A stretch of 64,000 nt of DNA from Mycobacterium sp. SMC-8 (GTDB lineage Bacteria > Actinomycetota > Actinomycetes > Mycobacteriales > Mycobacteriaceae). The stretch is taken from positions 1,302,001 through 1,366,000 of the forward strand of contig NZ_CP079865.1 in the NCBI RefSeq assembly GCF_025263565.1, written 5' to 3'. The position numbers and the translations under genes were made by a program. Shown here piece by piece: positions 1-64,000 of this stretch; position 1 is the stretch's first letter; every line of letters begins with the position of its first letter. Below the pieces are notes generated by a model. The model was not told where the DNA came from. It did not search any database and was given only the letters and a program-made list of their open reading frames with translations.

Positions 1-51
1 CAAACGGTGCAGCACCTGATCGCGCAACCGGTCGTCGTAGGAGATCGTCAC
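1..51 (-). CDS. Partial N-terminus of an unidentified protein
   Basis: A GTG at 51 opens a frame that runs off the left edge after 17 codons (starting M-T-I-S-Y-D-D-R-L-R-D). It lies 39 bases beyond the stop of the ketosynthase-like gene on the same strand, so it could be the next gene of that operon. The short charged N-terminus resembles DUF59/metal-sulfur cluster assembly proteins, but 17 residues are not enough to assign a family. Only the open frame and its position are seen. Confidence 0.3.
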   Translation of the reverse strand, partial: MTISYDDRLRDQVLHRL

Positions 52-90
52 GGCTCGAGGGTAAACACAGGGCCTTTCAGCAGGCGTTGG

Positions 91-1344
91 TCAGTCGCTG
101 CCGAAGAGCAGCGCCACGTTGTGCCCGCCGAAGCCGAAGGTTCCGCTCAGCGCGCAGCCCAGCGGGGCCCGGCGAGGGGCGCCCGCGACGACGTCGAGAT
201 CGATCTCGGGGTCGATGGTCTCCAGATTCAGCGTCGGCGGGATCACCGCGTCGCGCAATGCCTGCACCGTCAGCACCGCCTCCACCGCCCCGGATGCTCC
301 CATCGAATGACCGAGCGCCGCTTTCGGCGCCCACACCGCCGGATGGTGGCTACCGAAAACCTTGCCGAGCGCACGCGCTTCGGACAGGTCTCCGTCCCGC
401 GTCCCCGCGGCGTGGGCGTTGACATGGTCCACCTCGTCGGCCGCGACCCCGCCGAGACGCAGGGCCCGGCTGATCGCGGACGCGGCGAGCTCGCCCTCCG
501 GATCGGGTTCGAAGGCGTCGTGGGCGTCAGCGGTCACGCCGACACCGAGCATCCGCGCCAGCACCCGGGCGTTCCTCGCCCGCGCATGCTCCTCGGATTC
601 GAGCAGCAGCAGCGCGCCGGCCTCGCCGAACACCATGCCGTCGCGCGAGGCGTCGAACGGTTTGCACGCCGCCTCGGGATGCTCGTTGTCGTGCGCGAGC
701 AGCCCCTGGTTGTAGAACGCCGCGATCGGCACCGCCTCGATCCTGGACTCCACACCACCGCAGATCGCCATGTCGGCCTCCCCGAGTGTGATCAGCCGCC
801 ACGCCTCGGCCACCGCCGCCGCACCGGACGCGTCGGCGGCCATCGGGGCGATGACCCCGGCTTTGGCCTGGCGGTCCAGGCCTACGGCCGCGGCCGGGGC
901 GTTCGGCATGTGCATCTGCACGGCCAGCGGCGACACGGCCCGCATCCCGCGGGAACGGAAGTCGTCATAGGCCGTGACCAGATCGCGGGTGCTTCCGAAC
1001 GCATGGCTGATCGAGACGAGCAGGCGGCTGGTGTCGATGTCGGGCGTTCCGGCCTGGTCCCACAACCGGCGGTTGAGCACCAGAGCCATCTTCTGCATGT
1101 AGGACAGCCGGCGGATCTCGACCTTGCTCAGCTGGGGGTCGAACTCCTCGGTCAGCTGGCCACCGATCCGGACGGGCAGGTCGAACTCCTCGACGAAGGG
1201 CGCGTCGATGGTGCGGACACCGCTTCGGCCGGCGATCAGGCCGTCCCACGTCTGTTCGGCATCGGCGGCCAGGGCCGTGGTGGAGGCGACCGCTGTCACC
1301 ACCACGCCCGGACGCCCGTCACGTCGGTCAAAGGGACCAGCCAT
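91..1344 (-). CDS. KasA/KasB-like beta-ketoacyl-ACP synthase with Cys-to-Asp active site
   Basis: The thiolase-fold ketosynthase matches mycobacterial KasA/KasB over its whole length, with shared stretches such as DDPFVEEFDLPVRIGG-like, LGEADxAICGGVE and TLNLETIDPEIDLDVVAG. Active KAS enzymes elongate acyl-ACP in FAS-II for mycolic acids, using a Cys nucleophile and two His. Both His are present (N-A-H-A-A-G-T and A-L-G-H-S-M-G). The nucleophile motif, normally A-C-A-S-G, reads A-D-A-S-G: the codon at 834-832 is GAC, Asp177 when counted from a GTG at 1362. Condensation is therefore unlikely, and a decarboxylating or structural role is possible by analogy with KSQ and chain-length-factor proteins. 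The start could be ATG 1344, GTG 1356 or GTG 1362; I use the ATG. Confidence 0.85.
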   Translation of the reverse strand: MAGPFDRRDGRPGVVVTAVASTTALAADAEQTWDGLIAGRSGVRTIDAPFVEEFDLPVRIGGQLTEEFDPQLSKVEIRRLSYMQKMALVLNRRLWDQAGTPDIDTSRLLVSISHAFGSTRDLVTAYDDFRSRGMRAVSPLAVQMHMPNAPAAAVGLDRQAKAGVIAPMAADASGAAAVAEAWRLITLGEADMAICGGVESRIEAVPIAAFYNQGLLAHDNEHPEAACKPFDASRDGMVFGEAGALLLLESEEHARARNARVLARMLGVGVTADAHDAFEPDPEGELAASAISRALRLGGVAADEVDHVNAHAAGTRDGDLSEARALGKVFGSHHPAVWAPKAALGHSMGASGAVEAVLTVQALRDAVIPPTLNLETIDPEIDLDVVAGAPRRAPLGCALSGTFGFGGHNVALLFGSD

Positions 1345-1404
1345 CGTTCGCGTCACCCCCACTTATTCCGGTCGGAGACCTCTCACCTCACTCGAGGTTA
1401 AACG

Positions 1405-1440
1405 CACACGGCCGGCACGGGTGTCCCGTGCCGGCCTGTG
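1405..1440 (-). terminator. Strong hairpin downstream of the ferritin-like gene
   Basis: A perfect 12-bp stem (1410-1421 with 1425-1436, core GGCCGGCACGGG) closes on a TGT loop. It extends by four more pairs past a one-base bulge. It sits 12 bases after the stop of the gene at 1452-2453 and upstream of the ketosynthase gene on the same strand, so it most likely ends transcription of the former. There is no long U-run, as is common in mycobacterial terminators. Confidence 0.75.
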
Positions 1441-1451
1441 GCGTGGAAGCG

Positions 1452-2453
1452 TCAGCTGATGCCGACCACCTCCTGCGCGATGGCGGCCAGGCGGGTCTGC
1501 GCCGCGGACACCACACGCTGGCGGTTCTTGTGGGCTTCCTCGTAGGCCACGATGATGCGGATATCGGCCGGATCGGTGAGGTCCTTCACGGCGTTGGCCG
1601 CATCGTTGACGTTGAGTTCGTCGTAGCCGGCGATCGGCAGCTCCTCGGGCTCGAGGATGCCGGTCGCACCGCGCGCGGCGTGGATCAGGTCGGCGGCGTC
1701 TTCGGCGCCCTGTTCGCGGGTGATGCGCTCGGCGGCCTGCAGCGCCCCGTCGCGGGCCCCGGCGAGAGCCTTGGCGGCCACATCACCGGTCTGCGAGCCG
1801 CGCTCGACCAGGTCGGCGACCGTCGGACGCACCGAACGGATCGCTTCGGCGACACGCTCCGCGCCGCGGGTCGACCACGTGAACGGCAGGTTCGCGAGCT
1901 TGACGGCCAACCCGGCCGCTGCCTGCAGCGGCGTCCGGCGCAGCGCCGCCGGACCGCCGAGGGCGTCCTCGGCGAGCACGGTCGTCAGCCACTCCACGGT
2001 CGCAGAGTGCGCGGTGATCAGGCGTCCGGCCAACTGCTCGACGTCCTGCTCCTTCGCGGCGACGGCGAGCGCCTTGACGTAGCGCGACCGGTCCAGCAGC
2101 TGGCCTTCGAGCGCGAGGTCACCGAGCAGCGCCTCGTCGAACGGCTCGGCCTGCTCGGTCAGCGCCTTCACCGCAGCGGCGGCGCGACCCAGGAACGGTC
2201 CGATGATGTCCGGGAAACCACCCAGCTCGCGAATCGCCTTCTCGATCGCTTCGGCGCGGATCTTGGCGTTCTCGGCGTTCTGGGTCAGTTCACGCCGCAC
2301 GGCGTCCGTGCGGGCCTGGGAGACCCTGGTCTCGGCGACCTGGATCTCGGTGTGGGTCAGGTCCAGCACGGTGCGTAGCTGCGCGATCAGTGTGGCCTTG
2401 ATGGATTCGGTCGATTCGACATTCCTCGTCGGTGCGGCCATGTAGTTGTTCAC
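1452..2453 (-). CDS. Ferritin-like-fold helical protein, function unknown
   Basis: This predicted soluble protein of 333 residues is almost entirely alpha-helical and has no signal peptide. The N-terminal two thirds looks like a ferritin-like or apolipoprotein-like helical bundle. The C-terminal 60 residues hold a conserved-looking block (AGYDELNVNDAANAVKDL, then DPADIRIIVAYEEAHKNR). Similar mycobacterial proteins are usually annotated only as ferritin-like domain proteins. I do not see a clear pair of ExxH iron-binding motifs, so metal storage is not demonstrated. It is followed by a strong hairpin terminator and appears monocistronic. An alternative start is Met5. Confidence 0.7.
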   Translation of the reverse strand: MNNYMAAPTRNVESTESIKATLIAQLRTVLDLTHTEIQVAETRVSQARTDAVRRELTQNAENAKIRAEAIEKAIRELGGFPDIIGPFLGRAAAAVKALTEQAEPFDEALLGDLALEGQLLDRSRYVKALAVAAKEQDVEQLAGRLITAHSATVEWLTTVLAEDALGGPAALRRTPLQAAAGLAVKLANLPFTWSTRGAERVAEAIRSVRPTVADLVERGSQTGDVAAKALAGARDGALQAAERITREQGAEDAADLIHAARGATGILEPEELPIAGYDELNVNDAANAVKDLTDPADIRIIVAYEEAHKNRQRVVSAAQTRLAAIAQEVVGIS

Positions 2454-2669
2454 CCCTTGTCTGAGATTGCATTGCTGCGATTTCTTCAGCGCTGTGGTGC
2501 GCTCGCTCCTCCGGTTACCCGACCGGCCGGGGTGTCATCGCGTTCTGCGCCCGATGTGAAAAACCCTGCAATACGTGTGGGTTGGCGCGCTGAACGGGTA
2601 CACCTGCCCGGCTGGAGACGGCGGTCACCCGGTTTGACCGCCCTCCACGTGGGTAAATACGCCGACGTG

Positions 2670-3680
2670 ATGCCGACGCTGGTGCAACCCCGATTGCCTG
2701 AACCCCGTGGTCCGATCTCGCTGTCAGTGCTCGAGCAGTTGGCCGAGCGCGCCCCGCTGCGTTATCTGACCCGCGTCGAGACCTCGCTGGCCGACGCCGA
2801 CCCCGCCGGGCTGGACCTTCAGCTCGCGCTCTACGTCTGCTATGAGCTGCACTACCGGGGCTTCGCCGGGGTAGACGCCAACTGGGAGTGGAACGCCGGA
2901 TTGCTGTATTTGCGCGGGCGCCTCGAAGAGCTGTTTCTCGAAGACGTCCGCAGGGGTGTCGGCGAGATCGAGCCCGACGTGTCGGCACTCGAAGAGCTCG
3001 ACAAGCTCTGCGTGGAGCCCGTGAACGGCAGCGGCCCGTCATACCACCTGCGCGACAAGGGCACCTGGGAGCAGATGCGGGAGTACTTTGCGCATCGCTC
3101 GCTGTATCACCTCAAGGAGGGAGATCCGCACGCCTGGGCGATTCCGCGGTTGACCGGCCAGGCCAAGGCCTCGTTCGTCGCCGTCGAATTCGACGAGTTC
3201 GGCGCGGGCAAGGGTGCGCGCCTGCACCAGCAGCTGTTCGCCGACCTGATGGCCGCCGCCGGGCTGGACACCACCTACCTCGGCTACCTCGGGGACGTGC
3301 CGGCCGAAACGCTGGCCGTGGTGAACCTGATGTCGATGTTCGGCCTGCACCGGCGGCTACGGGGTTGTGCGGTAGGGCATTTCGCCGCCACCGAGGTGAC
3401 GTCCCCGCCGGGATCGCGCCGCATGGTGCAGGCGCTGCAGCGGTTGGGTGCGCCGCAGGAGTGCTGGGCGTTCTACGCCGAGCACGTCGAAGCCGATGCG
3501 GTGCACGAGCAGGTGGTGCGCACCGATGTGGTCGGCGACCTGGTCGCCCGGGAGCCGGAACTCGACCGGGACGTGGTCTTCGGCATCCGCGCCTTCGACC
3601 TGGTCGAGAACCGGCTGGCCGATCACCTCATGCAGTGCTGGCGCGGCGGGCGGTCGTCACTGCGCCGCCCCCTGGACTGA
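2670..3680 (+). CDS. Iron-containing redox enzyme, heme-oxygenase-like fold
   Basis: About 336 residues. It resembles the Haem_oxygenas_2 / heme-oxygenase-like diiron (HDO) family, which uses two irons bound by Glu, His and Asp residues for oxidative chemistry on varied substrates. Candidate ligands are in YELHYRGF, EYFAHRSLYHLKEGDPHAW, EFDEFGAGKGARLHQQLF and VEADAVHE, spaced as expected for this fold. I start at ATG 2670; the upstream in-frame extension to 2457 is basic and low quality. The 3' end overlaps the convergent CDGSH gene by 24 bases. The reaction cannot be deduced. Confidence 0.8.
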   Translation: MPTLVQPRLPEPRGPISLSVLEQLAERAPLRYLTRVETSLADADPAGLDLQLALYVCYELHYRGFAGVDANWEWNAGLLYLRGRLEELFLEDVRRGVGEIEPDVSALEELDKLCVEPVNGSGPSYHLRDKGTWEQMREYFAHRSLYHLKEGDPHAWAIPRLTGQAKASFVAVEFDEFGAGKGARLHQQLFADLMAAAGLDTTYLGYLGDVPAETLAVVNLMSMFGLHRRLRGCAVGHFAATEVTSPPGSRRMVQALQRLGAPQECWAFYAEHVEADAVHEQVVRTDVVGDLVAREPELDRDVVFGIRAFDLVENRLADHLMQCWRGGRSSLRRPLD

Positions 3681-3884
3681 TTCGCAGGCCTGCTCACCGG
3701 CGCGCGCCCGGCGCCGGTGACTGGTGTCGCACAGCGGGTAGGTCTTCGATCTGCGGCATGCGCAGATCGCCACCATGAAGCGATCGGATTCCACGGTGCT
3801 TCCGTCGGGAAGCTCGATGCAGACCGGGCCTTCGACCATCACCGGTCCGCCGGGCACGACGCGGACCACCCGCGCCTCGGTCAC
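3657..3884 (-). CDS. CDGSH iron-sulfur domain protein
   Basis: A 75-residue protein with the full CDGSH signature C-x-C-x2-S-x3-P-x-C-D-x2-H (CACRRSKTYPLCDTSH), which in known family members ligates a [2Fe-2S] cluster with three Cys and one His. The preceding segment (PGGPVMVEGPVCIELPDGS) is typical of bacterial members. The GTG start at 3884 overlaps the TGA of the upstream methyltransferase as GTGA, so the two are probably translationally coupled. The convergent heme-oxygenase-fold gene overlaps its 3' end. A role in electron transfer or Fe-S handling is inferred from the family. Confidence 0.85.
   Translation of the reverse strand: MTEARVVRVVPGGPVMVEGPVCIELPDGSTVESDRFMVAICACRRSKTYPLCDTSHRRRARAGEQACESVQGAAQ
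3695..3719 (+). terminator. GC-rich hairpin 14 bases after the heme-oxygenase-fold gene
   Basis: A perfect 9-bp stem CACCGGCGC/GCGCCGGTG with a 7-base loop. It follows the stop codon at 3680 and lies inside the coding sequence of the convergent CDGSH gene. It is a plausible factor-independent terminator without a U-run. Confidence 0.5.
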
Positions 3885-4573
3885 GGCGCGTCCGCGCGGA
3901 CGACGACGATGCGCTCCTGCCTGCTGCCGCGCGGCAGCAGGCCGGCCTTCATCAGCCACGGCGCACGCGCCATCATCACCGGACCAAATGGAATAAGTTG
4001 CTGCGCAATGACTTCGGCCCGCATACCCTGGGCCCGCAAGTCGCTGAGCGTGCGCTTGACGTTCGAGCATTCCGAATGCACGATCAGCATGGTGCCACCC
4101 TCGTTCAGCAGCAGAGGCGCTGCCGCACACAGTGGGTCGAGCACCATCCGGCCGTCGGGGCCGGCATCCCAGGCCCGTGACGGACCGGCCATGGCCGGGA
4201 TCTCCTCGCCGTCCACGTCGGGAGCCTTCGGGACATACGGCGGATTGGCGAGCACAACGTCATAGGGGCCGAATTCCACCGCGCGTGCCCATGATCCGCG
4301 GTGCACGTCGATGTCCACCCCGGCTGCGAGCGCATCTAAGCGGGTGCGTTGCACGGCCTTCGGACAGATGTCGAATGCCGTCACCTCGGCGGCGCCGGAA
4401 GCGGCGGCGGCGATGGCGACGACACCGCTGCCGGTACAGAGGTCGGCGACCCGTGCTCCGGGCAACACGCCGGCCGCGACGGCGGCGTCGATCAGCAGCT
4501 GCGAATCCTCTTGCGGGGGATAGACCTCGGCTCCGAGTTCCGGTGCCTCGAATTCGGTATATGCGCTCGTCAC
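3881..4573 (-). CDS. HemK2/MTQ2-type SAM-dependent methyltransferase
   Basis: About 230 residues. It is a class I methyltransferase with motif I ADLCTGSGVVAIAAA and the catalytic NPPY motif (VLANPPYVPKAPD) that defines N-methyltransferases of glutamine, adenine and similar planar substrates. The N-terminal VYPPQEDSQLL is characteristic of the HemK2/MTQ2 branch, which modifies release-factor-like or lysine substrates; the bacterial substrate is not known. The GTG start at 4573 excludes an unrelated upstream extension that overlaps the divergent gene at 4643. The stop overlaps the CDGSH gene start (GTGA). Confidence 0.85.
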   Translation of the reverse strand: MTSAYTEFEAPELGAEVYPPQEDSQLLIDAAVAAGVLPGARVADLCTGSGVVAIAAAASGAAEVTAFDICPKAVQRTRLDALAAGVDIDVHRGSWARAVEFGPYDVVLANPPYVPKAPDVDGEEIPAMAGPSRAWDAGPDGRMVLDPLCAAAPLLLNEGGTMLIVHSECSNVKRTLSDLRAQGMRAEVIAQQLIPFGPVMMARAPWLMKAGLLPRGSRQERIVVVRADAP

Positions 4574-4642
4574 GGATCTTTGATGCCCAATTCCCGCACG
4601 TCCAAACGTTTGTCCTGATCGGCGGTGGGAACCCCACGCACC

Positions 4643-4897
4643 ATGAGCATCTGCGACACCTGCGGCAACGACTACGACAAGGCCTTCACCGTGACGTTCC
4701 ACGACGGGCGGAACGCGACGTTCGACAGTGTCGAGTGTGCGGCGGCTGCGCTGGCCCCAGAGTGCGGGCACTGCGGTTGCCGCATCCTCGGCCACGGGAT
4801 CGAGACCGACGAAGGCATCTTCTGCTGCGCCCACTGCGCCCGCAAGGACACCAACGCCGACGTCAACGACCGCTATCCGGTTCCCGCCGGCGGGTGA
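4643..4897 (+). CDS. Small Cys-rich metal-binding protein, metallothionein-like
   Basis: An 84-residue protein with ten Cys and three His arranged as CxxC near the N-terminus, a single Cys in the middle and a dense CGHCGC...FCCAHC block. The second half resembles the bacterial metallothionein (BmtA-like) zinc fold; the first half looks like a small zinc ribbon. Cytosolic, no signal. It is divergent from the HemK2 gene with a 69-bp gap. Zinc or copper buffering is an inference from the Cys pattern. Confidence 0.65.
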   Translation: MSICDTCGNDYDKAFTVTFHDGRNATFDSVECAAAALAPECGHCGCRILGHGIETDEGIFCCAHCARKDTNADVNDRYPVPAGG

Positions 4898-4912
4898 CCC
4901 CCGGCCGGGGCG

Positions 4913-5614
4913 TCAGAGCCGGCCCGCCGCGAATGCCGCGCCCTCGTTGGTCATTCCGTTGACCTGGTAAAGGGCGTGCGCGAAGTTCGGTCCGCCGTCC
5001 GGCGCGCCGTCACAGATGGTGTCACCGGGGGCACACAGCTGAATCGTCTTGTCGGCGTACAGCGGCCCCACGGTGATGGCCGGGGCGCCGAACTTCTGCA
5101 GGAAAGGAGCCGACGGCGTGCCGAAAAGCACCACGGCAGCGACGCGTTCGGCGACCTCCGGCGGCAACGGGGCCGGAGCCGCCGCGGCGGGCACCGAGTC
5201 GGGCACCCTGTCGGAGGTCGCGAAACCCGAGACCACCGCGCCCTGCGAGAAGCCGCCGAGCACCAGGCGGGTGTCGGGACAGTCGACCGACATGGTCTGC
5301 AGCCGGTTGCCCGCGTCGCGGATACCGTCGATGACCGTCTGGGCGAACGCGACGCGATCGCCGAAATTGTTGGCCGCGGGGTAGTTCACCGCGTACACGC
5401 CGACAGAGCGGGGGCCGGCCTGGGCCCGCAGCGAATCGACGAACGCCTGGCCGACCCCACCCACGCCCGGTGCTTCACTGGTACCGCGGGCGAACACCAC
5501 CTCGACATCGGGGCACGCCTGGGCCGCCGCCCCCGGTGACCCCGGCCCTGCGATCGCGGTGAACGCACCCATGACGGCCGCACCGGCGATACCTGCTACT
5601 CGACTCATTCTCAT
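4913..5614 (-). CDS. Secreted cutinase-family serine esterase
   Basis: A 233-residue alpha/beta hydrolase of the cutinase family. The N-terminal signal peptide ends around AAAQA, and the mature protein begins CPDVEVVFARGTSE, the standard cutinase opening. The nucleophile is in GGFSQGA (Ser123 from ATG 5614), and the acid and His are in the GDTICDG and NFAHALY blocks. Mycobacterial members hydrolyse acyl esters or lipids outside the cell. It is convergent with the metallothionein-like gene. Met3 is an alternative start. Confidence 0.9.
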   Translation of the reverse strand: MRMSRVAGIAGAAVMGAFTAIAGPGSPGAAAQACPDVEVVFARGTSEAPGVGGVGQAFVDSLRAQAGPRSVGVYAVNYPAANNFGDRVAFAQTVIDGIRDAGNRLQTMSVDCPDTRLVLGGFSQGAVVSGFATSDRVPDSVPAAAAPAPLPPEVAERVAAVVLFGTPSAPFLQKFGAPAITVGPLYADKTIQLCAPGDTICDGAPDGGPNFAHALYQVNGMTNEGAAFAAGRL

Positions 5615-5655
5615 GGTGTGGTCAGTACCACCGGCTTCGGCCGGTCAAACGGTGG

Positions 5656-5934
5656 TCACTGCCCCTGGTGCGGTGTGGGGCTCTGCGGGGACTCCCACTT
5701 CGACTCAAGCGCCCGCGTCACCCGGGTGTGCCCGGGCAGCTCCGCGTCGAATGTCTGACCGTCGTCGGCCTCCAGCGTGAGCAGCAATCCCTCGTCGGAG
5801 GATGCGCCGTTCGGGTCGATGTGCACGACCTTGTACTGGCAGTCCTGCGCGTCGGGGGCATCCGGCAGCGGCAACGAGATGAGGTCTCCTGGCGCGACCG
5901 AGTCAAGACGGTCGCCGTCTGGCTGGGCAGTCAT
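5656..5934 (-). CDS. Conserved hypothetical protein, 92 aa
   Basis: A small acidic cytosolic protein starting at ATG 5934 (MTAQPDGDRLDSVAPGDL). It has a beta-rich central part (CQYKVVHIDPNG, LLLTLEADDGQTF) and no recognised motif. It is divergent from the PfpI gene with an 82-bp spacer. Codon use looks like its neighbours, so I consider it a real gene of unknown function. Confidence 0.65.
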   Translation of the reverse strand: MTAQPDGDRLDSVAPGDLISLPLPDAPDAQDCQYKVVHIDPNGASSDEGLLLTLEADDGQTFDAELPGHTRVTRALESKWESPQSPTPHQGQ

Positions 5935-6016
5935 AGGACAGACCGTACGCGGCAGGCCCGCGGTTCGATCGCCGGCCAATGGGTATCGCTGCCAGCGAGC
6001 GAGAGGAGTACATGGC

Positions 6017-6574
6017 ATGCCGAATGAGCTGCAGGGCCGCAAGGTTGCTTTCCTGGCCACCGACGGGGTGGAGAAGGTGGAGCTGGAACGGCCCCGTGAG
6101 GCGGTCCACAATGCCGGTGGCACAGTCGAATTGCTGTCGACCAAGGACGGCGAGATCGATGCGCGCAATCATGATCTGGAACCGGCGGGCACGGTCCCGG
6201 TGGATCGCGTCGTCGACGGTGCGCGGGTGGACGAATACGACGCGCTGGTGCTGCCCGGCGGGACGGTCAACGGGGACAAACTACGGCTGAGCGCGGCAGC
6301 GGTCGCGTTCGTCGGCGACTTCGTCCGCTCCGGCAAACCGGTGGCGGCGATCTGTCACGGCCCGTGGGCACTCGTCGAAGCCGACGTCGTCCGGGGCCGC
6401 ACGCTGACGTCGTACCCGAGCCTGCGCACCGACCTGCGCAACGCAGGCGCCACGGTCGTCGACCAGCAGGTGTGCATCGACGGCAACCTGATCACCAGCC
6501 GGTCCCCGAAAGATCTCGACGCGTTCTGTCAGGCCATCACCGACCGGTTCGCGAACACACCTGCCCACACCTGA
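6017..6574 (+). CDS. DJ-1/PfpI family protein
   Basis: A 185-residue class I glutamine amidotransferase-like protein of the PfpI/YhbO type. The nucleophile elbow is AAICHGPWAL (Cys113-His114), with the partner Glu in VEKVELERP near residue 22 and the oxyanion region LVLPGGTVNGDKLR. Related proteins act as stress-response chaperones, deglycases or proteases; the actual substrate is debated. ATG 6017 is chosen because GAGAGGAG at 6001-6008 is a good ribosome-binding site; another ATG at 6012 is out of frame. Confidence 0.88.
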   Translation: MPNELQGRKVAFLATDGVEKVELERPREAVHNAGGTVELLSTKDGEIDARNHDLEPAGTVPVDRVVDGARVDEYDALVLPGGTVNGDKLRLSAAAVAFVGDFVRSGKPVAAICHGPWALVEADVVRGRTLTSYPSLRTDLRNAGATVVDQQVCIDGNLITSRSPKDLDAFCQAITDRFANTPAHT

Positions 6575-6629
6575 GCCGCGGCGTTAACCTGGAGGTCATT
6601 ACCCGGCGTCCGACATATGGGGAGTGCCG

Positions 6630-7004
6630 ATGAACCCGATATCCACGGCCTATCGAGGCCTCACCAAGGTCGCCGACGCCACCACCGCCGTGACGGGTGC
6701 CGTCGGCGGGGCCGCCGTCAACGGCGTGGTCGGCGGCGTGCAGGGAGCGGCCACCGGCGTCCGTGCCGGCCTGAGTAGCGGCAGTCAGTCCTCCGCCGCC
6801 GCGGCGTTGACGCTCGGCGCGATCGGCGCGGCCGGACTGGTCGAATGGCCGGTGCTTCTCACCGTGGGCGGGGCGGCGTTGGTGATACACCAACTGGGCC
6901 ATCGCACCGAGGAAGCGACGGCCGCCCAACAGGATGGGTCGTCGCCGCCCCGGAAGTCGACCACCCGCAAGGCAACGACCGCGCGGCGCGCCCGCTCTCG
7001 GTGA
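6630..7004 (+). CDS. Small Gly/Ala-rich membrane-associated protein, unknown
   Basis: A 124-residue protein with a low-complexity Gly/Ala/Val-rich N-terminal half ([20 protein letters not shown]). Two hydrophobic segments follow ([18 protein letters not shown] and [15 protein letters not shown]), then a strongly basic tail ([14 protein letters not shown]). GGGGAG precedes ATG 6630 by 5 bases; GTG 6624 is an alternative. The TGA overlaps the GTG of the RNase Z gene, so the two are co-translated. No family recognised. Confidence 0.7.
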
Positions 7005-7924
7005 CAGGGGCGACCGGCAGAGAACTGGTCGTCCTCGGCACCGCCAGCCAGGTCCCCACCCGGCATCGCCACCACAACGGATACCTGCTGCGCTGGGACG
7101 ACGAGGGGCTGCTCTTCGATCCCGGTGAGGGAACCCAGCGGCAGATGCTGCTCGCCGGTGTGCCGGTCTCGGCCGTGACCCGGCTGTGCCTGACCCATTT
7201 TCACGGCGACCACTGCCTCGGGGTGCCGGGCGTCATCCAGCGGCTGTCGCTGGACGGGGTCACGCGGCCCGTGGAGGCCACCTACCCCGCCTCGGGGCGC
7301 GAGTACTTCGCGCGGCTGCGGCAAGCCAGCGCCTTCCACGACGTCACCGACATCCGGGAAAACCCGGTGTCGACCGACGGCGTGATCGCCGCCGGGCCGT
7401 TCGGCCGCCTGGAGGCCCGCCGGCTGGACCACCCCGTGGAGGCCATCGGCTACCGACTCGTCGAGGACGACCGGCCGCAGTTCCGGCGGGAGCTGTTGGA
7501 GCACTTCGGCATCACCGGACCGGCCGTCGGGGAGCTGCGGCGCGCCGGTGTCCTCGAGACCGGCGCGGGGTCGGTGCGACTGGCCGATGTCACCCGGCTC
7601 CGGCGCGGACAGCGCTTCGCCTTCGTGATGGGCACCCGGCTGTGTGACGCGGTCTACGCGCTCGCCGACGGCGCTGACCTCCTCGTCATCGAAGCGACCT
7701 TCCTGGAGCGCGACGCCGACCTGGCCGCCCGCCACGGCCACCTCACCGTCAGGCAAGCCGCGGGGGTGGCCGCCGACTGCGGCGTGCGGCGTCTGGTGCT
7801 CACCCATTTTTCGCAGCGCTACCCCGATACCGACGAGCACCGGCACGAGGCACGGGAGGTGTTCGACGGCGATCTCGTCATCGCCGAGGAACTGACCCGG
7901 ATTGAGGTGCCCCGGCGCGGGTAG
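7001..7924 (+). CDS. rnz: Ribonuclease Z (MBL fold)
   Basis: A 307-residue metallo-beta-lactamase-fold nuclease that would process the 3' ends of tRNA precursors. The zinc-binding motif is [11 protein letters not shown] (His66, His68, Asp70, His71). Further ligands are in the [27 protein letters not shown] and LTHFSQRY blocks, all typical of RNase Z. The length equals that of classical bacterial RNase Z. The GTG start at 7001 overlaps the previous stop (GTGA). Confidence 0.85.
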
Positions 7925-7984
7925 CCGTGAGGACGACCCGGACGTGCCCACCGGCTGAACACCCCGACCGACGATTCGGCGGCA

Positions 7985-8011
7985 CAAATATCGCTGTGCT
8001 ATGCATATTTG
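7985..8011. promoter_or_regulatory. AT-rich inverted repeat at the MFS gene start
   Basis: CAAATAT and ATATTTG form a perfect 7-bp inverted repeat with a 13-base spacer, the outer flanks extending it imperfectly (GGCA / TGCC). It is strikingly AT-rich for this genome and overlaps the proposed start of the MFS gene. It could be an operator or part of an extended promoter; there is no independent evidence of binding. Confidence 0.35.
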
Positions 8012-9301
8012 GTGCCCACCCGCCATGACCAGCGCCGGTGTGCGCCGGCGGCAGGTCGGCGCCCCGATCTGACCACCCGGCTGCCCGCACGCAACGCGCT
8101 CGGGTTGATGTTCGACCCCGTCTTCGGCGCGCTGTTCTGGGGCAAGATGTTCGCCGTCGTGGCGGTGTGGACGCACGGCATCGTCGCCGCCATCGTGATG
8201 TACGACGCCACGCGATCGGCGCTGATGGTGGGCATGGTCGGCGTGGTGCAGTTCGCACCGCAACTGGTCCTGAGCCCGACGAGCGGTAAGTGGGCCGACA
8301 CCGGGAACCCGGCGCGTCAGATCCTGCTCGGCCGCGTGCTCTGCATGGCCGGTTCCGGTTCCGTCGCGGCGTGGATGTTCATCCAGCCCGAGCTGACGGG
8401 GATGGGCGCGGCTCTTCCCGTGCTGGTCGGGACCACGCTGGTCGGCTTCGGGTTCGTCGTCGGCGGGCCGGCGATGCAGTCGATCGTGCCGACGCTCATC
8501 CGGGACGGCGAGCTGTCGACCGCGATGGCGCTCAACAGCATGCCGATGACGATCGGACGGATCATCGGCCCGGCGGCCGGCGCTTACCTCGCCGCGCACA
8601 TCGGACCGGCGACGGCGTTCGCGGTCAGCACGGTGCTGCACTTGGTGTTCGCGCTGTTCCTGCTCGCCGTGCGTTTCCCGGCCCCGCCACAGCGGCGCTC
8701 GGGCACCGACTACCGCGTACGGGTCGCCGTGCGCTACGTGTTCGGCGACCGCCCGCTGCTGCTGGCCCTGCTCGCGGTCACGACCGTCGGCATCGTGTCC
8801 GACCCGTCCATCACGTTGACCCCGTCGATCACCGACGCGCTCGGCGGCGATGCCTCGATGGTGGGGACGTTGTCGGCGGTGTTCGGGGTCGGCGCCGCGG
8901 TCGGGATGATCGCGCTGGCGCTGCTGCGCGGCCGTATCGCCTCGGCGACGGTGTCGTCGATCGGGATGGCCACCCTGGGTCTCGGCAGTGCGGTCCTGGC
9001 GGCCGCCGTGCACCCCTGGTTGGCGTTCGTCGGCTTCGTGATCTCCGGTTTCGGGTTCGGCTGCGCGTTGACCGGGCTGGGCACCGTCGTACAGGAACGC
9101 GCGCCCGAGGAGTTACGCGGGCGGATCATGGCGCTGTGGCTGGTCGGCTTCCTCGGCTCGCGCCCGATCGCCGCGGCGGTGCTCGGCGGCACCGCCGACG
9201 CGCTGAACGTGTACGCGGCATTCGGTGTCGCGGCGGCCCTGGCCGTGGTGGTGACGGTGCTGTGCCGGCCGGCGAAACTGGTCGGACCACTCCCTAGTTA
9301 G
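8012..9301 (+). CDS. MFS transporter (MFS_3 / enterobactin-exporter-like)
   Basis: About 429 residues with roughly twelve hydrophobic segments, starting FGALFWGKMFAVVAVWTHGIVAA. Loop motifs such as GKWADTGNPARQILLGR and ERAPEELRGRIMALW fit the MFS_3 group of drug and siderophore exporters. The start is uncertain: TTG 8009 and GTG 8012 lack a clear ribosome-binding site, and the conserved part begins near codon 25 (TTRLPARNALGLMF). The last 8 bases overlap the convergent hydrolase gene. The substrate is unknown. Confidence 0.8.
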   Translation: MPTRHDQRRCAPAAGRRPDLTTRLPARNALGLMFDPVFGALFWGKMFAVVAVWTHGIVAAIVMYDATRSALMVGMVGVVQFAPQLVLSPTSGKWADTGNPARQILLGRVLCMAGSGSVAAWMFIQPELTGMGAALPVLVGTTLVGFGFVVGGPAMQSIVPTLIRDGELSTAMALNSMPMTIGRIIGPAAGAYLAAHIGPATAFAVSTVLHLVFALFLLAVRFPAPPQRRSGTDYRVRVAVRYVFGDRPLLLALLAVTTVGIVSDPSITLTPSITDALGGDASMVGTLSAVFGVGAAVGMIALALLRGRIASATVSSIGMATLGLGSAVLAAAVHPWLAFVGFVISGFGFGCALTGLGTVVQERAPEELRGRIMALWLVGFLGSRPIAAAVLGGTADALNVYAAFGVAAALAVVVTVLCRPAKLVGPLPS

Positions 9302-10448
9302 GGCGGCGACGTCCGGTCAACTCCGCGATGGTGTTGATCTCGCTGTCCCGGTACGGGGTGCCGTCGGTTTTCAGCAGATCGTGAAACCACACTCCGGGCG
9401 GTCCGGGAACCGGCCGGTCCCACGAGTCCCACGGCAGGAAGGTCTGGGTCTTGCCCGCGACGAAGCCCCAAGTGAACGCGCCGACATTGCGTCGCTTGGT
9501 GATCGGCAGGATCGACTCCACGGTGCTGTTCAGCGTGCGGGCCATGTACTCGGTGCACAACATCGGGCGCCCGATCGGCGTCAGTTCCTCCAGCCGCGCC
9601 TCGAAGCCCTTGGGGTCGGCATAGCTGTGGAAGGTGATCACGTCGGACAGGTCGAGCTGGATCCGGTTGATCTCGTTGCGGCGCGCCGGATCTCCCCATT
9701 CGCCGTCCCAGACTCCGCTGGTCAGCGGTTGGATCGGGTCGACCGAGCGGGCCCAACCGAAGACCTGCGGCAGCAGTTCGGCCACCCGCTCCACCTTGTC
9801 CCTGCGTTCGACGTCCTTGTACGCGTCAGCGGGGTTGTCGGGCTCGTTCCACAGGTCCCAGCCCAGGACCCGCCGGTCGTGCCGGAACTGGCTGAGCACC
9901 CCCACCACGTAGTCCCTCATGACGCGGTGGTGCCGCGGATCGCTGAGGTGGTCGGCGCCGGGACTCTGCACCCAGCCCGAGTTGTGCACGCCCGGTGTCG
10001 GGTTGCGCTGCTGCCCCAGCCGCGGGTGCGGATCCCAGCAGGAGTCGAACAGCACGAACAACGGCTTGATGCCGTGGTGAGCCGCGATGTCGACGAACCG
10101 GGCCAGCCGCCGCTGGAACCCGACCCGGTCCTGCACCCACAGCAGGTCGTGCAGGAATACGCGAACGGTGTTGAGCCCGATCAGCTTTGCCATGCGCAGC
10201 TCGGTGTCGATGCGCCGCGGATCGAAGGTGCCCGGCTGGAACATCTCGAGCTGATTGATCGCGTTGGCCGGGATGAAGTTCGCGCCGACGAGCCAGCCCT
10301 GCGCCCGGTGCCACCGGTGTGCCCGGTCGGGCGACCACCGCGCCAGCTCCGCCGACGCGCGGGGCACGCTCGTCAGCACGGCGCCCGCGGCCAGTACGGC
10401 GGGCAATTTGAGCGCAGAGCGACGATCCAGCAGGGCTTCAGACGGCAA
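9294..10448 (-). CDS. Tat-exported GH5-like glycoside hydrolase (cellulase/mannanase family)
   Basis: A 384-residue protein. The N-terminus (LLDRRSALKLPAVLAAGAVL) is a twin-arginine signal with R9-R10. The mature part is a (beta/alpha)8 barrel with the acid/base Glu in LGWDLWNEPDNP and a candidate nucleophile Glu in MLCTEYMAR. ANFIPANAINQLEMFQPGTFD is typical of GH5-related 1,4-beta-mannosidase/cellulase-like proteins. Substrate specificity cannot be read from the sequence. It probably acts in the periplasm or outside the cell. It overlaps the end of the MFS gene by 8 bases. Confidence 0.82.
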   Translation of the reverse strand: MPSEALLDRRSALKLPAVLAAGAVLTSVPRASAELARWSPDRAHRWHRAQGWLVGANFIPANAINQLEMFQPGTFDPRRIDTELRMAKLIGLNTVRVFLHDLLWVQDRVGFQRRLARFVDIAAHHGIKPLFVLFDSCWDPHPRLGQQRNPTPGVHNSGWVQSPGADHLSDPRHHRVMRDYVVGVLSQFRHDRRVLGWDLWNEPDNPADAYKDVERRDKVERVAELLPQVFGWARSVDPIQPLTSGVWDGEWGDPARRNEINRIQLDLSDVITFHSYADPKGFEARLEELTPIGRPMLCTEYMARTLNSTVESILPITKRRNVGAFTWGFVAGKTQTFLPWDSWDRPVPGPPGVWFHDLLKTDGTPYRDSEINTIAELTGRRRPN

Positions 10449-10757
10449 CGTGCAATCCTTCGGTGCGAAGATCGGTGATTCGCCGCCGGACCACGCTGCA
10501 ACGTCGATGAGAGCGTGCCGGGCAAGTCGACGACCGCCTGTGTATCGACGCCCCCGGCGAGCCCGTTACAGCCGCAGGTCATGCCGTGAATTCGGGACCT
10601 CAACGCACAGAACCAATTTCGCTGAATGGATAGCAGTGGCCACCGTGATTGACGGTCGCGAAAGCCGGTGTCCTGAGAACCGCGAGTCGACATTGCCCGC
10701 CCGACTGCTTAAGGTCGGAAGATGGCCGACTTCGTTCGGTCTGTGTGAGGAGGCACT
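10449..10757. other. 309-bp intergenic region between divergent genes
   Basis: It separates the GH5-like gene (minus) from the phosphatase operon (plus). I see no convincing coding frame and no consensus promoter. A short imperfect inverted repeat, AAGGTCGG with CCGACTT, lies at about 10709-10730. GAGGAGG at 10747-10753 is the ribosome-binding site of the phosphatase gene. Confidence 0.5.
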
Positions 10758-12383
10758 ATGGGGGAGAGCACACCCCTGGACATCGCCTCGGAGTACGACG
10801 CAGCCTGGGGATCGGTTCCCCACCCGGTGCTCGTGGTCGACGGGGCCGGAATGGTCCGGACCTCGAGTGAATCCGCGCGAACCGTGTTGCCGGAGCTCAT
10901 CTCCGGCGGTGCGCTCGAAGACGTGGCACCGGCATGGCTGGCAGGCGCGCATCAGCGCCTGGCCAAAGTGTCCGGAAGTGTGGACGGGCGGGAGTTCGAG
11001 GCGCACCCGACGACGTTGCCCGGTGGCGAGGTCGCCTGGTGGCTGGTCGAAGATTCCGCCCGCTCGGCCCGGGAAGCACGGCAGGCGCTGACGGTGGAAC
11101 GGGAACGCGCGGCGTTCCTCGACGATGCGTCCGCGGTGCTGATGGCCTCGCTGAACATCGACCGTTGCATGGAGGCGACCGTCCAGATGGCCGCACGCCA
11201 CCTCGCCGACGCCGCTGTCCTCGTCGCCCCCAGCTCCGGTGGGCGCGTCCCCGTCGTGTGCAGCGGGCCCGACGGCGCCGCGGCGCACCGCGGCGTCGAG
11301 GCCGACCCCGCCGACGTGGCCGGGCTCTCCGAAGCCCTGCGCGGATTCCCACCGGTCCCGTCGCGGTGGATCGACCCCACATCCGTTCCCGATTGGCTTG
11401 TGCCCGAAGACTTTCCAGGTCCGGTCGGCTCCGTGGTGATCACCCCGCTGCCCGGTCACGGCGTCCCGGCCGGGGCGCTGGTCCTGTTGCGGCGCTCCTC
11501 GCAGACGGCGTTCAGTGAGGGCGAAGAGGTGTTCGCCCGGCTGTTCGCGGCCCGCGCCGGTGCGGCGCTGTCGGCGGCTCGGCTCTACGCCGAGCAGTCC
11601 GCGATCACGCGCACCCTCATGGAGGAGCTGCTGCCGCCCCGCCTGCACCGCCTTGAGGGCGTCGAGCTCGCCGGCGGCTACCGCGCTTCGGAAGACCATG
11701 AGGCCATCGGCGGTGACTTCTACGACGTGCACGTCGGGGCCACGCCCGAGGACGAGACGCTGGTGGTCCTCGGCGACGTCTGCGGCAAGGGACTCGAAGC
11801 CGCCGTGCTGACCGGCAAGATCCGCAACACGCTGATGGCGCTGGCACCGCTGGCCGAAGACCACGCCGGGGTACTCAAGCTGCTCAACAGTGCGTTGCTC
11901 TCGGTGGAGAGCACCCGGTTCGTCACGCTGGTGATGGCCTCGGTGTCGCGCCGCGACGGGCAGGTGGTGCTGCGTCTGACCTGTGCCGGACATCTGGCCC
12001 CGCTGATCGTGCGCACCGACGGCCGTGTGGAGGAGGCCGACACCCGCGGCACGCTGGTCGGCGTGATGCCGCAGATCAAGGCCCGCACCGTGGAAACCAC
12101 CCTGGCCCCCGGCGAGACCTGCCTGCTCTACACCGACGGCGTCACCGAGGCCCGCGGCGGACCGCTCGGCACCGACATGTTCGGCGAGGAGCGGTTGTCC
12201 ACAGTGCTGGCGGAATGCGCGGGTCTGCCCGCCGAGGCCGTCGTCGAGCGCGTCATGATGCTCACCAGCCAGTGGGTGAGTCACCGCGCCCACGACGACA
12301 TCGCCGTGGTCGCCATCACCGCGCCGCGCCGCACGCATCTGAGCGCGGTCGACGGTCACACCGCTGGGAGGTACACCGCGTGA
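10758..12383 (+). CDS. PAS-GAF-PP2C (SpoIIE/RsbU-type) serine phosphatase
   Basis: A 541-residue cytosolic signalling protein. Residues about 15-100 form a PAS-like domain (HPVLVVDGAGMVRTSS). Residues about 115-285 form a GAF-like domain preceded by a coiled linker (EARQALTVERERAAF). Residues about 305-525 form a PP2C/SpoIIE phosphatase with metal-binding Asp in IGGDFYDV, GDVCGKG, YTDGVTEA and HDDIAVVAI. Known RsbU-type enzymes dephosphorylate a STAS anti-anti-sigma factor and thereby release a sigma factor. Its TGA overlaps the GTG of the next gene, and a STAS gene is third in the operon, which fits. The input signal is unknown but may include the B12 protein. Confidence 0.9.
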   Translation: MGESTPLDIASEYDAAWGSVPHPVLVVDGAGMVRTSSESARTVLPELISGGALEDVAPAWLAGAHQRLAKVSGSVDGREFEAHPTTLPGGEVAWWLVEDSARSAREARQALTVERERAAFLDDASAVLMASLNIDRCMEATVQMAARHLADAAVLVAPSSGGRVPVVCSGPDGAAAHRGVEADPADVAGLSEALRGFPPVPSRWIDPTSVPDWLVPEDFPGPVGSVVITPLPGHGVPAGALVLLRRSSQTAFSEGEEVFARLFAARAGAALSAARLYAEQSAITRTLMEELLPPRLHRLEGVELAGGYRASEDHEAIGGDFYDVHVGATPEDETLVVLGDVCGKGLEAAVLTGKIRNTLMALAPLAEDHAGVLKLLNSALLSVESTRFVTLVMASVSRRDGQVVLRLTCAGHLAPLIVRTDGRVEEADTRGTLVGVMPQIKARTVETTLAPGETCLLYTDGVTEARGGPLGTDMFGEERLSTVLAECAGLPAEAVVERVMMLTSQWVSHRAHDDIAVVAITAPRRTHLSAVDGHTAGRYTA

Positions 12384-13447
12384 GCGACCGCACCTCTCGC
12401 GCCCGTGAACAACTCTGGGCTGCGGCGCTCGACGGTGACGAGTACACCGCGTCGTCGGTCGTGCTGGCCGCGGTCGACGACGGTATGACGGGCGAAGAGG
12501 TGCTGCTCGACGTCATCGCGCCGGTGCAGCGTCGGGTCGGCGCCGAATGGGCGGCCAACCGCATCACCGTCGCCCAGGAGCACGCCGCGACCGCGATCAA
12601 CGACCGCGCGATCGCCGCGCTGTCAAACCATCCGGCCTGCGCATCCAGCGGCGGCGCCGGCCGGGTGACAGTGGCCTGCGTGGACGGCGAATGGCACGCC
12701 CTGCCGGCGCGCCTGCTCGCCGAGGTGCTGAAGCTGCGCGGGTGGCACGTCGACTTCCTCGGCGCCCAGGTCCCCACCCCGCATCTGATCGCCCACCTGC
12801 ACCAGCACGGCCCCGATGCGGTCGCACTGTCCTGCATGATCCCGACCCGGCTGCCCACCGCGCACGCCGCGATCACCGCATGCCAGGCCGCCGGTGTGGC
12901 CGTGCTCGCCGGCGGCGCCGCGTTCGGCGCGGACGGGCGTTTCGCCCGCCGCCTCGGCGCCGACGCGTGGGCCGCGGACGCCCGCAGCGCGGCCGCCCTG
13001 CTCGGGGACGGCCTGCGCCCGGTCCCGGTCACCGCCACCCACCAACCCGTCGACGACCTGCCCCACCTGGTGGACCAGGAGTACACGATGGTCCGGGATA
13101 ACAGCGCGCAGTTGATCGCGACCACGGTCCGGGATCTGGAGGACCGCTTCCCGGCAATGCGCGACTACACCGAGGCGCAGCGCCAGCACACCCTCGAGGA
13201 CATCGCCCACATCGTCGAATTCCTCACCACCGCGCTGTACGTCGACGACGACGAACTGTTCGTCGGGTTCATCACCTGGACCGCCGACATCTTGACCGCC
13301 CGCGGCGTGCCGGCGGTTTCGCTGCTACCCGCTCTCGAATCACTCGCCGGGCACCTGCCCGAGTTCCCGCGTGCCCAGCGCCTGCTCAAAGCCGCGCACG
13401 CATCCGTCCATCACGTTCCCACCGACAACCCCTCACTCTCCGCATGA
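12380..13447 (+). CDS. B12-binding protein with CarH-type W-x9-EH photoreceptor signature
   Basis: A 355-residue soluble protein with no MerR DNA-binding domain. Residues about 1-90 form a helical cap domain like B12-binding_2, in which Trp57 and Glu67-His68 give W-x9-EH, the motif that in CarH/LitR photoreceptors caps the adenosyl group of AdoCbl. Residues about 95-210 form a Rossmann-type B12-binding domain; GEWHALP supplies His106 as candidate lower axial ligand, followed by LRGWHVDFLGAQVP, the usual motif. Residues about 215-345 form an unassigned helical domain. GTGA overlap with the phosphatase and ATGA overlap with the STAS gene tie all three together. A light or cobalamin sensor feeding the phosphatase is inference. 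Confidence 0.85.
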   Translation: MSDRTSRAREQLWAAALDGDEYTASSVVLAAVDDGMTGEEVLLDVIAPVQRRVGAEWAANRITVAQEHAATAINDRAIAALSNHPACASSGGAGRVTVACVDGEWHALPARLLAEVLKLRGWHVDFLGAQVPTPHLIAHLHQHGPDAVALSCMIPTRLPTAHAAITACQAAGVAVLAGGAAFGADGRFARRLGADAWAADARSAAALLGDGLRPVPVTATHQPVDDLPHLVDQEYTMVRDNSAQLIATTVRDLEDRFPAMRDYTEAQRQHTLEDIAHIVEFLTTALYVDDDELFVGFITWTADILTARGVPAVSLLPALESLAGHLPEFPRAQRLLKAAHASVHHVPTDNPSLSA

Positions 13448-13794
13448 AACTCACCCTCACCGTCCACACCGCCGACCAGGCGGCCCGCGTCCGCATCGCC
13501 GGAGACCTCGACTACGGCTCCACCCCGCTGCTGCTGGACACGGTTTCCGAGGTGCTGCGCCGGGCCTCCGGGCTCACCGATCTCCACTTGGACTTCACCG
13601 ATCTGGCCTTCTGCGATTCGGCCGGACTGTCCTCCCTGGTGCTGATCTACAGGCGCACCGCCACCGCCGGCCTGCACCTGCACCTCGACCAGCGGCCGGC
13701 GCAGCTCGAGCGGATCCTCGACATCACCGGTCTGCTCAACTTCCTCACCACCCCTGCGGCGCAACAGGAGCCCGGCGAGTCCGACATCGGCTGA
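13444..13794 (+). CDS. STAS-domain anti-anti-sigma factor
   Basis: A 116-residue single STAS domain (RsbV/SpoIIAA-like). The loop before helix 2 reads LAFCDSAGLSSLV; Ser59 is the expected phosphorylation site. The unphosphorylated form would bind an anti-sigma kinase and free a sigma factor. The start ATG overlaps the preceding TGA. No anti-sigma kinase (HATPase_c) gene lies nearby, so the partner must be encoded elsewhere. Confidence 0.88.
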   Translation: MKLTLTVHTADQAARVRIAGDLDYGSTPLLLDTVSEVLRRASGLTDLHLDFTDLAFCDSAGLSSLVLIYRRTATAGLHLHLDQRPAQLERILDITGLLNFLTTPAAQQEPGESDIG

Positions 13795-13832
13795 CGCCGT
13801 TTTGCCACAGCCGATCCGGGAAACTCACGGGC

Positions 13833-14825
13833 ATGTCTGTGCGCGTCGCGGTGACCGGTCCCACCGGGGAGATCGGCCTGTCCACCATCTCCGCTCTGGA
13901 GGACCACCCTGACGTGGAGTCGATCGTCGGGATGGCCCGCCGGCCTTTCGACCCGGCCGAGCACGGCTGGACCAAGACCACCTACCGGCAGGGCGACATC
14001 CTCGACCGCGACGCGGTGCACGCGCTGGTCGCCGACGCGGACACGGTGGTCCACCTCGCGTTCATCATCATGGGTTCGCGGGACGAGAGCGCGCGGGTGA
14101 ATCTGCAGGGCACCCGCAACGTCTTCGAGGCCGCCGTCGCCGAACCCCGCGTCCGGCGACTCGTCTACACCTCGTCGGTCGCCGCCTACGGCTACCACTC
14201 CGACAACCCGGTCCCGATCACCGAGGACGTCCCGACGCGCGGCTCACCGGAGCACTACTACTCCGAGCAGAAGGCCGCGTGCGAGGCGGTGCTGGCCGAG
14301 GTAACCATCGGGTCGTCGCTTCAGGTGTACATCCTGCGCCCGTGCATCGTCGCGGGCCCCAAGGCGACCGCGCTGGCCGACGCGATGCCCTGGAACCAGC
14401 TTCCCGGGACGGTGCGGCGGGTCACGCAGGCGCTGCCGCTGCTCAAGCCGCCCTTCCCCGACCCCGGCACCCCGCTGCAACTGGTGCACCACGACGACGT
14501 TGCCTCGGCGATCGCCGCTGCGGTCACCACCGACTCGGCGCCGCCGGGGGCGTACAACATCGCCGGCGAGGGCGTGCTGTCCATGTCGACCGTGGGTGAC
14601 GCGCTCGGCGCCAGGCCGGTGAAGGTCCCGCACGCCGCGGCCACCGCCACCTCCGAGGTGATCGCGCGGTTGCCGTTCGTCCCGTCGATCCTGGAATGGC
14701 TGCACGCCGGCCGCACCTCCGTGGTGATGGACACCACCAAGGCCAGGGAGCAACTGGGATGGCAGCCCACCTTCACTGCCGCGGAGACACTTCGGGCGCT
14801 GGCGAGTGCCGCGGGGAATGCGTGA
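13833..14825 (+). CDS. NAD(P)-dependent epimerase/dehydratase (extended SDR)
   Basis: A 330-residue Rossmann protein. The N-terminal VAVTGPTGEIG is the nucleotide-binding loop, and the YYSEQKAACE segment supplies the SDR Tyr-x3-Lys. VVHLAFIIMG and LVYTSSVAAYGYH are typical extended-SDR positions. ATG 13833 lies 38 bases after the STAS gene. The substrate is unknown. Its TGA is adjacent to the start of the following hydrolase, so the two are probably one transcript. Confidence 0.8.
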   Translation: MSVRVAVTGPTGEIGLSTISALEDHPDVESIVGMARRPFDPAEHGWTKTTYRQGDILDRDAVHALVADADTVVHLAFIIMGSRDESARVNLQGTRNVFEAAVAEPRVRRLVYTSSVAAYGYHSDNPVPITEDVPTRGSPEHYYSEQKAACEAVLAEVTIGSSLQVYILRPCIVAGPKATALADAMPWNQLPGTVRRVTQALPLLKPPFPDPGTPLQLVHHDDVASAIAAAVTTDSAPPGAYNIAGEGVLSMSTVGDALGARPVKVPHAAATATSEVIARLPFVPSILEWLHAGRTSVVMDTTKAREQLGWQPTFTAAETLRALASAAGNA

Positions 14826-15505
14826 TGGAAACCGCGGAGTACGCGCCGGGGCGCGCGGTCGACCTGTACGGCGACCCGGCGGCGCCGACGGTGCTGCTCT
14901 GGCACGGCACCCAGACCGACGCGCGGGCCACCGTCCGGGTGCTCGCGGGTCTTCTCGCCGAGCGGGGCCGGAGTGTGGTTGTCCCGGACTGGGATTCGCA
15001 CGGCCCCGACGGCGGACGAACGGATCTGCTGGAGTCCGCTCGGTTTGCCTCCTCGTGGTCGCGCAGCCGGGAGCCGCTCACGCTGGCGGGCTGGTCACTC
15101 GGCGGTGTCGCGGCGGCCGGCCTCACCGTGGCCGCCGAGAGCCACGGCGTCGCACTTACGCACACCGTGTGCCTGGCGGGGGCCTTCATGGCACGCGACC
15201 CGATCTCCGGCGCAGACGTCACCGCACAGCTTGAGAACCCGGCGGCGCGGACACCGTTCACGCTGCTCCATGGCACCGCCGACGACGTCGTTCCCCTATC
15301 GGCGAGCCGGACGTTCGCCGCGTCGCTGCAGAATTCCGGTTGGCCCGTGCGGCTGCGGGAGCTCGACGCCGACCACGGCGACATCGCCGGTGCCCGATAC
15401 GATGCCGCGGCCGACCGGTACGCCCCCGCCGATGATCCGGCGACTGCGCGCACCGCCGCCCAGGTCGCCGATCTCATCACCGCGACACCGGCTCCGGCGG
15501 GTTAG
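14825..15505 (+). CDS. Alpha/beta hydrolase
   Basis: A 226-residue alpha/beta hydrolase of the small esterase/dienelactone-hydrolase-like type. The nucleophile elbow is LAGWSLGGVAAAG, the acid is near LHGTADDVVPLS and the His is in DADHGDIAG. The start may be ATG 14825 or GTG 14822, which overlaps the upstream TGA. Cytosolic; substrate unknown. It is convergent with the thioesterase gene, separated by 17 bases. Confidence 0.78.
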   Translation: METAEYAPGRAVDLYGDPAAPTVLLWHGTQTDARATVRVLAGLLAERGRSVVVPDWDSHGPDGGRTDLLESARFASSWSRSREPLTLAGWSLGGVAAAGLTVAAESHGVALTHTVCLAGAFMARDPISGADVTAQLENPAARTPFTLLHGTADDVVPLSASRTFAASLQNSGWPVRLRELDADHGDIAGARYDAAADRYAPADDPATARTAAQVADLITATPAPAG

Positions 15506-15522
15506 ATTAGCTGCCGTGACGA

Positions 15523-15981
15523 TCACCCTGGCTCCTGGCTGACCACCAGCGCCGTCAGCGCCGACCGTATCCGGTCCGGGATCGGAACTGCTTGCCGCCG
15601 TTGACGTTCGACGAAGACATGGACGAAGTGACCATACGCCACCGCGTCCTCGCCGGTGGCCGTGAAGATCGCCACGCCGTAGGTCACCGAACGGTTGGTG
15701 AGCCTGTCCACCCGCAACCCGGCCCGCAGGTCATCCGGGTAGGCCACCGGGGCCAGGTACGCGCATTTCGACTCCACCACCAGGCCGATCACCGGTGCGG
15801 TGTGGATGTCCAGGCCGCCTTCGTGGATCAGGAAGTGGTTCGCCACGGTGTCGAAGTAGCTGTAGTACGTCACGTTGTTGACATGGCCGTAGACGTCATT
15901 GTCCATCCACCGGGTGGTGATCGGCACGAAGTACCGGTAGTCGGCGATGCGGTGGGTCACGGGCGCCGTCGGTTCGCTCAC
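15523..15981 (-). CDS. Acyl-CoA thioesterase (4HBT, YbgC-like hotdog)
   Basis: A 152-residue hotdog-fold thioesterase. The [32 protein letters not shown] segment contains the Asp and HVNN motif of the 4-hydroxybenzoyl-CoA thioesterase family. The GTG start at 15981 overlaps the stop of the upstream dehydrogenase (GTGA). It is third in a TetR-dehydrogenase-thioesterase operon, which suggests hydrolysis of an acyl-CoA made by that pathway. Confidence 0.82.
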
Positions 15982-17285
15982 CAGTAGCTCATCGCGTGCC
16001 GGAAAGTGTTGGCCAGCAATGCCTTGTCGACATCCAGCGGGGCGTTGCCGAGGAGTCGCTGCTGGGGCCACGCACCCTCGGCGAGGGCGTCGGCGTCGGC
16101 CTGGGAGTAGCCGACACCGGCCAGACCGTTGGGCATCCCGACCGCCTGCATGATCGTCACGAGGTGGTCGGCCAGCACGGTCCCGGCGTCGTCGGGCGCG
16201 GCCCCGGCAGTGTCCGCCCCGAGGTGCGCTGCCGCGTCGAGGTGCCGCGGCGGGTCCAGCGGCGCGGTGGCCAGGAACGCCGCGGGCGCGTTCAGGATCA
16301 CCGACATCCCGTGCGGCACAAGGGGTTCGTCGCCAGGGTAGCCGTCGGGGTGAAACCCGCGCACCTGCCCGGCCACGGCGTAGGCCATCGCGTGCGGGAT
16401 GTGCACTCCCGCGTTGCCGAACGCGATACCCGCCAGCGTCGCCGCCCACATCACCTGCTCGCGGGCCTCCCGGTCGGCGCCGTCGGTGACGGCCCGCTGC
16501 AGGTACCGGCCGAGCAGTCGCAGCGCCTCCACGCTGCCCAGGTCGCTCCACGGGTTGGCGCCCTGGCTCATCGGCCGCTGGCTGGGTCTGCCGGGTGCGG
16601 CGCGGCGGTGATAGGGCCGCGCGGTGTAGGACTCCAGCGCGTGGGAGAGCACGTCGAGGCCGCTGCAGGCCACCACGTTTGCGGGCAGGGTGTCGGTGCA
16701 GTCGGGGTCGACCAGTGCTTCGGTGGGGCGCAGCGCCGGTGAGGCGATGCCGGTCTTGGCCGCCATCGACAGCAGGTCGAAGATCGCGATGCCGGTGACC
16801 TCGCTGCCGGTGCCCGAGGTGGTCGGGCACGCGAGGTGCGGCTTCAGCGGGCCCGGAACCGCGGCGCCGGCGCCGACCGGGGCGTTGACGTACTCCAGGA
16901 AGTCGGCGGGGTGACTGGCGTAGAGGTTGGCCGCCTTGGCGGTGTCGATGACCGAACCGCCGCCGACGGACACGTAACCGTCCGCGGCCACCTCGGTCGC
17001 GAATTCCGCTGCCTGCTTAAAGGATTCGTCGGTGGGTTCGACCCGGACGTCGGTGTAGGCGACGATGTCGATGCCGGCGCCCCGCAGGGACCGCTGCACC
17101 GTGTCGAAGATCTCCAGCTCGGCGACCGTCGGGTCGGTGAACAACGCGACCCGCGCGACGCCCAGCGCGTTGACCCGGTCACCGGCCTCACGCAGGCAGC
17201 CTCGCCCGAAAGTGATCCGTGACGCGTCTACGGTGAACGCGGTGTCCCCTGCGCCCCCCACACCGTTGTGCTGGCAGCAACTCAT
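15978..17285 (-). CDS. Iron-containing alcohol dehydrogenase, hydroxyacid-oxoacid transhydrogenase type
   Basis: A 435-residue group III (Fe-dependent) dehydrogenase. The nucleotide loop is [16 protein letters not shown] and the metal-site region contains [16 protein letters not shown] and [11 protein letters not shown]. The N-terminus ([20 protein letters not shown]) and the inserted [22 protein letters not shown] match the ADHFE1/HOT branch, which transfers hydride between 4-hydroxybutyrate-like hydroxyacids and 2-oxoglutarate. ATGA overlap with the upstream TetR gene and GTGA with the downstream thioesterase. Confidence 0.82.
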
Positions 17286-17932
17286 CCTGCCGATTGTCCA
17301 CGACCGCCGCTCACCGATGCCACCGAACGCCGGCCGCGCGGCGACGCGGCGGCGGGCCCCAGCCAGCGGGACAGGAAGGTGCGCAGTTCCGTGCCGGCGT
17401 GCGGTGGACTGCCGGGGTCCAGCAGCAGAGAGTGAATCGAGCGCAGCCCGAACTCGGCGAGCTGATCGAGGGCGATTTCGTCGAAACCGTGTGCTTCCCA
17501 GTCGACGTCGAGACGGTGCAGCAGCGCCCGGCCGAACGCGCGGGCGGTGTCGGAGGTGATCGACGGGACCGCGCCGCCGCGGCCGCGCTGGTGGAACAGG
17601 AACTCGATCGTGTCGTCGTGGGCCAGCGCCTCGACGGCGTACGCAACACCCTCGACCATCGCGGCGGCAGGATCGGTGTACCCGCTCAGGTGCGCGGCGA
17701 GCCGGTCGAGGAATCCGTCGGCGGACCGCATCGCGCAGGCCATCAACAGCGCGTCGGTGCTCGGAAAGTACCGGTACACGGTCTGCCGGGTCACGGCGAG
17801 TTCACGTGCCACGTCGGCGATGCGCATCGCCGATCCGCGGTCGGCGATGATGGTGTCCGCGGCGTTTAGGATGCGGTCGATCGCCTCCTCGTCGGAGGCG
17901 GGCGTGTTACCGCCCCACCCGTGGCTGCGCAC
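17282..17932 (-). CDS. TetR-family regulator
   Basis: A 216-residue repressor with an N-terminal helix-turn-helix ([28 protein letters not shown]) and a variable ligand-binding C-terminus. It is first in a three-gene operon with the transhydrogenase-like enzyme and the thioesterase, so it likely controls its own operon. The SDR gene on the same strand ends 9 bases upstream (17942). Confidence 0.87.
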
Positions 17933-17941
17933 GCGGCCATC

Positions 17942-18775
17942 CTAACCTGCGGCCAGTCGCGCTCTTTCGGTCATGGAGGCCACCACGCCGCCGTCGTTGA
18001 GGATGTCGGTGCCGGTCAGATAGCCGGCCTTGGAGCTGGCGCAGAACGCGAGCAGAGCCGCCATCTCCTCCGGCTTGCCCCAGCGCGGGACCGCAGCGTC
18101 GGCGACCAGGGCACCGGCGCCGGCCTGCTCTTCGAGCCGGCCCATCTCCGTGTCGACCGAACCCGGCGACACCGACACGACGCGCAGGCCGCGGGTGTTG
18201 AACCGCTCGGCCTGCGAACTGCTGTACCAGCGGACGAAGGCCTTGCTGAACGCATAGGAGAGACCGGACCGGGCTTCCTCGGGAGCGAGCTCGCAGGCCC
18301 GCAGCATCTCGGTCAGGAACGCGTCGGGGTCCTGCAATGCCAGCGGGAAGGTTGCGGTGGGGATCAGTTCGGCCGGCACCAGGTGCGCCGCCATCGAGGC
18401 CACGTTGACCAGCGCGGCGCCCTCTCCGGCCATCGTGAAGAAAACCTCCCCGACGTTGACGGTGCCCGACGCGTTGGTCCGCATCACGTACTCGGCGTCG
18501 CCCATGCTGGGGCTCACCCCGGCCGTGTGGATGACCGACGTAAGCGTGCCGAGGCCCGCCACCGTCGTGAACAGCCGTTCGACGGCGTCCCGGTCGGTGA
18601 CATCGCAGTTGACCGCGTGCACGTCGACCCCGCGCCCGGTCAGCTCGGCTGCCGCAGCGTCGAGCCGGTCCTGCCGGACGTCGGCCAGGACCACCGCGTG
18701 GTCCTCACCGACGAGTCGGGCGGTGGCCGTGCCCATGCCACCCGCGCCACCGGTGATTAACGAAACTGCACTCAT
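17942..18775 (-). CDS. Short-chain dehydrogenase/reductase
   Basis: A 277-residue classical SDR with SLITGGAGGMGTATARL as cofactor loop, VNVASMAA as the catalytic Ser region and YAFSKAF as Tyr-x3-Lys. ATG 18775 has an excellent ribosome-binding site (GAGGAGG, complement of 18783-18789). It is followed closely by the TetR operon on the same strand. Substrate unknown; an acyl-CoA-related or steroid alcohol is possible from context. Confidence 0.82.
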   Translation of the reverse strand: MSAVSLITGGAGGMGTATARLVGEDHAVVLADVRQDRLDAAAAELTGRGVDVHAVNCDVTDRDAVERLFTTVAGLGTLTSVIHTAGVSPSMGDAEYVMRTNASGTVNVGEVFFTMAGEGAALVNVASMAAHLVPAELIPTATFPLALQDPDAFLTEMLRACELAPEEARSGLSYAFSKAFVRWYSSSQAERFNTRGLRVVSVSPGSVDTEMGRLEEQAGAGALVADAAVPRWGKPEEMAALLAFCASSKAGYLTGTDILNDGGVVASMTERARLAAG

Positions 18776-18847
18776 CTGTAAACCTCCTCGGGACATTCAA
18801 CACTGCGGTGGAGCGGCGCGGAAGCCGGCCGTCGGTACTTTCGAGAG

Positions 18848-20041
18848 ATGTCCGACGTCCCGGCCGACGCAGTTGAAGAGGCCGCCCACCCGCGGCGCCG
18901 CTCCCCCGGTCGCTGGCGCCGCGTGGCGGTGGTGCTGGCGATCATGCTGCTGCTGTTCGGGGTGCCGTGGTCGACGCTGGTGCTCGGCGGGGCGGCGTGG
19001 CCGGTGGCCGGCGTGGCCGCGGGCACGCTCGGGTTCGTCGCCGCGTTCGCCGCGCTGCCGCTGTTGATGCGCCTGGGGCACGGCCGCACACGGCGCGACG
19101 GCGCTGCCGCGGCCGGCGACGCGCTGCTGGGCGCGATCTGGGTGTTGTTCACCTGGTCGGTGCTGGGTCAGCTGCTCGAGCTGCTGCTGTGGGCCGGCGG
19201 CGTCGCCGACCCGACCCGGTCGCGGATCGCCACCGTCGTGGTGGTGGCCGTGACCGTGGTGCTGCTGGGCTGGGGTCACTTCGAGGCGATGCGGGTGCCG
19301 CGGGTCAAGCGGCTCGACGTGACGCTCCCGAGGCTCGGTCTCGGGCTGGACGGCCTGCGGGTGGTGATCATCACCGACACCCACTACGGGCCGATCAACC
19401 GTGCCCGCTGGTCGGCGGGTGTGGTGGAGCGGGTCAACACCCTCGAAGCCGATGTGATCTGCCACGTCGGTGACATCGCCGACGGGACAGCGGCGACGCG
19501 CGACGCCCAGGCCGCGCCGCTGGCGTCGGTGCGCGCCGCATCGGCCCGCGTCTACGTGACCGGCAACCACGAGTACTTCAGCGAAGCCCAGGGCTGGCTC
19601 GACTACATGGACCGCATCGGCTGGGAGGTGCTGCACAACCGGCACGTGGTGGTGGAGCGCGACGGTGACCGGCTCGTCGTCGCGGGCATCGACGACGCCA
19701 CCGCGTCGGGCTCGGGCATCCGTGGCCACGGCGCGGACCTCGACACCGCGCTGGCCGGCGCCGACCCTTCACTTCCGGTGCTGCTGCTGGCCCATCAGCC
19801 CAAGCAGGTCACGCATGCCGTGCGCGGCGGAGTCGATCTGCAGATCTCGGGGCACACCCACGGTGGTCAGATCTGGCCGTTCAATTTCCTGGTGCGGCTC
19901 GAACAGCCGGTGGTGCACGGACTGAGCACGCACGGCGAGCGGACTCAGCTGTACACGAGCCGGGGCACCGGGTTCTGGGGTCCGCCGTTCCGGGTCTTCG
20001 CGCCGAGCGAGATCACCTTGATGACGCTGCGCAGCTGTTAG
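18848..20041 (+). CDS. Membrane-anchored metallophosphoesterase (YkuE-like)
   Basis: A 397-residue protein with about four N-terminal hydrophobic segments (up to about residue 145), followed by a calcineurin-type phosphoesterase domain. Metal-binding motifs: ITDTHYG (D-x-H), VGDIADG (GD), GNHEYF (GNH) and SGHTHGGQIWPF (GHTH). YkuE-type enzymes act on phospholipid-derived or UDP-linked substrates. It is divergent from the SDR gene and followed by tesB after 13 bases. Confidence 0.85.
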   Translation: MSDVPADAVEEAAHPRRRSPGRWRRVAVVLAIMLLLFGVPWSTLVLGGAAWPVAGVAAGTLGFVAAFAALPLLMRLGHGRTRRDGAAAAGDALLGAIWVLFTWSVLGQLLELLLWAGGVADPTRSRIATVVVVAVTVVLLGWGHFEAMRVPRVKRLDVTLPRLGLGLDGLRVVIITDTHYGPINRARWSAGVVERVNTLEADVICHVGDIADGTAATRDAQAAPLASVRAASARVYVTGNHEYFSEAQGWLDYMDRIGWEVLHNRHVVVERDGDRLVVAGIDDATASGSGIRGHGADLDTALAGADPSLPVLLLAHQPKQVTHAVRGGVDLQISGHTHGGQIWPFNFLVRLEQPVVHGLSTHGERTQLYTSRGTGFWGPPFRVFAPSEITLMTLRSC

Positions 20042-20054
20042 GCAAGATACCTGC

Positions 20055-20876
20055 GTGTCCTCTTCGCTGGGCGATGTGCTCGCCTCCATGCAGCTCGACC
20101 GGGCCGGCGCGACGTCGTTCGTCGGCGCGCAGCTGCCCGCTCCCGCCAACCACATTCTGGGCGGCCACATTTGCGCCCAAGCACTGTTGGCGGCCAGCCT
20201 CACCGCTGGGGACCGCACGCCCCACAGCGTGCACACCTATTTCCTGCGCCCCGGTGACGCCCGGCTGCCCGTCGCCTTCGAGGTGACGAGTCTGCAAGAG
20301 GGGCGCACGTTTTCGGCGCGACGGGTGACCGCCCGCCAGGGTGAGGAGATCCTGCTGGAGGCGATGTCGTCGTTCAAGTCGCCGACCCCGGCCGGGGTCA
20401 CCTACCAGCCGCCGTGTCCCGTTGTGGCACAACCAGATTCGTTTCCGCGGGTGTCTCCGCATTTCGCGGAGTCCGACGGTGTCAGCAAGGGCATGTGGGC
20501 CAGCCTGCGTTGGTTCGAGCGGCGCATCGTCGACGCCGACACCGACCCACCTGCCCGCTCGCTGATCTGGTGGCGGCCCGACGGTGCGGTCCCTGACGAC
20601 CCGGCGCTGACGGCGTCGCTGGTGGCGTATCTGTCGGCGGTCACGCTGACCGAACCGGCCTATGCCGCGCGCGGCGGGATCTCGGCTGCGGCTCAGCGTG
20701 ACCACTCGGTGTGGTTCCACGCCGCGGCGGACCTGTCGGACTGGCTGCTCTACGACCAGTCCTCGCCCAGCAGCACCGACACGCTTGCGCTCGCCGGCGG
20801 GACGATGTTCAACCGCTCTGGCGAGCTGGTGTGCACGGTGCGCCAGGAGATGTACTTCCCGCCTCCGCGGCGCTGA
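20055..20876 (+). CDS. tesB: Acyl-CoA thioesterase II
   Basis: A 273-residue double-hotdog thioesterase. It contains HILGGHICAQALLAAS and VHTYFLRPGD in the first hotdog and DHSVWFH / DWLLYDQSSPSS near the C-terminus, the hallmark positions of TesB (catalytic Asp/Gln/Ser or Thr). It hydrolyses medium- to long-chain acyl-CoA. GTG start at 20055. The phosphotransferase gene follows after one base. Confidence 0.87.
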   Translation: MSSSLGDVLASMQLDRAGATSFVGAQLPAPANHILGGHICAQALLAASLTAGDRTPHSVHTYFLRPGDARLPVAFEVTSLQEGRTFSARRVTARQGEEILLEAMSSFKSPTPAGVTYQPPCPVVAQPDSFPRVSPHFAESDGVSKGMWASLRWFERRIVDADTDPPARSLIWWRPDGAVPDDPALTASLVAYLSAVTLTEPAYAARGGISAAAQRDHSVWFHAAADLSDWLLYDQSSPSSTDTLALAGGTMFNRSGELVCTVRQEMYFPPPRR

Positions 20877-20877
20877 C

Positions 20878-21746
20878 ATGGCTGTGCAGTCGTGGCATCG
20901 CGGACGGCTCACCGACGAGCAGGCCGCACGCCTGGCCCGCTGGCTCCCCGGTGCGCGTCTGCGCCGCGATCTGAGTTGGGGACTCGTCGATACCGTCGTC
21001 CTCGACGTGGACTCCGAACGCGGCAGGGTGGTGGTCAAGGCCGGCGGAGCGCAGAATCACCACATCGGCCGCGAGATCACCGCCTTCGAGGGGTTCACCG
21101 GATGCCTGGCCGCGACCGGACACGCCGCCGAGCTGTTGCACTGTGACCGCACGGCGAACCTTCTCGTCGTGCGGTACCTGGACGGGTCGTTGGTGTCGGG
21201 CTCCGACGCTGAATTCGCCGCCGAGACGTACCGGCAGGCGGGAAGGTTGGCCCGGGTATTCCACGGTCAGGCTCGACGCACCGATCCCGACTGGGAAGCG
21301 GCCGCCGTGACGAAATCGTTGAGCTGGCTCGGCGAGCCCCATCGGATCCCGCAGCACATCGCCACGCGGCTGCGCAGCATCCTGAGGGGTACCGGCCGCG
21401 GGAGGTGGTCGTCGTGCCCACCCACGGTGACTGGCAACCGAGGAACTGGATCGTCGACGGGGGCGTCACAAGGGGCACAATCAAGGTCATCGACTTCGGC
21501 CGTTTCGCGTGGCGGCCCGCGATCACCGACTTCTGTCGGCTCGCCGCGCGGCACTGGCGGGACGACCCCCGGCTGGAAGCCGCGTTCTTCGCCGGATACG
21601 GTGACGACCCCCGGCACCCCGAGCAATGGCGGATGTCGGCCCTGCACGAAGCGATCGGCACCGCCGTCTGGGCACATCACGTGGGCGATGAGACATTCGA
21701 GCGTCAGGGCCATCGGATGATCGCGGAGGCGCTGGCACTCTTTTGA
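20878..21746 (+). pseudogene. Frameshifted phosphotransferase (aminoglycoside/choline-kinase-like)
   Basis: An APH-type kinase split over two frames. Frame 1 from ATG 20878 encodes the N-lobe and middle (VVVKAGGAQNHHIGREITAFEG, then NLLVVRYLDG) up to RLRSILRG. The catalytic half then continues in another frame (YRPREVVVVPTHGDWQPRNW, VIDFGRFAWRP). Both the HGDxxxxN catalytic loop and the IDFG motif lie after the break. Restoring one base in the GGGG at 21386-21389 gives a continuous protein. This may be a genuine 1-base deletion or a homopolymer sequencing error. Confidence 0.8.
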
Positions 21747-21755
21747 TCGTGAAGG

Positions 21756-22190
21756 TCAACTCTCGGTAAGGGCTTTGAGGTTCTTGACGGTCTTGTCCAT
21801 GATGCGGCCGACCTGCCGCGAGGCCACCCGGTCGGCAATCAGGCCCAGCAGTCCGCCGGGCGCCTCATAGGACAGCCGAAATGTCACCTTGGTCCGACCC
21901 GGGCCGTTCTCCCGCAGTCGGAACCGGCCGCGTAACCCCACGCCGGTGATGCCGATGAACGCGAGGTCGCGGGCCTCGTCGAACTCGGTGACCTCGATAA
22001 CCCCGCCGATCGGGACGGAGCCGACTTTCCAGTGCACGGTGTAGCGGGACCCCACACCGACCGGCCCCTCGGTGATGATCTCCCACCGCTCCAGGCTGGC
22101 CATGAATTCCGGGTAGCAGCCGGGGTCGCTGACGTGCTTCCACACGATGTGCGGATCGACGTCGATGATGACGCTTCGCTGCAGCCGCAT
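21756..22190 (-). CDS. SRPBCC (START-like) family protein
   Basis: A 144-residue helix-grip protein of the polyketide cyclase/dehydrase and lipid-transport group (VIIDVDPHIVWKHVSDPGCYPEFM, then VTEFDEARDLAFIG). It has a hydrophobic cavity fold but no catalytic signature. It follows the acyltransferase on the same strand after 12 bases, so it is probably co-transcribed; a role in lipid handling is an inference. Confidence 0.78.
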   Translation of the reverse strand: MRLQRSVIIDVDPHIVWKHVSDPGCYPEFMASLERWEIITEGPVGVGSRYTVHWKVGSVPIGGVIEVTEFDEARDLAFIGITGVGLRGRFRLRENGPGRTKVTFRLSYEAPGGLLGLIADRVASRQVGRIMDKTVKNLKALTES

Positions 22191-22202
22191 CCGCCTGCCC
22201 CC

Positions 22203-23048
22203 TTAACCGATCACCGGGAAGCGTCGCTCGGAGGCCAGCCGGTCGACCGCCGACTGGAGCGCACCCTCGACCTTGGTGTGGATGGTGTCGTCGTCTCCGG
22301 CGGCGATCTCGTCGGGCGCGATCGGGTCCTGCACCTCGATGGTGATCTTCGTCGGCAGCGGCAGTCTCGGCACCATGTCGCTGACGGCCAGTCCCCACGG
22401 GGGAGCTAACAGTATCGGGACGCTCTTGAGCCGGGCGATCTTGTCCACCATCAGCAACCTGGCCAGCCACTGTCCACGGTCGAGGAACAGCGCCGCCTCC
22501 TGGCCGCCGACGCTGGCGATCGGGACGATCGGCACACCGGCTTCGCGGGCCAGCTTCACATACCCCTTGCGACCGCCGAAGTCGACCTCGTGCCGCTTCC
22601 AGGACGGCCGGAAAACCTCGTAGTCGCCGCCCGGATAGACCAGCAGCGCACCGCCGGACGTCAGCGCGAGGGTGGCGTTGTCGTGGTTGGCGGCGACGGT
22701 GCCGAACTTGCGCAGCGAGCCGAGACCGGGCATGGAGACCACCAGGTTGTGGGCCAGCTGGAAGAACGGGCGCTCCACGCCGAAGTAGGAGCAGAACGCC
22801 AACGTGAACACGAAGGTGTCGGGCGGCAGGTTCCCGCCGCTGTGGTTGCCGACCAGCAGCACCGGGCCGTCGGGCGGGATACGGTCGAGGCCGCGGACGT
22901 CGGCACGGAAGTACAGCGAGGCCAGCAGCCAGAGCCCCGGGAGCTGCTCGCGGATGTAGTCGGCGTCGCGCTGATCGAGATCAGCCTTCGGCACGCGCGC
23001 AGAAACCTCGTGTTTGACCCACTCGAGGACATCACCGAACCCCGCCAT
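22203..23048 (-). CDS. Lysophospholipid/diacylglycerol acyltransferase-like protein
   Basis: About 281 residues of the LPLAT superfamily, MGAT/DGAT-like branch. The catalytic block is LVGNHSGGNLPPDTFVF in place of the classical HX4D, with the substrate block LLVYPGGDYEVFRPSWKR and GVPIVPIASVGG. Members acylate lysolipids or diacylglycerol at the membrane. I use ATG 23048 (MAGFGDVLEW); a TTG at 23081 would add 11 residues. It is divergent from the helicase gene. Confidence 0.82.
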   Translation of the reverse strand: MAGFGDVLEWVKHEVSARVPKADLDQRDADYIREQLPGLWLLASLYFRADVRGLDRIPPDGPVLLVGNHSGGNLPPDTFVFTLAFCSYFGVERPFFQLAHNLVVSMPGLGSLRKFGTVAANHDNATLALTSGGALLVYPGGDYEVFRPSWKRHEVDFGGRKGYVKLAREAGVPIVPIASVGGQEAALFLDRGQWLARLLMVDKIARLKSVPILLAPPWGLAVSDMVPRLPLPTKITIEVQDPIAPDEIAAGDDDTIHTKVEGALQSAVDRLASERRFPVIG

Positions 23049-23101
23049 GGAAGGGCTATTGACGGCGGCGGCCTTCGGCAAACCTGGCAGGCTGGACCCC
23101 G

Positions 23102-25621
23102 ATGTCCGCGCTGATCGAAGACCTGTCCGCCCTGCGTGCCCTCGGCGACGACGCCGACGCCTTGTTCACCACGTTCTCCGCGTGGGCCGAGACCAATGGC
23201 ACCGCGCTGTACCCGGCGCAAGAGGAGGCACTGATCGAGCTGGTCAGCGGCGCCAACGTGATCCTGGCCACCCCGACCGGGTCGGGCAAGTCACTGGTCG
23301 CGACGGGTGCGATCTACGCGGCCCTGGGCGCCGGCCGGCGCAGCTACTACACCGCCCCGATCAAGGCGCTGGTCAGTGAGAAGTTCTTCGCGCTGTGCGA
23401 CGTGTTCGGGGCGGCCAATGTCGGCATGCTGACCGGCGACGCCGCGGTCAACGCGGACGCGCCGATCATCGCGTGCACCGCGGAGATCCTGGCCAACATC
23501 GCGCTACGTGAGGGACCCGACGCCGATATCGGGTTGTGCGTGATGGACGAGTTCCATTTCTACGGCGATCTCGACCGCGGCTGGGCGTGGCAGGTGCCGC
23601 TGCTGGAGCTGCCGCGCGCGCAGTTCCTGCTGATGTCGGCGACGCTCGGTGACGTGACGTACCTGCGGGAGGATCTCACCCGGCGCACCGGGCGGACGAC
23701 CGCGCTGGTCGCCAACGCGCAACGCCCGGTCCCGCTGTACTTCTCCTATGCGACCACCCCTATGCACGAGACGATCCAGGAACTCGTCGACACCAAGCAG
23801 TCCCCGATCTACGTCGTGCACTTCACCCAGGCCTCGGCGCTGGAACGGGCGCAGGCGTTGATGAGCGTGAACGTCAGCACCAAAGCCGAGAAGGCCGCGA
23901 TCGCCGACATGATCGGTGCGTTCCGTTTCTCCTCGGCGTTCGGGTCCACGCTGTCGCGGCTGGTCCGGCACGGCATCGGGGTGCATCACGCCGGCATGCT
24001 GCCCAAGTACCGGCGCCTCGTCGAGCAGTTGGCGCAGGCCGGACTGCTCAAGGTCATCTGCGGCACCGACACTCTCGGCGTCGGGATCAACGTCCCGATC
24101 CGCACGGTGGTGTTCTCGGCACTGTCCAAGTACGACGGCACCCGCACGCGGCTGCTCAACGCCCGCGAGTTCCACCAGATCGCCGGTCGCGCGGGCCGGG
24201 CCGGATTCGACACCGCGGGCACCGTCGTGGTGCAAGCGCCCGATCACGAGGTGGAGAACCTCAAACAGTTCGCCAAAGTGGCCGACGACCCGAAGAAACG
24301 CCGGAAACTGGTGCGTCGCAAGGCACCCGAGGGCATGGTGCCGTGGAGCGAGGCGACGATGAAGCGGCTGGTCGACGCCGCGCCGGAACCGTTGACCAGC
24401 CACATGCGGGTGACTACGGCGATGATCCTCGACGTGGTGGACCGCCCCGGCAATCCGTTCGAGGCGATGCGCCGGCTGCTCACCGACAACCACGAACCGC
24501 GCAACCGGCAGCTGCGCCTGATCCGGGAAGCTGTCGGGATCGCGCGCTCGCTGATCCAGGCCGGCGTCGTGGAGCGGCTCGCCGAACCGGAACCCGACGG
24601 GAGGCGATACCGGCTCACCGTCGACCTGCCTCCCGACTTCGCACTCAATCAGCCGCTCTCGACATTCGCGCTGGCCGCGATCGGCCTGCTCGACGCGAAC
24701 GCGGAAAGCTATGCCCGGGACGTCGTTTCAGTGATCGAGGCGACGCTGGAGGATCCCCGGCAGATCCTGGCCGCGCAGCTGAACAAGGCCAGAGGTGTAG
24801 CGGTCGCGCAGATGAAGGCTGACGGCATCGAATACGACGAGCGGATCGAACTGCTCGATGACGTCACCTACCCCAAGCCGCTGGCCGAGCTGCTGGAGCA
24901 CGCGTACGAGGTGTACCTGCAGAGCAATCCGTGGGCCGCCGACGGGAAGCTGTCGCCGAAGTCGGTCGTGCGGGAGATGTGGGAGCGGGCCTTCACCTTC
25001 CGCGAGTACGTCAGCGTGTACGGGCTGACCCGTTCCGAGGGCGCGGTACTGCGCTATCTGTCCGATGCGTTCAAGGCCCTGCGGTCGGGCGTGCCGGCGG
25101 CGGCGCGCACAGAGGAGCTGACCGATATCGTCGAGTGGCTCGGTGAGCTTGTGCGCCAGGTCGATTCGAGTCTGCTCGACGAGTGGGAACAGCTCACGAG
25201 GCCGGATCAAAGGATGGACGCCCCGGTGGCGGTGCCGGCGCGCCCACGACCGCTGACCGCCAACGAGCGGGCGTTCACCGCGATGATCCGCAACGCACTG
25301 TTCCGCCGGGTCGAGCTGTTCGCCCGCGAGCGCTGGGACGAGCTCGGAGCCCTCGACGCGGGGTCCGGGTGGACCGCGGCGCGCTGGCAGGACGTCGGGG
25401 ACGAGTACTTCGACGAGCACGACGACGTCGGAACCGGCCCCGACGCGCGCGGGCCGGCGCTGCTCATCTTCGACCGGCAGCGCGACGTGTGGCGGGTGCG
25501 GCAGATCCTCGACGATCCGGCCGGGGATCACGACTGGGGTATCGAGGTCGAGGTGGACCTCGAGGCGTCCGACGACGAGGGTGCGGTGGTGCTTCGGGTG
25601 CTGGACGCCGGACGGCTGTGA
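23102..25621 (+). CDS. SKI2/Mtr4-like DExH helicase with DUF3516
   Basis: An 839-residue superfamily 2 helicase. Motif I is ATPTGSGKS, motif II is VMDEFHF (DEFH box), motif III is LMSATLGD and motif VI is HQIAGRAGRAG. The C-terminal 400 residues form the helical DUF3516 region specific to a common actinobacterial helicase. RNA or DNA unwinding is likely; the pathway is not known. The start at ATG 23102 follows the divergent promoter region. It appears monocistronic. Confidence 0.88.
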   Translation: MSALIEDLSALRALGDDADALFTTFSAWAETNGTALYPAQEEALIELVSGANVILATPTGSGKSLVATGAIYAALGAGRRSYYTAPIKALVSEKFFALCDVFGAANVGMLTGDAAVNADAPIIACTAEILANIALREGPDADIGLCVMDEFHFYGDLDRGWAWQVPLLELPRAQFLLMSATLGDVTYLREDLTRRTGRTTALVANAQRPVPLYFSYATTPMHETIQELVDTKQSPIYVVHFTQASALERAQALMSVNVSTKAEKAAIADMIGAFRFSSAFGSTLSRLVRHGIGVHHAGMLPKYRRLVEQLAQAGLLKVICGTDTLGVGINVPIRTVVFSALSKYDGTRTRLLNAREFHQIAGRAGRAGFDTAGTVVVQAPDHEVENLKQFAKVADDPKKRRKLVRRKAPEGMVPWSEATMKRLVDAAPEPLTSHMRVTTAMILDVVDRPGNPFEAMRRLLTDNHEPRNRQLRLIREAVGIARSLIQAGVVERLAEPEPDGRRYRLTVDLPPDFALNQPLSTFALAAIGLLDANAESYARDVVSVIEATLEDPRQILAAQLNKARGVAVAQMKADGIEYDERIELLDDVTYPKPLAELLEHAYEVYLQSNPWAADGKLSPKSVVREMWERAFTFREYVSVYGLTRSEGAVLRYLSDAFKALRSGVPAAARTEELTDIVEWLGELVRQVDSSLLDEWEQLTRPDQRMDAPVAVPARPRPLTANERAFTAMIRNALFRRVELFARERWDELGALDAGSGWTAARWQDVGDEYFDEHDDVGTGPDARGPALLIFDRQRDVWRVRQILDDPAGDHDWGIEVEVDLEASDDEGAVVLRVLDAGRL

Positions 25622-25756
25622 CGGCCGTCTCTGTACCCGAAATCACAGGTCAGCGGTTTGATTAACGTGCCCGTAACACGGACCATGGGAGATGTCCGGC
25701 CGACGGGCGATCCTCGTTGCCCGGACCCCCAATCACAAGAATCAGGAGCCCCCGCC

Positions 25757-25900
25757 ATGTCTCTCGCGCAGTACCGTGCCGCCCGCCAGATCGCTCGTGA
25801 TCGGCGGCGCCTCTACGCACGGATTGCGTCGATGCCGCATTCGGCGGTCCGCGACGAGCTGGTCGCGGTCGCGCAGCGGTACGAGACGATCGAGCGCTGA
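25757..25900 (+). CDS. Small basic protein, 47 aa
   Basis: ATG 25757 is preceded by AGGAG 8 bases upstream. The peptide MSLAQYRAARQIARDRRRLY... is Arg-rich and helical, ending RDELVAVAQRYETIER. Codon use fits the genome. The longer in-frame extension to 25658 looks non-coding. No family recognised; possibly nucleic-acid-associated because of its charge. Confidence 0.55.
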   Translation: MSLAQYRAARQIARDRRRLYARIASMPHSAVRDELVAVAQRYETIER

Positions 25901-25907
25901 GCGGGCC

Positions 25908-26747
25908 TCAGCCCCGGTAGCGGGCCACCTGCTCGGCATACTCGTCGAGCAGCCTCAGCGACTCGTCGCGCGACGTGGTCGGGAGCAGCAATCGCAGCTC
26001 GCTGAAGCCCAGTTCCTCTGTGGCACGCCAGTACTCGGGATCGACCGGGGTGCCGAACGTCGACAACGGCACCTCGTGCCGGGCACCTTCGCGAAGCTGG
26101 TCGATGCGCTTCTTCAGCCGCTCGACCGGCAGCGGGTTGGCGATCCAGCCGGCCTCGTGTCTGATGATCCGTTTGACGGTCGCGTCGGAGTCGCCGCCGA
26201 TCAGGATGGGCGGGTGCGGCTTGCGCACCGGCTTGGGTCGCATGTAGGACGCGTCGAAGTTGACATACCTGCCGTGGTATTCGGCAGGGTCGGCAGTCCA
26301 CAAGACTTTGATGGCCTCAATCCGTTCGTCCAGCAGCGCGCCTCGCGTCTTCGGGTCGGTGCCGTGGTGACGCAGCTCCTCGATGTTCCAGCCCGCGCCG
26401 ACGCCGAACACGAAGCGGCCGTGGGACAGGACGTCAAGACTGGCCCCTTCCTTGGCCGTCGTGATCGGGTCTCGCTGGATGAGCAGGGCTATCGCGGTGA
26501 CCAGCTCGATGGTGGAGGTGACGGCGGCCGCGGCCGCCAAGGTGACGAACGGATCCAGGGTCCGGTAGTACACCGCCGGCAGCTCGCCGCCCCCCGGGTA
26601 CGGCGACTCCCGGCTGGCCGGAATGTGGGTGTGCTCGGCGACCGCCAGTGACGTGAAGCCTCGGTCCTCCACCGCGCGGGCAAGGGACACCGCGTCGATG
26701 GTGTCGTCGTTGACGAACGTCGAGATACCGAATCGCAGCGCAGCCAT
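25908..26747 (-). CDS. LLM-class F420-dependent oxidoreductase
   Basis: A 279-residue luciferase-like monooxygenase-fold protein (LRFGISTFVNDDTIDAVSLARAVEDRGFTSLAVAEHTHIP, then FVFGVGAGWNIEELRHHG). The motifs match the mycobacterial F420-dependent LLM group (TIGR03619-like), cytosolic. Substrate unknown. It is divergent from the gene at 26896 with a palindrome in between that could regulate one or both. Confidence 0.85.
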   Translation of the reverse strand: MAALRFGISTFVNDDTIDAVSLARAVEDRGFTSLAVAEHTHIPASRESPYPGGGELPAVYYRTLDPFVTLAAAAAVTSTIELVTAIALLIQRDPITTAKEGASLDVLSHGRFVFGVGAGWNIEELRHHGTDPKTRGALLDERIEAIKVLWTADPAEYHGRYVNFDASYMRPKPVRKPHPPILIGGDSDATVKRIIRHEAGWIANPLPVERLKKRIDQLREGARHEVPLSTFGTPVDPEYWRATEELGFSELRLLLPTTSRDESLRLLDEYAEQVARYRG

Positions 26748-26831
26748 CCCTCGAGGCTATGCCTGTCGGCCAAACATGTCGTGGCCGGATTGATATCGAA
26801 GTTTGCCTCATTGGTCACATGGGTAACATCA

Positions 26832-26847
26832 GTCACAGCGCTGTGAC
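26832..26847. promoter_or_regulatory. Perfect 16-bp palindrome between divergent genes
   Basis: GTCACAGCGCTGTGAC is a perfect palindrome located 85 bases upstream of the LLM gene start and 49 bases upstream of the start at 26896. The half-site (TCACA/TGTGA) resembles CRP-type or TetR-type operators. No regulator gene is adjacent, so the factor is probably encoded elsewhere. Confidence 0.5.
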
Positions 26848-26895
26848 GTCAGCGCTCTTCACAACATCAGAGAAAGAAACGAATGGATCATCGAC

Positions 26896-27366
26896 ATGAA
26901 TACCGTCCTGTACTTCAGCGCCAGCGGCGCCGTGTATGAAACCCGCGCCTACACGAAAGCCGACATCGACAAGCTCATCCAGGATCAGGGTCTGCACTGC
27001 TTGACCAGCGCCGACAACCAGTTCGACTTCTGGTTCAGCCCGGCCGCCCGCGGCTGCCAACGCCGCGCCAACCAGATCGCCACCGAACTGCTGATGGCGA
27101 CCACCGATTTCACCGCCAAGACCGTCCCGCTGTTGCGCGGCAGCGTGGTCGTGGCCACGCATGACGCCGAGGGAGACCTCGACGGCCTCAGCTGGCAACA
27201 GCTTGATGCCCTCGCCGAGCTCAATCGGTCGATCTCCGCGCGCGACGAACGGTTGCTGCAGCGCCGGATCGTGCGTGATGAGCGCCGACAGCGCCGTGCC
27301 GCCGAGGCTGCGCAGCCGGCGTTCGTGAGCTGCTCGCGTCCCCGCACATCGGTCCGCCTCGGCTGA
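26896..27366 (+). CDS. Hypothetical protein, 156 aa
   Basis: The N-terminus (MNTVLYFSASGAVYETRAYTKADIDKL) looks like a small beta-alpha domain, and the C-terminal half is strongly Arg-rich (ERLLQRRIVRDERRQRRAAEA). No signal peptide, no recognised family. Its ending overlaps nothing on the plus strand and is convergent with the gene at 27367. Codon use and an intact frame support a real gene. Confidence 0.6.
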   Translation: MNTVLYFSASGAVYETRAYTKADIDKLIQDQGLHCLTSADNQFDFWFSPAARGCQRRANQIATELLMATTDFTAKTVPLLRGSVVVATHDAEGDLDGLSWQQLDALAELNRSISARDERLLQRRIVRDERRQRRAAEAAQPAFVSCSRPRTSVRLG

Positions 27367-27615
27367 TCACCGGCCGGGACCGTACAGGCCGGGCAGCAAC
27401 TCCGGATCGCCCGGTGTCCAGGTATTCGCGAACTGGGACCGGTTACCCAGCGCCGCGGCGCGGTCGACGACGGCGTTGCCAAGTTCCACTTGCGCCGGTT
27501 CCCAGGCCTTCAGCGCCCTGACAATGTCGTCACATTTGCCGAGGTGTTCGTAGAGCGCCCCCGCGTCGGCGGCGGCCGTCGGTGCCGACGGTTTTCGCGC
27601 AACGTGGCGCGCCAT
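27367..27615 (-). CDS. Hypothetical protein, about 82 aa
   Basis: ATG 27615 gives MARHVARKPSAPTAAADAGALYEHLGKCDDIVRALKAWEPAQVELGNA, a short helical protein. A TTG at 27699 would add 28 residues (RLENLRRRRLYPDLQHEY). It abuts the previous gene stop to stop. No family recognised and the start is uncertain. Confidence 0.5.
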   Translation of the reverse strand: MARHVARKPSAPTAAADAGALYEHLGKCDDIVRALKAWEPAQVELGNAVVDRAAALGNRSQFANTWTPGDPELLPGLYGPGR

Positions 27616-27720
27616 CCGATATACCCTCGCATACTCGTGCTGCAGATCCGGGTACAGGCGACGACGCCGCAGGTTCTCGAGCCGGATTAGCGGCGGCAAC
27701 CGTGGGGTATGTGGGTCGGC

Positions 27721-27849
27721 ATGACATCTTCGGAAGAAAACGTAACGTCCGAGTCGGCCAAGGAACCCGACGTGCTGGCGCCTGCGACTCCGGGTGCCGA
27801 GGCCCTGCCCCTTCCCGAGGACGAGGTCGACAAGCCTTCGGAGGGCTGA
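27721..27849 (+). CDS. Small acidic protein, 42 aa
   Basis: ATG 27721 to TGA 27849 encodes a Glu/Asp/Pro-rich peptide (MTSSEENVTSESAKEP..., ending EDEVDKPSEG) followed directly by a strong terminator. Size and composition resemble small disordered mycobacterial proteins, but coding status is not proven. Confidence 0.4.
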   Translation: MTSSEENVTSESAKEPDVLAPATPGAEALPLPEDEVDKPSEG

Positions 27850-27862
27850 CGAGTAGACGGAA

Positions 27863-27891
27863 CCGGCCCCCTGCCCGAGGCAGGGGGCCGG
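27863..27891. terminator. Perfect 13-bp hairpin terminator, bidirectional
   Basis: CCGGCCCCCTGCC at 27863-27875 pairs perfectly with 27879-27891 around a CGA loop. It lies between the small acidic ORF (plus) and the end of the secreted acidic-tail gene (minus), so it probably serves both directions. There is no U-run. Confidence 0.8.
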
Positions 27892-27905
27892 CTCGTGTCA
27901 GCACC

Positions 27906-29267
27906 TCACTCGTCGCCGGAGCCCGACTCGGACTCCGCACCCTCGACCTCCGCACCCTCGACCTCGCCGCCGGTGACGTCATCGTCCCCGCCGGCCTCGG
28001 AATCGGTGGCGGCCTGGCCGGCGTCCTCGACCCCCGTCGTATCGTCGTCCTCGACCACCTCGGCGTCCTCGTCCTCGACCACCTCGGTGGGCTCCCCGGC
28101 CTCCGGGGTCACCTCGGGTTCGGTGGCGGGAACCTCGGCCTCGACCGCGCTGTCCACGGTATCCGTGGCAGGTTCGGCCTCGGTGCCGGTCCCGTCCTCG
28201 TCGCCGGTCGAGACCAGGTTGACCTCGGTGCCGTCGACATCGAACGTGAACGTCGCGGCCTGGGCCGGCGTCGGGTCCGGCGCAGAAGCCGCCGCGGGCA
28301 CCGGTTCCGGCTTCTTCAGCGCCGCCGCGATCGTCTGGGGCAGCTTGACGAACAGTGCGTCGAGGGTGCCGCCGGCCGAGAACAGACCGGGGAAGTTCTC
28401 CGGGCTGTAAATCGGGTCGCCGTTCTCGTCGTGGCCGAAGTAGGGCTTGTAGCCGTTGAGGAATGCACCGGTGATCAGACCGGGGGCGTTGACCAGCGCG
28501 GTGAAAGCATCCTTGAGGTTGCCCTCCTTGATCGACGCGAACACGGTGTCGGCGACGTTCATCGCGGCGAAGAACGCGGTGATCGGCGGGGACATCAAGC
28601 CCTTGGAGATCGTGACGATGTTGCCGCGGGTGATCAGCGAGTCGTACACGCGGCCGACCGCGTCGAACATCGCCTTCGGGATGGTCAGGATCGACGTCAG
28701 CGGGAACGCCACGTTCTCCAACAGAACCAGGCCCCACGTGTTGAGCTCGACCAGCGCCTCGGTGAACTGCCCCTGGCCGAGGAACTCGGCCGCGGCCTGC
28801 AGCCGGACCGGCAGGTTGGTCAGTGAACGCTGCACACCCTCGGCGGTACCGACGAGACCGGTGCCGCGGCGGGTGCCGGCCTGCTCGGCCGTCATACCCC
28901 AGATCGTCTTGAGGTGGCCGAGCTGGTTCTCGCCGATCTGGTTCAGGATCGGGAACGGGGTGTTCCACAGCGACGAACCGATGGCGCCGATCTGCGTGAA
29001 CGTGGTGGTGATGGTGTTCTGCCAGACCAGCAGCGGGTTCTCCAGCACCGGGTTGGCGGTCAGCGCAACGGCGGCCTGCCGGATCTCCGGCGCCGACGGC
29101 AGCGGCGCCACGGGGTTCACCGCAATGGCGCCGGCAGCAACCACCGCGGCGCCACTCACCACGAACTTGTTTACTCGCGAAGCCGACTTGGCGGCCCTCG
29201 GCTGGGCCCCGACGCCGAACCCGACCGGAAGTGCTTGTTGCACGGATACTCCTTTTGAACTGGTCAT
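27906..29267 (-). CDS. Secreted protein with long acidic C-terminal tail, function unknown
   Basis: About 453 residues. The N-terminus (MTSSKGVSVQQ...) carries a long n-region and a hydrophobic export segment (VVSGAAVVAAGAIAVNPVAPLPSA). Residues about 70-320 form an Ala/Leu/Phe-rich helical domain without recognised motifs. The last 120 residues are nearly all Asp, Glu, Thr, Ala and Gly. ATG 29267 is preceded by AAGGGGGG; a TTG at 29318 is an alternative. It resembles uncharacterised mycobacterial cell-envelope proteins. The acidic tail resembles the linker of the giant protein at 57751. Confidence 0.7.
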   Translation of the reverse strand: MTSSKGVSVQQALPVGFGVGAQPRAAKSASRVNKFVVSGAAVVAAGAIAVNPVAPLPSAPEIRQAAVALTANPVLENPLLVWQNTITTTFTQIGAIGSSLWNTPFPILNQIGENQLGHLKTIWGMTAEQAGTRRGTGLVGTAEGVQRSLTNLPVRLQAAAEFLGQGQFTEALVELNTWGLVLLENVAFPLTSILTIPKAMFDAVGRVYDSLITRGNIVTISKGLMSPPITAFFAAMNVADTVFASIKEGNLKDAFTALVNAPGLITGAFLNGYKPYFGHDENGDPIYSPENFPGLFSAGGTLDALFVKLPQTIAAALKKPEPVPAAASAPDPTPAQAATFTFDVDGTEVNLVSTGDEDGTGTEAEPATDTVDSAVEAEVPATEPEVTPEAGEPTEVVEDEDAEVVEDDDTTGVEDAGQAATDSEAGGDDDVTGGEVEGAEVEGAESESGSGDE

Positions 29268-29359
29268 CGCCCCCCTTGGGCGCGCTCGAAACTTAGCTGA
29301 GGGTTCCCTAAGAAGCAATAGGGTTGGCTAACTTCAATTAGCTTCTCTCGATAATTGGC

Positions 29360-29388
29360 TTTGCTGACCCAGCCAAACGCTCAGCAAA
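29360..29388. promoter_or_regulatory. Inverted repeat in an AT-rich intergenic region
   Basis: TTTGCTGA and TCAGCAAA form a perfect 8-bp inverted repeat with a 13-base spacer. A third copy of TCAGCAAA lies at 29460-29467. The 223-bp region between the acidic-tail protein (minus) and the amidase (plus) is AT-rich for this genome, consistent with divergent promoters, and could be a regulator site. Confidence 0.4.
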
Positions 29389-29490
29389 CTCAATGCTCAA
29401 ACATCCGAGTGGCTTTCCCGCGGATTTTGCGCGGCGGTCAAAAAGCTGCGGCGCGGGCGTCAGCAAAGCAGGGGACGCTACGGTCGAGTC

Positions 29491-30960
29491 GTGGATTTTG
29501 ATGAATACCGCGCCCAGGACGCGACCGGCCTGGCTCAGCTGGTGGCCGACAGACAGGTGAGCGCCGACGAGTTGATGGCCGTCGCGCGCGCCCGCGCTGC
29601 CGAGGTGAACCCGCGGATCAACGCGATCGTGCGCGACGTGGCGGCCGACCCCGCCACGGCGGCCCCCGGCCCGTTCGCCGGCGTGCCGTTCCTGATCAAG
29701 GACCTTGCGCAGGACTACGCAGGCGTGCCCAGTTCACGCGGGTCCCGCGCGCTGATGTCGACGCCGGCGCGCGAGCACGCGACGATCGTGCAGCGCTGGA
29801 TCGACGCCGGCCTGGTCATCTTCGGTAAAACCAACACCCCGGAATTCGGCGCCAAGGGAATCACCGAACCCGTCGCATGGGGTCCGGCGCGCAATCCATG
29901 GGACCGCAGCCGCACCCCGGGCGGGTCCTCGGGCGGTTCCGCTGCCGCCGTCGCTGCGGGGATCGTGCCGTGCGCGGGCGCGAACGACGGTGGCGGATCG
30001 ATCCGTATCCCGGCGGCCTGCTGCGGATTGGTCGGCTTGAAGCCGAGTCGCGGGCTGACGCCGATGGGGCCGGAGACCGGCGAGTCGATGCACGGATCGG
30101 CGGTGCAGGGGGTCGTGTCGCGCACCGTCCGCGACACCGCCGCGATGCTCGATGTCATCAGCGGCGGCGAACCCTGGGGCCCGTTCGCACCCGCAATCCC
30201 GAACGCGCCCTTCGCTTCCTGCGTCGGACAAGATCCCGGCCGGCTGCACATCGGGGTACGGGTCCCGACGGCGATCACGCCTTCACCGCACCGTGAGGCG
30301 TTCGCCGCGGTTGAGGCGACCGTGCGCACGCTGACCGAACTCGGGCACCACGTCGAGGAGCTACCGCAGGCCCCGTTCGACGACGCAGCACTGGCCCGCG
30401 ATTTTCTCCTGACCTGGTTCGTCTACACCGCTTGGGAATTGGAGGATGCGAAGCGGCTCACCGGCGCCGGAGACGACGCTTTCGAGCGGGATACCCTGAT
30501 CCTGGCCGCGATCGGTCGCGCCACCAGCAGCGTCGACTACGTCGACGCGGTGCAGCGCCGCCACGAGCACACCCGGCGTCTGACCGCCTACTTCGAGTCG
30601 TACGACCTGCTGCTGACTCCGACGCTGGCCACTCCCCCGCCGACCATTGGTGAGTTCGACCTGCCGGTGGTGTTGCAGAAAGCCTCGGACGTGTTGCTCA
30701 AAACGCGCACCGCGAGCCTGCTGCGCTTCACCAAGCTCGTCGACGACATCGTCGACAAGAACCTCGGCTGGGTGCCGTACACCCAGTTGGCGAATATCAC
30801 CGGCCGCCCGGCGATTTCGCTGCCGTTGCACTGGACCGCAGACGGCCTGCCGTTCGGTGTGCAGTTCGTCGCACCGCTTGACGGTGAGTCACTGCTGATC
30901 CGGCTGGCGGCCCAGCTGGAGCGGGCGACGCCGTGGATCGACCGGGTGCCACCGGTGTGA
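29491..30960 (+). CDS. Amidase (amidase signature family)
   Basis: A 489-residue amidase hydrolysing a carboxamide to acid plus ammonia. The catalytic triad is readable: Lys70 in GVPFLIKDLA, cis-Ser at 146/147 in TPGGSSGGSAAAVAAG and nucleophile Ser170 in NDGGGSIRIPAACCGLVGLKPSRG. GTG start at 29491. It is convergent with the nitrile hydratase operon and ends one base before it, so the pair could turn nitriles into acids via amides. Substrate unknown. Confidence 0.9.
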   Translation: MDFDEYRAQDATGLAQLVADRQVSADELMAVARARAAEVNPRINAIVRDVAADPATAAPGPFAGVPFLIKDLAQDYAGVPSSRGSRALMSTPAREHATIVQRWIDAGLVIFGKTNTPEFGAKGITEPVAWGPARNPWDRSRTPGGSSGGSAAAVAAGIVPCAGANDGGGSIRIPAACCGLVGLKPSRGLTPMGPETGESMHGSAVQGVVSRTVRDTAAMLDVISGGEPWGPFAPAIPNAPFASCVGQDPGRLHIGVRVPTAITPSPHREAFAAVEATVRTLTELGHHVEELPQAPFDDAALARDFLLTWFVYTAWELEDAKRLTGAGDDAFERDTLILAAIGRATSSVDYVDAVQRRHEHTRRLTAYFESYDLLLTPTLATPPPTIGEFDLPVVLQKASDVLLKTRTASLLRFTKLVDDIVDKNLGWVPYTQLANITGRPAISLPLHWTADGLPFGVQFVAPLDGESLLIRLAAQLERATPWIDRVPPV

Positions 30961-30961
30961 A

Positions 30962-31639
30962 TCACGCCGGGTTGAACAGCCGCGGCTCCAGCCATGCACC
31001 GTTCTTGAGCCGCTCCAGGGACTTCGCGCCGGCCAGCACACCGAGGTCGGCGAGTGGTTCGACGATGATCACCAGCAGGTAGGCGGCCCCGAAGATCGCC
31101 ACACTGCTGACCGCTTCGGCCGTGAAGCCCTCCCCGTAGAGCGCCCAGAACGCCACCCAGGACACGATGCCGGCCTGGTAGGTGGCCGAAAGCGCAAGGG
31201 CTTGGCGGTATTTGAGGTCGACGTAGCGGGTGTCGGGTGCGATCGTCCTGCCCGCCACGTACTGGAGCGCGAACAGCGGAACCAACAGCGTGGTGAGGTT
31301 CATGCCGTATTGCGGAAGGTCGAACGGGGCGAAGGCCATGCCCTGTATGAGGAGGCCGAGCGAGAGCCCGAACGCCGCCGGCGCCGCGCCGAACAGCAGA
31401 AAAAGCGTGGAACCCAGGATCAGGTGCACCTCGGACACCCCCACCGGGTAGTGCGGGAGAACCTGGAAGAACACGAGTGTCAGCGCGGTGGTCGCCGCTG
31501 CGCCCAGCATCAAAGACCCTGCGCCGCGGTCTTTGACGTGCTTGCCCATCGCGGTCAGCGCATAGGCGCCGACGCCGGCCGCTGTGGCGTAGCTGAGGAC
31601 GATCTTCGCGCCTTCGACGATTCCTGGCTCGATGTGCAT
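30962..31639 (-). CDS. cbiM: CbiM-like cobalt ECF transporter S-component/permease
   Basis: A 225-residue integral membrane protein with about six to seven helices. The N-terminus MHIEPGIVEG keeps His2, which in CbiM/NikM together with the N-terminal amine coordinates Co2+ or Ni2+; this decides the ATG 31639 start. No cbiN, cbiQ or cbiO gene lies nearby. It is the last gene of a cobalt-type nitrile hydratase operon, suggesting dedicated cobalt supply. Confidence 0.8.
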   Translation of the reverse strand: MHIEPGIVEGAKIVLSYATAAGVGAYALTAMGKHVKDRGAGSLMLGAAATTALTLVFFQVLPHYPVGVSEVHLILGSTLFLLFGAAPAAFGLSLGLLIQGMAFAPFDLPQYGMNLTTLLVPLFALQYVAGRTIAPDTRYVDLKYRQALALSATYQAGIVSWVAFWALYGEGFTAEAVSSVAIFGAAYLLVIIVEPLADLGVLAGAKSLERLKNGAWLEPRLFNPA

Positions 31640-31661
31640 CGCTGTGCCTTTCGTGGGGAGT

Positions 31662-31970
31662 TCAATGGTGGTCGTCGGAGACCGCGTGGTCACCGTCGTC
31701 GGTAGCAAGGGGTTTGGTGAGCAGCTCTCGCTGTTGCACAACGTCTTCCAGCGCGGTGACCCAGTGGTCGTAGTACTGCCATTCGCCGCGGTCGGTCTCC
31801 GCGGACGCCTCCCACGCACCGATCGTGTCGATCAGGCTCTGCTGGAAGTCACTCCACGGGTAGTGCCCGAACTCCGACAGCGCCAGGGCCAGCCCGAAGG
31901 CTCGGCGCTGCCAGTCGTGGTCGAAGGACGGGGCAGCCTGATCGGTGGTGCAGGTGCTGTGCAGTTTCAT
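31662..31970 (-). CDS. Nitrile hydratase accessory/activator protein (P14K type)
   Basis: A 102-residue protein related to the N-terminal part of nitrile hydratase beta subunits (DWQRRAFGLALALSEFGHYPWSDFQQSLIDTIGAWE). Such activators form a complex with the alpha subunit and exchange it to load cobalt and oxidise the metal-site cysteines. ATGA overlap with the alpha gene. The His/Asp-rich end (DDGDHAVSDDHH) might bind metal. Confidence 0.83.
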   Translation of the reverse strand: MKLHSTCTTDQAAPSFDHDWQRRAFGLALALSEFGHYPWSDFQQSLIDTIGAWEASAETDRGEWQYYDHWVTALEDVVQQRELLTKPLATDDGDHAVSDDHH

Positions 31971-32587
31971 ACCGGCTGCCCCGCGAGCGCCACGCCCATC
32001 ATCGACTCGGTGGTGACCAGCTCCATCAGTTCGTCATCCGTCAGATCTTCGGTGCGCGAGGGCCTTTCGGGGATGACGAACCACCGGGAATGACCGCTGG
32101 AGTCCCACACCTTGATCTCGGTGTCGTCCGGCAGAGCCACCCCGACCTCGGCGAGCACTGTGCGCGGTTCGCGCGCGGCACGGGCGCGGAACACCGGATC
32201 TTTGTACCAGTAGGGCGGCAGCCCCAGCACCGGCCACGGGAAGCACGAGCACAGCGTGCAGATCACCAGGTTGTGCACTCCCGGCCCGTTCGCCACGGCC
32301 TGCAGGTGTTCGCCTTCGGCGCCGGCCATCCCCTCGGGCAGATCGAGTTCGGCCAGTGCGGCCGGGGTGTCGATCACCACCCGCGCGGCGAAATCCGGAT
32401 CCGTCCACGCCTTCACGACGATCTTCTTTCCGTTCAGCGGTGTCATCTCGGATTCGAAGTAGGACAACACCTTCTCCACGGTCTGGCTGGTGATGACACC
32501 CTTCTCGATCAGCAGTCGCTCCAGCGCCGCGACGCGGTCGGCGCTGGACTTCTCCCGGTCGGCCGGGTAGGCGAACTGGTCGGTCAT
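31967..32587 (-). CDS. nthA: Nitrile hydratase alpha subunit, cobalt type
   Basis: A 206-residue alpha subunit. The metal site is VICTLCSCFPWPVLGLPPYWYK: Cys110, Cys113, Ser114 and Cys115, with Thr111 marking the cobalt type (iron types have Ser there). In the family two of the cysteines become sulfinic and sulfenic acids. It hydrates nitriles to amides as an alpha-beta heterodimer. ATGA overlaps link it to beta upstream and the activator downstream. ATG 32587. Confidence 0.92.
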   Translation of the reverse strand: MTDQFAYPADREKSSADRVAALERLLIEKGVITSQTVEKVLSYFESEMTPLNGKKIVVKAWTDPDFAARVVIDTPAALAELDLPEGMAGAEGEHLQAVANGPGVHNLVICTLCSCFPWPVLGLPPYWYKDPVFRARAAREPRTVLAEVGVALPDDTEIKVWDSSGHSRWFVIPERPSRTEDLTDDELMELVTTESMMGVALAGQPV

Positions 32588-33324
32588 TGAGAATCCTCCT
32601 CGACAGGTTGCAGGTATGCCTCGAAAAGTTCGGCGTACAGGGTGTTGGCGCCCGGCTCCGCACGCGGACCCCACAACTCGTCGGGGGCGAACTCGACGAT
32701 GTAGATCGGCATCGGATCACCGATACCGTCCCCGGTGTGGACGAAGTAGCCGTAGTCGCCCTCGAAGATTCGTCGCACAGTGCCGGTGCGGGACCGCAGA
32801 TAGCCGGGCAGCCGGGTGTGCGCCCCCGCAGGAACGTCGGTGATGCGCACCTGCTGACCGACGCCGAACCGCGGGTGCGCCACGTCGCGGCGCGGGCTGT
32901 CGCCGCGACGCAGGTAGTCGATCACCTGGTCGTCGATCGCCTGCCCCGACGGGTCTTCGGCCTGAGTGCCGGCTGCGCCGAGGGACTCGAGGAGCTCGTC
33001 CTCGGTCACGTAACCCCTGTCGATGAAGAACTGCGTGATGCCGCCGAGCCACTTCTCGTAGTAGCGGAACTTGAAGTAGTCGAACGGATTCATCGCTTCC
33101 GCACCGGTCCGCAGGTCGGCCCACGTCCATTCGTCGCGGAACGCGGTCGGCACGTCGGCGATCGGATACTCCGGCAATGCCGACCCCAGATGATTGCTCA
33201 AACCCATCATCGCGACGTGGATGCCGAAGATCCGCTTCTCCCAGTCCTCGACGAAAACCCGCTTCTCCAGATTCAGCGGTTGGGGCAGCCCTTCGAGACC
33301 CCCCAGATGATGCTGCAGTTTCAC
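32584..33324 (-). CDS. nthB: Nitrile hydratase beta subunit
   Basis: A 246-residue beta subunit (GLEGLPQPLNLEKRVFVEDWEKRIFGIHVAMMG, then HPRFGVGQQVRI and a C-terminal SH3-like barrel YIVEFAPDELWG). The GTG start at 33324 (VKLQHHLGGLEG) overlaps the preceding DUF1097 stop as GTGA; a long upstream in-frame extension is the antiparallel reading of that gene. The order beta-alpha is the usual one for cobalt enzymes. Confidence 0.9.
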   Translation of the reverse strand: MKLQHHLGGLEGLPQPLNLEKRVFVEDWEKRIFGIHVAMMGLSNHLGSALPEYPIADVPTAFRDEWTWADLRTGAEAMNPFDYFKFRYYEKWLGGITQFFIDRGYVTEDELLESLGAAGTQAEDPSGQAIDDQVIDYLRRGDSPRRDVAHPRFGVGQQVRITDVPAGAHTRLPGYLRSRTGTVRRIFEGDYGYFVHTGDGIGDPMPIYIVEFAPDELWGPRAEPGANTLYAELFEAYLQPVEEDSQ

Positions 33325-33854
33325 GCCGTCGCACCTTCCGTGTCGGGGCGCCCGGCCGCAGCCGTCGGCGCCGTTCTTGTCATCACCGCGGCGAGGTATT
33401 CGGAGACGATTCCGAAGGTCGCCCCCAGCACGCAGGCAGATGCGGCCACCAGGCCGGGATGCGAGATGCTCGTGGCGGTGACCAACTGCCCGGTCCCCGC
33501 CACGGTCGACACCGTGGAGGCGAACCCCACCACCACGGCGGGCGTGGTGGACAACAGCCCCACCCAGGACGCCTGCACCATCAGCGCGCTGCCCACCCCG
33601 ACGGCGATCGCGGTGACCGCCAGACTTCCGCCGAGAAGATGGGCGGCAAAGAGGCTCCCGCAGGCGATGGCGACACCGACCAGGTTGCTCGCCACCGACC
33701 GCACCCAACCCGCCGGCCCGCCGCCGACGAAGAAGAACGACGCCCATGCCAGGAACACCACCCAGATGGGGACGGTGACCACCATCGCGGTGAACGCCAC
33801 CGCCAGCCCGCCGAGCACCCCGATGCTCAGCGTCAGCGCAGACCGTGAATCCAT
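33321..33854 (-). CDS. DUF1097-like integral membrane protein
   Basis: A 177-residue protein with about five or six hydrophobic helices (LTLSIGVLGGLAVAFTAMV, IWVVFLAWASFFFVGGGPAGW). The W-x-x-F-x-A-W-x-x-F-F-x-G-G pattern fits DUF1097. It is first in the nitrile hydratase operon with GTGA coupling to beta, which suggests uptake of nitrile or another role in the pathway. No transport evidence beyond topology and context; an HPP-family label is an alternative. Confidence 0.7.
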   Translation of the reverse strand: MDSRSALTLSIGVLGGLAVAFTAMVVTVPIWVVFLAWASFFFVGGGPAGWVRSVASNLVGVAIACGSLFAAHLLGGSLAVTAIAVGVGSALMVQASWVGLLSTTPAVVVGFASTVSTVAGTGQLVTATSISHPGLVAASACVLGATFGIVSEYLAAVMTRTAPTAAAGRPDTEGATA

Positions 33855-34066
33855 AGAGTTCCACCTCGCTTGATCGACCGGACCCGAATAACGTTGAGCG
33901 GACCGTGTTTCGGCGACGTAAAGTCACCATTGCCACCGGTGTCCGACATGGACGTGGTTTGTGCGGAACAGGACACGGGCAACAGCCGACCGACCGACCC
34001 GGACACAAGGTGGACAAATCCGGACATCGCACCACGTGTGGTCCCCGTACCGGCGACGCTGACGCG
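33855..34066. promoter_or_regulatory. Divergent control region of the nitrile hydratase operon
   Basis: 212 bp between the DUF1097 start (minus) and a GlxA-type regulator (plus). It contains repeated TGTCC/GGACA-type motifs (33941-33960 and around 33990-34025), which could be half-sites for the AraC-type activator. I cannot define a precise operator or promoter. Confidence 0.4.
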
Positions 34067-35002
34067 ATGAACATCCCCGCCGACACCCGGTCACGGCATA
34101 TCGCCGTTCTGGTCTTCGACGGTGTCCGCACACTCGACCTGACCGGGCCGCTGGAAGTCTTCGACGTCGCCCAGGTGCTGGGCTGCCGTTATTCGGTCAG
34201 GCTGTACTCGACCTCGGGTACCGCCGCCATCCGGTGCGGCTCGGGACTGTCGATTCACGCGGCGACGTCGCCGCTGCCACCCGACGTCGACACGGTGCTG
34301 GTTCCGGGCGGGGACTGCCTGGTCACGGGCGGTGTGCCCGCACACCTGGATCAAGCCGTCCGCTCGCTCGCGCCGGCGGCGCGGCGGATCGCATCGATCT
34401 GCGCGGGGTCGTTCGCGCTGGGGGCGGCGGGAGTGCTCGACGGTCGCCGCGCGACCACTCACTGGCGGCATCTGGAAGTGTTCGCCGCCCGGCATCCGTC
34501 GACGGCGATCGAACGGGACTCGGTGTACACCCGTGACGGCAACGTCTGGACGTCCGCCGGCGGCACCGCCGCGATCGACCTGGCGCTGGCACTGGTCGCC
34601 GACGACTTCGGCAACGCTGTGGCGCAAGACATCTGCAAAGAGATGGTGCTGCTGGGCAGGCGGTTGGAGGGCCATCCGCAGATCTCGGCTGCCGCGCGCA
34701 CCGCGCGGCCGAAGCACCCCGGACTTGATCGGCTGATGGCCACGATCGTCGTCGATCCCGCCGGGCACTACGAACTCGACGTCGTGGCAGCGCAACTCGG
34801 TCTGAGCCCGCGTCACCTCGCCCGGCTCTTCAAAGCCCAGGTCGGGGTGACGCTGCGGGAGTACGTGGACGGAATCCGATTGGAGAACGCGGTCGGGCTG
34901 GTGCTCGCGGGCGAGTCGTTTCATGCCGCGGCCCGGCGTAGTGGATTACGCTCCGGGGCCCGCGTCCGCGATCACCTGGTCGCTCGCCGGACACCGGCGT
35001 GA
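34067..35002 (+). CDS. GlxA-type transcriptional regulator (DJ-1/PfpI + AraC)
   Basis: A 311-residue protein. The N-terminal DJ-1/PfpI domain (HIAVLVFDGVRTLDLTGPLEVFD, SICAGSFALGAAGVLDGRRATTHWRH) likely binds a ligand, and the C-terminal AraC DNA-binding domain covers about residues 215-311. It is divergent from the nitrile hydratase operon and is its likely activator. The last part of the second helix-turn-helix ends abruptly (RVRDHLVARRTPA); an alternate frame continues with VTPSRHTGFRPYPS, the usual family ending, so a small frame disruption near 34995 is possible. Confidence 0.8.
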   Translation: MNIPADTRSRHIAVLVFDGVRTLDLTGPLEVFDVAQVLGCRYSVRLYSTSGTAAIRCGSGLSIHAATSPLPPDVDTVLVPGGDCLVTGGVPAHLDQAVRSLAPAARRIASICAGSFALGAAGVLDGRRATTHWRHLEVFAARHPSTAIERDSVYTRDGNVWTSAGGTAAIDLALALVADDFGNAVAQDICKEMVLLGRRLEGHPQISAAARTARPKHPGLDRLMATIVVDPAGHYELDVVAAQLGLSPRHLARLFKAQVGVTLREYVDGIRLENAVGLVLAGESFHAAARRSGLRSGARVRDHLVARRTPA

Positions 35003-35030
35003 CGCCATCGCGGCACACCGGCTTCCGGCC

Positions 35031-36048
35031 CTACCCGTCGATACCTGTGGTGCGGAACCGATTTCGGTACGTGCTGGGCGAGATTCCCAGATTTCGGCGA
35101 AACGTGCGCCGCAACGTGTCCGGTGTCCCGAACCCGGTGCGCCGTGCCACCGCGTCCTGCCCTTTGTCGCTCGTGGCAAGAAGTACTTTGGCGGCCTCCA
35201 GCCGCGCCTGCTCGACGAACCTCGCCGGTGTCATCCCGACCTGTTCGCGGAACATCCGCACCAGATGGCGCTCGCTTACCGCGGCGCGGGCGGCCATGGC
35301 GGCAATCGAGTGATCGGCGCCGGGGTCGGCGATCACCGAGTCCACGACACCTCGCAGACCCCCCGTCACCGGCAGCGCCGATTCCGCCCAGACGCTGAAC
35401 TGCGCCTGCCCACCCGGCCGTTGCAGGAAGACCACCATCCAGCGCGCGACGCGTCGCGCGACCGTCGGACCGAAGTCACTCTCCACGAGGGCGAGCGCGA
35501 GATCGATGCCGGCGGTGATCCCGGCACCGGTGATAAACGGTCCGTCCTTGGACGAACAGGGAATCCGGGTCGACCTTCACTTTCGGATACGTGCGGGCCA
35601 GCGTCTGGCAGTGCGCCCAGTGCGTGGTCGCCCGGCGGTTGTCGAGCAACCCCAGAGCGGCCAGCACGAAGGCCCCGGTACACACCGATGCGATGCGACG
35701 CGACCGGGGCGCGAGTTCGCGAACCATCATCAACGCGTCCGGAACCGAATCCGGTGTCGGTTCTTCCGGGATGTCGTGCAGGCCGGGGGTGAAGGAGAAA
35801 CCGGCGGGCACGCCTCCGGGAACGAGCAAGGTGTCGATCGATTCGGGCGCCCGGGCCAGGGGCACATCGGTGTTCAGCTGCGCATAGGCCGTCGTGCCGA
35901 CGGCGCCCCCGGTCGGCGACACCAGCAGCACCCGGTACCGGGCGCCGAAATCGTTGGCCCTGGCGAAGATCTCCAGAGGTGCCGCGACGTCCTGCAGCGT
36001 CACCTTGTCGTAGAGCGCGAACACCACTGTTCGGGAACCGTCTGCCAC
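35031..36048 (-). pseudogene. Frameshifted GlxA-type AraC regulator
   Basis: GTG 36048 opens a DJ-1/PfpI domain (VVFALYDKVTLQDVAAPLEIFA, SVCTGAFVLAALGLLDNRRATTHWAH) that runs to DPDSLFVQ. The frame then changes: the continuation GPFITGAGITAGIDLALALVE and the AraC domain (to 35031) lie one base out. The sequence reads as if one extra base were inserted at 35546-35547. Without it the product would be about 338 residues. As given, the DNA-binding domain is lost. It may be real decay or a sequencing error. Confidence 0.8.
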
Positions 36049-36171
36049 CACGCAGTCGCCCTTCCCTGACCCCGCTGTGCGTGGCGCCACTGTAACGGGC
36101 TTCTGTTACCACCGGGTTGCGGCGCCGTCTCAGTCGATGATCGCGGGCATGCTGTCCTCGCTTGAGCACCG

Positions 36172-36807
36172 CTACCGCGCGGAGGCCAGCTCGTCGAACA
36201 CCGCCTGATTCAGCGCGAACGCGGTCTTGACCTCGGCCACCACCCGTCCGATGTCAGCGGCGTCCAGACTGAGGCCGTCCAGGCGCTCCCGGTAGTGATC
36301 CTTGTACGGCTTGACCCGGAAACCGAAGCGGTAGAACGCCAACCCGTTTCCGTCGAGACCGAACTCGCGGTCGAGGATTCGGGCCATCGCCTGCCCACCG
36401 GACAAATCGCCCAGATAGCGGGTGTAATGGTGGGCCACCAGCGCGCCACCCCAGGACTGGCCGCTGATCCTCTCCCGATAGCGTTGCACCGCAGCTGAAT
36501 CCACGGTTCGATCGGCGCCCGGCGCCCAGTGGTCCAGATCGGCGTCCAGGGCCGCCACCCGTTCCAGCGCGGGGTCGTACACCGCCGCGACCAACGGGTC
36601 GTCGCGATGTGCCCGCACAGCGTTCTCCAGTGCGTCGTAGATCCCGCGCAACCGCACCAAATACTGCGCATAGCCGTGCCGGCCGATCCCCCCGGACAGC
36701 AGGTCGCTCAGAAACGGCGACCGTTCGGCGGCGTCGTGCTCGGCCGCCGAACCTTCTCTGATCGCCGTCGACAGCGGCCGCAAGGTTTCAGCGGTGCTCG
36801 GCCGCAT
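36172..36807 (-). CDS. Biliverdin-producing heme oxygenase
   Basis: A 211-residue canonical heme oxygenase. Proximal His24 in AAEHDAAERSPF and the distal helix YLGDLSGGQAMARIL are both present, as is the C-terminal KTAFALNQAVFDEL. It opens heme to biliverdin, CO and iron in the cytosol. It is divergent from a TetR gene with an 84-bp spacer that holds a perfect operator-like palindrome. Confidence 0.9.
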   Translation of the reverse strand: MRPSTAETLRPLSTAIREGSAAEHDAAERSPFLSDLLSGGIGRHGYAQYLVRLRGIYDALENAVRAHRDDPLVAAVYDPALERVAALDADLDHWAPGADRTVDSAAVQRYRERISGQSWGGALVAHHYTRYLGDLSGGQAMARILDREFGLDGNGLAFYRFGFRVKPYKDHYRERLDGLSLDAADIGRVVAEVKTAFALNQAVFDELASAR

Positions 36808-36860
36808 GCAGGGTCTCCAGAGGATCGGGTGGCTTTCGTCTCAGCCTAACGGCGGATCAA

Positions 36861-36880
36861 AACAGAGCACGCGCTCTGTT
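36861..36880. promoter_or_regulatory. Perfect TetR-type operator palindrome
   Basis: AACAGAGCACGCGCTCTGTT is an inverted repeat with 8-bp arms (AACAGAGC/GCTCTGTT) around ACGC, ending 11 bases before the TetR start at 36892 and 53 bases upstream of the heme oxygenase start. Position and shape are typical for TetR autoregulation; heme oxygenase could be co-regulated. Confidence 0.7.
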
Positions 36881-36891
36881 ATGGTGTTCGG

Positions 36892-37521
36892 GTGCCCAGA
36901 CCCCGCGTCATCGACCTGGACCACCTGATGGACACGGCTGAGCAGCTGGCCGCCGACGCGGGGCCGCGCGCGGTGACGATCAGGGCGTTGTCGCAGCGCA
37001 CCTCGATTTCGAACGGTGCGATCTATCACGCATTCGGATCCCGCGGCGGTCTTTAAGGTCACGTCTGGTTACGTGCGGCTCGGCGGTACCTGCAGGAGCA
37101 GCGGAGGGCTGTCGCGGGGGCGCTCGCCGACGGTGATGTGCAGGCCGCGGTGGTCGCCGCCGCCGAATGTCCGGCCACATTCCTGGAAAGCCACCCGTCC
37201 TCGGCGCTGTACCTGCTCGCTCTGCCCCGCCATGAGCTGCTCGGCGCCCGCGACGTTGCTGCCGAACTCGCGGCCGATCTCCGCGCTCTCGACGGCGACC
37301 TGGGGGCGCTCATCGTCGAGCTCGCCGAGAGCATGTGGGGCCGCCGTGACCGGCACGCAATCGCGGCGATCCGGGCCTGCGTGGTCGATCTGCCGACCGC
37401 GTTGCTGCTGCGCGTGCAGCATCCGCCGGACCCCGGGACACGCGACCGGCTCACCGCCGCGGTCCGCGCAGTCCTCGCACTCACACCCCCGGCACCCAAG
37501 TCCAGGAAGGAACCGACATGA
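36892..37521 (+). pseudogene. TetR-family regulator interrupted by an in-frame stop
   Basis: GTG 36892 starts a TetR protein with a normal helix-turn-helix (VTIRALSQRTSISNGAIYHAFGSRGGL). Codon 55 is TAA (37054-37056), and the same frame continues open to 37521 through a standard C-terminal domain (HVWLRAARRYLQEQRRAV, ending LTPPAPKSRKEPT). The uninterrupted length would be about 209 residues. The nonsense codon removes the ligand-binding and dimerisation domain. The TGA overlaps the ATG of the next gene (ATGA). Confidence 0.82.
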
Positions 37522-37949
37522 GGACAGGTCCCGCGCTGCGCACCAATCTCCGAATCTGGAACACGCTGCAGAAGATTCCGTTCGGCACGTGGATGTTCAG
37601 TCAGGCGGTATGCCTGAAGGCCCCCTACTTCCGCTCCGTGCATCCCGCCGTCGAGGAACTCCGGGTGGGCTACTGCCGCGCGACCGCACGTAACCGCCGC
37701 GGCGCGCACAACCACCTCGGCACCTTCCACGCCATCGCGTCGTGCAACATGGCCGAGCTCGCGGGCGCGTTGATGACCGACGCCACCATCCCGCCGACCG
37801 ACGTCACCGCCATCGCGCATCTGGAATCGATTCCTGAGTTCGGCTCCGAGGCAACCAAACTCGTCGTTCCAGTGGATATCACCGATGCGGCCGGCACGGT
37901 GTGTGTCGCCGCCCGGATCACAATGCGGATCTCTCCGCGTCGCAGCTAG
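37518..37949 (+). CDS. DUF4442 hotdog-fold protein, possibly internally shortened
   Basis: A 143-residue protein with the DUF4442 pattern (RIWNTLQKIPFGTWMFSQ, APYFRSVHPAVEELRVGYCRA, RNRRGAHNHLGTFHAIASCNMAELAGAL, ARITMRISPRR). Between AIAHLES and GSEATKLVVPVDI the strand usually found in the family (about 20-25 residues) seems missing, so it may carry an in-frame deletion. It is co-transcribed with the broken TetR gene (ATGA). Thioesterase-like activity is only an inference. Confidence 0.65.
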   Translation: MRTGPALRTNLRIWNTLQKIPFGTWMFSQAVCLKAPYFRSVHPAVEELRVGYCRATARNRRGAHNHLGTFHAIASCNMAELAGALMTDATIPPTDVTAIAHLESIPEFGSEATKLVVPVDITDAAGTVCVAARITMRISPRRS

Positions 37950-37952
37950 CCC

Positions 37953-38156
37953 TCAGGCCGCCACCGCGGTGCCGCAGATACCGCAGACCTCGAACACGCG
38001 CCGCTTCCATCGCGCCACCGGGATGAAGAACAGCGTGAGTTGTTTGAACTCCCGCATGCGGTTCCACTGGCTGGTGTTGTGACAGCGCGGACAGGTCCGC
38101 ACCTGTCCGGCGCCGAGGTAGGCCTGTTTGGTGCCGTACCCGAAGAAGAGCAACAT
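37953..38156 (-). CDS. Zinc-ribbon protein, 67 aa
   Basis: A small protein beginning MLLFFGYGTKQAYLGAGQVRTCPRCHN with two CxxC motifs (CPRC and CGIC) around a hydrophobic TLFFIPVARWK. This matches a common actinobacterial zinc-ribbon family of unknown role. It is convergent with the DUF4442 gene and lies 18 bases upstream of the glycosyltransferase gene on the same strand. Confidence 0.75.
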   Translation of the reverse strand: MLLFFGYGTKQAYLGAGQVRTCPRCHNTSQWNRMREFKQLTLFFIPVARWKRRVFEVCGICGTAVAA

Positions 38157-38174
38157 GCCGTCAGCCTCCTGAAC

Positions 38175-39008
38175 TCATACGCTGATCACCGTCTTATGCG
38201 GCGCACCGCCAGGATCCCGGCTGATCAGTCCCTGTTCGGCGAAGGCATCCAGCCATCCGCCCATCGGCCAGGTACCCCATCGGCGGTGATAGATGTGTGC
38301 GTTGCGCACGATGTCGTCGAGGTGCCGCACCGGCGGGTTCTCGACCGGGTGGTGCTGGTGGAAAGCGTGCGCCCCGCCCACCCAGCACATCGGCACGCCC
38401 CTGGCTGCGGCACACTGCCCGAAGTCGGTGTCCTCACCACCGTAGCCCACGTACTCCTCGCAGAAGCCGCCGATCCGATCCCAGGTCCCTGCGCGTACGG
38501 CGAACGACAGCGACCAGAACAACGCGTAATCCGTTGTCGGAAGCACAGTTCCGTCGGGAGGTGACGGTCGGGCGGCGTGCGGTCGCCGGTGGTCGTCCAG
38601 TGTCGCCAGGTCATACCCGGCGGGTCCGGCCGGGGGCAGGTAGGTGACCGGACCGCACAGCAGCGCGTCCCTGTGCTCGGCCCGCCGAGCCGCTGCCCGG
38701 TAACGGCCGGTCAGCACGGCCGACGGGATGCAGTCGACGTCGAGGAAGATCAACAGTTCGGCTCCTCGGTCGAGGGCGCTTCGGGCGCCGGCGTTCCGCG
38801 CCCGCGCCAGCGGCAGCGGTGCCGCCGCAGGGCATGAGACGACATAGCCGGGGTGCCGTTCAGACTCCGCGACCGCGACCACGTCGGGGTCACCGAGCGC
38901 CACCACGACGTGGTCGTCGACGGGCTCGGTGCTGCACTGCAGACCCCGTATCTGGGCGCGCAGGTGCCGGTGCCGTCCGTGCACGATCGTGATCACCGCT
39001 GTCTTCAT
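38175..39008 (-). CDS. Family 2-type glycosyltransferase
   Basis: A 277-residue GT-A fold enzyme. The N-terminal KTAVITIVHGRHRHLRAQIRGL, the LIFLDVDCIPS (DxD-type) and the acceptor block GGFCEEYVGYGGEDTDFGQ (catalytic ED) resemble GT2/GT27-like transferases with a galactosyltransferase C-terminal domain. ATG 39008 overlaps the upstream TGA. It is last in a coupled glycosyltransferase run. Donor and acceptor unknown. Confidence 0.82.
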   Translation of the reverse strand: MKTAVITIVHGRHRHLRAQIRGLQCSTEPVDDHVVVALGDPDVVAVAESERHPGYVVSCPAAAPLPLARARNAGARSALDRGAELLIFLDVDCIPSAVLTGRYRAAARRAEHRDALLCGPVTYLPPAGPAGYDLATLDDHRRPHAARPSPPDGTVLPTTDYALFWSLSFAVRAGTWDRIGGFCEEYVGYGGEDTDFGQCAAARGVPMCWVGGAHAFHQHHPVENPPVRHLDDIVRNAHIYHRRWGTWPMGGWLDAFAEQGLISRDPGGAPHKTVISV

Positions 39009-40015
39009 CGCCGGGCCGCCTTTCCACGGCACCGGACCGCGGTCGACTCGATCGCCGCGGCGGCCCGCGCTGCCGCTCCGTGCACCTGCCATTGCCTCCA
39101 CCGCTGCGGGTCGGTGGTGCGTGCCCGTTGCAGCACGGCGGGCCAGTCGTCATCGGATGGCCACCGCGGTGCGGTGACAGCCAGACCGTATCGGCTCAGC
39201 ACCGACGCGGTCATGTGCTGCTCGTCGAAGGGCCGAGGCTGCGGGATGACGACCGCAGGTCGGCGGGCCGCCGCGATGTCGGCGACACTGTTCTGGCCGG
39301 CGTGACTGACCACGACGTCGGCGTCGCACAGGTAAGGCCACGGGTCGTCGGTCCAGATTCCGGACGCGCCACCGAGGGCGGTACAGGTGACGTCCTGCAC
39401 GCACGCCCGGGCGGCGCCGAACCCGTCGGCAGCGCCGCCGAGCAGCAGCACGTGCAGGTCGCGCCGGTCACTGGACCGTGTCGGCATCGGTCGGTTCTCG
39501 AAGCGGCTGACGCCACCGACGTAACTGGTCTTGTGCTCGTGCGGTTTCAGCCAGTGCGGGGTGTTCAGACCGGCGGGCCAGGCGGCCAGGATGTGGTCGG
39601 CCATCTGGTGCACGACGACATGCGGCGGATCGGTCCGGTCCCCGGGCAGTGCGACGATGACGGTCGGAATCCCCAACAGCCGCAGGAACATCGCCACCTC
39701 GACCGACACATCAACCACGCACAACTCGGGCCGCGCGTCAGCGACCCACTGTGCCAGCGCCTGCATGCGCGCCCCGAAGCCGCTGTCGTAGTAGGGCGCC
39801 CAGTGCAGCGCCCCGTGCGCCGTCGGTTCCGAGACGTGTTCGGCCACGTCGTCACGCGGAAGCCTGACGACCGAGGAGAACGGATGCTGTTGCGGCACAG
39901 TCGCCGAGGTCAATGCCGTCACGGGTCTGCGCAGATGCGAGGTGATGCTGACGGCCCGGGCGAGGTGGCCGTACCCGTGATGGTGGATGTAGTAGCCGAT
40001 CATCGGTGTCGTCAC
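39005..40015 (-). CDS. GT-B glycosyltransferase (MurG/UGT-like)
   Basis: A 336-residue protein. The N-terminal MIGYYIHHHGYGHLARAVSITSHL is a donor-side Rossmann start with the GHLARA motif; the C-terminal DADVVVSHAGQNSVADIAAARRPAVVIPQPRPFDEQ is the nucleotide-sugar site of GT28/GT1 enzymes. GTG 40015. In this sequence the upstream glycosyltransferase frame overlaps its start by 164 bases, which I interpret as a frameshift in that neighbour. Confidence 0.82.
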   Translation of the reverse strand: MTTPMIGYYIHHHGYGHLARAVSITSHLRRPVTALTSATVPQQHPFSSVVRLPRDDVAEHVSEPTAHGALHWAPYYDSGFGARMQALAQWVADARPELCVVDVSVEVAMFLRLLGIPTVIVALPGDRTDPPHVVVHQMADHILAAWPAGLNTPHWLKPHEHKTSYVGGVSRFENRPMPTRSSDRRDLHVLLLGGAADGFGAARACVQDVTCTALGGASGIWTDDPWPYLCDADVVVSHAGQNSVADIAAARRPAVVIPQPRPFDEQHMTASVLSRYGLAVTAPRWPSDDDWPAVLQRARTTDPQRWRQWQVHGAAARAAAAIESTAVRCRGKAARR

Positions 40016-41090
40016 CCCTGGGAGAGATCATCTGTCGATAGATTGCGAGGTGGGCCCGCACCATTGCCGCGGCAGAGCAGCGGCGCACGGCGTGCTCGTG
40101 CACCTGCCGTCGGGGCAGCCGCGCGGCCACCGGGATCGCCGCGGCCAGCGCCTCGATGTCGTCGGGAGCTACCAGGCAGCCCGACTGGGGTGTCACCAGT
40201 TCGGGGATCCCGCCCCGCGCGAAGGCGACGACCGGTGTGCCGCAGGACATCGCTTCGGCGACCACGAGCCCGTACGGTTCGTCCCACGTCGGAGTCACCA
40301 GTGCGACCGAGGCGGCTCCCACCAGGCGGGCCAGGTGCTGCTGGGTGAGATGGCCGGCATACCGGACGGCTTGACCCAGGTGCGGTTCGACGGCATCGGC
40401 GAAATACGCGGGATCGGAGATCGGCCCTGCCAGCATGAGATTGCCACCGGCAAGCCGGGCGGCATCGATAGCCAGGCGCGGAGCCTTTTCCGGCGTGATA
40501 CGCCCGAACCAGACGGCGTGCTGCCCGCCCGGTCCCAGCGGCCACCGCCGGGCGTCGATTCCGTTGGGCACCACAGTGAACGGGACGCCGGCGGGCGCCC
40601 AGGCAGTGGCGGTGTGTTCGGAGACGGCGGCGAAGCGGGTACCCCGGCCGCCGGTGGCCTGGACGGCCGACTCCAGCCACGGCGTCGGCGGGGTGTGCAC
40701 CGTGGTCAGCATCGGTGTGGACAGCGTGGGCGCCATCGCCACGGGCAGATAGTGCAGGCTGTGATTGTGGATGACGTCGAAGCTCTCGGCGTGTCTGCCT
40801 GCCAGGCCCAACATCAGCGCCAGGTAGGCATGGTGGTCGTCCATGAACTCCTCGGCGGGCATGGAGACGTCCGACCGTGCCGCATCGGAGAGTTTCAGCT
40901 CGCGCACCGTCAGCGACGCGCAGCCCGGGGCGGGGTCTGAGCCGGGGGCGGCGAACAGTGAGACCCGTTGTCCCTGGTCGGCCAGCGCTCGGGCCAGGTG
41001 CCAGACATGCGCTTCCAGGCCGCCGGCGAACGGCTGGCTGACGGGGTGGCGGGACGATGCGATCAGCGCGATCCGCAGCGGGCGCATCAT
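39852..41090 (-). CDS. GT4 glycosyltransferase, C-terminus probably frameshifted
   Basis: About 412 residues as read. The body is a normal GT4 enzyme: AGGLEAHVWHLARAL, VIHNHSLHYLP, WFGRITPEKAPRLAIDAA and TWDEPYGLVVAEAMSCGTPVVAFARGGIPEL (EX7E). After YRQMISPRG the frame reads about 50 residues of antiparallel-looking Arg/Pro sequence inside the next gene. One extra G in the GGGG complementary to 40015-40018 would give an immediate TGA overlapping the next GTG, the GTGA pattern seen elsewhere here. It is a close paralogue of the gene at 46134. ATGA overlap upstream. Confidence 0.8.
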   Translation of the reverse strand: MMRPLRIALIASSRHPVSQPFAGGLEAHVWHLARALADQGQRVSLFAAPGSDPAPGCASLTVRELKLSDAARSDVSMPAEEFMDDHHAYLALMLGLAGRHAESFDVIHNHSLHYLPVAMAPTLSTPMLTTVHTPPTPWLESAVQATGGRGTRFAAVSEHTATAWAPAGVPFTVVPNGIDARRWPLGPGGQHAVWFGRITPEKAPRLAIDAARLAGGNLMLAGPISDPAYFADAVEPHLGQAVRYAGHLTQQHLARLVGAASVALVTPTWDEPYGLVVAEAMSCGTPVVAFARGGIPELVTPQSGCLVAPDDIEALAAAIPVAARLPRRQVHEHAVRRCSAAAMVRAHLAIYRQMISPRGDDTDDRLLHPPSRVRPPRPGRQHHLASAQTRDGIDLGDCAATASVLLGRQASA

Positions 41091-42157
41091 TTCAGTGCCT
41101 TCTCGTAGAGGGTCCTGTGCGCGCCGGTCAACTGCGCCCGTTCGGCGGACCGCTCCCTCCAGGTGGCCCGGGGGGCCGGCGTGCCGCTGCGCCAGCGCTC
41201 ATGAGCCGTCTGCACGGCCATCTCCAGGGACGCCACATCGAACTCGGTTTCGGTCAACGTGAAGACACCACACGGCTGCTGCTCGGCATAGAACCCGCAG
41301 CTCGGTGCGATCACGGCGGTGCCCAGGTCGAAACAGGCTTCCAGCCAACCTGAATGCGTTCCGAATCGGTAGGGCAACACCGACACCGACAGTCCGGAAA
41401 GGTAGTCCCACAGTTGCGCATCCGAGAAGTAGGGGTGCACACACACCTCGACATGCTCAAGCCGGTCGAAGGCCAGCACCGCTTTCCCGAATCGTGCTGC
41501 GTACCAATGGCTGCCAGGTTCGAAGACCTCATCGTGAATGTTGATGCGCAACAGCGCGTCCGGCAGAGTATCGGTGATCTCGGTCAGCGCGTGCAGCACC
41601 GGCAGCGGATCCATGTTGGCGCGCAAGCTCTTGACGTGGACCCCGACCACGAAGCGGTCCTGCTCCTTTCGGGTGGCCTCGATGTGCGGCCGCTCCAAGA
41701 CATGGGGATGCGCAAGCACGTGAGCGGTGCGGTCCCATCGGCGCCGAATCTCCTGGGCGGCACCGGGTGTCAGGGTGATGATTGTTTCCGCCGCGGCGAC
41801 CAGCACGTTCTGCTGCAGCCGGTGCGCCTCGGGCTCACGGTGGTGCGGGTTACGCAGATCGTGGATGGTGTACACCAACGGCTTGCCGTGGAACTTCAGT
41901 TCCTGCATCACCTCGGACAGCACCTCCGCACCCACGGCATCGAACCCGAAGTGGACGTGGAACACGTCGAAGCGGTCATGGTTGGCGGTGACCCAACCGG
42001 GTTCCAGCATCAGCGGAGGCCACCACCCGCCCGGCACCTTGCGTCCGTCGGTGGGCACCGGATCGAACAGCCGGACCACCTCGTCTCCACCTGCCGGGTC
42101 GGCCAGATGTCGTACATATACATGGGAGGCCGGCACTGAAGCCACACGCAGCAACGA
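41087..42157 (-). CDS. GT-B glycosyltransferase, GT4-like
   Basis: About 356 residues (LRVASVPASHVYVRHLADP..., FDVFHVHFGFDAVGAEVLSEV, YTIHDLRNPHHREPEAH, LLRINIHDEVFEPG, VSVLPYRFGTHSGWLEACFDLG). This is a GT-B layout without a strong EX7E; donor unknown. TTG 42157 is chosen because GAGGAG lies seven bases upstream; GTG 42169 would place that site inside the gene. First gene of the glycosyltransferase run; a small inverted repeat TGCGTT/AACGCA sits upstream at 42182-42196. Confidence 0.72.
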   Translation of the reverse strand, partial: SLLRVASVPASHVYVRHLADPAGGDEVVRLFDPVPTDGRKVPGGWWPPLMLEPGWVTANHDRFDVFHVHFGFDAVGAEVLSEVMQELKFHGKPLVYTIHDLRNPHHREPEAHRLQQNVLVAAAETIITLTPGAAQEIRRRWDRTAHVLAHPHVLERPHIEATRKEQDRFVVGVHVKSLRANMDPLPVLHALTEITDTLPDALLRINIHDEVFEPGSHWYAARFGKAVLAFDRLEHVEVCVHPYFSDAQLWDYLSGLSVSVLPYRFGTHSGWLEACFDLGTAVIAPSCGFYAEQQPCGVFTLTETEFDVASLEMAVQTAHERWRSGTPAPRATWRERSAERAQLTGAHRTLYEKALK

Positions 42158-42289
42158 TCGTCTCCTCACCCGGAATGTGAATGCGTTGGGAACGCACGAT
42201 GTCCCTGCGTACTGAAGAACTCGGCCCAGCCGATTTACCCGGCGGCTAGGGCGCCAAACATGACGGTTCGTTCATACTCGGGCGCGACG

Positions 42290-43048
42290 TCACGCGTGAC
42301 GCACGCTCATCACCACGCCGACCACCAGTCCGTCGCCGAGCAGCGTGCCCATCTGGTCGGACTGCTGCTCGGAGAGCTGCCAGGTGCGTGTTCTCGCGTG
42401 CCGGCGGCGGAGTTCCTCGTCCACCGTGTCGACGCACTGTTCCCACGCGTGCGGTATGGCGGGCAGGTCGGCGGTGCAGAGCTCGGCGTCGACGCGTAAT
42501 CCGGCCGCGCTCAGCAGTTTCGGCAACGAGTCCCTGGTCGGGAAGTTGTTGCCGTCGGGTTGCTGGTCGGCGTCGAGGTCCTGCTGGGCGACGAACACGA
42601 GCAGGCCGATCCGGCCCGGTGGCCGGACCACGCGGCGCAGTTCGGTGAGCACGCCGAGTTGGTCGGAGGTGGTGCACAACACCCCGAGGCACCAGGCGGC
42701 ATCGAACGCGTTGTCGGGGAAGGGAAGCGCACCTGCGGTGGCCTGTACCACCGGGTACGGGAACAATGTGCGGGCCGCCCGGCATGCGCCGGCCTGCGGT
42801 TCCACCAGGACCGGCGACACCGGCGTGCGGTCCGCGGCGTAGGCGGCGGGACCCCCGACACCGGCCCCGCAGTCGAGCAACACCTCACCTGGTCGCAGCT
42901 GCAACCGGTCGACCAGCCAGTCCAGCGCCGCGGGGTTTCCGCTCCCACGACAGCCGGCCGGAATGTGGTACTCCGGGCCGAGATCACGTGCCAGTTCGGC
43001 GGTCCATTCGGCCACAGTGTCGAACTCCGCCTCCATCGCCTCGCTCAT
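42290..43048 (-). CDS. Class I SAM-dependent methyltransferase
   Basis: A 252-residue methyltransferase with motif I VLLDCGAGVGGPAAYAAD, motif II region LPFPDNAFDAAWCLGVL and motif III LRRVVRPPGRIGLLVFV. The substrate could be a small molecule or sugar. Its ATG overlaps the TGA of the MTHFR-like gene, so methyl-donor chemistry genes are coupled. The glycosyltransferases begin 133 bases downstream on the same strand. Confidence 0.82.
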   Translation of the reverse strand: MSEAMEAEFDTVAEWTAELARDLGPEYHIPAGCRGSGNPAALDWLVDRLQLRPGEVLLDCGAGVGGPAAYAADRTPVSPVLVEPQAGACRAARTLFPYPVVQATAGALPFPDNAFDAAWCLGVLCTTSDQLGVLTELRRVVRPPGRIGLLVFVAQQDLDADQQPDGNNFPTRDSLPKLLSAAGLRVDAELCTADLPAIPHAWEQCVDTVDEELRRRHARTRTWQLSEQQSDQMGTLLGDGLVVGVVMSVRHA

Positions 43049-44025
43049 GACCCCAACCTTTCCGCGCGAATACGTTCCCCGACTTCGGCTTTGATGCGGG
43101 CGCCGACCTTGGTCCCGCCGGCCGACGCCAGTCCGGAGATGTTGACCCCGGCCACGCCGTCGATGGCCAGCAGCGCCCGCGCCTCGGCGACGGCGGCCTC
43201 GATGCCCGCGTCGACCGGGTCCGCCGCGTTCAACACGGCGGTGACCACCTCCGGGTCAAGGGCCAATCCCGGAAGTCCCTGCAGGACGGCCGCGGACACC
43301 TCGTCGGTGAACACCGCCACCGCCGCCAGAACCGGAATGCTCAGTCCCGCAGCATGTGCCGCCGCCATGAACCCGGCGACCGAAGCCGGCGACGACACGT
43401 GGTTCAGGACGGCGATCCGGGCGCCCGCGTGCTGCTTGTGCACCAGTCGGCGGGGGCGTCCCGCGATCGGCGGCGCGGTGATGGTCTCCGGCACCGCGGC
43501 GGTCACTCCCAGCGACGCGGCCAACTCGACCAGCCGCGGCCCGTCGAGGTCGAAGGTCTGGGTGACATCGGGGCGCACGTCGTAGCCGCGCCCGTCGCCG
43601 GTCACACACAGCACCGTCTGCACGCCGATCAGCGACAGCCCCCGCACCTCCTGCTCCAGCACCACCCGGTTGCGGTCCCGGCAGGACAGCGTGATCCACG
43701 GGGTCACACCGGCGTCCAGCAGCAGTCGCCCCATCAGGGTGGGCGGGAAGTCGGGCCGGTTCTGGTGTTCGCCGACCAGGACGGCATCGCAGGACGGCGC
43801 CAACGCCGCCGCGGTCGCCGCGACATCGGGGGGATCGAAGGGGGCGCAGGTGAAATCCGTCAGGATCAGCGGGGCCGTGGCCGGTTCACGCGGGGCCGGC
43901 GCGTCGGCCGGCCATGGCACGACGTCGGGAAAAGCGCAGGGGCCGGGGCGCATTTCACACTCGCCGCCGGGCCGTACGCCTCCGCACGGCCCGAATGTCA
44001 TCCGCTTGGGACAGCCCTCGTCCAT
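43045..44025 (-). CDS. Methylenetetrahydrofolate reductase-like protein with Cys-rich N-terminus
   Basis: A 326-residue protein. The first 30 residues (CPKRMTFGPCGGVRPGGECEM, Cys5, Cys14, Cys23) resemble the MTHFR_C/MetV Cys-rich zinc-type domain usually found fused to or beside MetF. The rest is a TIM-barrel MTHFR (VLVGEHQNRPDFPPTLMGRLLLDAG, LCVTGDGRGYDVRPDVTQTFDLDG). It may supply methyl-THF or act as an unusual methyl carrier enzyme. ATGA coupling to the methyltransferase. Confidence 0.75.
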   Translation of the reverse strand: MDEGCPKRMTFGPCGGVRPGGECEMRPGPCAFPDVVPWPADAPAPREPATAPLILTDFTCAPFDPPDVAATAAALAPSCDAVLVGEHQNRPDFPPTLMGRLLLDAGVTPWITLSCRDRNRVVLEQEVRGLSLIGVQTVLCVTGDGRGYDVRPDVTQTFDLDGPRLVELAASLGVTAAVPETITAPPIAGRPRRLVHKQHAGARIAVLNHVSSPASVAGFMAAAHAAGLSIPVLAAVAVFTDEVSAAVLQGLPGLALDPEVVTAVLNAADPVDAGIEAAVAEARALLAIDGVAGVNISGLASAGGTKVGARIKAEVGERIRAERLGS

Positions 44026-44289
44026 GCATCACCCCCGATCGGCCTACAGTTCAGCTGCGGGGGTTCCCCTCCGCACCGCGGATTAGTCCTCGCGATCCCG
44101 GCGGGTGAGGCGCATTGCGCAGCAGCCCGCCGGTCTTCTCGTTCATCCATCCGCAGCCCCGGTCCGGCCACATCCAGCAGCCACCGCGCCACCTCCGGCC
44201 GGGTCAGCGCGCGGTGTCCGGGACGTTCGACACTAGTTCTTCGTCGCTCATCCCGGTGACGGTACGCGCGCGGCGGGTACCCAGCGCGG
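44026..44289. other. 264-bp region without a clear gene
   Basis: It separates the MTHFR-like gene (minus) from the ZIP transporter (plus). A minus-strand start at about 44250 gives only 15 codons (MSDEELVSNVPDTAR), but a shifted frame continues with ALTRPEVARWLLDVAG, so this may be the remnant of a small gene. I see no promoter consensus. Confidence 0.35.
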
Positions 44290-45021
44290 GTGTTGACTGC
44301 TGCGCTGTTCGGGATCACCGCATCGAGCGCGCTGGTGATCGGAGCCCTCGTCGGCGTCCGGTGGGATCTGCCCAAGAAGGTGACCGGCGTGCTGCTGGCC
44401 TTCGCCAGCGGCGCGCTGATCTCCGCGCTGGCCTTCGAATTGTTCGAAGACGCGTTCCAGCTGGGCGGGGCGCTGCACTCCGGACTCGGCCTGCTCGGCG
44501 GCGCGGCCGCGTTCGTCGTGGCCGACAGCCTGCTCGACCGCTACATCAGCGGGAGCTCCGGCCCCCAGCAACGCGAAGTGGTGTCTGACGGCGCGGGCCG
44601 CGGGGTCGGACTGGCGTTGCTGGCCGCAGTCACCCTGGACGGCGTTCCCGAGAACCTGGCGCTCGGTGTCTCCCTCGTCGGTGGAGCGTCGCTGTCCTTG
44701 CTGGTCGCGATCTTCCTCTCGAATTTTCCCGAGGCCCTGGTCGGCGGGATGTCGATGCGCAAATCCGGGATGAGCGGACGGGCGGTCATCGGAGTGTGGC
44801 TGGGGTGCGCCGCGCTGCTCGCCGCCGCGGTGGTGGTCGGTCGGGTCACCGCCGGTCAGCTCAGCGAACCGGTGCTGGCGCTGGCACTCGCGTTCGCCGG
44901 CGGCGCGGTGCTGGCCTCACTGGCCGACACGCTGATGCCCGAGGCGTTCGAACACGGCCGCCCGCTCAACGCGTTCGCGACCGCCGGCGGGTTCTTCCTG
45001 TCCTTCGTGCTGGCGGGCTGA
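44290..45021 (+). CDS. ZIP-family metal transporter
   Basis: A 243-residue membrane protein with about eight helices. The metal-path helices read AAVTLDGVPENLALGVSLV and FLSNFPEALVGGMSM, the paired motifs of ZIP permeases, which import Zn2+, Fe2+ or Mn2+. The GTG start at 44290 (VLTAALFG). It stands alone between the methyl/glycosyl cluster and the cellulase gene. Confidence 0.82.
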   Translation: MLTAALFGITASSALVIGALVGVRWDLPKKVTGVLLAFASGALISALAFELFEDAFQLGGALHSGLGLLGGAAAFVVADSLLDRYISGSSGPQQREVVSDGAGRGVGLALLAAVTLDGVPENLALGVSLVGGASLSLLVAIFLSNFPEALVGGMSMRKSGMSGRAVIGVWLGCAALLAAAVVVGRVTAGQLSEPVLALALAFAGGAVLASLADTLMPEAFEHGRPLNAFATAGGFFLSFVLAG

Positions 45022-45030
45022 CCGCACGGG

Positions 45031-46023
45031 CTACCAGCCGGCGGTGCGGGCCAGGTCGATGGCGTACTGGCTGACGAACGTGCCTGCGCTGGGCGCGCCG
45101 CGGCAGGCGCCGTCGGACTCACCGGGCCGCTTGACCCACAGGAACGCGTCGACCATGGGGTTGCCGGTGTCCGTGGTGGGGCGCGCACCGAGGGCGCGAC
45201 CGCTCGGGTTGCACCAATAGAGATCGTCGCCTTCGACCGGCCCGGCGCCGTTGCGCGACGTGTCGACGACAAACGGCTTGCCGCCCGTCATCCCCGAGAT
45301 CGCGCCGCCGTAGCCCACCGACTCCTCGGTGGTGAAGAAGTTCGCCGTGTTGAGGCTGAAGCCGCGGGCCTTCTCGATGCCCACCTGGTTCAGCCGGCCG
45401 GCCATCACGTCCGCGGCGACCCAGCGCGGGTGACCGGCGTCGACGTACACCGCGGTGCCCGGGTTGCGGGTCAGGGTGTCGACGGCGTAGCGGATCAGCT
45501 CGATCCGCTCCTGCTGCTGACCGGGGGACAGACAGTCGATCATGGCCAGCGCGTCGGGCTCGAGGATGACCGCCGCGCGCCCGGACCCGATGGCCGCCGC
45601 GACACCGTCGATCCAGGACCGGTACCCCCCGGCCGAGCCGAAGCCGCCCGCGGCGTAGCTGCCGCAGTCACGGTTGGGGATGCCGTAGAGCGCCAGCACC
45701 GGCATGGTGCCGGCGGCCTGGGCGGTGGCGATGTACTTGGCGTCCACCGCCGGGGTGGAGATGTGGTCCATCCAGTACGCGGTCGGGGTGTTCACGACGG
45801 CGGCCAGCAGCGGATCCGGGTTGCCCGCGGCGGCACGCGTCCCCTTCGAGTTGGGGTTGACGTAGAACGGCAGGCCGACCAACGGGTTCGCCTCGGCGGC
45901 CAGCCGCACCGCGGGCGCGGCGGCCGGGGCGGGTTCGGTGACCAGGACGGCGCCGGCGACAGCCGCGACGGCGGCGCAGGGGGCGATCAGGCGGGCGAGC
46001 ACAGCAACGGCGGAAAACGTCAC
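45031..46023 (-). CDS. Secreted GH6 cellulase
   Basis: A 330-residue family 6 glycoside hydrolase resembling mycobacterial CelA1. The signal peptide VTFSAVAVLARLIAPCAAVAAVAGAVL ends near APAAA. Catalytic region motifs: LALYGIPNRDCGSYAAGG, VILEPDALAMI (catalytic acid Asp) and VYVDAGHPRWV, FVVDTSRNGAGP, WVKRPGESDG. It cleaves beta-1,4-glucan. The GTG at 46023 is the start; upstream in-frame sequence does not look like a signal peptide. Confidence 0.88.
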   Translation of the reverse strand: MTFSAVAVLARLIAPCAAVAAVAGAVLVTEPAPAAAPAVRLAAEANPLVGLPFYVNPNSKGTRAAAGNPDPLLAAVVNTPTAYWMDHISTPAVDAKYIATAQAAGTMPVLALYGIPNRDCGSYAAGGFGSAGGYRSWIDGVAAAIGSGRAAVILEPDALAMIDCLSPGQQQERIELIRYAVDTLTRNPGTAVYVDAGHPRWVAADVMAGRLNQVGIEKARGFSLNTANFFTTEESVGYGGAISGMTGGKPFVVDTSRNGAGPVEGDDLYWCNPSGRALGARPTTDTGNPMVDAFLWVKRPGESDGACRGAPSAGTFVSQYAIDLARTAGW

Positions 46024-46133
46024 GCGAGAAAACTTAGTGGGGCTGTGCAGCGAGTGCCAACCGCCGTCGAGGTGGGTACTCCCCTTCGCGGGCCGGCGCC
46101 GATGCCGCCCCTCGACGGAATCGAGGACCACGG

Positions 46134-47234
46134 GTGCTGCGAATCGCGCTGATCGCCCACAATCACTTCCCCATCCGCGAACCCTTCGCCGGCGGCCTGG
46201 AAGCTCACGTGTGGCATCTGACTCGCGCGCTGGTCGGTCTGGGCCATCGGGTAACCCTGTTCGCCGCTCAGGGCACGGACCCGGGGTTCACCCATCCCGG
46301 GTTGACCGTGCGCGCGCTGCCGCGCAGCGAAGCCGCCGCGGTTCCGTTCCCGCTACCGGGCGCGGTGAAGCAGTCCCGGCACGACGCGTACGTCGCGGTG
46401 ATGTCCGAGCTCACCGAGGACCACCCGTGGCGTTTCGACGTGATCCATAACCACAGCCTGCATTACGTTCCGATCCGGTGGGCGCCGTACCTGCGCACCC
46501 CGATGCTGACCACGCTGCACACCCCGCCCCTCCCCCTGCTCGAGGCGGCGATCGGGTCGATGAAGGATTCGGACCTCGCCTTCGCCGCGGTCAGTCGCAA
46601 CGCCGCGGACGCGTGGGCGCACGTCGGCATCGAGCGGCTGGCGGTCGTCCCCAACGGGGTCGACGTGTCGCGGTGGCCGCTGGGCGCCGGTGGCGGCCGG
46701 TATCTGGTGTGGTCGGGGCGGATCGTCCCCGAGAAGGCGCCGCACCTGGCGATCGACGCGGCGGTGCGGTCGGGTCACCACCTCACGCTGGCCGGCCCGA
46801 CCGTCGACGCCGAGTACTTCCGGCGCCGGATCGAGCCCCATCTGGGCGACAGGGTGCGCTACGCCGGACACCTCGACCAGCGAAGTCTGGCGTCGCTGGT
46901 GGGTGGCGCCGCGGCGGCGCTGGTCACCCCGCGGTGGAATGAACCGTACGGGCAGGTGGTCGCCGAAGCGCTGTCGTGCGGCACTCCGGTGGTCGCCTTC
47001 GCCCGCGGCGGCGTCCCCGAACTGGTCGACCGGGATTGCGGACGCCTGGTCCCACCCGAGGACACCGCGGCGATGGCCGCGGCGATCCCCGACGCCGCCG
47101 CGCTGTGCCGGACGACGGTACGCGCGAAGGCCGTCGCGAGACACAGTGTCGCGACGATGGCCGACCGGTACGTCGCGCTCTACCGCGACCTCATCGACCG
47201 GGCCGTGCGCCGCAGGCTCGACCGACCGGCGTGA
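46134..47234 (+). CDS. GT4 glycosyltransferase, paralogue of the 39852-41090 gene
   Basis: A 366-residue GT-B enzyme: EPFAGGLEAHVWHLTRAL, FDVIHNHSLHYVPI, VWSGRIVPEKAPHLAIDAA, RWNEPYGQVVAEALSCGTPVVAFARGGVPEL. It shares nearly all of these blocks with the glycosyltransferase at 39852-41090, so the two arose by duplication. GTG 46134. It ends cleanly (RRRLDRPA), which shows where the other copy should end. Acceptor unknown. Confidence 0.87.
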   Translation: MLRIALIAHNHFPIREPFAGGLEAHVWHLTRALVGLGHRVTLFAAQGTDPGFTHPGLTVRALPRSEAAAVPFPLPGAVKQSRHDAYVAVMSELTEDHPWRFDVIHNHSLHYVPIRWAPYLRTPMLTTLHTPPLPLLEAAIGSMKDSDLAFAAVSRNAADAWAHVGIERLAVVPNGVDVSRWPLGAGGGRYLVWSGRIVPEKAPHLAIDAAVRSGHHLTLAGPTVDAEYFRRRIEPHLGDRVRYAGHLDQRSLASLVGGAAAALVTPRWNEPYGQVVAEALSCGTPVVAFARGGVPELVDRDCGRLVPPEDTAAMAAAIPDAAALCRTTVRAKAVARHSVATMADRYVALYRDLIDRAVRRRLDRPA

Positions 47235-47274
47235 GTGCGGGTCCGCCCTGCGCCGCTCAGTATCGTGTCCCGTG

Positions 47275-48954
47275 ATGGGTGCCGATCGATCCGACGGGGC
47301 AGCGCGGCGCCGGCGCGCGTTGCACTTCGCCCTGAAGGGGCGCCGTGAGCCCGCGTCGGGCGCCGGCCAGCGCCGACGCACCTCCGGCGGGCTGAGCGAG
47401 CGGCACACCCGCAAGGTTCTCGACCTGACCATCCGGCTCGCCGAGGTGATGCTGTCGTCCGGCTCGGGCACCGCGGACGTCGTCGCCACCGCCCAGGACG
47501 TCGCGCAGGCTTACCAGCTCACCGACTGCGTGGTGGACGTCTTCGTCACCACCATCTTCGTGTCCGCGCTGCCCACCGCCGACAGCCCGCCGGTCACCAT
47601 CGTGCGGGCGGTGCAGGCACGCTCCACCGACTACACGCGGCTCGCCGACCTCGACCGGTTGGTCCGCAGGATCACCTCGGGCGGGGTATCGGTCGATGAG
47701 GCCCACGAGGCGATGGACGAGCTGAGCGAGCAGCCGCACCCCTACCCCCGCTGGATCGCGACCGCGGGGTGGGCCGGCTTCGCCCTCGGCATCGCGATGC
47801 TGCTCGGCGGTACCTGGCTGACCTGCATCCTGGCCGCGGTCACCTCGGTGCTGATCGACCGCAGCAGCCGGCTGCTCAACAAGCTGGGCACCCCGCTGTT
47901 CTTCCAGCAGGCGGCGGGGGCGCTGATCGCGACGTTGATCGCCGTGGCCGCGTTCCTGTTCGCCGGGCAGGGCCCGACCGCGCTGGTGGCCACCGGGATC
48001 GTGATGTTGCTGGCGGGCATGACCCTGGTCGGCTCGGTGCAGGACGCGCTGACCGGATACATGCTCACTGCGGTGGCCCGGCTCGGCGACGTGCTGTTCT
48101 TGACCCTCGGCATCGTCGTCGGCATCCTGGCCGGTTTGCAGATCGCCGCCCTGGCCGGCATCGAGATCCAACTCCGTGTCGACGCGACCGAGTACTTCGT
48201 ACTGCCCACCACGCCGACACAGATCGTGCTGGCGGTGACGGGCGCGGCGCTGGCGGGTGCCTGTCTGGTCATCGCGAGCTACGCCAAATGGCGGTCCGTG
48301 CTGACCGCGGGCATCGCGGCAGGTCTCGCCGAGGCCGTGTTGATCGGCCTCGGCAGCGCCGGTTTCGGCCAGGTCGTCGCGACCGGCACCGCAGCGGTGG
48401 GTGTCGGCCTCCTGGCCACCGTGATCTCGATTCGGCGGCAGGCGCCCGCGCTGGTCACCGCGACTGCCGGCATCACCCCGATGCTGCCGGGCATGGCCGT
48501 CTTCCGGGCGGTGTTCTACTTCGCCGTGGAGCGGGATTTCACCGCGGGCATGGCGCAGGCACTCGCGGCGGCGGCCACTGCGCTGGCGATCGGCGCCGGC
48601 GTGGTCATGGGTGAGCTGGCCGGCTCGCCGCTTCGTTACCGCGCCGGGCGGATCAGCGACTTCCTGCGGGTGGAGGGCCCGCCCGGGCTCCGGCGCGCGG
48701 TCGGCAACGTGGTGGCACTCCGCCCCGCCGCAGATCAGCAACCAGGCCGCAGCCCTCACCAGCGGTCGTGGAGCGTCGCGCTGGAACCCGAGTTGTCGGA
48801 CACCAAGGCCGAGCCTGATTCCGGCAGGGAAGATCCAGCCCCGGACGATGAGCACCACACGAGCGATGACGTCCGGGATGTTGAGCCCCGGCAGATAACG
48901 AGCAAGCGCTTCTCATGTCCACCACCCACGAAGACCCACCACCGGGAGTCCTGA
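47275..48954 (+). CDS. Threonine/serine exporter, ThrE family
   Basis: A 559-residue membrane protein. The N-terminal cytosolic ThrE domain (LDLTIRLAEVMLSSGSGTADVVATAQDVAQAY) is followed by about ten hydrophobic helices, covering both the ThrE (DUF1212) and ThrE_2 parts. It resembles the amino-acid exporters of corynebacteria and mycobacteria. ATG 47275. The last 13 codons overlap the next gene and the hydrophilic tail is of low complexity, so the exact end could have drifted. Confidence 0.82.
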   Translation: MGADRSDGAARRRRALHFALKGRREPASGAGQRRRTSGGLSERHTRKVLDLTIRLAEVMLSSGSGTADVVATAQDVAQAYQLTDCVVDVFVTTIFVSALPTADSPPVTIVRAVQARSTDYTRLADLDRLVRRITSGGVSVDEAHEAMDELSEQPHPYPRWIATAGWAGFALGIAMLLGGTWLTCILAAVTSVLIDRSSRLLNKLGTPLFFQQAAGALIATLIAVAAFLFAGQGPTALVATGIVMLLAGMTLVGSVQDALTGYMLTAVARLGDVLFLTLGIVVGILAGLQIAALAGIEIQLRVDATEYFVLPTTPTQIVLAVTGAALAGACLVIASYAKWRSVLTAGIAAGLAEAVLIGLGSAGFGQVVATGTAAVGVGLLATVISIRRQAPALVTATAGITPMLPGMAVFRAVFYFAVERDFTAGMAQALAAAATALAIGAGVVMGELAGSPLRYRAGRISDFLRVEGPPGLRRAVGNVVALRPAADQQPGRSPHQRSWSVALEPELSDTKAEPDSGREDPAPDDEHHTSDDVRDVEPRQITSKRFSCPPPTKTHHRES

Positions 48955-50276
48955 AGAAGGCCATCACCGCGTCGGCGATCGGCAACGCGACCGAATGGTT
49001 CGACTACGGCATCTACGCCTACGGCGTCACCTATATCTCGGCGGCGATCTTCCCCGGGGACGCCGCCAGCGCGACGTTGCTGGCGTTGATGACGTTCGCG
49101 GTGTCCTTCCTCGTCCGTCCACTGGGTGGATTCGTCTGGGGACCGCTCGGTGACCGGCTGGGCCGCAAGCGGGTGCTGGCGATGACGATCGTGCTGATGG
49201 CCGGGGCCACGTTCTGCGTCGGACTGGTGCCCAGCTACGACATGATCGGGATGTGGGCACCGTTCCTGCTGGTGCTGCTCCGCATGATCCAGGGCTTCTC
49301 TACCGGCGGTGAGTACGGGGGCGCCGCCACGTTCATGGCCGAGTACGCGCCGAGCCGGCGCCGCGGGCTGCTCGGCAGCTTCCTCGAGTTCGGCACCCTC
49401 GGCGGGTTTTCACTGGGCGCGCTGCTGATGCTGGGCTGCTCCCTGGTCCTCAGCGACGAGCAGATGCACGCCTGGGGTTGGCGGCTGCCGTTCCTGGTGG
49501 CCGCGCCACTCGGCCTGATCGGGCTCTATTTGCGGTCACGGCTGGAGGACACCCCGGTGTTCCGGGAGCTCGAGGAGAAGGGTGAGACGGAATCGGAGAC
49601 CACCGCTCAGTTCCGCGATCTGCTGGGCCGGTACTGGCGGCCGATCCTGCAGTTGGGCGGACTGGTGGTCGCGCTGAACGTCGTGAACTACACCCTGCTG
49701 ACCTACATGCCGACGTACCTGGAGACCAAGATCGGGCTGACGCCGGACCAGTCGCTGATCGTGCCGGTCATCGGCATGCTGTCGATGATGGTGTTCGTCC
49801 CCTTCGCCGGACTGCTCAGTGACCGGGTGGGACGCAAGCCGTTGTGGTGGTTCTCGTTGGTCGGTCTGTTCGTCGCCGCCGTGCCGATGTTCCTGTTGAT
49901 GGGCACCAACCTATGGGGCGCGGTGATCGGCTACGCGCTCCTTGGGCTGCTGTACGTGCCGCAGCTGGCGACGATCTCGGCGACGTTCCCGGCGATGTTC
50001 CCCACCCAGGTGCGCTACGCCGGATTCGCGATCGCCTACAACGTGTCGACGTCGCTGTTCGGCGGCACCGCACCGGCGGTCAACGACTGGCTCATCGGCG
50101 AGACCGGCGACCTGCTGTTCCCCGCCTACTACATGATGGGCGCGTGCGTCATCGGCGCCATCGCACTGCTCAAGGTGCCCGAGACCGCACGGTGCCCGAT
50201 CGGCGGGACCGTCACGCCGGGCACCGACGAGGCGCCGGACCCGGTGCCGTTCGAGAGCGCGCGCAGCGGGGGCTGA
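48915..50276 (+). CDS. MHS-type MFS transporter (ProP/KgtP-like)
   Basis: A 453-residue twelve-helix permease of the metabolite:H+ symporter group. Diagnostics: ASAIGNATEWFDYGIYAYG at the start, GPLGDRLGRKRVLAMT and LSDRVGRKPLWW as the two MFS loop motifs, and MIQGFSTGGEYGGAATFMAEYAPSRRRG. The family imports proline, betaine, dicarboxylates and similar compounds. The start at 48915 overlaps the ThrE end by 40 bases. Confidence 0.85.
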   Translation: MSTTHEDPPPGVLKKAITASAIGNATEWFDYGIYAYGVTYISAAIFPGDAASATLLALMTFAVSFLVRPLGGFVWGPLGDRLGRKRVLAMTIVLMAGATFCVGLVPSYDMIGMWAPFLLVLLRMIQGFSTGGEYGGAATFMAEYAPSRRRGLLGSFLEFGTLGGFSLGALLMLGCSLVLSDEQMHAWGWRLPFLVAAPLGLIGLYLRSRLEDTPVFRELEEKGETESETTAQFRDLLGRYWRPILQLGGLVVALNVVNYTLLTYMPTYLETKIGLTPDQSLIVPVIGMLSMMVFVPFAGLLSDRVGRKPLWWFSLVGLFVAAVPMFLLMGTNLWGAVIGYALLGLLYVPQLATISATFPAMFPTQVRYAGFAIAYNVSTSLFGGTAPAVNDWLIGETGDLLFPAYYMMGACVIGAIALLKVPETARCPIGGTVTPGTDEAPDPVPFESARSGG

Positions 50277-50434
50277 GCATGGGCGCTTGAGCGTCGGGCC
50301 ATGCGGAACACCCTGGCGGGTTCTTCCGGACGTCGATGCGCCCCAATTGCCACAGGAAGCCGCGGTTTTCAGTGAATGGGCGAGTAGACCTCTGGAAAAG
50401 GCGGATTCCTGTGACTCATGCGGTGTCGCGGGAA

Positions 50435-50495
50435 ACATAGCCGTCGCCGACATCGGGCTGCGTGACGCACTCACGGCTATGTGCGTGACGTACTC
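50435..50495. promoter_or_regulatory. Inverted and direct repeats upstream of the MarR gene
   Basis: ACATAGCCGT (50435-50444) and ACGGCTATGT (50473-50482) are perfect 10-bp inverted repeats 28 bases apart. Overlapping them, TGCGTGACGCACTC (50459-50472) and TGCGTGACGTACTC (50482-50495) are direct repeats with one mismatch and a 23-bp period. The block lies 30-90 bases before the MarR start and is probably a control region. Its use by MarR itself is not shown. Confidence 0.5.
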
Positions 50496-50524
50496 TGACC
50501 GCGAGATCAACGGAGGTAAGCGCG

Positions 50525-50956
50525 GTGAGGGCCGATCAACGTCGTGCGGTGGAAGTTGCCGACGCGTTCGGCCGTGCCGCCAAGTCGGTGGTGCGGTCGT
50601 TCGACGAGCGCCTCGGCGAGCACGGCGTGTCGACGCCGCGATCCAAGTTGCTTGCCGAAGTCCAACGGCTGCAACCGGTTCGGCTGGCCGATCTGGCCCG
50701 CGCGGTGGGTGTCACGCAGGGCACCGCGTCCAGCCTCGTCGACGCGCTGGTGCGTGACGGGCTGATCGAGCGGGCGCCCGACGCGAATGACCGCCGCGCG
50801 GTCCGGTTGACGACGACGCCGGCCGGGGCAGCACAGGCAAAGCGCTGGCTGGCCGATTACGCCGCGGCCGCGCACGAGTTGCTGAAGGGGTTGACCCGCG
50901 ACGAGCAGGAGACCCTGACCCGACTCCTCACCAAGCTCGCCGACAGCCTGAGCTGA
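50525..50956 (+). CDS. MarR-family regulator
   Basis: A 143-residue winged-helix repressor (LADLARAVGVTQGTASSLVDALVRDGLIERAPDANDRRAVRLTTTPAG). The recognition helix and the DxRxxR-type wing are both intact. GTG 50525 has a good ribosome-binding site (GGAGG at 50513-50517). It precedes the aldo-keto reductase, whose promoter carries a 12-bp palindrome of MarR-operator type, so it likely regulates that gene. Confidence 0.87.
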   Translation: MRADQRRAVEVADAFGRAAKSVVRSFDERLGEHGVSTPRSKLLAEVQRLQPVRLADLARAVGVTQGTASSLVDALVRDGLIERAPDANDRRAVRLTTTPAGAAQAKRWLADYAAAAHELLKGLTRDEQETLTRLLTKLADSLS

Positions 50957-51009
50957 GCACCGCCCCACACCGAGGGCTCCGAAGCGTTCATCGGTGCCGG
51001 CCACGTCCG

Positions 51010-51038
51010 TTGACACCCTTGACCTCTCGCCATATAGT
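51010..51038 (+). promoter_or_regulatory. Consensus sigma-70/SigA-type promoter
   Basis: TTGACA at 51010-51015 and TATAGT at 51033-51038 are separated by exactly 17 bases, one of the clearest promoters in the window. Transcription would start near 51045, just before the palindrome and the aldo-keto reductase gene at 51075. Confidence 0.75.
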
Positions 51039-51052
51039 TCGAGGCACAATAG

Positions 51053-51064
51053 TTTGATATCAAA
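51053..51064. promoter_or_regulatory. MarR-type operator palindrome
   Basis: TTTGATATCAAA is a perfect 12-bp palindrome placed 15 bases after the -10 element and 10 bases before ATG 51075, overlapping the expected transcript start. TTGATATCAA-like sites are common for MarR proteins, and a MarR gene ends 96 bases upstream. Confidence 0.65.
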
Positions 51065-51074
51065 GGAGTTGTCG

Positions 51075-51932
51075 ATGAGCTCGCCATCCACGTTCACACT
51101 CGGAAAGTACGAGGTTCACCGCGTCGGATTCGGCGCGATGCAGCTGCCCGGACCCGGCGTGTTCGGACCTCCGCGCGATCATGACCAGGCGATCGCCGTG
51201 CTGCGGCGCGCCGTCGAACTCGGCGTCGACCACATCGACACCGCACAGATCTACGGGCCCGATGTCGCCAACGAACTGATCAGAGAGGCGCTGCACCCGT
51301 ACCCGGACAACCTTGCGCTGGTCAGCAAGGTCGGGGGCACCCGCGACGACCAGGCCAACTGGCTGCCCGCGCAGCAGCCGGAGCAACTGCGCCGCGACAT
51401 CGAAGTCAACCTCGACACCTTGGAGACCGATCAGCTGGCAGCGGTGAATCTGCGGATCTTCGACAGCGGTGAGCCGGGTGCGGTTGACCGCCCGCTGTTC
51501 GACCGTCAGCTCGACGCGATGATCGCCGCGCGCGACGAGGGCCTCATCGCCGGTATCGGATTGAGCAACATCAGCCGCGAGCATCTCGAAATCGCCTTGG
51601 AGCGCACCGATATCGTGTGCGTGCAGAACGCGTACAACCTGGCTGACCGCTCGTCACAGCCGGTGCTCGATCTGTGCGTCGAGCGCGGAATCGCGTTCGT
51701 ACCGTTCTTCCCGCTGGGTTCGGCGTTCGCCCCCGACAATCCGGTGCTCGGCAACGCGACGGTGCGGCGCCTGGCCGCCGAACTGGATCGCACGCCGGCA
51801 CAGATCGCGCTGGCGTGGACGCTGAAGCAGGCGCCGAACGTGTTGCTGATTCCCGGCACGTCGTCGGTGGCGCACCTGGAGGAGAACATGGCCGTCGCGC
51901 AGATCGAGCTGCCCGACGACATCTCTTGGTAG
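51075..51932 (+). CDS. Aldo/keto reductase family protein
   Basis: A 285-residue (beta/alpha)8 protein. It contains GFGAMQLPGPGVFG, DHIDTAQIYGPDVAN (Asp and Tyr of the AKR tetrad) and LVSKVGG (Lys). The position usually holding the catalytic His reads LAAVNLRIFD, that is Arg in its place, as in YdbC-like members. The ribosome-binding site AAAGGAG precedes ATG 51075. It likely reduces an aldehyde under control of the adjacent MarR regulator. Confidence 0.85.
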   Translation: MSSPSTFTLGKYEVHRVGFGAMQLPGPGVFGPPRDHDQAIAVLRRAVELGVDHIDTAQIYGPDVANELIREALHPYPDNLALVSKVGGTRDDQANWLPAQQPEQLRRDIEVNLDTLETDQLAAVNLRIFDSGEPGAVDRPLFDRQLDAMIAARDEGLIAGIGLSNISREHLEIALERTDIVCVQNAYNLADRSSQPVLDLCVERGIAFVPFFPLGSAFAPDNPVLGNATVRRLAAELDRTPAQIALAWTLKQAPNVLLIPGTSSVAHLEENMAVAQIELPDDISW

Positions 51933-51941
51933 ACACTTTTC

Positions 51942-52367
51942 ATGGCCCCGACGCGCAGCGTGACCCTGGAAACGCTCGGGGCGTGGGTCATCAAGTGCAA
52001 CCCGAACAAGACCCCGCTCGCGCCGATGCTTGCCGCCGGCGAGGCCAAACGCATCTGGTGTATCGCCGGCAACTACCGGTCTCGACTCATCCGGCCGGGC
52101 CACCGGGTCCTGTTCTGGGTGTCGTCACACCCCGAGCGGGGATTCTGGGGCGACGGTCGCGTCACCGGCCGGCCCGTCGCCGAGGGGGGCGGGCTGCAGC
52201 TGCCCGTACGCATTCCGCTGCTGCGCGAGCCGCTCACCGCGGTGAGGTTGTCGTCGATCTCCACGCTGGCGTCGATGGAGGTGTTCCGCTCCCCTCAGCA
52301 GGCCAATCCGTCGTGGGTGAGCGCGGCCGAACTGGCAGCCATCGACACACTATTGGCCCGGCTCTGA
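51942..52367 (+). CDS. EVE/PUA-like domain protein
   Basis: A 141-residue protein (GAWVIKCNPNKTPLAPMLAAGEAKRIWCIAGNYRSRLIRPGHRVLFWVSSHPERGFWGDGRVTG). The W-x-x-K, W-C and RPGHRVLFWVS blocks fit the EVE domain, a fold that binds modified DNA or RNA bases in other systems. No nuclease is linked to it here. It lies 9 bases after the aldo-keto reductase and is likely co-transcribed. Confidence 0.65.
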   Translation: MAPTRSVTLETLGAWVIKCNPNKTPLAPMLAAGEAKRIWCIAGNYRSRLIRPGHRVLFWVSSHPERGFWGDGRVTGRPVAEGGGLQLPVRIPLLREPLTAVRLSSISTLASMEVFRSPQQANPSWVSAAELAAIDTLLARL

Positions 52368-52434
52368 AGGGTTGCATCGCCTCGTACGGGATACACCGGG
52401 AATACCCATAGGAATCACGATCGTTGGAGGCAGC

Positions 52435-52884
52435 GTGAGCGAACAAGCAGAGTTGAGTCCCACCGACTGGGTCCGCGACCAGACCAAGCGCATCCTGGAG
52501 CAAGGCACCACCGACGGCGTCGAAATTCTCGACCGCCCGGTCGTGCTGTACACCACCACCGGTGCGCAGTCGGGCAAGAAACGCTACGTGCCGTTGATGC
52601 GCGTCGAGGAGAACGGCCGCTACGCAATGGTGGCGTCCAAGGGCGGCGATCCGAAGCACCCCAGCTGGTACTTCAACGTCAAGGCCAACCCCGCGGTCAC
52701 CGTCCAGGACGGTGACAAGGTAGTGGAGGGCACCGCCCGTGAGCTCGACGGCGACGAACGCGAGCATTGGTGGAAGCTGGCCGTCGCGGCGTTCCCGCCG
52801 TACGCCGAGTACCAGACCAAAACCGAGCGACAGATCCCGGTCTTCCTCATCGAGCCGGTCGAGTCGGACCGACCCGCGGAATAG
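52435..52884 (+). CDS. Ddn-family deazaflavin (F420)-dependent nitroreductase
   Basis: A 149-residue split-barrel protein (PVVLYTTTGAQSGKKRYVPLMRVEENGRYAMVASKGGDPKHPSWYFNVKANP). The TTGAxSGKxRxxPL and GGxPxHPxWYxNxxANP motifs define the Ddn family, F420H2-dependent enzymes of mycobacteria. GTG 52435 is preceded by TGGAGG. It reduces quinones or nitro compounds; the natural substrate is not known. Confidence 0.87.
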   Translation: MSEQAELSPTDWVRDQTKRILEQGTTDGVEILDRPVVLYTTTGAQSGKKRYVPLMRVEENGRYAMVASKGGDPKHPSWYFNVKANPAVTVQDGDKVVEGTARELDGDEREHWWKLAVAAFPPYAEYQTKTERQIPVFLIEPVESDRPAE

Positions 52885-52940
52885 CCTTCCTGGTCGCGGT
52901 TACACCCTGCGGGGGAGCCCTGGCTTCACGCTCGCGGGGT

Positions 52941-54581
52941 CTATTCGACGCGACCGTTCTCGACCCGCCATGAGCGATCCAACCGGACGTTCTGCAGCAT
53001 CCGTCGATCGTGGGTGACCAGCAGCAGCGCGCCCGCATAGGCGTCCAGGGCCTGTTCGAGCTGCTCGATGGCGGGCAGGTCGAGATGGTTGGTCGGCTCG
53101 TCGAGCACCAGCACGTTGGTGCCTCGGGCCTGTAGGAGTGCCATCCCGGCCCTGGTGCGTTCGCCAGGCGAGAGGTGGTCGACGGCGCGTTCCACGTGGT
53201 CGGCGCCGAGCCCGAATTTCGCCAGCAGCGTCCGCACGTCGGCGGTCGGCCAGGACGGCACCTGCTGCTCGAACCGGTCGAGAAGCCGATCAGGGCCAGT
53301 GAAATACGCACGGGCCTGGTCGATTTCGCCGATCTCGACACTGGCACCCAGGCTCGCCCGCCCCTCATCGGGCCGCTGACGGCCCAGCAGCAGGCGCAGC
53401 AACGTCGACTTACCCGCCCCGTTGGGGCCGGTGATGCCGATGCGCTCCCCGGCGTCTACCTGCAGTGACACCGGGCCGAGCACGAAAGCGCCTTGCCGCA
53501 CAACAGCTTTGTCGAGTGTCGCGACCACCGCACTCGATCGCGGCGCCGCCCCGATGGTGAACTGCAGCGTCCATTCCTTGCGGGGCTCCTCGACCTCGTC
53601 CAGGCGGGCGATCCGGCTCTCCATCTGACGCACCTTCTGCGCCTGCTTTTCACTGGATTCGGTGGCCGCACGGCGACGGATCTTGTCGTTGTCGGGTGCC
53701 TTGCGGATCGCGTTGCGCGTGCCCTGGCTCGACCATTCCCGCTGTATACGCGCGCGGGCCACCAGGTCGGCCTTCTTCTCGGCGAACTCCTCGTACTGTT
53801 CGCGCCGATGCCGGCGGTTGACCTCGCGCTCGTCCAGATAGCTGTCGTATCCGCCGCCGAATACGGTGGCGGTGTTCTGCGCCAGGTCGAGTTCCAGTAC
53901 GCGAGTCACGGTGCGGGACAGGAATTCCCGGTCGTGACTGACCAGGACAACTCCGCCGCGCAGCTCGCCGACGAACCGCTCGAGCCTGGCCAGGCCGTCC
54001 AGGTCGAGGTCGTTGGTCGGTTCGTCGAGCAGCACGATGTCGAACCGCGACAGCAGCAGCGCCGCCAGTCCCACCCGGGCGGCCTGCCCGCCCGACAGGG
54101 CGGTCATTGGCGTCGTGTCCGGACGCACGGCATCGGTGTCGAGTCCGAGGTCGGCCAATACTGCCGGCAGTCGCTCGTCGAGGTCGGCGGCGCCGGTGGC
54201 AAGCCAGTGGTCCAGCGCGGCCGCGTACGCGTCGGCGCCGTTGCCCGCGTCGTCCAGCGCGGCGGCCGCGGCGTCCATGGCGCGCGTGGCCTGGGCACAT
54301 CCGGTGCGGCGCGCGACGTAGGCCGCCACGGTCTCGCCCGGGACGCGTTCGTGCTCCTGGGGCAGCCACCCGACGAATGCGTCGGCCGGCGCGACGCTGA
54401 CCGAACCTCGGAGCGGATCCAGTTCCCCGGCCAGGATTCGCAGTAGGGTGCTTTTGCCGGCGCCGTTGGCGCCGACGACTCCGACCACATCGCCCGGGGC
54501 GACGGTCAGGTCGACGTTCTCGAAGAGGGTGCGGTGGGCGAATCCGCCCGCCACATTCTTCGCGACGAGCGTTGCGGTCAT
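52941..54581 (-). CDS. ABC-F ATPase (ribosome-protection type)
   Basis: A 546-residue soluble protein with two nucleotide-binding domains. Walker A: GANGAGKST and GPNGAGKST. Signature: LSGGQAARVGL and LSPGERTRAGM. Walker B: VLLDEPTNDLD and LVLDEPTNHLD. The linker between them (NRRHRREQYEEFAEKKADLVARARIQREW) is the coiled P-site tRNA interaction motif. No membrane domain. ABC-F proteins act on ribosomes and some give antibiotic resistance. Monocistronic, convergent with the Ddn gene. Confidence 0.87.
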   Translation of the reverse strand: MTATLVAKNVAGGFAHRTLFENVDLTVAPGDVVGVVGANGAGKSTLLRILAGELDPLRGSVSVAPADAFVGWLPQEHERVPGETVAAYVARRTGCAQATRAMDAAAAALDDAGNGADAYAAALDHWLATGAADLDERLPAVLADLGLDTDAVRPDTTPMTALSGGQAARVGLAALLLSRFDIVLLDEPTNDLDLDGLARLERFVGELRGGVVLVSHDREFLSRTVTRVLELDLAQNTATVFGGGYDSYLDEREVNRRHRREQYEEFAEKKADLVARARIQREWSSQGTRNAIRKAPDNDKIRRRAATESSEKQAQKVRQMESRIARLDEVEEPRKEWTLQFTIGAAPRSSAVVATLDKAVVRQGAFVLGPVSLQVDAGERIGITGPNGAGKSTLLRLLLGRQRPDEGRASLGASVEIGEIDQARAYFTGPDRLLDRFEQQVPSWPTADVRTLLAKFGLGADHVERAVDHLSPGERTRAGMALLQARGTNVLVLDEPTNHLDLPAIEQLEQALDAYAGALLLVTHDRRMLQNVRLDRSWRVENGRVE

Positions 54582-54645
54582 GGCGCTATCGTCGCACTAC
54601 CTTTCGGGCCCGACGGCCCCAGGGAATCGCTGTGAGGGCCTGGCG

Positions 54646-55110
54646 TCAGTCAGCCGGAAATTGCGGCCAACCCGCCAACGCGAGCCCCTGGCAGACGGCC
54701 GCGATCCAGCGTGCCAACACCAGCGTGTCCACCGCGGGCAGGTCGCCGTCGGCCACGGCCGCGTCGAAACGTTTGGCGATCCGGTGCACGGTGGAGTCGC
54801 GCAGCTCGGGGAGTCCGGGCGCGTTCCCCACCGTCAGGCATCCATGTGGCCCCCGTGCGACAGCGCGGGCGGTCGGCTCTGCGAGCGCGTCGGTGAGGTA
54901 GCCGCCCGGGCCGGCCAGGTAGCGCAGCGTGGCTCGCTCGAAGAGCTTCTCCTTGGATCCGAACTCGGCGTAGATGCTGCGCCGGTGGACCCCGGTCGCC
55001 GCGGTGACGTCCGAGATCGACACGCCGTCGAAGCCGCGTTCCCAGAAGAGTTTCATCGCTTCCCGCTCGACGTGCTCGGGTTCGAATTCGCGGGGTCGTC
55101 CGACGGCCAT
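54646..55110 (-). CDS. TetR-family regulator, shortened
   Basis: A 154-residue protein with an intact helix-turn-helix (SISDVTAATGVHRRSIYAEFGSKEKLFERAT). The ligand-binding domain seems to lack about 25-30 residues between EPTARAV and ARGPHGCLTVGNAP and ends early at GWPQFPAD. It is divergent from the SDR gene with only a 13-bp gap, too short for the usual operator. It may be a non-functional relic. Confidence 0.65.
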   Translation of the reverse strand: MAVGRPREFEPEHVEREAMKLFWERGFDGVSISDVTAATGVHRRSIYAEFGSKEKLFERATLRYLAGPGGYLTDALAEPTARAVARGPHGCLTVGNAPGLPELRDSTVHRIAKRFDAAVADGDLPAVDTLVLARWIAAVCQGLALAGWPQFPAD

Positions 55111-55123
55111 GTACCGCACACGG

Positions 55124-55672
55124 ATGAGCACAGCACCCTTGGCAGGAAAGCGAGCACTGGTGACGGGAGGATCGCGTGGAATCGGCGCCGAGATCGTGCG
55201 GCGGCTCGCCTCCGACGACGCCACGGTGGTGGCCATCCAGGCCGATTCCGCGGACCCGGCGCAGGTGGCACGCGCCGTCGAGCAGACCGTGGCCGAACTC
55301 GACGGCCTCGAGATCCTGGTGAACAACTCGGCCGTCGCCCACCTCGCACCGATCGACGAGTTCCCGGCCGAGGAGTTCGACCGCCTGGTCGCGATCAACA
55401 TGACCAAGGGTGCGGTGTCCTCGTTCACCAGAGGACTGGCCCGCGACCTCGGATCGCGTGGCATTACCGTCACCAACGTCCAACCTGGCCCGATCGACAC
55501 CGACGCCAACCCCGACGACGGTGCCTTCGCCGAGAGTCTGAAGCAGGTGACCGCGCAGGGCCACTACGGACACACCAGCGACGTCGCATCCCTGGTGAGC
55601 TTCCTGGCCGGCCCGGAGTCCGGCTACATCACCGGGGCGCACCTGAACGTCGACGGCGGCTTCACCGTGTAG
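55124..55672 (+). pseudogene. SDR with internal deletions and lost active site
   Basis: A 182-residue SDR remnant, still in frame. GKRALVTGGSRGIGAEIVRRL is the cofactor loop, LVNNSAVAHLAPID is intact, and the end GYITGAHLNVDGGFTV is normal. Two segments are missing: about 25 residues after DDATVVAI, and about 40 after VAINMTKGAV, which removes the catalytic Ser and Tyr of the S-Y-K set (only MTK remains of YSMTK). It is shorter than the usual 245 residues. Likely catalytically dead. Confidence 0.72.
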
Positions 55673-55778
55673 GGCTCGACCGGCGATGCCTGCTTCGGCT
55701 TGTGGCGGGCCGACCTCGGCGCGTTAGTGTGCTTGGGTCGGCCTCCATGACCAGCCGACGGAAGAGTTGAGCACATCT

Positions 55779-56810
55779 ATGACTGCACCAGCAGAAGCCT
55801 CGCCGCTCGAAGCGCGGGTCGGCCACCACTACCAGATGGACGGCACCTACCTCGTCGGTCGCGAGAAGGTCCGCGAATACGCCCGCGCGGTGCAGGACTA
55901 CCACCCCGCGCACTGGGGCGTCGCCGCGGCCGCCGAGCTGGGCTATAGCGACGTCGTCGCGCCGCTGACATTTACTTCGGCCCCGGGCATGCAGTGCAAC
56001 CGCCGGATGTTCGAGGAGATCGTCGTCGGCTACGACACGTATCTGCAGACCGAAGAGGTCTTCGAGCAGCACCGGCCGATCGTCGCGGGTGACGAGCTGG
56101 TCATCGACGTGGAGCTGTCGTCGGTGCGCCGGACGGCCGGCCGGGACTTCATCACCGTGACCAACACCTTCACCGACACGCGCGGCGAGCGGGTGCACAC
56201 CCTGCACACCACCGTCGTCGGGGTGACGGCCGAAGACATCGACGCCGGAGTCAAGACCGCCGTGCAGAACGCGATGATGCACGATATGAACATCCTCGAC
56301 ATCGGGGGATCCGAGGACGACTACGAGAAGACGGTGCGGCCCGCGGGCGACATCCGGATCTCCGACGGGGCGCTGACCCGCACGCCGGGTACGCCGTCCT
56401 TCGACGACGTCAAGGCCGGCGACGTGTTACCCGTCCACCACACCCGACTCTCCCGCGGCGATCTGGTGAACTACGCCGGCGTCGCCGGCGACGCCAACCC
56501 GATCCACTGGGACGAGGACATCGCCAGGCTGGCCGGCCTGCCCGACGTGATCGCCCACGGCATGCTCACCATGGGTCTGGGCGCCGGCTTCGTCTCGGCC
56601 TGGTCGGGCGACCCCGGCGCGGTGACCCGCTACACGGTGCGGCTGTCCCAGCCGGCGGTGGTGTCGGCCAAGGAGGGCGCCGACATCGAATACAGCGGCA
56701 AAATCAAGTCATTGGACCCCGAGACCCGCTCCGGCATCGTGCTGGTCGGCGCGAAGTCGGCGGGGAAAAAGATCTTCGGTCTCGCCACGATGCACATCCG
56801 CTTCCGCTGA
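55779..56810 (+). CDS. Fused HadA-HadB (3R)-hydroxyacyl-ACP dehydratase
   Basis: A 343-residue double-hotdog protein. Residues 1-160 match HadA (YLVGREKVREYARAVQDYHPAHWGVAAAAELGYSDVVAPLTFTS). Residues 195-343 match HadB with the catalytic hydratase motif YAGVAGDANPIHWDEDIARLAGLPDVIAHGMLTMG (Asp and His). It would dehydrate 3-hydroxyacyl-ACP/CoA, possibly in FAS-II or a related lipid pathway. ATG 55779; TTG 55767 is an alternative. Confidence 0.87.
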   Translation: MTAPAEASPLEARVGHHYQMDGTYLVGREKVREYARAVQDYHPAHWGVAAAAELGYSDVVAPLTFTSAPGMQCNRRMFEEIVVGYDTYLQTEEVFEQHRPIVAGDELVIDVELSSVRRTAGRDFITVTNTFTDTRGERVHTLHTTVVGVTAEDIDAGVKTAVQNAMMHDMNILDIGGSEDDYEKTVRPAGDIRISDGALTRTPGTPSFDDVKAGDVLPVHHTRLSRGDLVNYAGVAGDANPIHWDEDIARLAGLPDVIAHGMLTMGLGAGFVSAWSGDPGAVTRYTVRLSQPAVVSAKEGADIEYSGKIKSLDPETRSGIVLVGAKSAGKKIFGLATMHIRFR

Positions 56811-56821
56811 GCCGGGAGGTC

Positions 56822-57137
56822 ATGGTGGTCGGCACCATCTCCACGCTGAACCGGTATCCGGTGAAGTCGATGCTCGGTGAGCGGTGTGCCGGTCTGGAAG
56901 TAGTCGGTCGGCCGCCGCGGTCGAGCGGTCCGACCTGATGACGTCCTCACCCACGGGCTCGACTGCGGCGAGGTCGCGCCGCGCTGCTCGGTGCCGACGC
57001 TCAAACGCGGTGCACTGAACCGATTCCCGCAGTCGTTGCGGTACGTGCTCGAACCCAATCGGGTCGAGGCGCAAAGAGTGGCACCGATCTACACGCAGGG
57101 CGAGAACGTGCCCGCCGCCGACCGCGGACCGCTATGA
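56822..57137 (+). pseudogene. Degraded MOSC-domain protein
   Basis: ATG 56822 begins a typical MOSC N-terminal beta-barrel sequence (VGTISTLNRYPVKSMLGERC) that stops at 56936. A shifted frame then carries RCSVPTLKRGALN and RYVLEPNRVEAQ, recognisable parts of the MOSC core, up to 57137. Large parts are missing and at least one frame change is needed. MOSC proteins carry out Mo-cofactor-linked sulfur transfer; this copy is non-functional. Confidence 0.7.
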
Positions 57138-57292
57138 GAGTTCCTGCAACGGCGCGAAGGTTAAGCACACCCTGGTCGTGACCATAGTGCCTCGCAAGGG
57201 GCCCTTCCTGATGTCGCCGCGCGAGGTGCCACCTCGTCGCCCAACCCGACATTGGCGACAAGATGGTCGCGACACTGCGCAATGCTGCCTGA
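57138..57292 (+). pseudogene. Unidentified gene remnant
   Basis: Short plus-strand pieces in different frames (HTLVVTIVPRKGPFLMSPREV, then LVAQPDIGDKMVATLRNAA followed by a stop at 57290-57292) look like the end of a once-coding gene. No family recognised. Confidence 0.4.
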
Positions 57293-57750
57293 CGTTCCGG
57301 CACCGCATACGGCACAGTACGCCCCTCACATCCCGAGTCGATTAGAGCAGCAACCTTGTATGCCAAACCGACGCCCCCGGCTGAGAAAACACGTCCTTGG
57401 GGCGGATAATTAGTAGCTGTGCTGTACATACAGTGCATATTCTAGGAGGTTAATCGGCCTCCTGTCAGCCTCCGCAACATTGCCATACGGACGGCATTTC
57501 AAGCCGTCTGAATATGGTGACATCGGTAGTCTATTTGCTCAATCTTCACGCTTGTAACCGTGAGGCATGCTGTGCGGCCCCTAAGTCGCCAGTGCCGACT
57601 TTGGCTGTTTCTCTTTCAAAGATCGCCAAGAGCTGCTTATTATCTTGGCAGTCAAATTTGCTAGAAGTGCACGTTCGGTCTCGATCCGTCATGGGCGTGT
57701 GCGGAGCCAAGAGGACGGCCCGGGCGGGCCAGACGAGCGAGGGTTGCAAA
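57293..57750. other. AT-richer non-coding region before the giant gene
   Basis: This stretch is clearly less GC-rich than its surroundings. I see no convincing coding frame. It holds several small hairpins: AGGAGG/CCTCCT (57444-57463) and GACGGC/GCCGTC around 57490-57510. It may contain the promoter of the giant repeat protein and a recombination scar. Confidence 0.5.
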
Positions 57751-60700
57751 ATGGGCTCAGGAACCCATCGTCGGCATGCCGTACCGAGCAAACCTCGCCA
57801 CCAGAAGCAGAAGAACTCCAGCAACGCACAGGCGACCTACCCGACCTTCCGCCTCGCAGGCGGCACCTCCACCTCGACCGCTCCTCCGCTCACCGCAAGC
57901 ACCTACGCGAAGTACATCGGCCGGGTCGGCGTGCTGGCGGTGGCTCTTGGTGTCGGCGCTGCGGTTACCACAGGCCACGGGCTCGGGGCAGCGCACGCCG
58001 ACACCGGCGCGGCATCCAAGGACTCCTCGTCGAAGGATCCGTCGTCTTCAACAGCGTCGAATGAGTCGACCGGCCAGGTGTCTGGCGAGGACGGTGGAGA
58101 CGCCGAAGACACCGCAGACGACTCCGATGCCGCCGACCAGGAGACGGCCGACACGGAACTCGACGACCCCGAACTCGACGACTCCGAGACGGTGGACGAG
58201 CCGACCCAGGATGTCGAGGAGGAGACCGAACCGTCGACCGAAGTGGTGGCTGTTCCGCCGGTCGACGATGCGGCACCGGAGGCTGCCGAGCAGGAGCCCG
58301 TGCCGCAGAGCGCGCCCGCGTCCACCGAGTCCACAGAAAGTTCGGCCGACGTTGCGCCGCTTCCCGGATCGCACGACTCCGGCGCGGCGACCTCGGATCC
58401 ATCCGGCACATCGGTCGAGCTGGATTCACCGGCCGACCCGGAGGCAACGGCCCTGGACGAGGACGGAAAAGACTTCGGGACCAACATCTTTCAGACAAGT
58501 CTCACCGACGAATCCCAGCCGCCGGCCACGGCGTCTTCTTCCGCGGCAGCTCCGGTCGCCGCGGTCGGGAGCGTCCAGGCCTTCGTCTCCTCGCTTTTGT
58601 CCCCGTTCGTGGCGCCGGGGCCGGTCGCACCGGCACAGCCCCCATTTCTGTGGGCACTGCTGGGATGGATTCACCGCGAGATCCAGCGCACGTTCTTCAA
58701 CCGCACCCCTGATGTGCGGCCACAGGAGCTGACGCTCGTGCTGGGCCCGGGCGTGGCGAGTGGCCCCATCTCGTTCAACGGTTACGACTACGAAGAAGAC
58801 GCGATAACCTACTTCGTGCCGACGCGCGGTGTCCCCGGCGGCCCCAAGCACGGCACCGTGACCGTCGATCAGGCGACGGGCACGTTCACCTACACGCCCG
58901 ACGCGGGCTTCACCGGCACTGACGATTTCTTCGTCACCGCAAGCGATGCCCGTAGCCGCTTCCACCTCCACGGGCTGTTCGGATTTCTGCGGCCGCACCG
59001 GGGTCATACCGATGCCGCGAGGATCACCCTGAACGTCGTCAACCCGGCCGCCCCGCCGGTGGTGAACAACGACTCTTACGCGACCTCCGAGAACAACGCA
59101 GTGGTGGGCAACGTGCTGTCCAACGACAGCGATCCCACCCATCAGAACTTGACCGCCACACTGCTATTCGGTCCCTCCCACGGCAGCGTCACGCTGACGC
59201 CGAACGGAGAGTTCACCTACACACCGAGGCCCGGCTGGAGCGGCACAGACGACTTCACCTACACCGCATCCAATCTCACGTTCAGCTCGACTGCGAGCGT
59301 GACGATCACCGTCACCCCCGTCAACCAGGCTCCGACGACCGTCGACGACTCCTACGCGACGACCGAGGACATGGCGGTCACCGGGAACGTCCTGAACAAC
59401 GACAGCGACCGCGAAGGCGCCGCTGTCACCGCGGCGCTCGTGACCGGCGCCAGTCACGGCGACCTCACGTTCAATGCCGACGGATCGTTCACCTACACGC
59501 CGGACCCCGACTTCAACGGCATCGACCACTTCTCCTATGCCGCCTCGGACGGATTGCTCACCAGCGCACCGACGCTGGTGACGATCACTGTTGCCGCGTT
59601 CAACGACGCGCCGGTGGCCGGCGACGACTCCTTCGCCCTCAACGAGGACGGCATCCTGACCGGTTCGGTGCTGCGCAACGACAGCGACGTGGATGCCGAT
59701 CCGCTGACTGTGTCGCTGATCTCGGGGCCGGCCCACGGCAACCTCACCTTGAATCCGGACGGGACGTTCTCGTTCACGCCGTTCGCCGACTACAACGGAA
59801 CCGACTCGTTCACCTACACCCTCAGCGACGGAACGGCCGGCGCCACCGCCACCGCCACCATCACGATCGCCCCGGTCAACGATTCCCCCGTTGCGCATGA
59901 CGGGTCGTTCGTCGTCAACGAGGGAACCAGCTACACCGGCACCGTGAATGTCGTCGACGTCGACGGCGACACCCTGACCAGCACGGTCGTCGACGGCCCG
60001 AACCACGGCACGCTGACACTGGGTACCGACGGGTCGTTCATCTACACCCCCGATGCCCAGTACAGCGGGACGGACTGGTTCGCGTTCGTGGTCTCCGACG
60101 GCACGGTCTCCAGTGCGCCCGCCGTCATCCAGATCACGATCGCACCCGTCAACAACGCGCCCGTCGCCCATGACGACACCTACTCGATGAACGAGGACGC
60201 CATCCTGGCCGGCTCGGTGGTGTTCAACGACGCGGATGCGGACCGCGACACCCTCACCGCCGCAGTCGCATCCGGACCGAGCCACGGTGTGCTGGTCCTC
60301 CATGCGAACGGCTCGTTCACCTACACGCCCACCGCCCACTACCACGGCACCGACAGCTTCACCTACACCCTCAGCGACGGCACCGCCACGAGCAACGCCG
60401 CCACCGTGACCATCGCGATCAACCCGGTCAACGATGTTCCCGTCACCGGTGACGACATCTACGGCGTCGACGAAGGTGCCGTGCTGACCGGCAACGTCCT
60501 GACCAATGACCGTGACGTGGAATCCCAGTCACTGACGGCGTCTGTGGCCGACGGCCCCCTGAACGGCACCGTGGTTCTCGACTCCGACGGCAACTTCCAG
60601 TACACGCCCAACGCGAACTTCAGCGGAGTGGACTGGTTCACCTACCTCGCTTCCGACGGCTCGGCCGTCAGCACACCGGCGGTGGTGGTGATCGTGGTCG

Positions 60701-63700
60701 CACCGGTCAACGGCGCGCCGGTGGCCAACGACGACAGTTACACGGTGGTCGAGGACGGCATCCTGGCCGGCAACGTGCTGTCGAATGACGTTGACGATGA
60801 GGGAGATTCACTGACCGTGTCTCTGGTCAGCGCGCCGGCGAACGGTGCGCTGGTGTTGAACGGCGACGGCACGTTCGTGTACACACCGGCCGCGAACTAC
60901 AACGGCACGGACTCATTCACCTACATCATCGGCGACGGCAGCCTCACCAGCCGGACAGCGACTGTCACCGTCACCGTCACGCCAGTCAACAACGCGCCGG
61001 TCGCCGTCGGCGATTCCTTCGGCACCGACGAAGACTCCGGGCTGTCGGGCGATGTGCTGACCAACGACACCGACATCGACGGCGACAGCCTGACCGCCAC
61101 GCTGGTCACCGGCCCGGCACACGGAACCCTCATCCTCAACGCCGACGGTTCGTTCGAATACACCCCGCACGCCGACCACCGTGGCACCGACATCTTCACC
61201 TACACCGTCACCGACGGCACCCTCACCAGCTCGGTGGCCACCGTCAGCATCACCGTCAACCAGGTCAACGACACCCCCACCGCGGTCGATGATTTCTTCA
61301 CCATCGACGAGGATGCTGTCCAGTCCGGCACGGTGATCACCAATGACGGTGATGTGGACGGCGACCCGTTGACCGTGTCCGTGGTCGACGGACCCGCCCG
61401 CGGCACCCTGCTCCTCAACGCCGACGGCACCTTCACCTACACCCCGCACGCCGACTACCACGGCACCGACAGCTTCACCTACACCGTCACCGACGGTACC
61501 CTCACCAGCTCGGTGGCCACCGTCAGCATCGTCATCGACCCGGTGAACGACAGCCCCGTCGCCGGCGACGACTCGTTCACGTTCGACGAGGACCACATCC
61601 TGACCGGTGGAGTGCTCGCCAATGACAGTGATGTGGACGGTGATTCGCTGACCGTGTCCCTCGTCAACGGCCCCGCCCGCGGCACCCTGATCCTCAACGC
61701 CGACGGCAGTTTCACCTACACCCCGAACGCCGACTACCACGGCACCGACAGCTTCACCTACACCGTCACCGACGGCACCCTCACCAGCTCGGTGGCCACC
61801 GTGAGCTTCACCGTCAACCCGGTCAACGACACCCCCGTCGCCGGCAACGATTCGTACACCGTCGCCGAGGACGGCACCTTCACCGGTAACGTTTTGTCCA
61901 ACGACACCGACGTCGACGGCGACAACCTGACCGCGACGGTGGTGGACGGACCCGCCCACGGCACGCTGACCTTCAACGCCGACGGCAGTTTCACCTATAC
62001 CCCCGACACCGACTACCACGGTGTGGACAGCTTCACCTACCGGGCTTCGGACGCAGCCACGACCGGTAACACCGCACTGGTCACGATCGCGGTGACCGCC
62101 GTCAACGACGCCCCGGTGTCGATCCACGACAACGTCACCACGAATGAGGACACCTCGGTGACGGGCAATGTCCTGGCCAACGACACCGACGTCGACGGCG
62201 ACGCGCTGCAAGCGACGGTGGTGGCCGGACCCGCCAACGGCACGTTGATCCTCAACGCCGACGGCACCTTCACCTACACCCCGAACGCCGATTTCCACGG
62301 CACCGACACCTTCACCTACGAGGCCGGCGACGGCATCACCACGAGTTCTGCTGCCACCGTGAGCATCACGATCAACCCGGTGAACGACACCCCGGTCGCC
62401 GACAACGACAGCTACGCCACCGACGAAGACACCTCATTGACCGGAAGCGTCCTGGCCAACGACACCGATGCTGACGGCAACCCGCTCACCGCAACGCTTG
62501 TCACCGGACCCGCCAACGGCACGCTCACGCTCAACGCCGACGGCACCTTCACCTACACCCCCATCGCCGACTACCACGGCACCGACAGCTTCACCTACAC
62601 CGCCGGCGACGGCGCGGCCGCCAGCAGCACCGCCACTGTCAACATCACCGTCGCGCCGGTCAACGACGCACCGGTCGCCGCGGGCGACGCCTACACCACC
62701 AACGAAGACACTCAGCTGACCGGCAACGTACTGACCAACGACATTGACGCCGACGGAAACCCGCTTACCGCAACGGTGGTGACCGGGCCCGGCCGGGGCA
62801 CACTGACGTTCAACGGCGACGGTACCTTCACCTACACCCCGGACGCCGACTACCACGGCACCGACACCTTCACCTACGAAGTAGGCGACGGCACCGCTAC
62901 CAGTTCCGTTGCCACCGTCAGCATCACGATCAGCCCGGTCAACGACGCACCGGTCGCGGTCAACGACAGCTACACCACGAACGAAGACACCAAGCTCACC
63001 GGTAACGTGCTGACCAACGACACCGATGCCGACGGAAACCCGCTCACCGCGGCGGTGGGCACCGGACCGGCGCACGGCACCCTGACCCTCAACGCCGACG
63101 GGTCGTTCGAGTACACCCCGGATGCCAATTACCACGGCACCGACGTGTTCACCTACACGATCAACGACGGCGCGCTCAACAGCAGGACCGCGATCGTGAG
63201 TATCGCCATCGCCGCCGTCAACGACGCCCCCGCAGCCGTGAACGACAGCTACACCATCAACGAAGACACCCCCCTCACGGGCAACGTCCTGGCCAACGAC
63301 ACCGACGTCGACCGCGACATGCTGAAAGCGACCCTGGTGAACGGGCCCGCGCACGGCACCCTCACCCTCAGTGAGAACGGCACCTTCACCTACACCCCGA
63401 ACACCAACTACAACGGCATCGACACCTTCACCTACACGGTCAACGACGGTACCACCACCAGTTCCTTTGCCACCGTGAGCATCACGATCAGCCCGGTCAA
63501 CAACGCACCCGCGGCCGTCAACGACAGCTACACCACCGCCGAGGACACGCCATTGGGCGGCAACGTGCTGACCAACGACGTCGACGCCGACGGCAACGCC
63601 CTGACCGCGACCATGGTCGTGGGACCCACGTCCGGCACCCTGACCCTCAACAGCGACGGCTCGTTCACCTACACCCCGAACGCCAACTACCACGGCACCG

Positions 63701-64000
63701 ACAGCTTTACCTACACCGCCGGTGACGGCACTGCCACCAGCACGGTGGCCACCGTGAGCATCACAGTCAACGCCGTCAACGACGCCCCCGTCGCCACCGG
63801 CGACACCGTCACCACCAACCAGAACATCGCGGTCAGCGGCAACGTGCTCAACAACGACACCGATGTCGACAATCCCAAGACCGCGCTGACCGCCACGGTG
63901 GTCACCGGCCCCGCCAACGGCACCCTGATCCTCAATGCCGACGGCACCTTCACCTACACCCCGAACACCGGCTATCACGGCGCCGACAGCTTCACCTACC
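57751..64000 (+). CDS. Giant secreted protein with tandem cadherin-like (VCBS/tandem-95) repeats, partial
   Basis: ATG 57751 opens one frame that is still open at the window edge (2,083 codons). Residues about 59-83 form an export signal after a long n-region (VGVLAVALGVGAAV to AHA). Residues about 85-245 are an acidic Ser/Thr/Asp/Glu linker. A WALLGWIHREIQRTFFNRTP segment known from mycobacterial repeat proteins follows. From residue about 340 there is a divergent repeat, then at least 18 cadherin-like Ig repeats starting at 59041 with the pattern NDxPVAxxDSY, EDxxLTGNVLxND, GPxxGTLxLNADGxFTYTP and YHGTDSFTYT. From 60151 on the period is exactly 279 nt (93 aa). Probably a surface adhesin; the C-terminus lies beyond the window. 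The opposite strand also has long open frames, which are shadows of the repeat. Confidence 0.88.
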   Translation, partial: MGSGTHRRHAVPSKPRHQKQKNSSNAQATYPTFRLAGGTSTSTAPPLTASTYAKYIGRVGVLAVALGVGAAVTTGHGLGAAHADTGAASKDSSSKDPSSSTASNESTGQVSGEDGGDAEDTADDSDAADQETADTELDDPELDDSETVDEPTQDVEEETEPSTEVVAVPPVDDAAPEAAEQEPVPQSAPASTESTESSADVAPLPGSHDSGAATSDPSGTSVELDSPADPEATALDEDGKDFGTNIFQTSLTDESQPPATASSSAAAPVAAVGSVQAFVSSLLSPFVAPGPVAPAQPPFLWALLGWIHREIQRTFFNRTPDVRPQELTLVLGPGVASGPISFNGYDYEEDAITYFVPTRGVPGGPKHGTVTVDQATGTFTYTPDAGFTGTDDFFVTASDARSRFHLHGLFGFLRPHRGHTDAARITLNVVNPAAPPVVNNDSYATSENNAVVGNVLSNDSDPTHQNLTATLLFGPSHGSVTLTPNGEFTYTPRPGWSGTDDFTYTASNLTFSSTASVTITVTPVNQAPTTVDDSYATTEDMAVTGNVLNNDSDREGAAVTAALVTGASHGDLTFNADGSFTYTPDPDFNGIDHFSYAASDGLLTSAPTLVTITVAAFNDAPVAGDDSFALNEDGILTGSVLRNDSDVDADPLTVSLISGPAHGNLTLNPDGTFSFTPFADYNGTDSFTYTLSDGTAGATATATITIAPVNDSPVAHDGSFVVNEGTSYTGTVNVVDVDGDTLTSTVVDGPNHGTLTLGTDGSFIYTPDAQYSGTDWFAFVVSDGTVSSAPAVIQITIAPVNNAPVAHDDTYSMNEDAILAGSVVFNDADADRDTLTAAVASGPSHGVLVLHANGSFTYTPTAHYHGTDSFTYTLSDGTATSNAATVTIAINPVNDVPVTGDDIYGVDEGAVLTGNVLTNDRDVESQSLTASVADGPLNGTVVLDSDGNFQYTPNANFSGVDWFTYLASDGSAVSTPAVVVIVVAPVNGAPVANDDSYTVVEDGILAGNVLSNDVDDEGDSLTVSLVSAPANGALVLNGDGTFVYTPAANYNGTDSFTYIIGDGSLTSRTATVTVTVTPVNNAPVAVGDSFGTDEDSGLSGDVLTNDTDIDGDSLTATLVTGPAHGTLILNADGSFEYTPHADHRGTDIFTYTVTDGTLTSSVATVSITVNQVNDTPTAVDDFFTIDEDAVQSGTVITNDGDVDGDPLTVSVVDGPARGTLLLNADGTFTYTPHADYHGTDSFTYTVTDGTLTSSVATVSIVIDPVNDSPVAGDDSFTFDEDHILTGGVLANDSDVDGDSLTVSLVNGPARGTLILNADGSFTYTPNADYHGTDSFTYTVTDGTLTSSVATVSFTVNPVNDTPVAGNDSYTVAEDGTFTGNVLSNDTDVDGDNLTATVVDGPAHGTLTFNADGSFTYTPDTDYHGVDSFTYRASDAATTGNTALVTIAVTAVNDAPVSIHDNVTTNEDTSVTGNVLANDTDVDGDALQATVVAGPANGTLILNADGTFTYTPNADFHGTDTFTYEAGDGITTSSAATVSITINPVNDTPVADNDSYATDEDTSLTGSVLANDTDADGNPLTATLVTGPANGTLTLNADGTFTYTPIADYHGTDSFTYTAGDGAAASSTATVNITVAPVNDAPVAAGDAYTTNEDTQLTGNVLTNDIDADGNPLTATVVTGPGRGTLTFNGDGTFTYTPDADYHGTDTFTYEVGDGTATSSVATVSITISPVNDAPVAVNDSYTTNEDTKLTGNVLTNDTDADGNPLTAAVGTGPAHGTLTLNADGSFEYTPDANYHGTDVFTYTINDGALNSRTAIVSIAIAAVNDAPAAVNDSYTINEDTPLTGNVLANDTDVDRDMLKATLVNGPAHGTLTLSENGTFTYTPNTNYNGIDTFTYTVNDGTTTSSFATVSITISPVNNAPAAVNDSYTTAEDTPLGGNVLTNDVDADGNALTATMVVGPTSGTLTLNSDGSFTYTPNANYHGTDSFTYTAGDGTATSTVATVSITVNAVNDAPVATGDTVTTNQNIAVSGNVLNNDTDVDNPKTALTATVVTGPANGTLILNADGTFTYTPNTGYHGADSFTY
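60151..64000 (+). repeat. Tandem 279-bp repeat array (13 full units plus a partial one)
   Basis: Unit starts (codon for N in VN(D/N)xP) are 60151, 60430, 60709, 60988, 61267, 61546, 61825, 62104, 62383, 62662, 62941, 63220, 63499 and 63778, each 279 bases apart. Earlier units start at 59041, 59323, 59602 and 59878, with periods of 282, 279, 276 and 273. Some units share long identical stretches such as TACCACGGCACCGACAGCTT, which suggests recent duplication or gene conversion. Confidence 0.9.

Follow-up and report, generated by a model that had tools for sequence, protein, structure and literature searches.

A conserved mycobacterial operon encoding a probable B12-bilin light sensor with a PP2C phosphatase and a STAS protein

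Within the window analysed herein (the whole 64,000-nucleotide stretch from Mycobacterium sp. SMC-8), positions 10758-13794 hold a unit of three overlapping genes: A codes for a phosphatase, B for a B12-binding protein, and C for a STAS protein. The A-B overlap reads GTGA and the B-C overlap ATGA, 4 bases each, just as the initial annotation had described for these coupled genes. The features considered are the following:

10758..12383, + strand: gene A, PAS-GAF-coiled coil-PP2C (SpoIIE-type) phosphatase, 541 aa, ATG start
12380..13447, + strand: gene B, standalone photocobilin by homology, 355 aa, GTG start
12548..12583, + strand: W57...E67-H68, adenosyl-pocket motif W-x9-EH of B (equivalents of SasPcob W61, E71, H72)
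12695..12697, + strand: H106 of B, predicted lower axial cobalt ligand (SasPcob H108)
13073..13408, + strand: globin domain of B, of the bilin type (approximately residues 232-343, including D274 and W300; from alignment to 8J2X)
13444..13794, + strand: gene C, single-domain STAS anti-anti-sigma factor, 116 aa, ATG start
13618..13620, + strand: predicted phospho-Ser59 of C
36172..36807, - strand: canonical heme oxygenase of 211 aa, a likely source of biliverdin

For A, the proposed PAS-GAF-PP2C architecture is borne out by Pfam in its phosphatase portion (SpoIIE/PP2C, E 3.7e-41), whereas the GAF match, at 19.6 bits, stays under the Pfam cut-off of 22.4 bits and PAS went unmatched in Pfam. Both sensory domains are nonetheless supported by the AF2 model, in which secondary structure and Foldseek delineate PAS (24-98), GAF (134-246), a long helix (254-290), and PP2C (300-521); Foldseek matches include RssB, SiaA, SpoIIE, and the RsbU domain of Rv1364c. 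Residues D320, D340, D460, D513, and D514, which we take to be the metal-site Asp residues of PP2C, are kept at 80/80 loci, giving A both the fold and the conserved Asp residues of a PP2C/SpoIIE partner-switch phosphatase. Protein C matches STAS (E 7.5e-12) and, above its cut-off, TIGR00377 (ant_ant_sig), with anti-sigma-B factor antagonist 6M36 as its best PDB match. Ser59 of C aligns with the Ser that follows Asp in SpoIIAA, presumably the phosphorylated site; among C homologues, this Ser is found in 71/73 and the preceding Asp58 in 73/73. With a single STAS domain and a putatively phosphorylatable Ser, C has the makings of a STAS anti-anti-sigma factor.

Pfam assigns PF02607 and PF02310 to B, in keeping with the B12-binding part of the initial annotation; that description was incomplete, the bilin-type globin forming the last third of the protein having been overlooked. 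Residues 6-337 of B align with SasPcob (8J2X/8J2W) by phmmer at E 4e-86, and the top Foldseek matches are 8J2W, 8J2X, and 8J2Y (337-349 columns); i.e., B combines the four-helix B12-binding bundle, Rossmann domain, and fused bilin globin of a photocobilin. As the AF2 model of B is only moderate (pLDDT 74, pTM 0.57; TM-score to 8J2W 0.54-0.57, rmsd 7.9), domain packing was left uninterpreted. In a phylogenetic tree, B is separate from SasPcob, in a clade (support 1.000) with mycobacterial, Streptomyces-type, Nocardia, Amycolatopsis, Kutzneria, and other Saccharothrix proteins.

All seven chromophore residues mapped from the photocobilin study (PMC10979010) are retained, with SasPcob W61, E71, H72, H108, H137, D270, and W296 corresponding to B W57, E67, H68, H106, H135, D274, and W300. 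Conservation was counted in the best 80 of 441 relatives, those named, at actinobacterial loci: W57, E67, H68, H106, D274, and W300 are each present at 80/80 loci and H135 at 79/80, while E104 and H106, forming the E/DxH motif for AdoCbl, are present at 80/80. Protein B thereby displays the Trp, Glu-His, and E/DxH elements for AdoCbl together with the D274 and W300 of a biliverdin pocket. The W57-x9-E67-H68 signature and H106 reported earlier are all in place, and a search for loss of W57, E67, H68, or H106 where gene order is kept returned 0 losses at 80 loci.

Protein B had been interpreted as a CarH-type AdoCbl photoreceptor devoid of a DNA-binding domain. It does group with AdoCbl photoreceptors demonstrated by experiment, and no DNA-binding domain, including the MerR-type domain of CarH/LitR, was detected by Pfam or NCBIfam; it is better described, though, as a photocobilin bearing an additional chromophore site. 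The B12 core, W-x9-EH, and axial His are shared with CarH/LitR, whereas the missing MerR domain, the extra globin, an NF052513 score of 59.7 vs. a cut-off of 400, and Ala instead of His beside the Trp set B apart. This position 58 (Ala at 79 and Val at 1 of the 80 loci) is equivalent to what we take to be CarH His132, the bis-His light-state ligand next to Trp; as B has Ala there, a CarH-type switch is not expected. We thus reject B as a CarH variant and, judging from its sequence, regard it as a full-length photocobilin relative.

The gene order is equally well kept. Gene A lies upstream of B at 80/80 loci and C downstream at 73/80, with an NTGA overlap between A and B at 78/80 and a B-C overlap at 69 of the 73 loci having C; of the 7/80 loci without C downstream, 4 carry a STAS gene on the opposite side of A. 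The suggested survey of gene order and W-x9-EH across actinobacteria (motif at 80/80) has thus come out in favour of conservation, and order and residues kept across 80 loci are more than chance. At eight more distant photocobilin loci (L181-L188), the flanking sequence covered (at most 6 kb in each direction, and shorter for L187) showed no A-type phosphatase. Mycobacteria also have a second photocobilin-phosphatase pair (type II B): at 20/20 loci examined, from 32 genomes with type II, an A-type phosphatase sits directly upstream and the adenosyl-pocket residues are kept, while the bilin Asp is out of register, with no Asp at the aligned position. The window itself gave no further A- or C-type gene.

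Photocobilins, reported in 2024, sense green light via AdoCbl and red light via biliverdin (PMC10979010). That family is already known; what we propose here is its wiring to a phosphatase and a STAS protein. Light sensing by the operon's B12 protein is very likely and a B12-bilin light sensor probable, with B itself expected with high confidence to be photoactive and bilin binding a likely property.

The window also encodes a heme oxygenase (PF01126 E 1.8e-49; located by tblastn), 22 kb downstream of the operon, whose best PDB match is the biliverdin-producing heme oxygenase 1IW0. Its gene was rejected as an indicator of type I B, there being no enrichment among the mycobacterial genomes with that B (14/41 vs. 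52/157, p = 1); with type II B it is depleted (4/32 vs. 62/166, p = 0.007, a value that ignores kinship). It may be that, in species without heme oxygenase, B uses AdoCbl alone and the globin is merely structural, a reading we consider doubtful. In its favour, PF01126 is absent from 27/41 type I mycobacterial genomes, AbDPcob functions with little biliverdin (PMC10979010), and type II B lacks an Asp where the bilin Asp would align. Against it, D274 and W300, residues dispensable to a globin with a purely structural role, are conserved in type I genomes whether heme oxygenase is absent (17) or present (14), as counted in the 31/41 genomes whose locus was compared.

We propose that the operon constitutes a light-input module feeding a partner switch. 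In the dark, B would form a head-to-tail dimer with AdoCbl, H106 lying below the cobalt and W57, E67, and H68 surrounding the adenosyl group, while biliverdin from the nearby-encoded heme oxygenase would sit in the globin and act as an antenna for red light. The Co-C bond of bound AdoCbl would be broken by green light directly or by red light via biliverdin; the adenosyl group would depart, the E67/H68 helix would shift, and the dimer would open. The two states of B would bind A differently and so alter its PP2C activity, with A dephosphorylating Ser59 of C. Dephosphorylated C would then bind an RsbW-type anti-sigma kinase encoded elsewhere, freeing a sigma factor that in mycobacteria would most likely belong to the SigF family. 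The sign of the switch, with light turning the phosphatase on, is a guess. We infer that B controls A (likely) and that A acts on C (somewhat more confidently still); a light module running from B through A up to C is, as a whole, a reasonably probable arrangement, and a SigF-family target a tentative one.

Homology, residues, operon conservation, and the heme oxygenase gene are what our analysis supports directly. For relatives of B, the literature documents both the photochemistry and an effect in trans on an enzyme: free photocobilin, SasPcob included, alters the activity of a separate diguanylate cyclase, and SasPcob (from Saccharothrix syringae) potentially interacts with STAS, SpoIIE, and PP2C proteins according to the authors (PMC10979010). 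For the later steps, a M. smegmatis study describes a PP2C phosphatase, RsfR, that dephosphorylates the STAS protein RsfB and hence controls SigF (PMC10950880).

The link to a sigma factor was pursued through kinase and promoter searches. Two Streptomyces-type ORFs, queries that a distant kinase could escape, gave no RsbW-type match in the window at E <= 1. Matches to these queries lie beside the operon at 8/80 loci, all Streptomyces-type and mostly weak (24-35 bits; L069 at 91 and L060 at 286), and an adjacent kinase gene was discarded as a general feature. In 8 mycobacterial genomes, no HATPase_c_2 protein is encoded within 50 kb of the operon among the matches listed; such proteins are encoded in 17/17 genomes searched, though the window shows none linked to the operon. 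A SigF-type promoter was likewise dropped, a single strict -35/-10 pattern being found in 0/41 sequences over the 400 bases upstream of A. The main text of the M. kansasii light transcriptome mentions neither cobalamin, SpoIIE, STAS, nor SigF.

These results bear on the alternative that B senses light and controls A while C serves another partner, not a sigma factor. The kinase searches identified no sigma-factor or anti-sigma gene beside the operon, and C is missing downstream at 7/80 loci; still, the ant_ant_sig match of C, the near-invariant Asp58-Ser59 pair, and the presence of HATPase_c_2 proteins in every genome searched weigh against this alternative, which we deem unlikely.

Less probable again is that B reads the form or redox state of cobalamin (AdoCbl presence or loss, oxygen, or heme breakdown products), not light, the in vitro photolysis of its relatives being incidental and output via A and C unchanged. 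The genomes without PF01126 fit this reading, and the RsbR globin is not known to be a light sensor. That protein served as the outgroup to these globins (PMC10151467). Against such sensing, adenosyl-pocket residues are strictly kept (80/80 loci; type II, 20/20), and SasPcob and AbDPcob, the solved full-length matches, are both light-responsive. The reading of B as the corrinoid component of a methyltransferase system, implied by JGI names, database labels such as MtbC1, and weak matches to MtgC/MtbC models, is rejected as scarcely credible, as family cut-offs are missed by far (TIGR02370, 38 vs. 215 bits), the Trp and Glu-His of B are replaced by Phe and Val-Leu in the cobalamin protein 1Y80, and B has a fixed phosphatase partner and an extra globin domain.

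Light-induced pigment has served in classifying mycobacteria since 1959 (PMC7755587), and SigF is required for the carotenoid of light-grown M. smegmatis (PMC4694148); the literature found on the subject names no mycobacterial photoreceptor for this pigment. Coupled to a STAS protein and a PP2C phosphatase, a conserved B12/bilin sensor is a concrete candidate mycobacterial photoreceptor, testable by gene deletion. As a long shot, the conserved bilin pocket of B in mycobacteria without canonical heme oxygenase might be filled by mycobilin from the near-universal MhuD, making a heme-breakdown product the light antenna and the module the sensor behind SigF-dependent pigment in photochromogens.

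Among known systems, the SigB pathway of Bacillus and Listeria receives light through other chromophores and a STAS-fused sensor, unlike the separate B12/bilin protein B, and AerR is not known to have a globin. The SigB case shares with the operon the entry of light into a STAS/PP2C partner switch (PMC3019169), and AerR is, like B, a B12-binding regulator working via a protein partner, which in its case is the repressor CrtJ (PMC5362033). The RsfS-RsfR-RsfB-SigF pathway of M. smegmatis also places a sensor-controlled PP2C phosphatase upstream of a STAS protein; its sensor is a histidine kinase responding to a respiration signal, whereas that of the operon would be a photocobilin (PMC10950880). 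Closest to B are SasPcob and AbDPcob (8J2W, 8J2X, 8J2Y), alike in full-length sequence and fold, AdoCbl and biliverdin residues, and standalone form, SasPcob being 47% identical to B and in a separate clade; next to B the enzyme is a phosphatase in place of a fused diguanylate cyclase (PMC10979010). STAS/SpoIIE/PP2C partners for SasPcob were already suggested there, and the gene order worked out over 80 loci is our addition. Ultimately, where that study used the diguanylate cyclase domain of another protein, the operon offers a standalone photocobilin with its apparent natural partners.

On its sequence, gene B is a photocobilin (a B12- and bilin-binding globin protein) whose phosphatase neighbour is constant and which in most loci has a STAS gene beside it as well; the operon is real and conserved, and very probably constitutes a photoreceptor module. 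The genes concerned, together with others in the window, are as follows.

9294-10448, (-) strand: 384-aa gene upstream of the operon, without a Pfam or NCBIfam match; our impression is of a secreted glycoside hydrolase
10758-12383, same direction as B and C: gene A, phosphatase; 4-base overlap with B
12380-13447, same direction as A and C: gene B, photocobilin; 4-base overlaps with A and C
13444-13794, same direction as A and B: gene C, STAS anti-anti-sigma factor; 4-base overlap with B
31967-32593, (-) strand: nitrile hydratase alpha chain (PF02979, E 2.4e-79)
36172-36807, (-) strand: canonical heme oxygenase (PF01126, E 1.8e-49), 22 kb downstream of the operon
39005-41090, (-) strand: two adjoining glycosyltransferase-like genes

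Coordinates and Pfam matches agree with the initial annotation of a three-gene unit (phosphatase, B12 protein, STAS) joined by 4-base overlaps. Pfam assigns SpoIIE/PP2C to A (E 3.7e-41), PF02607 and PF02310 to B, and STAS to C, for which the anti-sigma factor antagonist model also gives a score exceeding its cut-off. For A, described as PAS-GAF-PP2C, Pfam bears out the PP2C domain; the GAF domain scores below its Pfam cut-off, and an AF2 model (pLDDT 84) is consistent with a predicted PAS, GAF, long helix and PP2C. This model is matched by RssB, SiaA, SpoIIE and the RsbU domain of Rv1364c (Foldseek), with Rv1364c and SiaA also matching A by sequence search.

In a phmmer search against the PDB, residues 6-337 of B match the light and dark structures of the photocobilin SasPcob (8J2X/8J2W) at E 4e-86, followed by the photocobilin AbDPcob (8J2Y; 9e-43), vs about 1e-8 to 1e-10 for CarH entries, which match the B12 core; photocobilins also rank first for the AF2 model of B (Foldseek). 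A script check against the PDB chain equates SasPcob W61, E71, H72, H108, H137, D270 and W296 with W57, E67, H68, H106, H135, D274 and W300 of B. Conservation was assessed in the best 80 of 441 relatives of B in genome contigs, 40 of them mycobacterial (the source of the closest named homologues) and 40 from Streptomyces and kin, Nocardia, Amycolatopsis, Saccharothrix and Kutzneria. All seven residues are kept in 80/80 loci except H135 (79/80). The W57, E67, H68 and H106 on which a CarH-type sensor had been proposed are thus present, and none is lost from homologues with conserved gene order, but the CarH identity itself gives way to the far better photocobilin match and to position 58, which is Ala in 79 of the 80 loci vs His in CarH, where this residue serves the bis-His light state. 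Putative functional positions in the partners are similarly constant: D320, D340, D460, D513 and D514 of A (80/80), and Asp58 (73/73) and Ser59 (71/73) of C.

Gene order, proposed earlier as a check across actinobacteria, bears out the unit. Gene A precedes B in all 80 loci (NTGA overlap in 78), and a STAS gene follows B in 73 (ATGA overlap in 69). Four of the seven loci without C downstream (L041, L052, L055, L073) have a STAS gene beyond the far side of A, the nearer of those in L052 being on the other strand; the fetched stretches of L040, L048 and L075 yielded no STAS gene. In L023, gene A (about 7314-8980) is split over two reading frames, as if broken. Farther afield, L180 (genome G402) has the A-B-C order of the window; eight more distant actinobacterial photocobilin loci (L181-L188) showed no A-type phosphatase within the stretch fetched.

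Across 198 genomes (genus of G001), B was matched in 68 (E <= 0.001). Sorted by score, 41 genomes carry a B like that of the window (type I; three partial or split) and 32 a second, paralogous B (type II), with 8 carrying both; 3 further genomes have short or weak matches only. Type I B is in two pieces, as if broken, in G073:C45 and G147:C2, and G200 has only a short end piece of B. In type II loci fetched from 20 of the 32 genomes (L141-L160), an A-type phosphatase lies immediately upstream of B in 20/20, giving a second photocobilin-phosphatase pair, and 10 of the stretches also contain a STAS gene. The W, E, H and H of the AdoCbl site are kept (20/20); Arg replaces H135, and Ala, Val, Thr or Ile replaces D274, with Asp/Glu one residue earlier, such that an alignment shift is possible. 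We read type II proteins as probable AdoCbl sensors whose bilin site is changed or lost. A tree built from 45 proteins separates the type I proteins as a clade with support 1.000, leaving SasPcob (47% identical) outside. In the phylum sample, 85/296 genomes had a B match; 13 of these span most of the globin (query start before residue 50, end past 320), the others mainly covering the B12 part.

The nearest solved relative of the window heme oxygenase is the biliverdin-producing enzyme 1IW0, and its identity with the G001 and G145 enzymes is 73-74%. Heme oxygenase shares a contig with B in 5 of the 14 type I genomes that have one: in G001, G145, G033 and G104 it is encoded on the opposite strand, 42-55 kb downstream of the operon, and in G197 it is far from B. 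A simple bilin-supply role is nonetheless countered by its presence in only 14/41 type I genomes, the same share as in the others (52/157), and by its rarity with type II (4/32 vs 62/166). None of the 31 type I genomes compared has lost D274, W300 or the B12 residues, and 17 of these genomes lack heme oxygenase. MhuD (Rv3592) has a close homologue in 196/198 genomes (E <= 1e-25), the exceptions, G009 and G057, not being type I; PDB matches to the MhuD query include an entry named mycobilin-producing. Since MhuD is near-universal and makes mycobilin, as PMC8801480 states, mycobilin is a possible ligand of the bilin pocket.

As to output, neither an A- or C-type paralogue nor, with two Streptomyces-type ORFs as queries, an RsbW-type kinase was found elsewhere in the window. 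HATPase_c_2 genes occur in 17/17 genomes searched, and in G359 and G380 one precedes A, in the same orientation, by about 1.1 and 2.8 kb respectively; a kinase match falls within the stretch in 8/80 loci. In three Streptomyces-type loci (L189, L190, L060), a protein with a C-terminal RsbW-type kinase domain is encoded upstream of the operon.

By analogy, the target may tentatively be placed in the SigF family. This is favoured by M. smegmatis, in which the PP2C phosphatase RsfR is described as acting on the STAS protein RsfB and SigF (PMC10950880) and sigF as required for light-made pigment (PMC4694148). Against it speak a scan of 41 sequences with one strict pattern, in which no SigF-type promoter preceded A, and the regulator that PMC6739363 names for M. 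marinum, i.e., the MarR-type CrtR, with crtR gene disruption giving constitutive pigment. Type I B occurs in all three of M. vaccae, M. parafortuitum and M. phlei (L001, L003, P0092), which are among the photochromogens of PMC6739363. Further photochromogens named there are M. kansasii, M. marinum, M. asiaticum and M. simiae. B is also present in M. scrofulaceum (L016, L026), a scotochromogen according to PMC7755587.

Photocobilins as described in PMC10979010 bind both AdoCbl and biliverdin, with green light acting on AdoCbl directly and red light via biliverdin, and their light state lacks the bis-His ligation of CarH. There, a separate diguanylate cyclase domain changed its activity in the presence of free photocobilin, and STAS, SpoIIE and PP2C proteins were proposed as potential interactors of SasPcob; the main idea of our finding had thus already been proposed for a relative.
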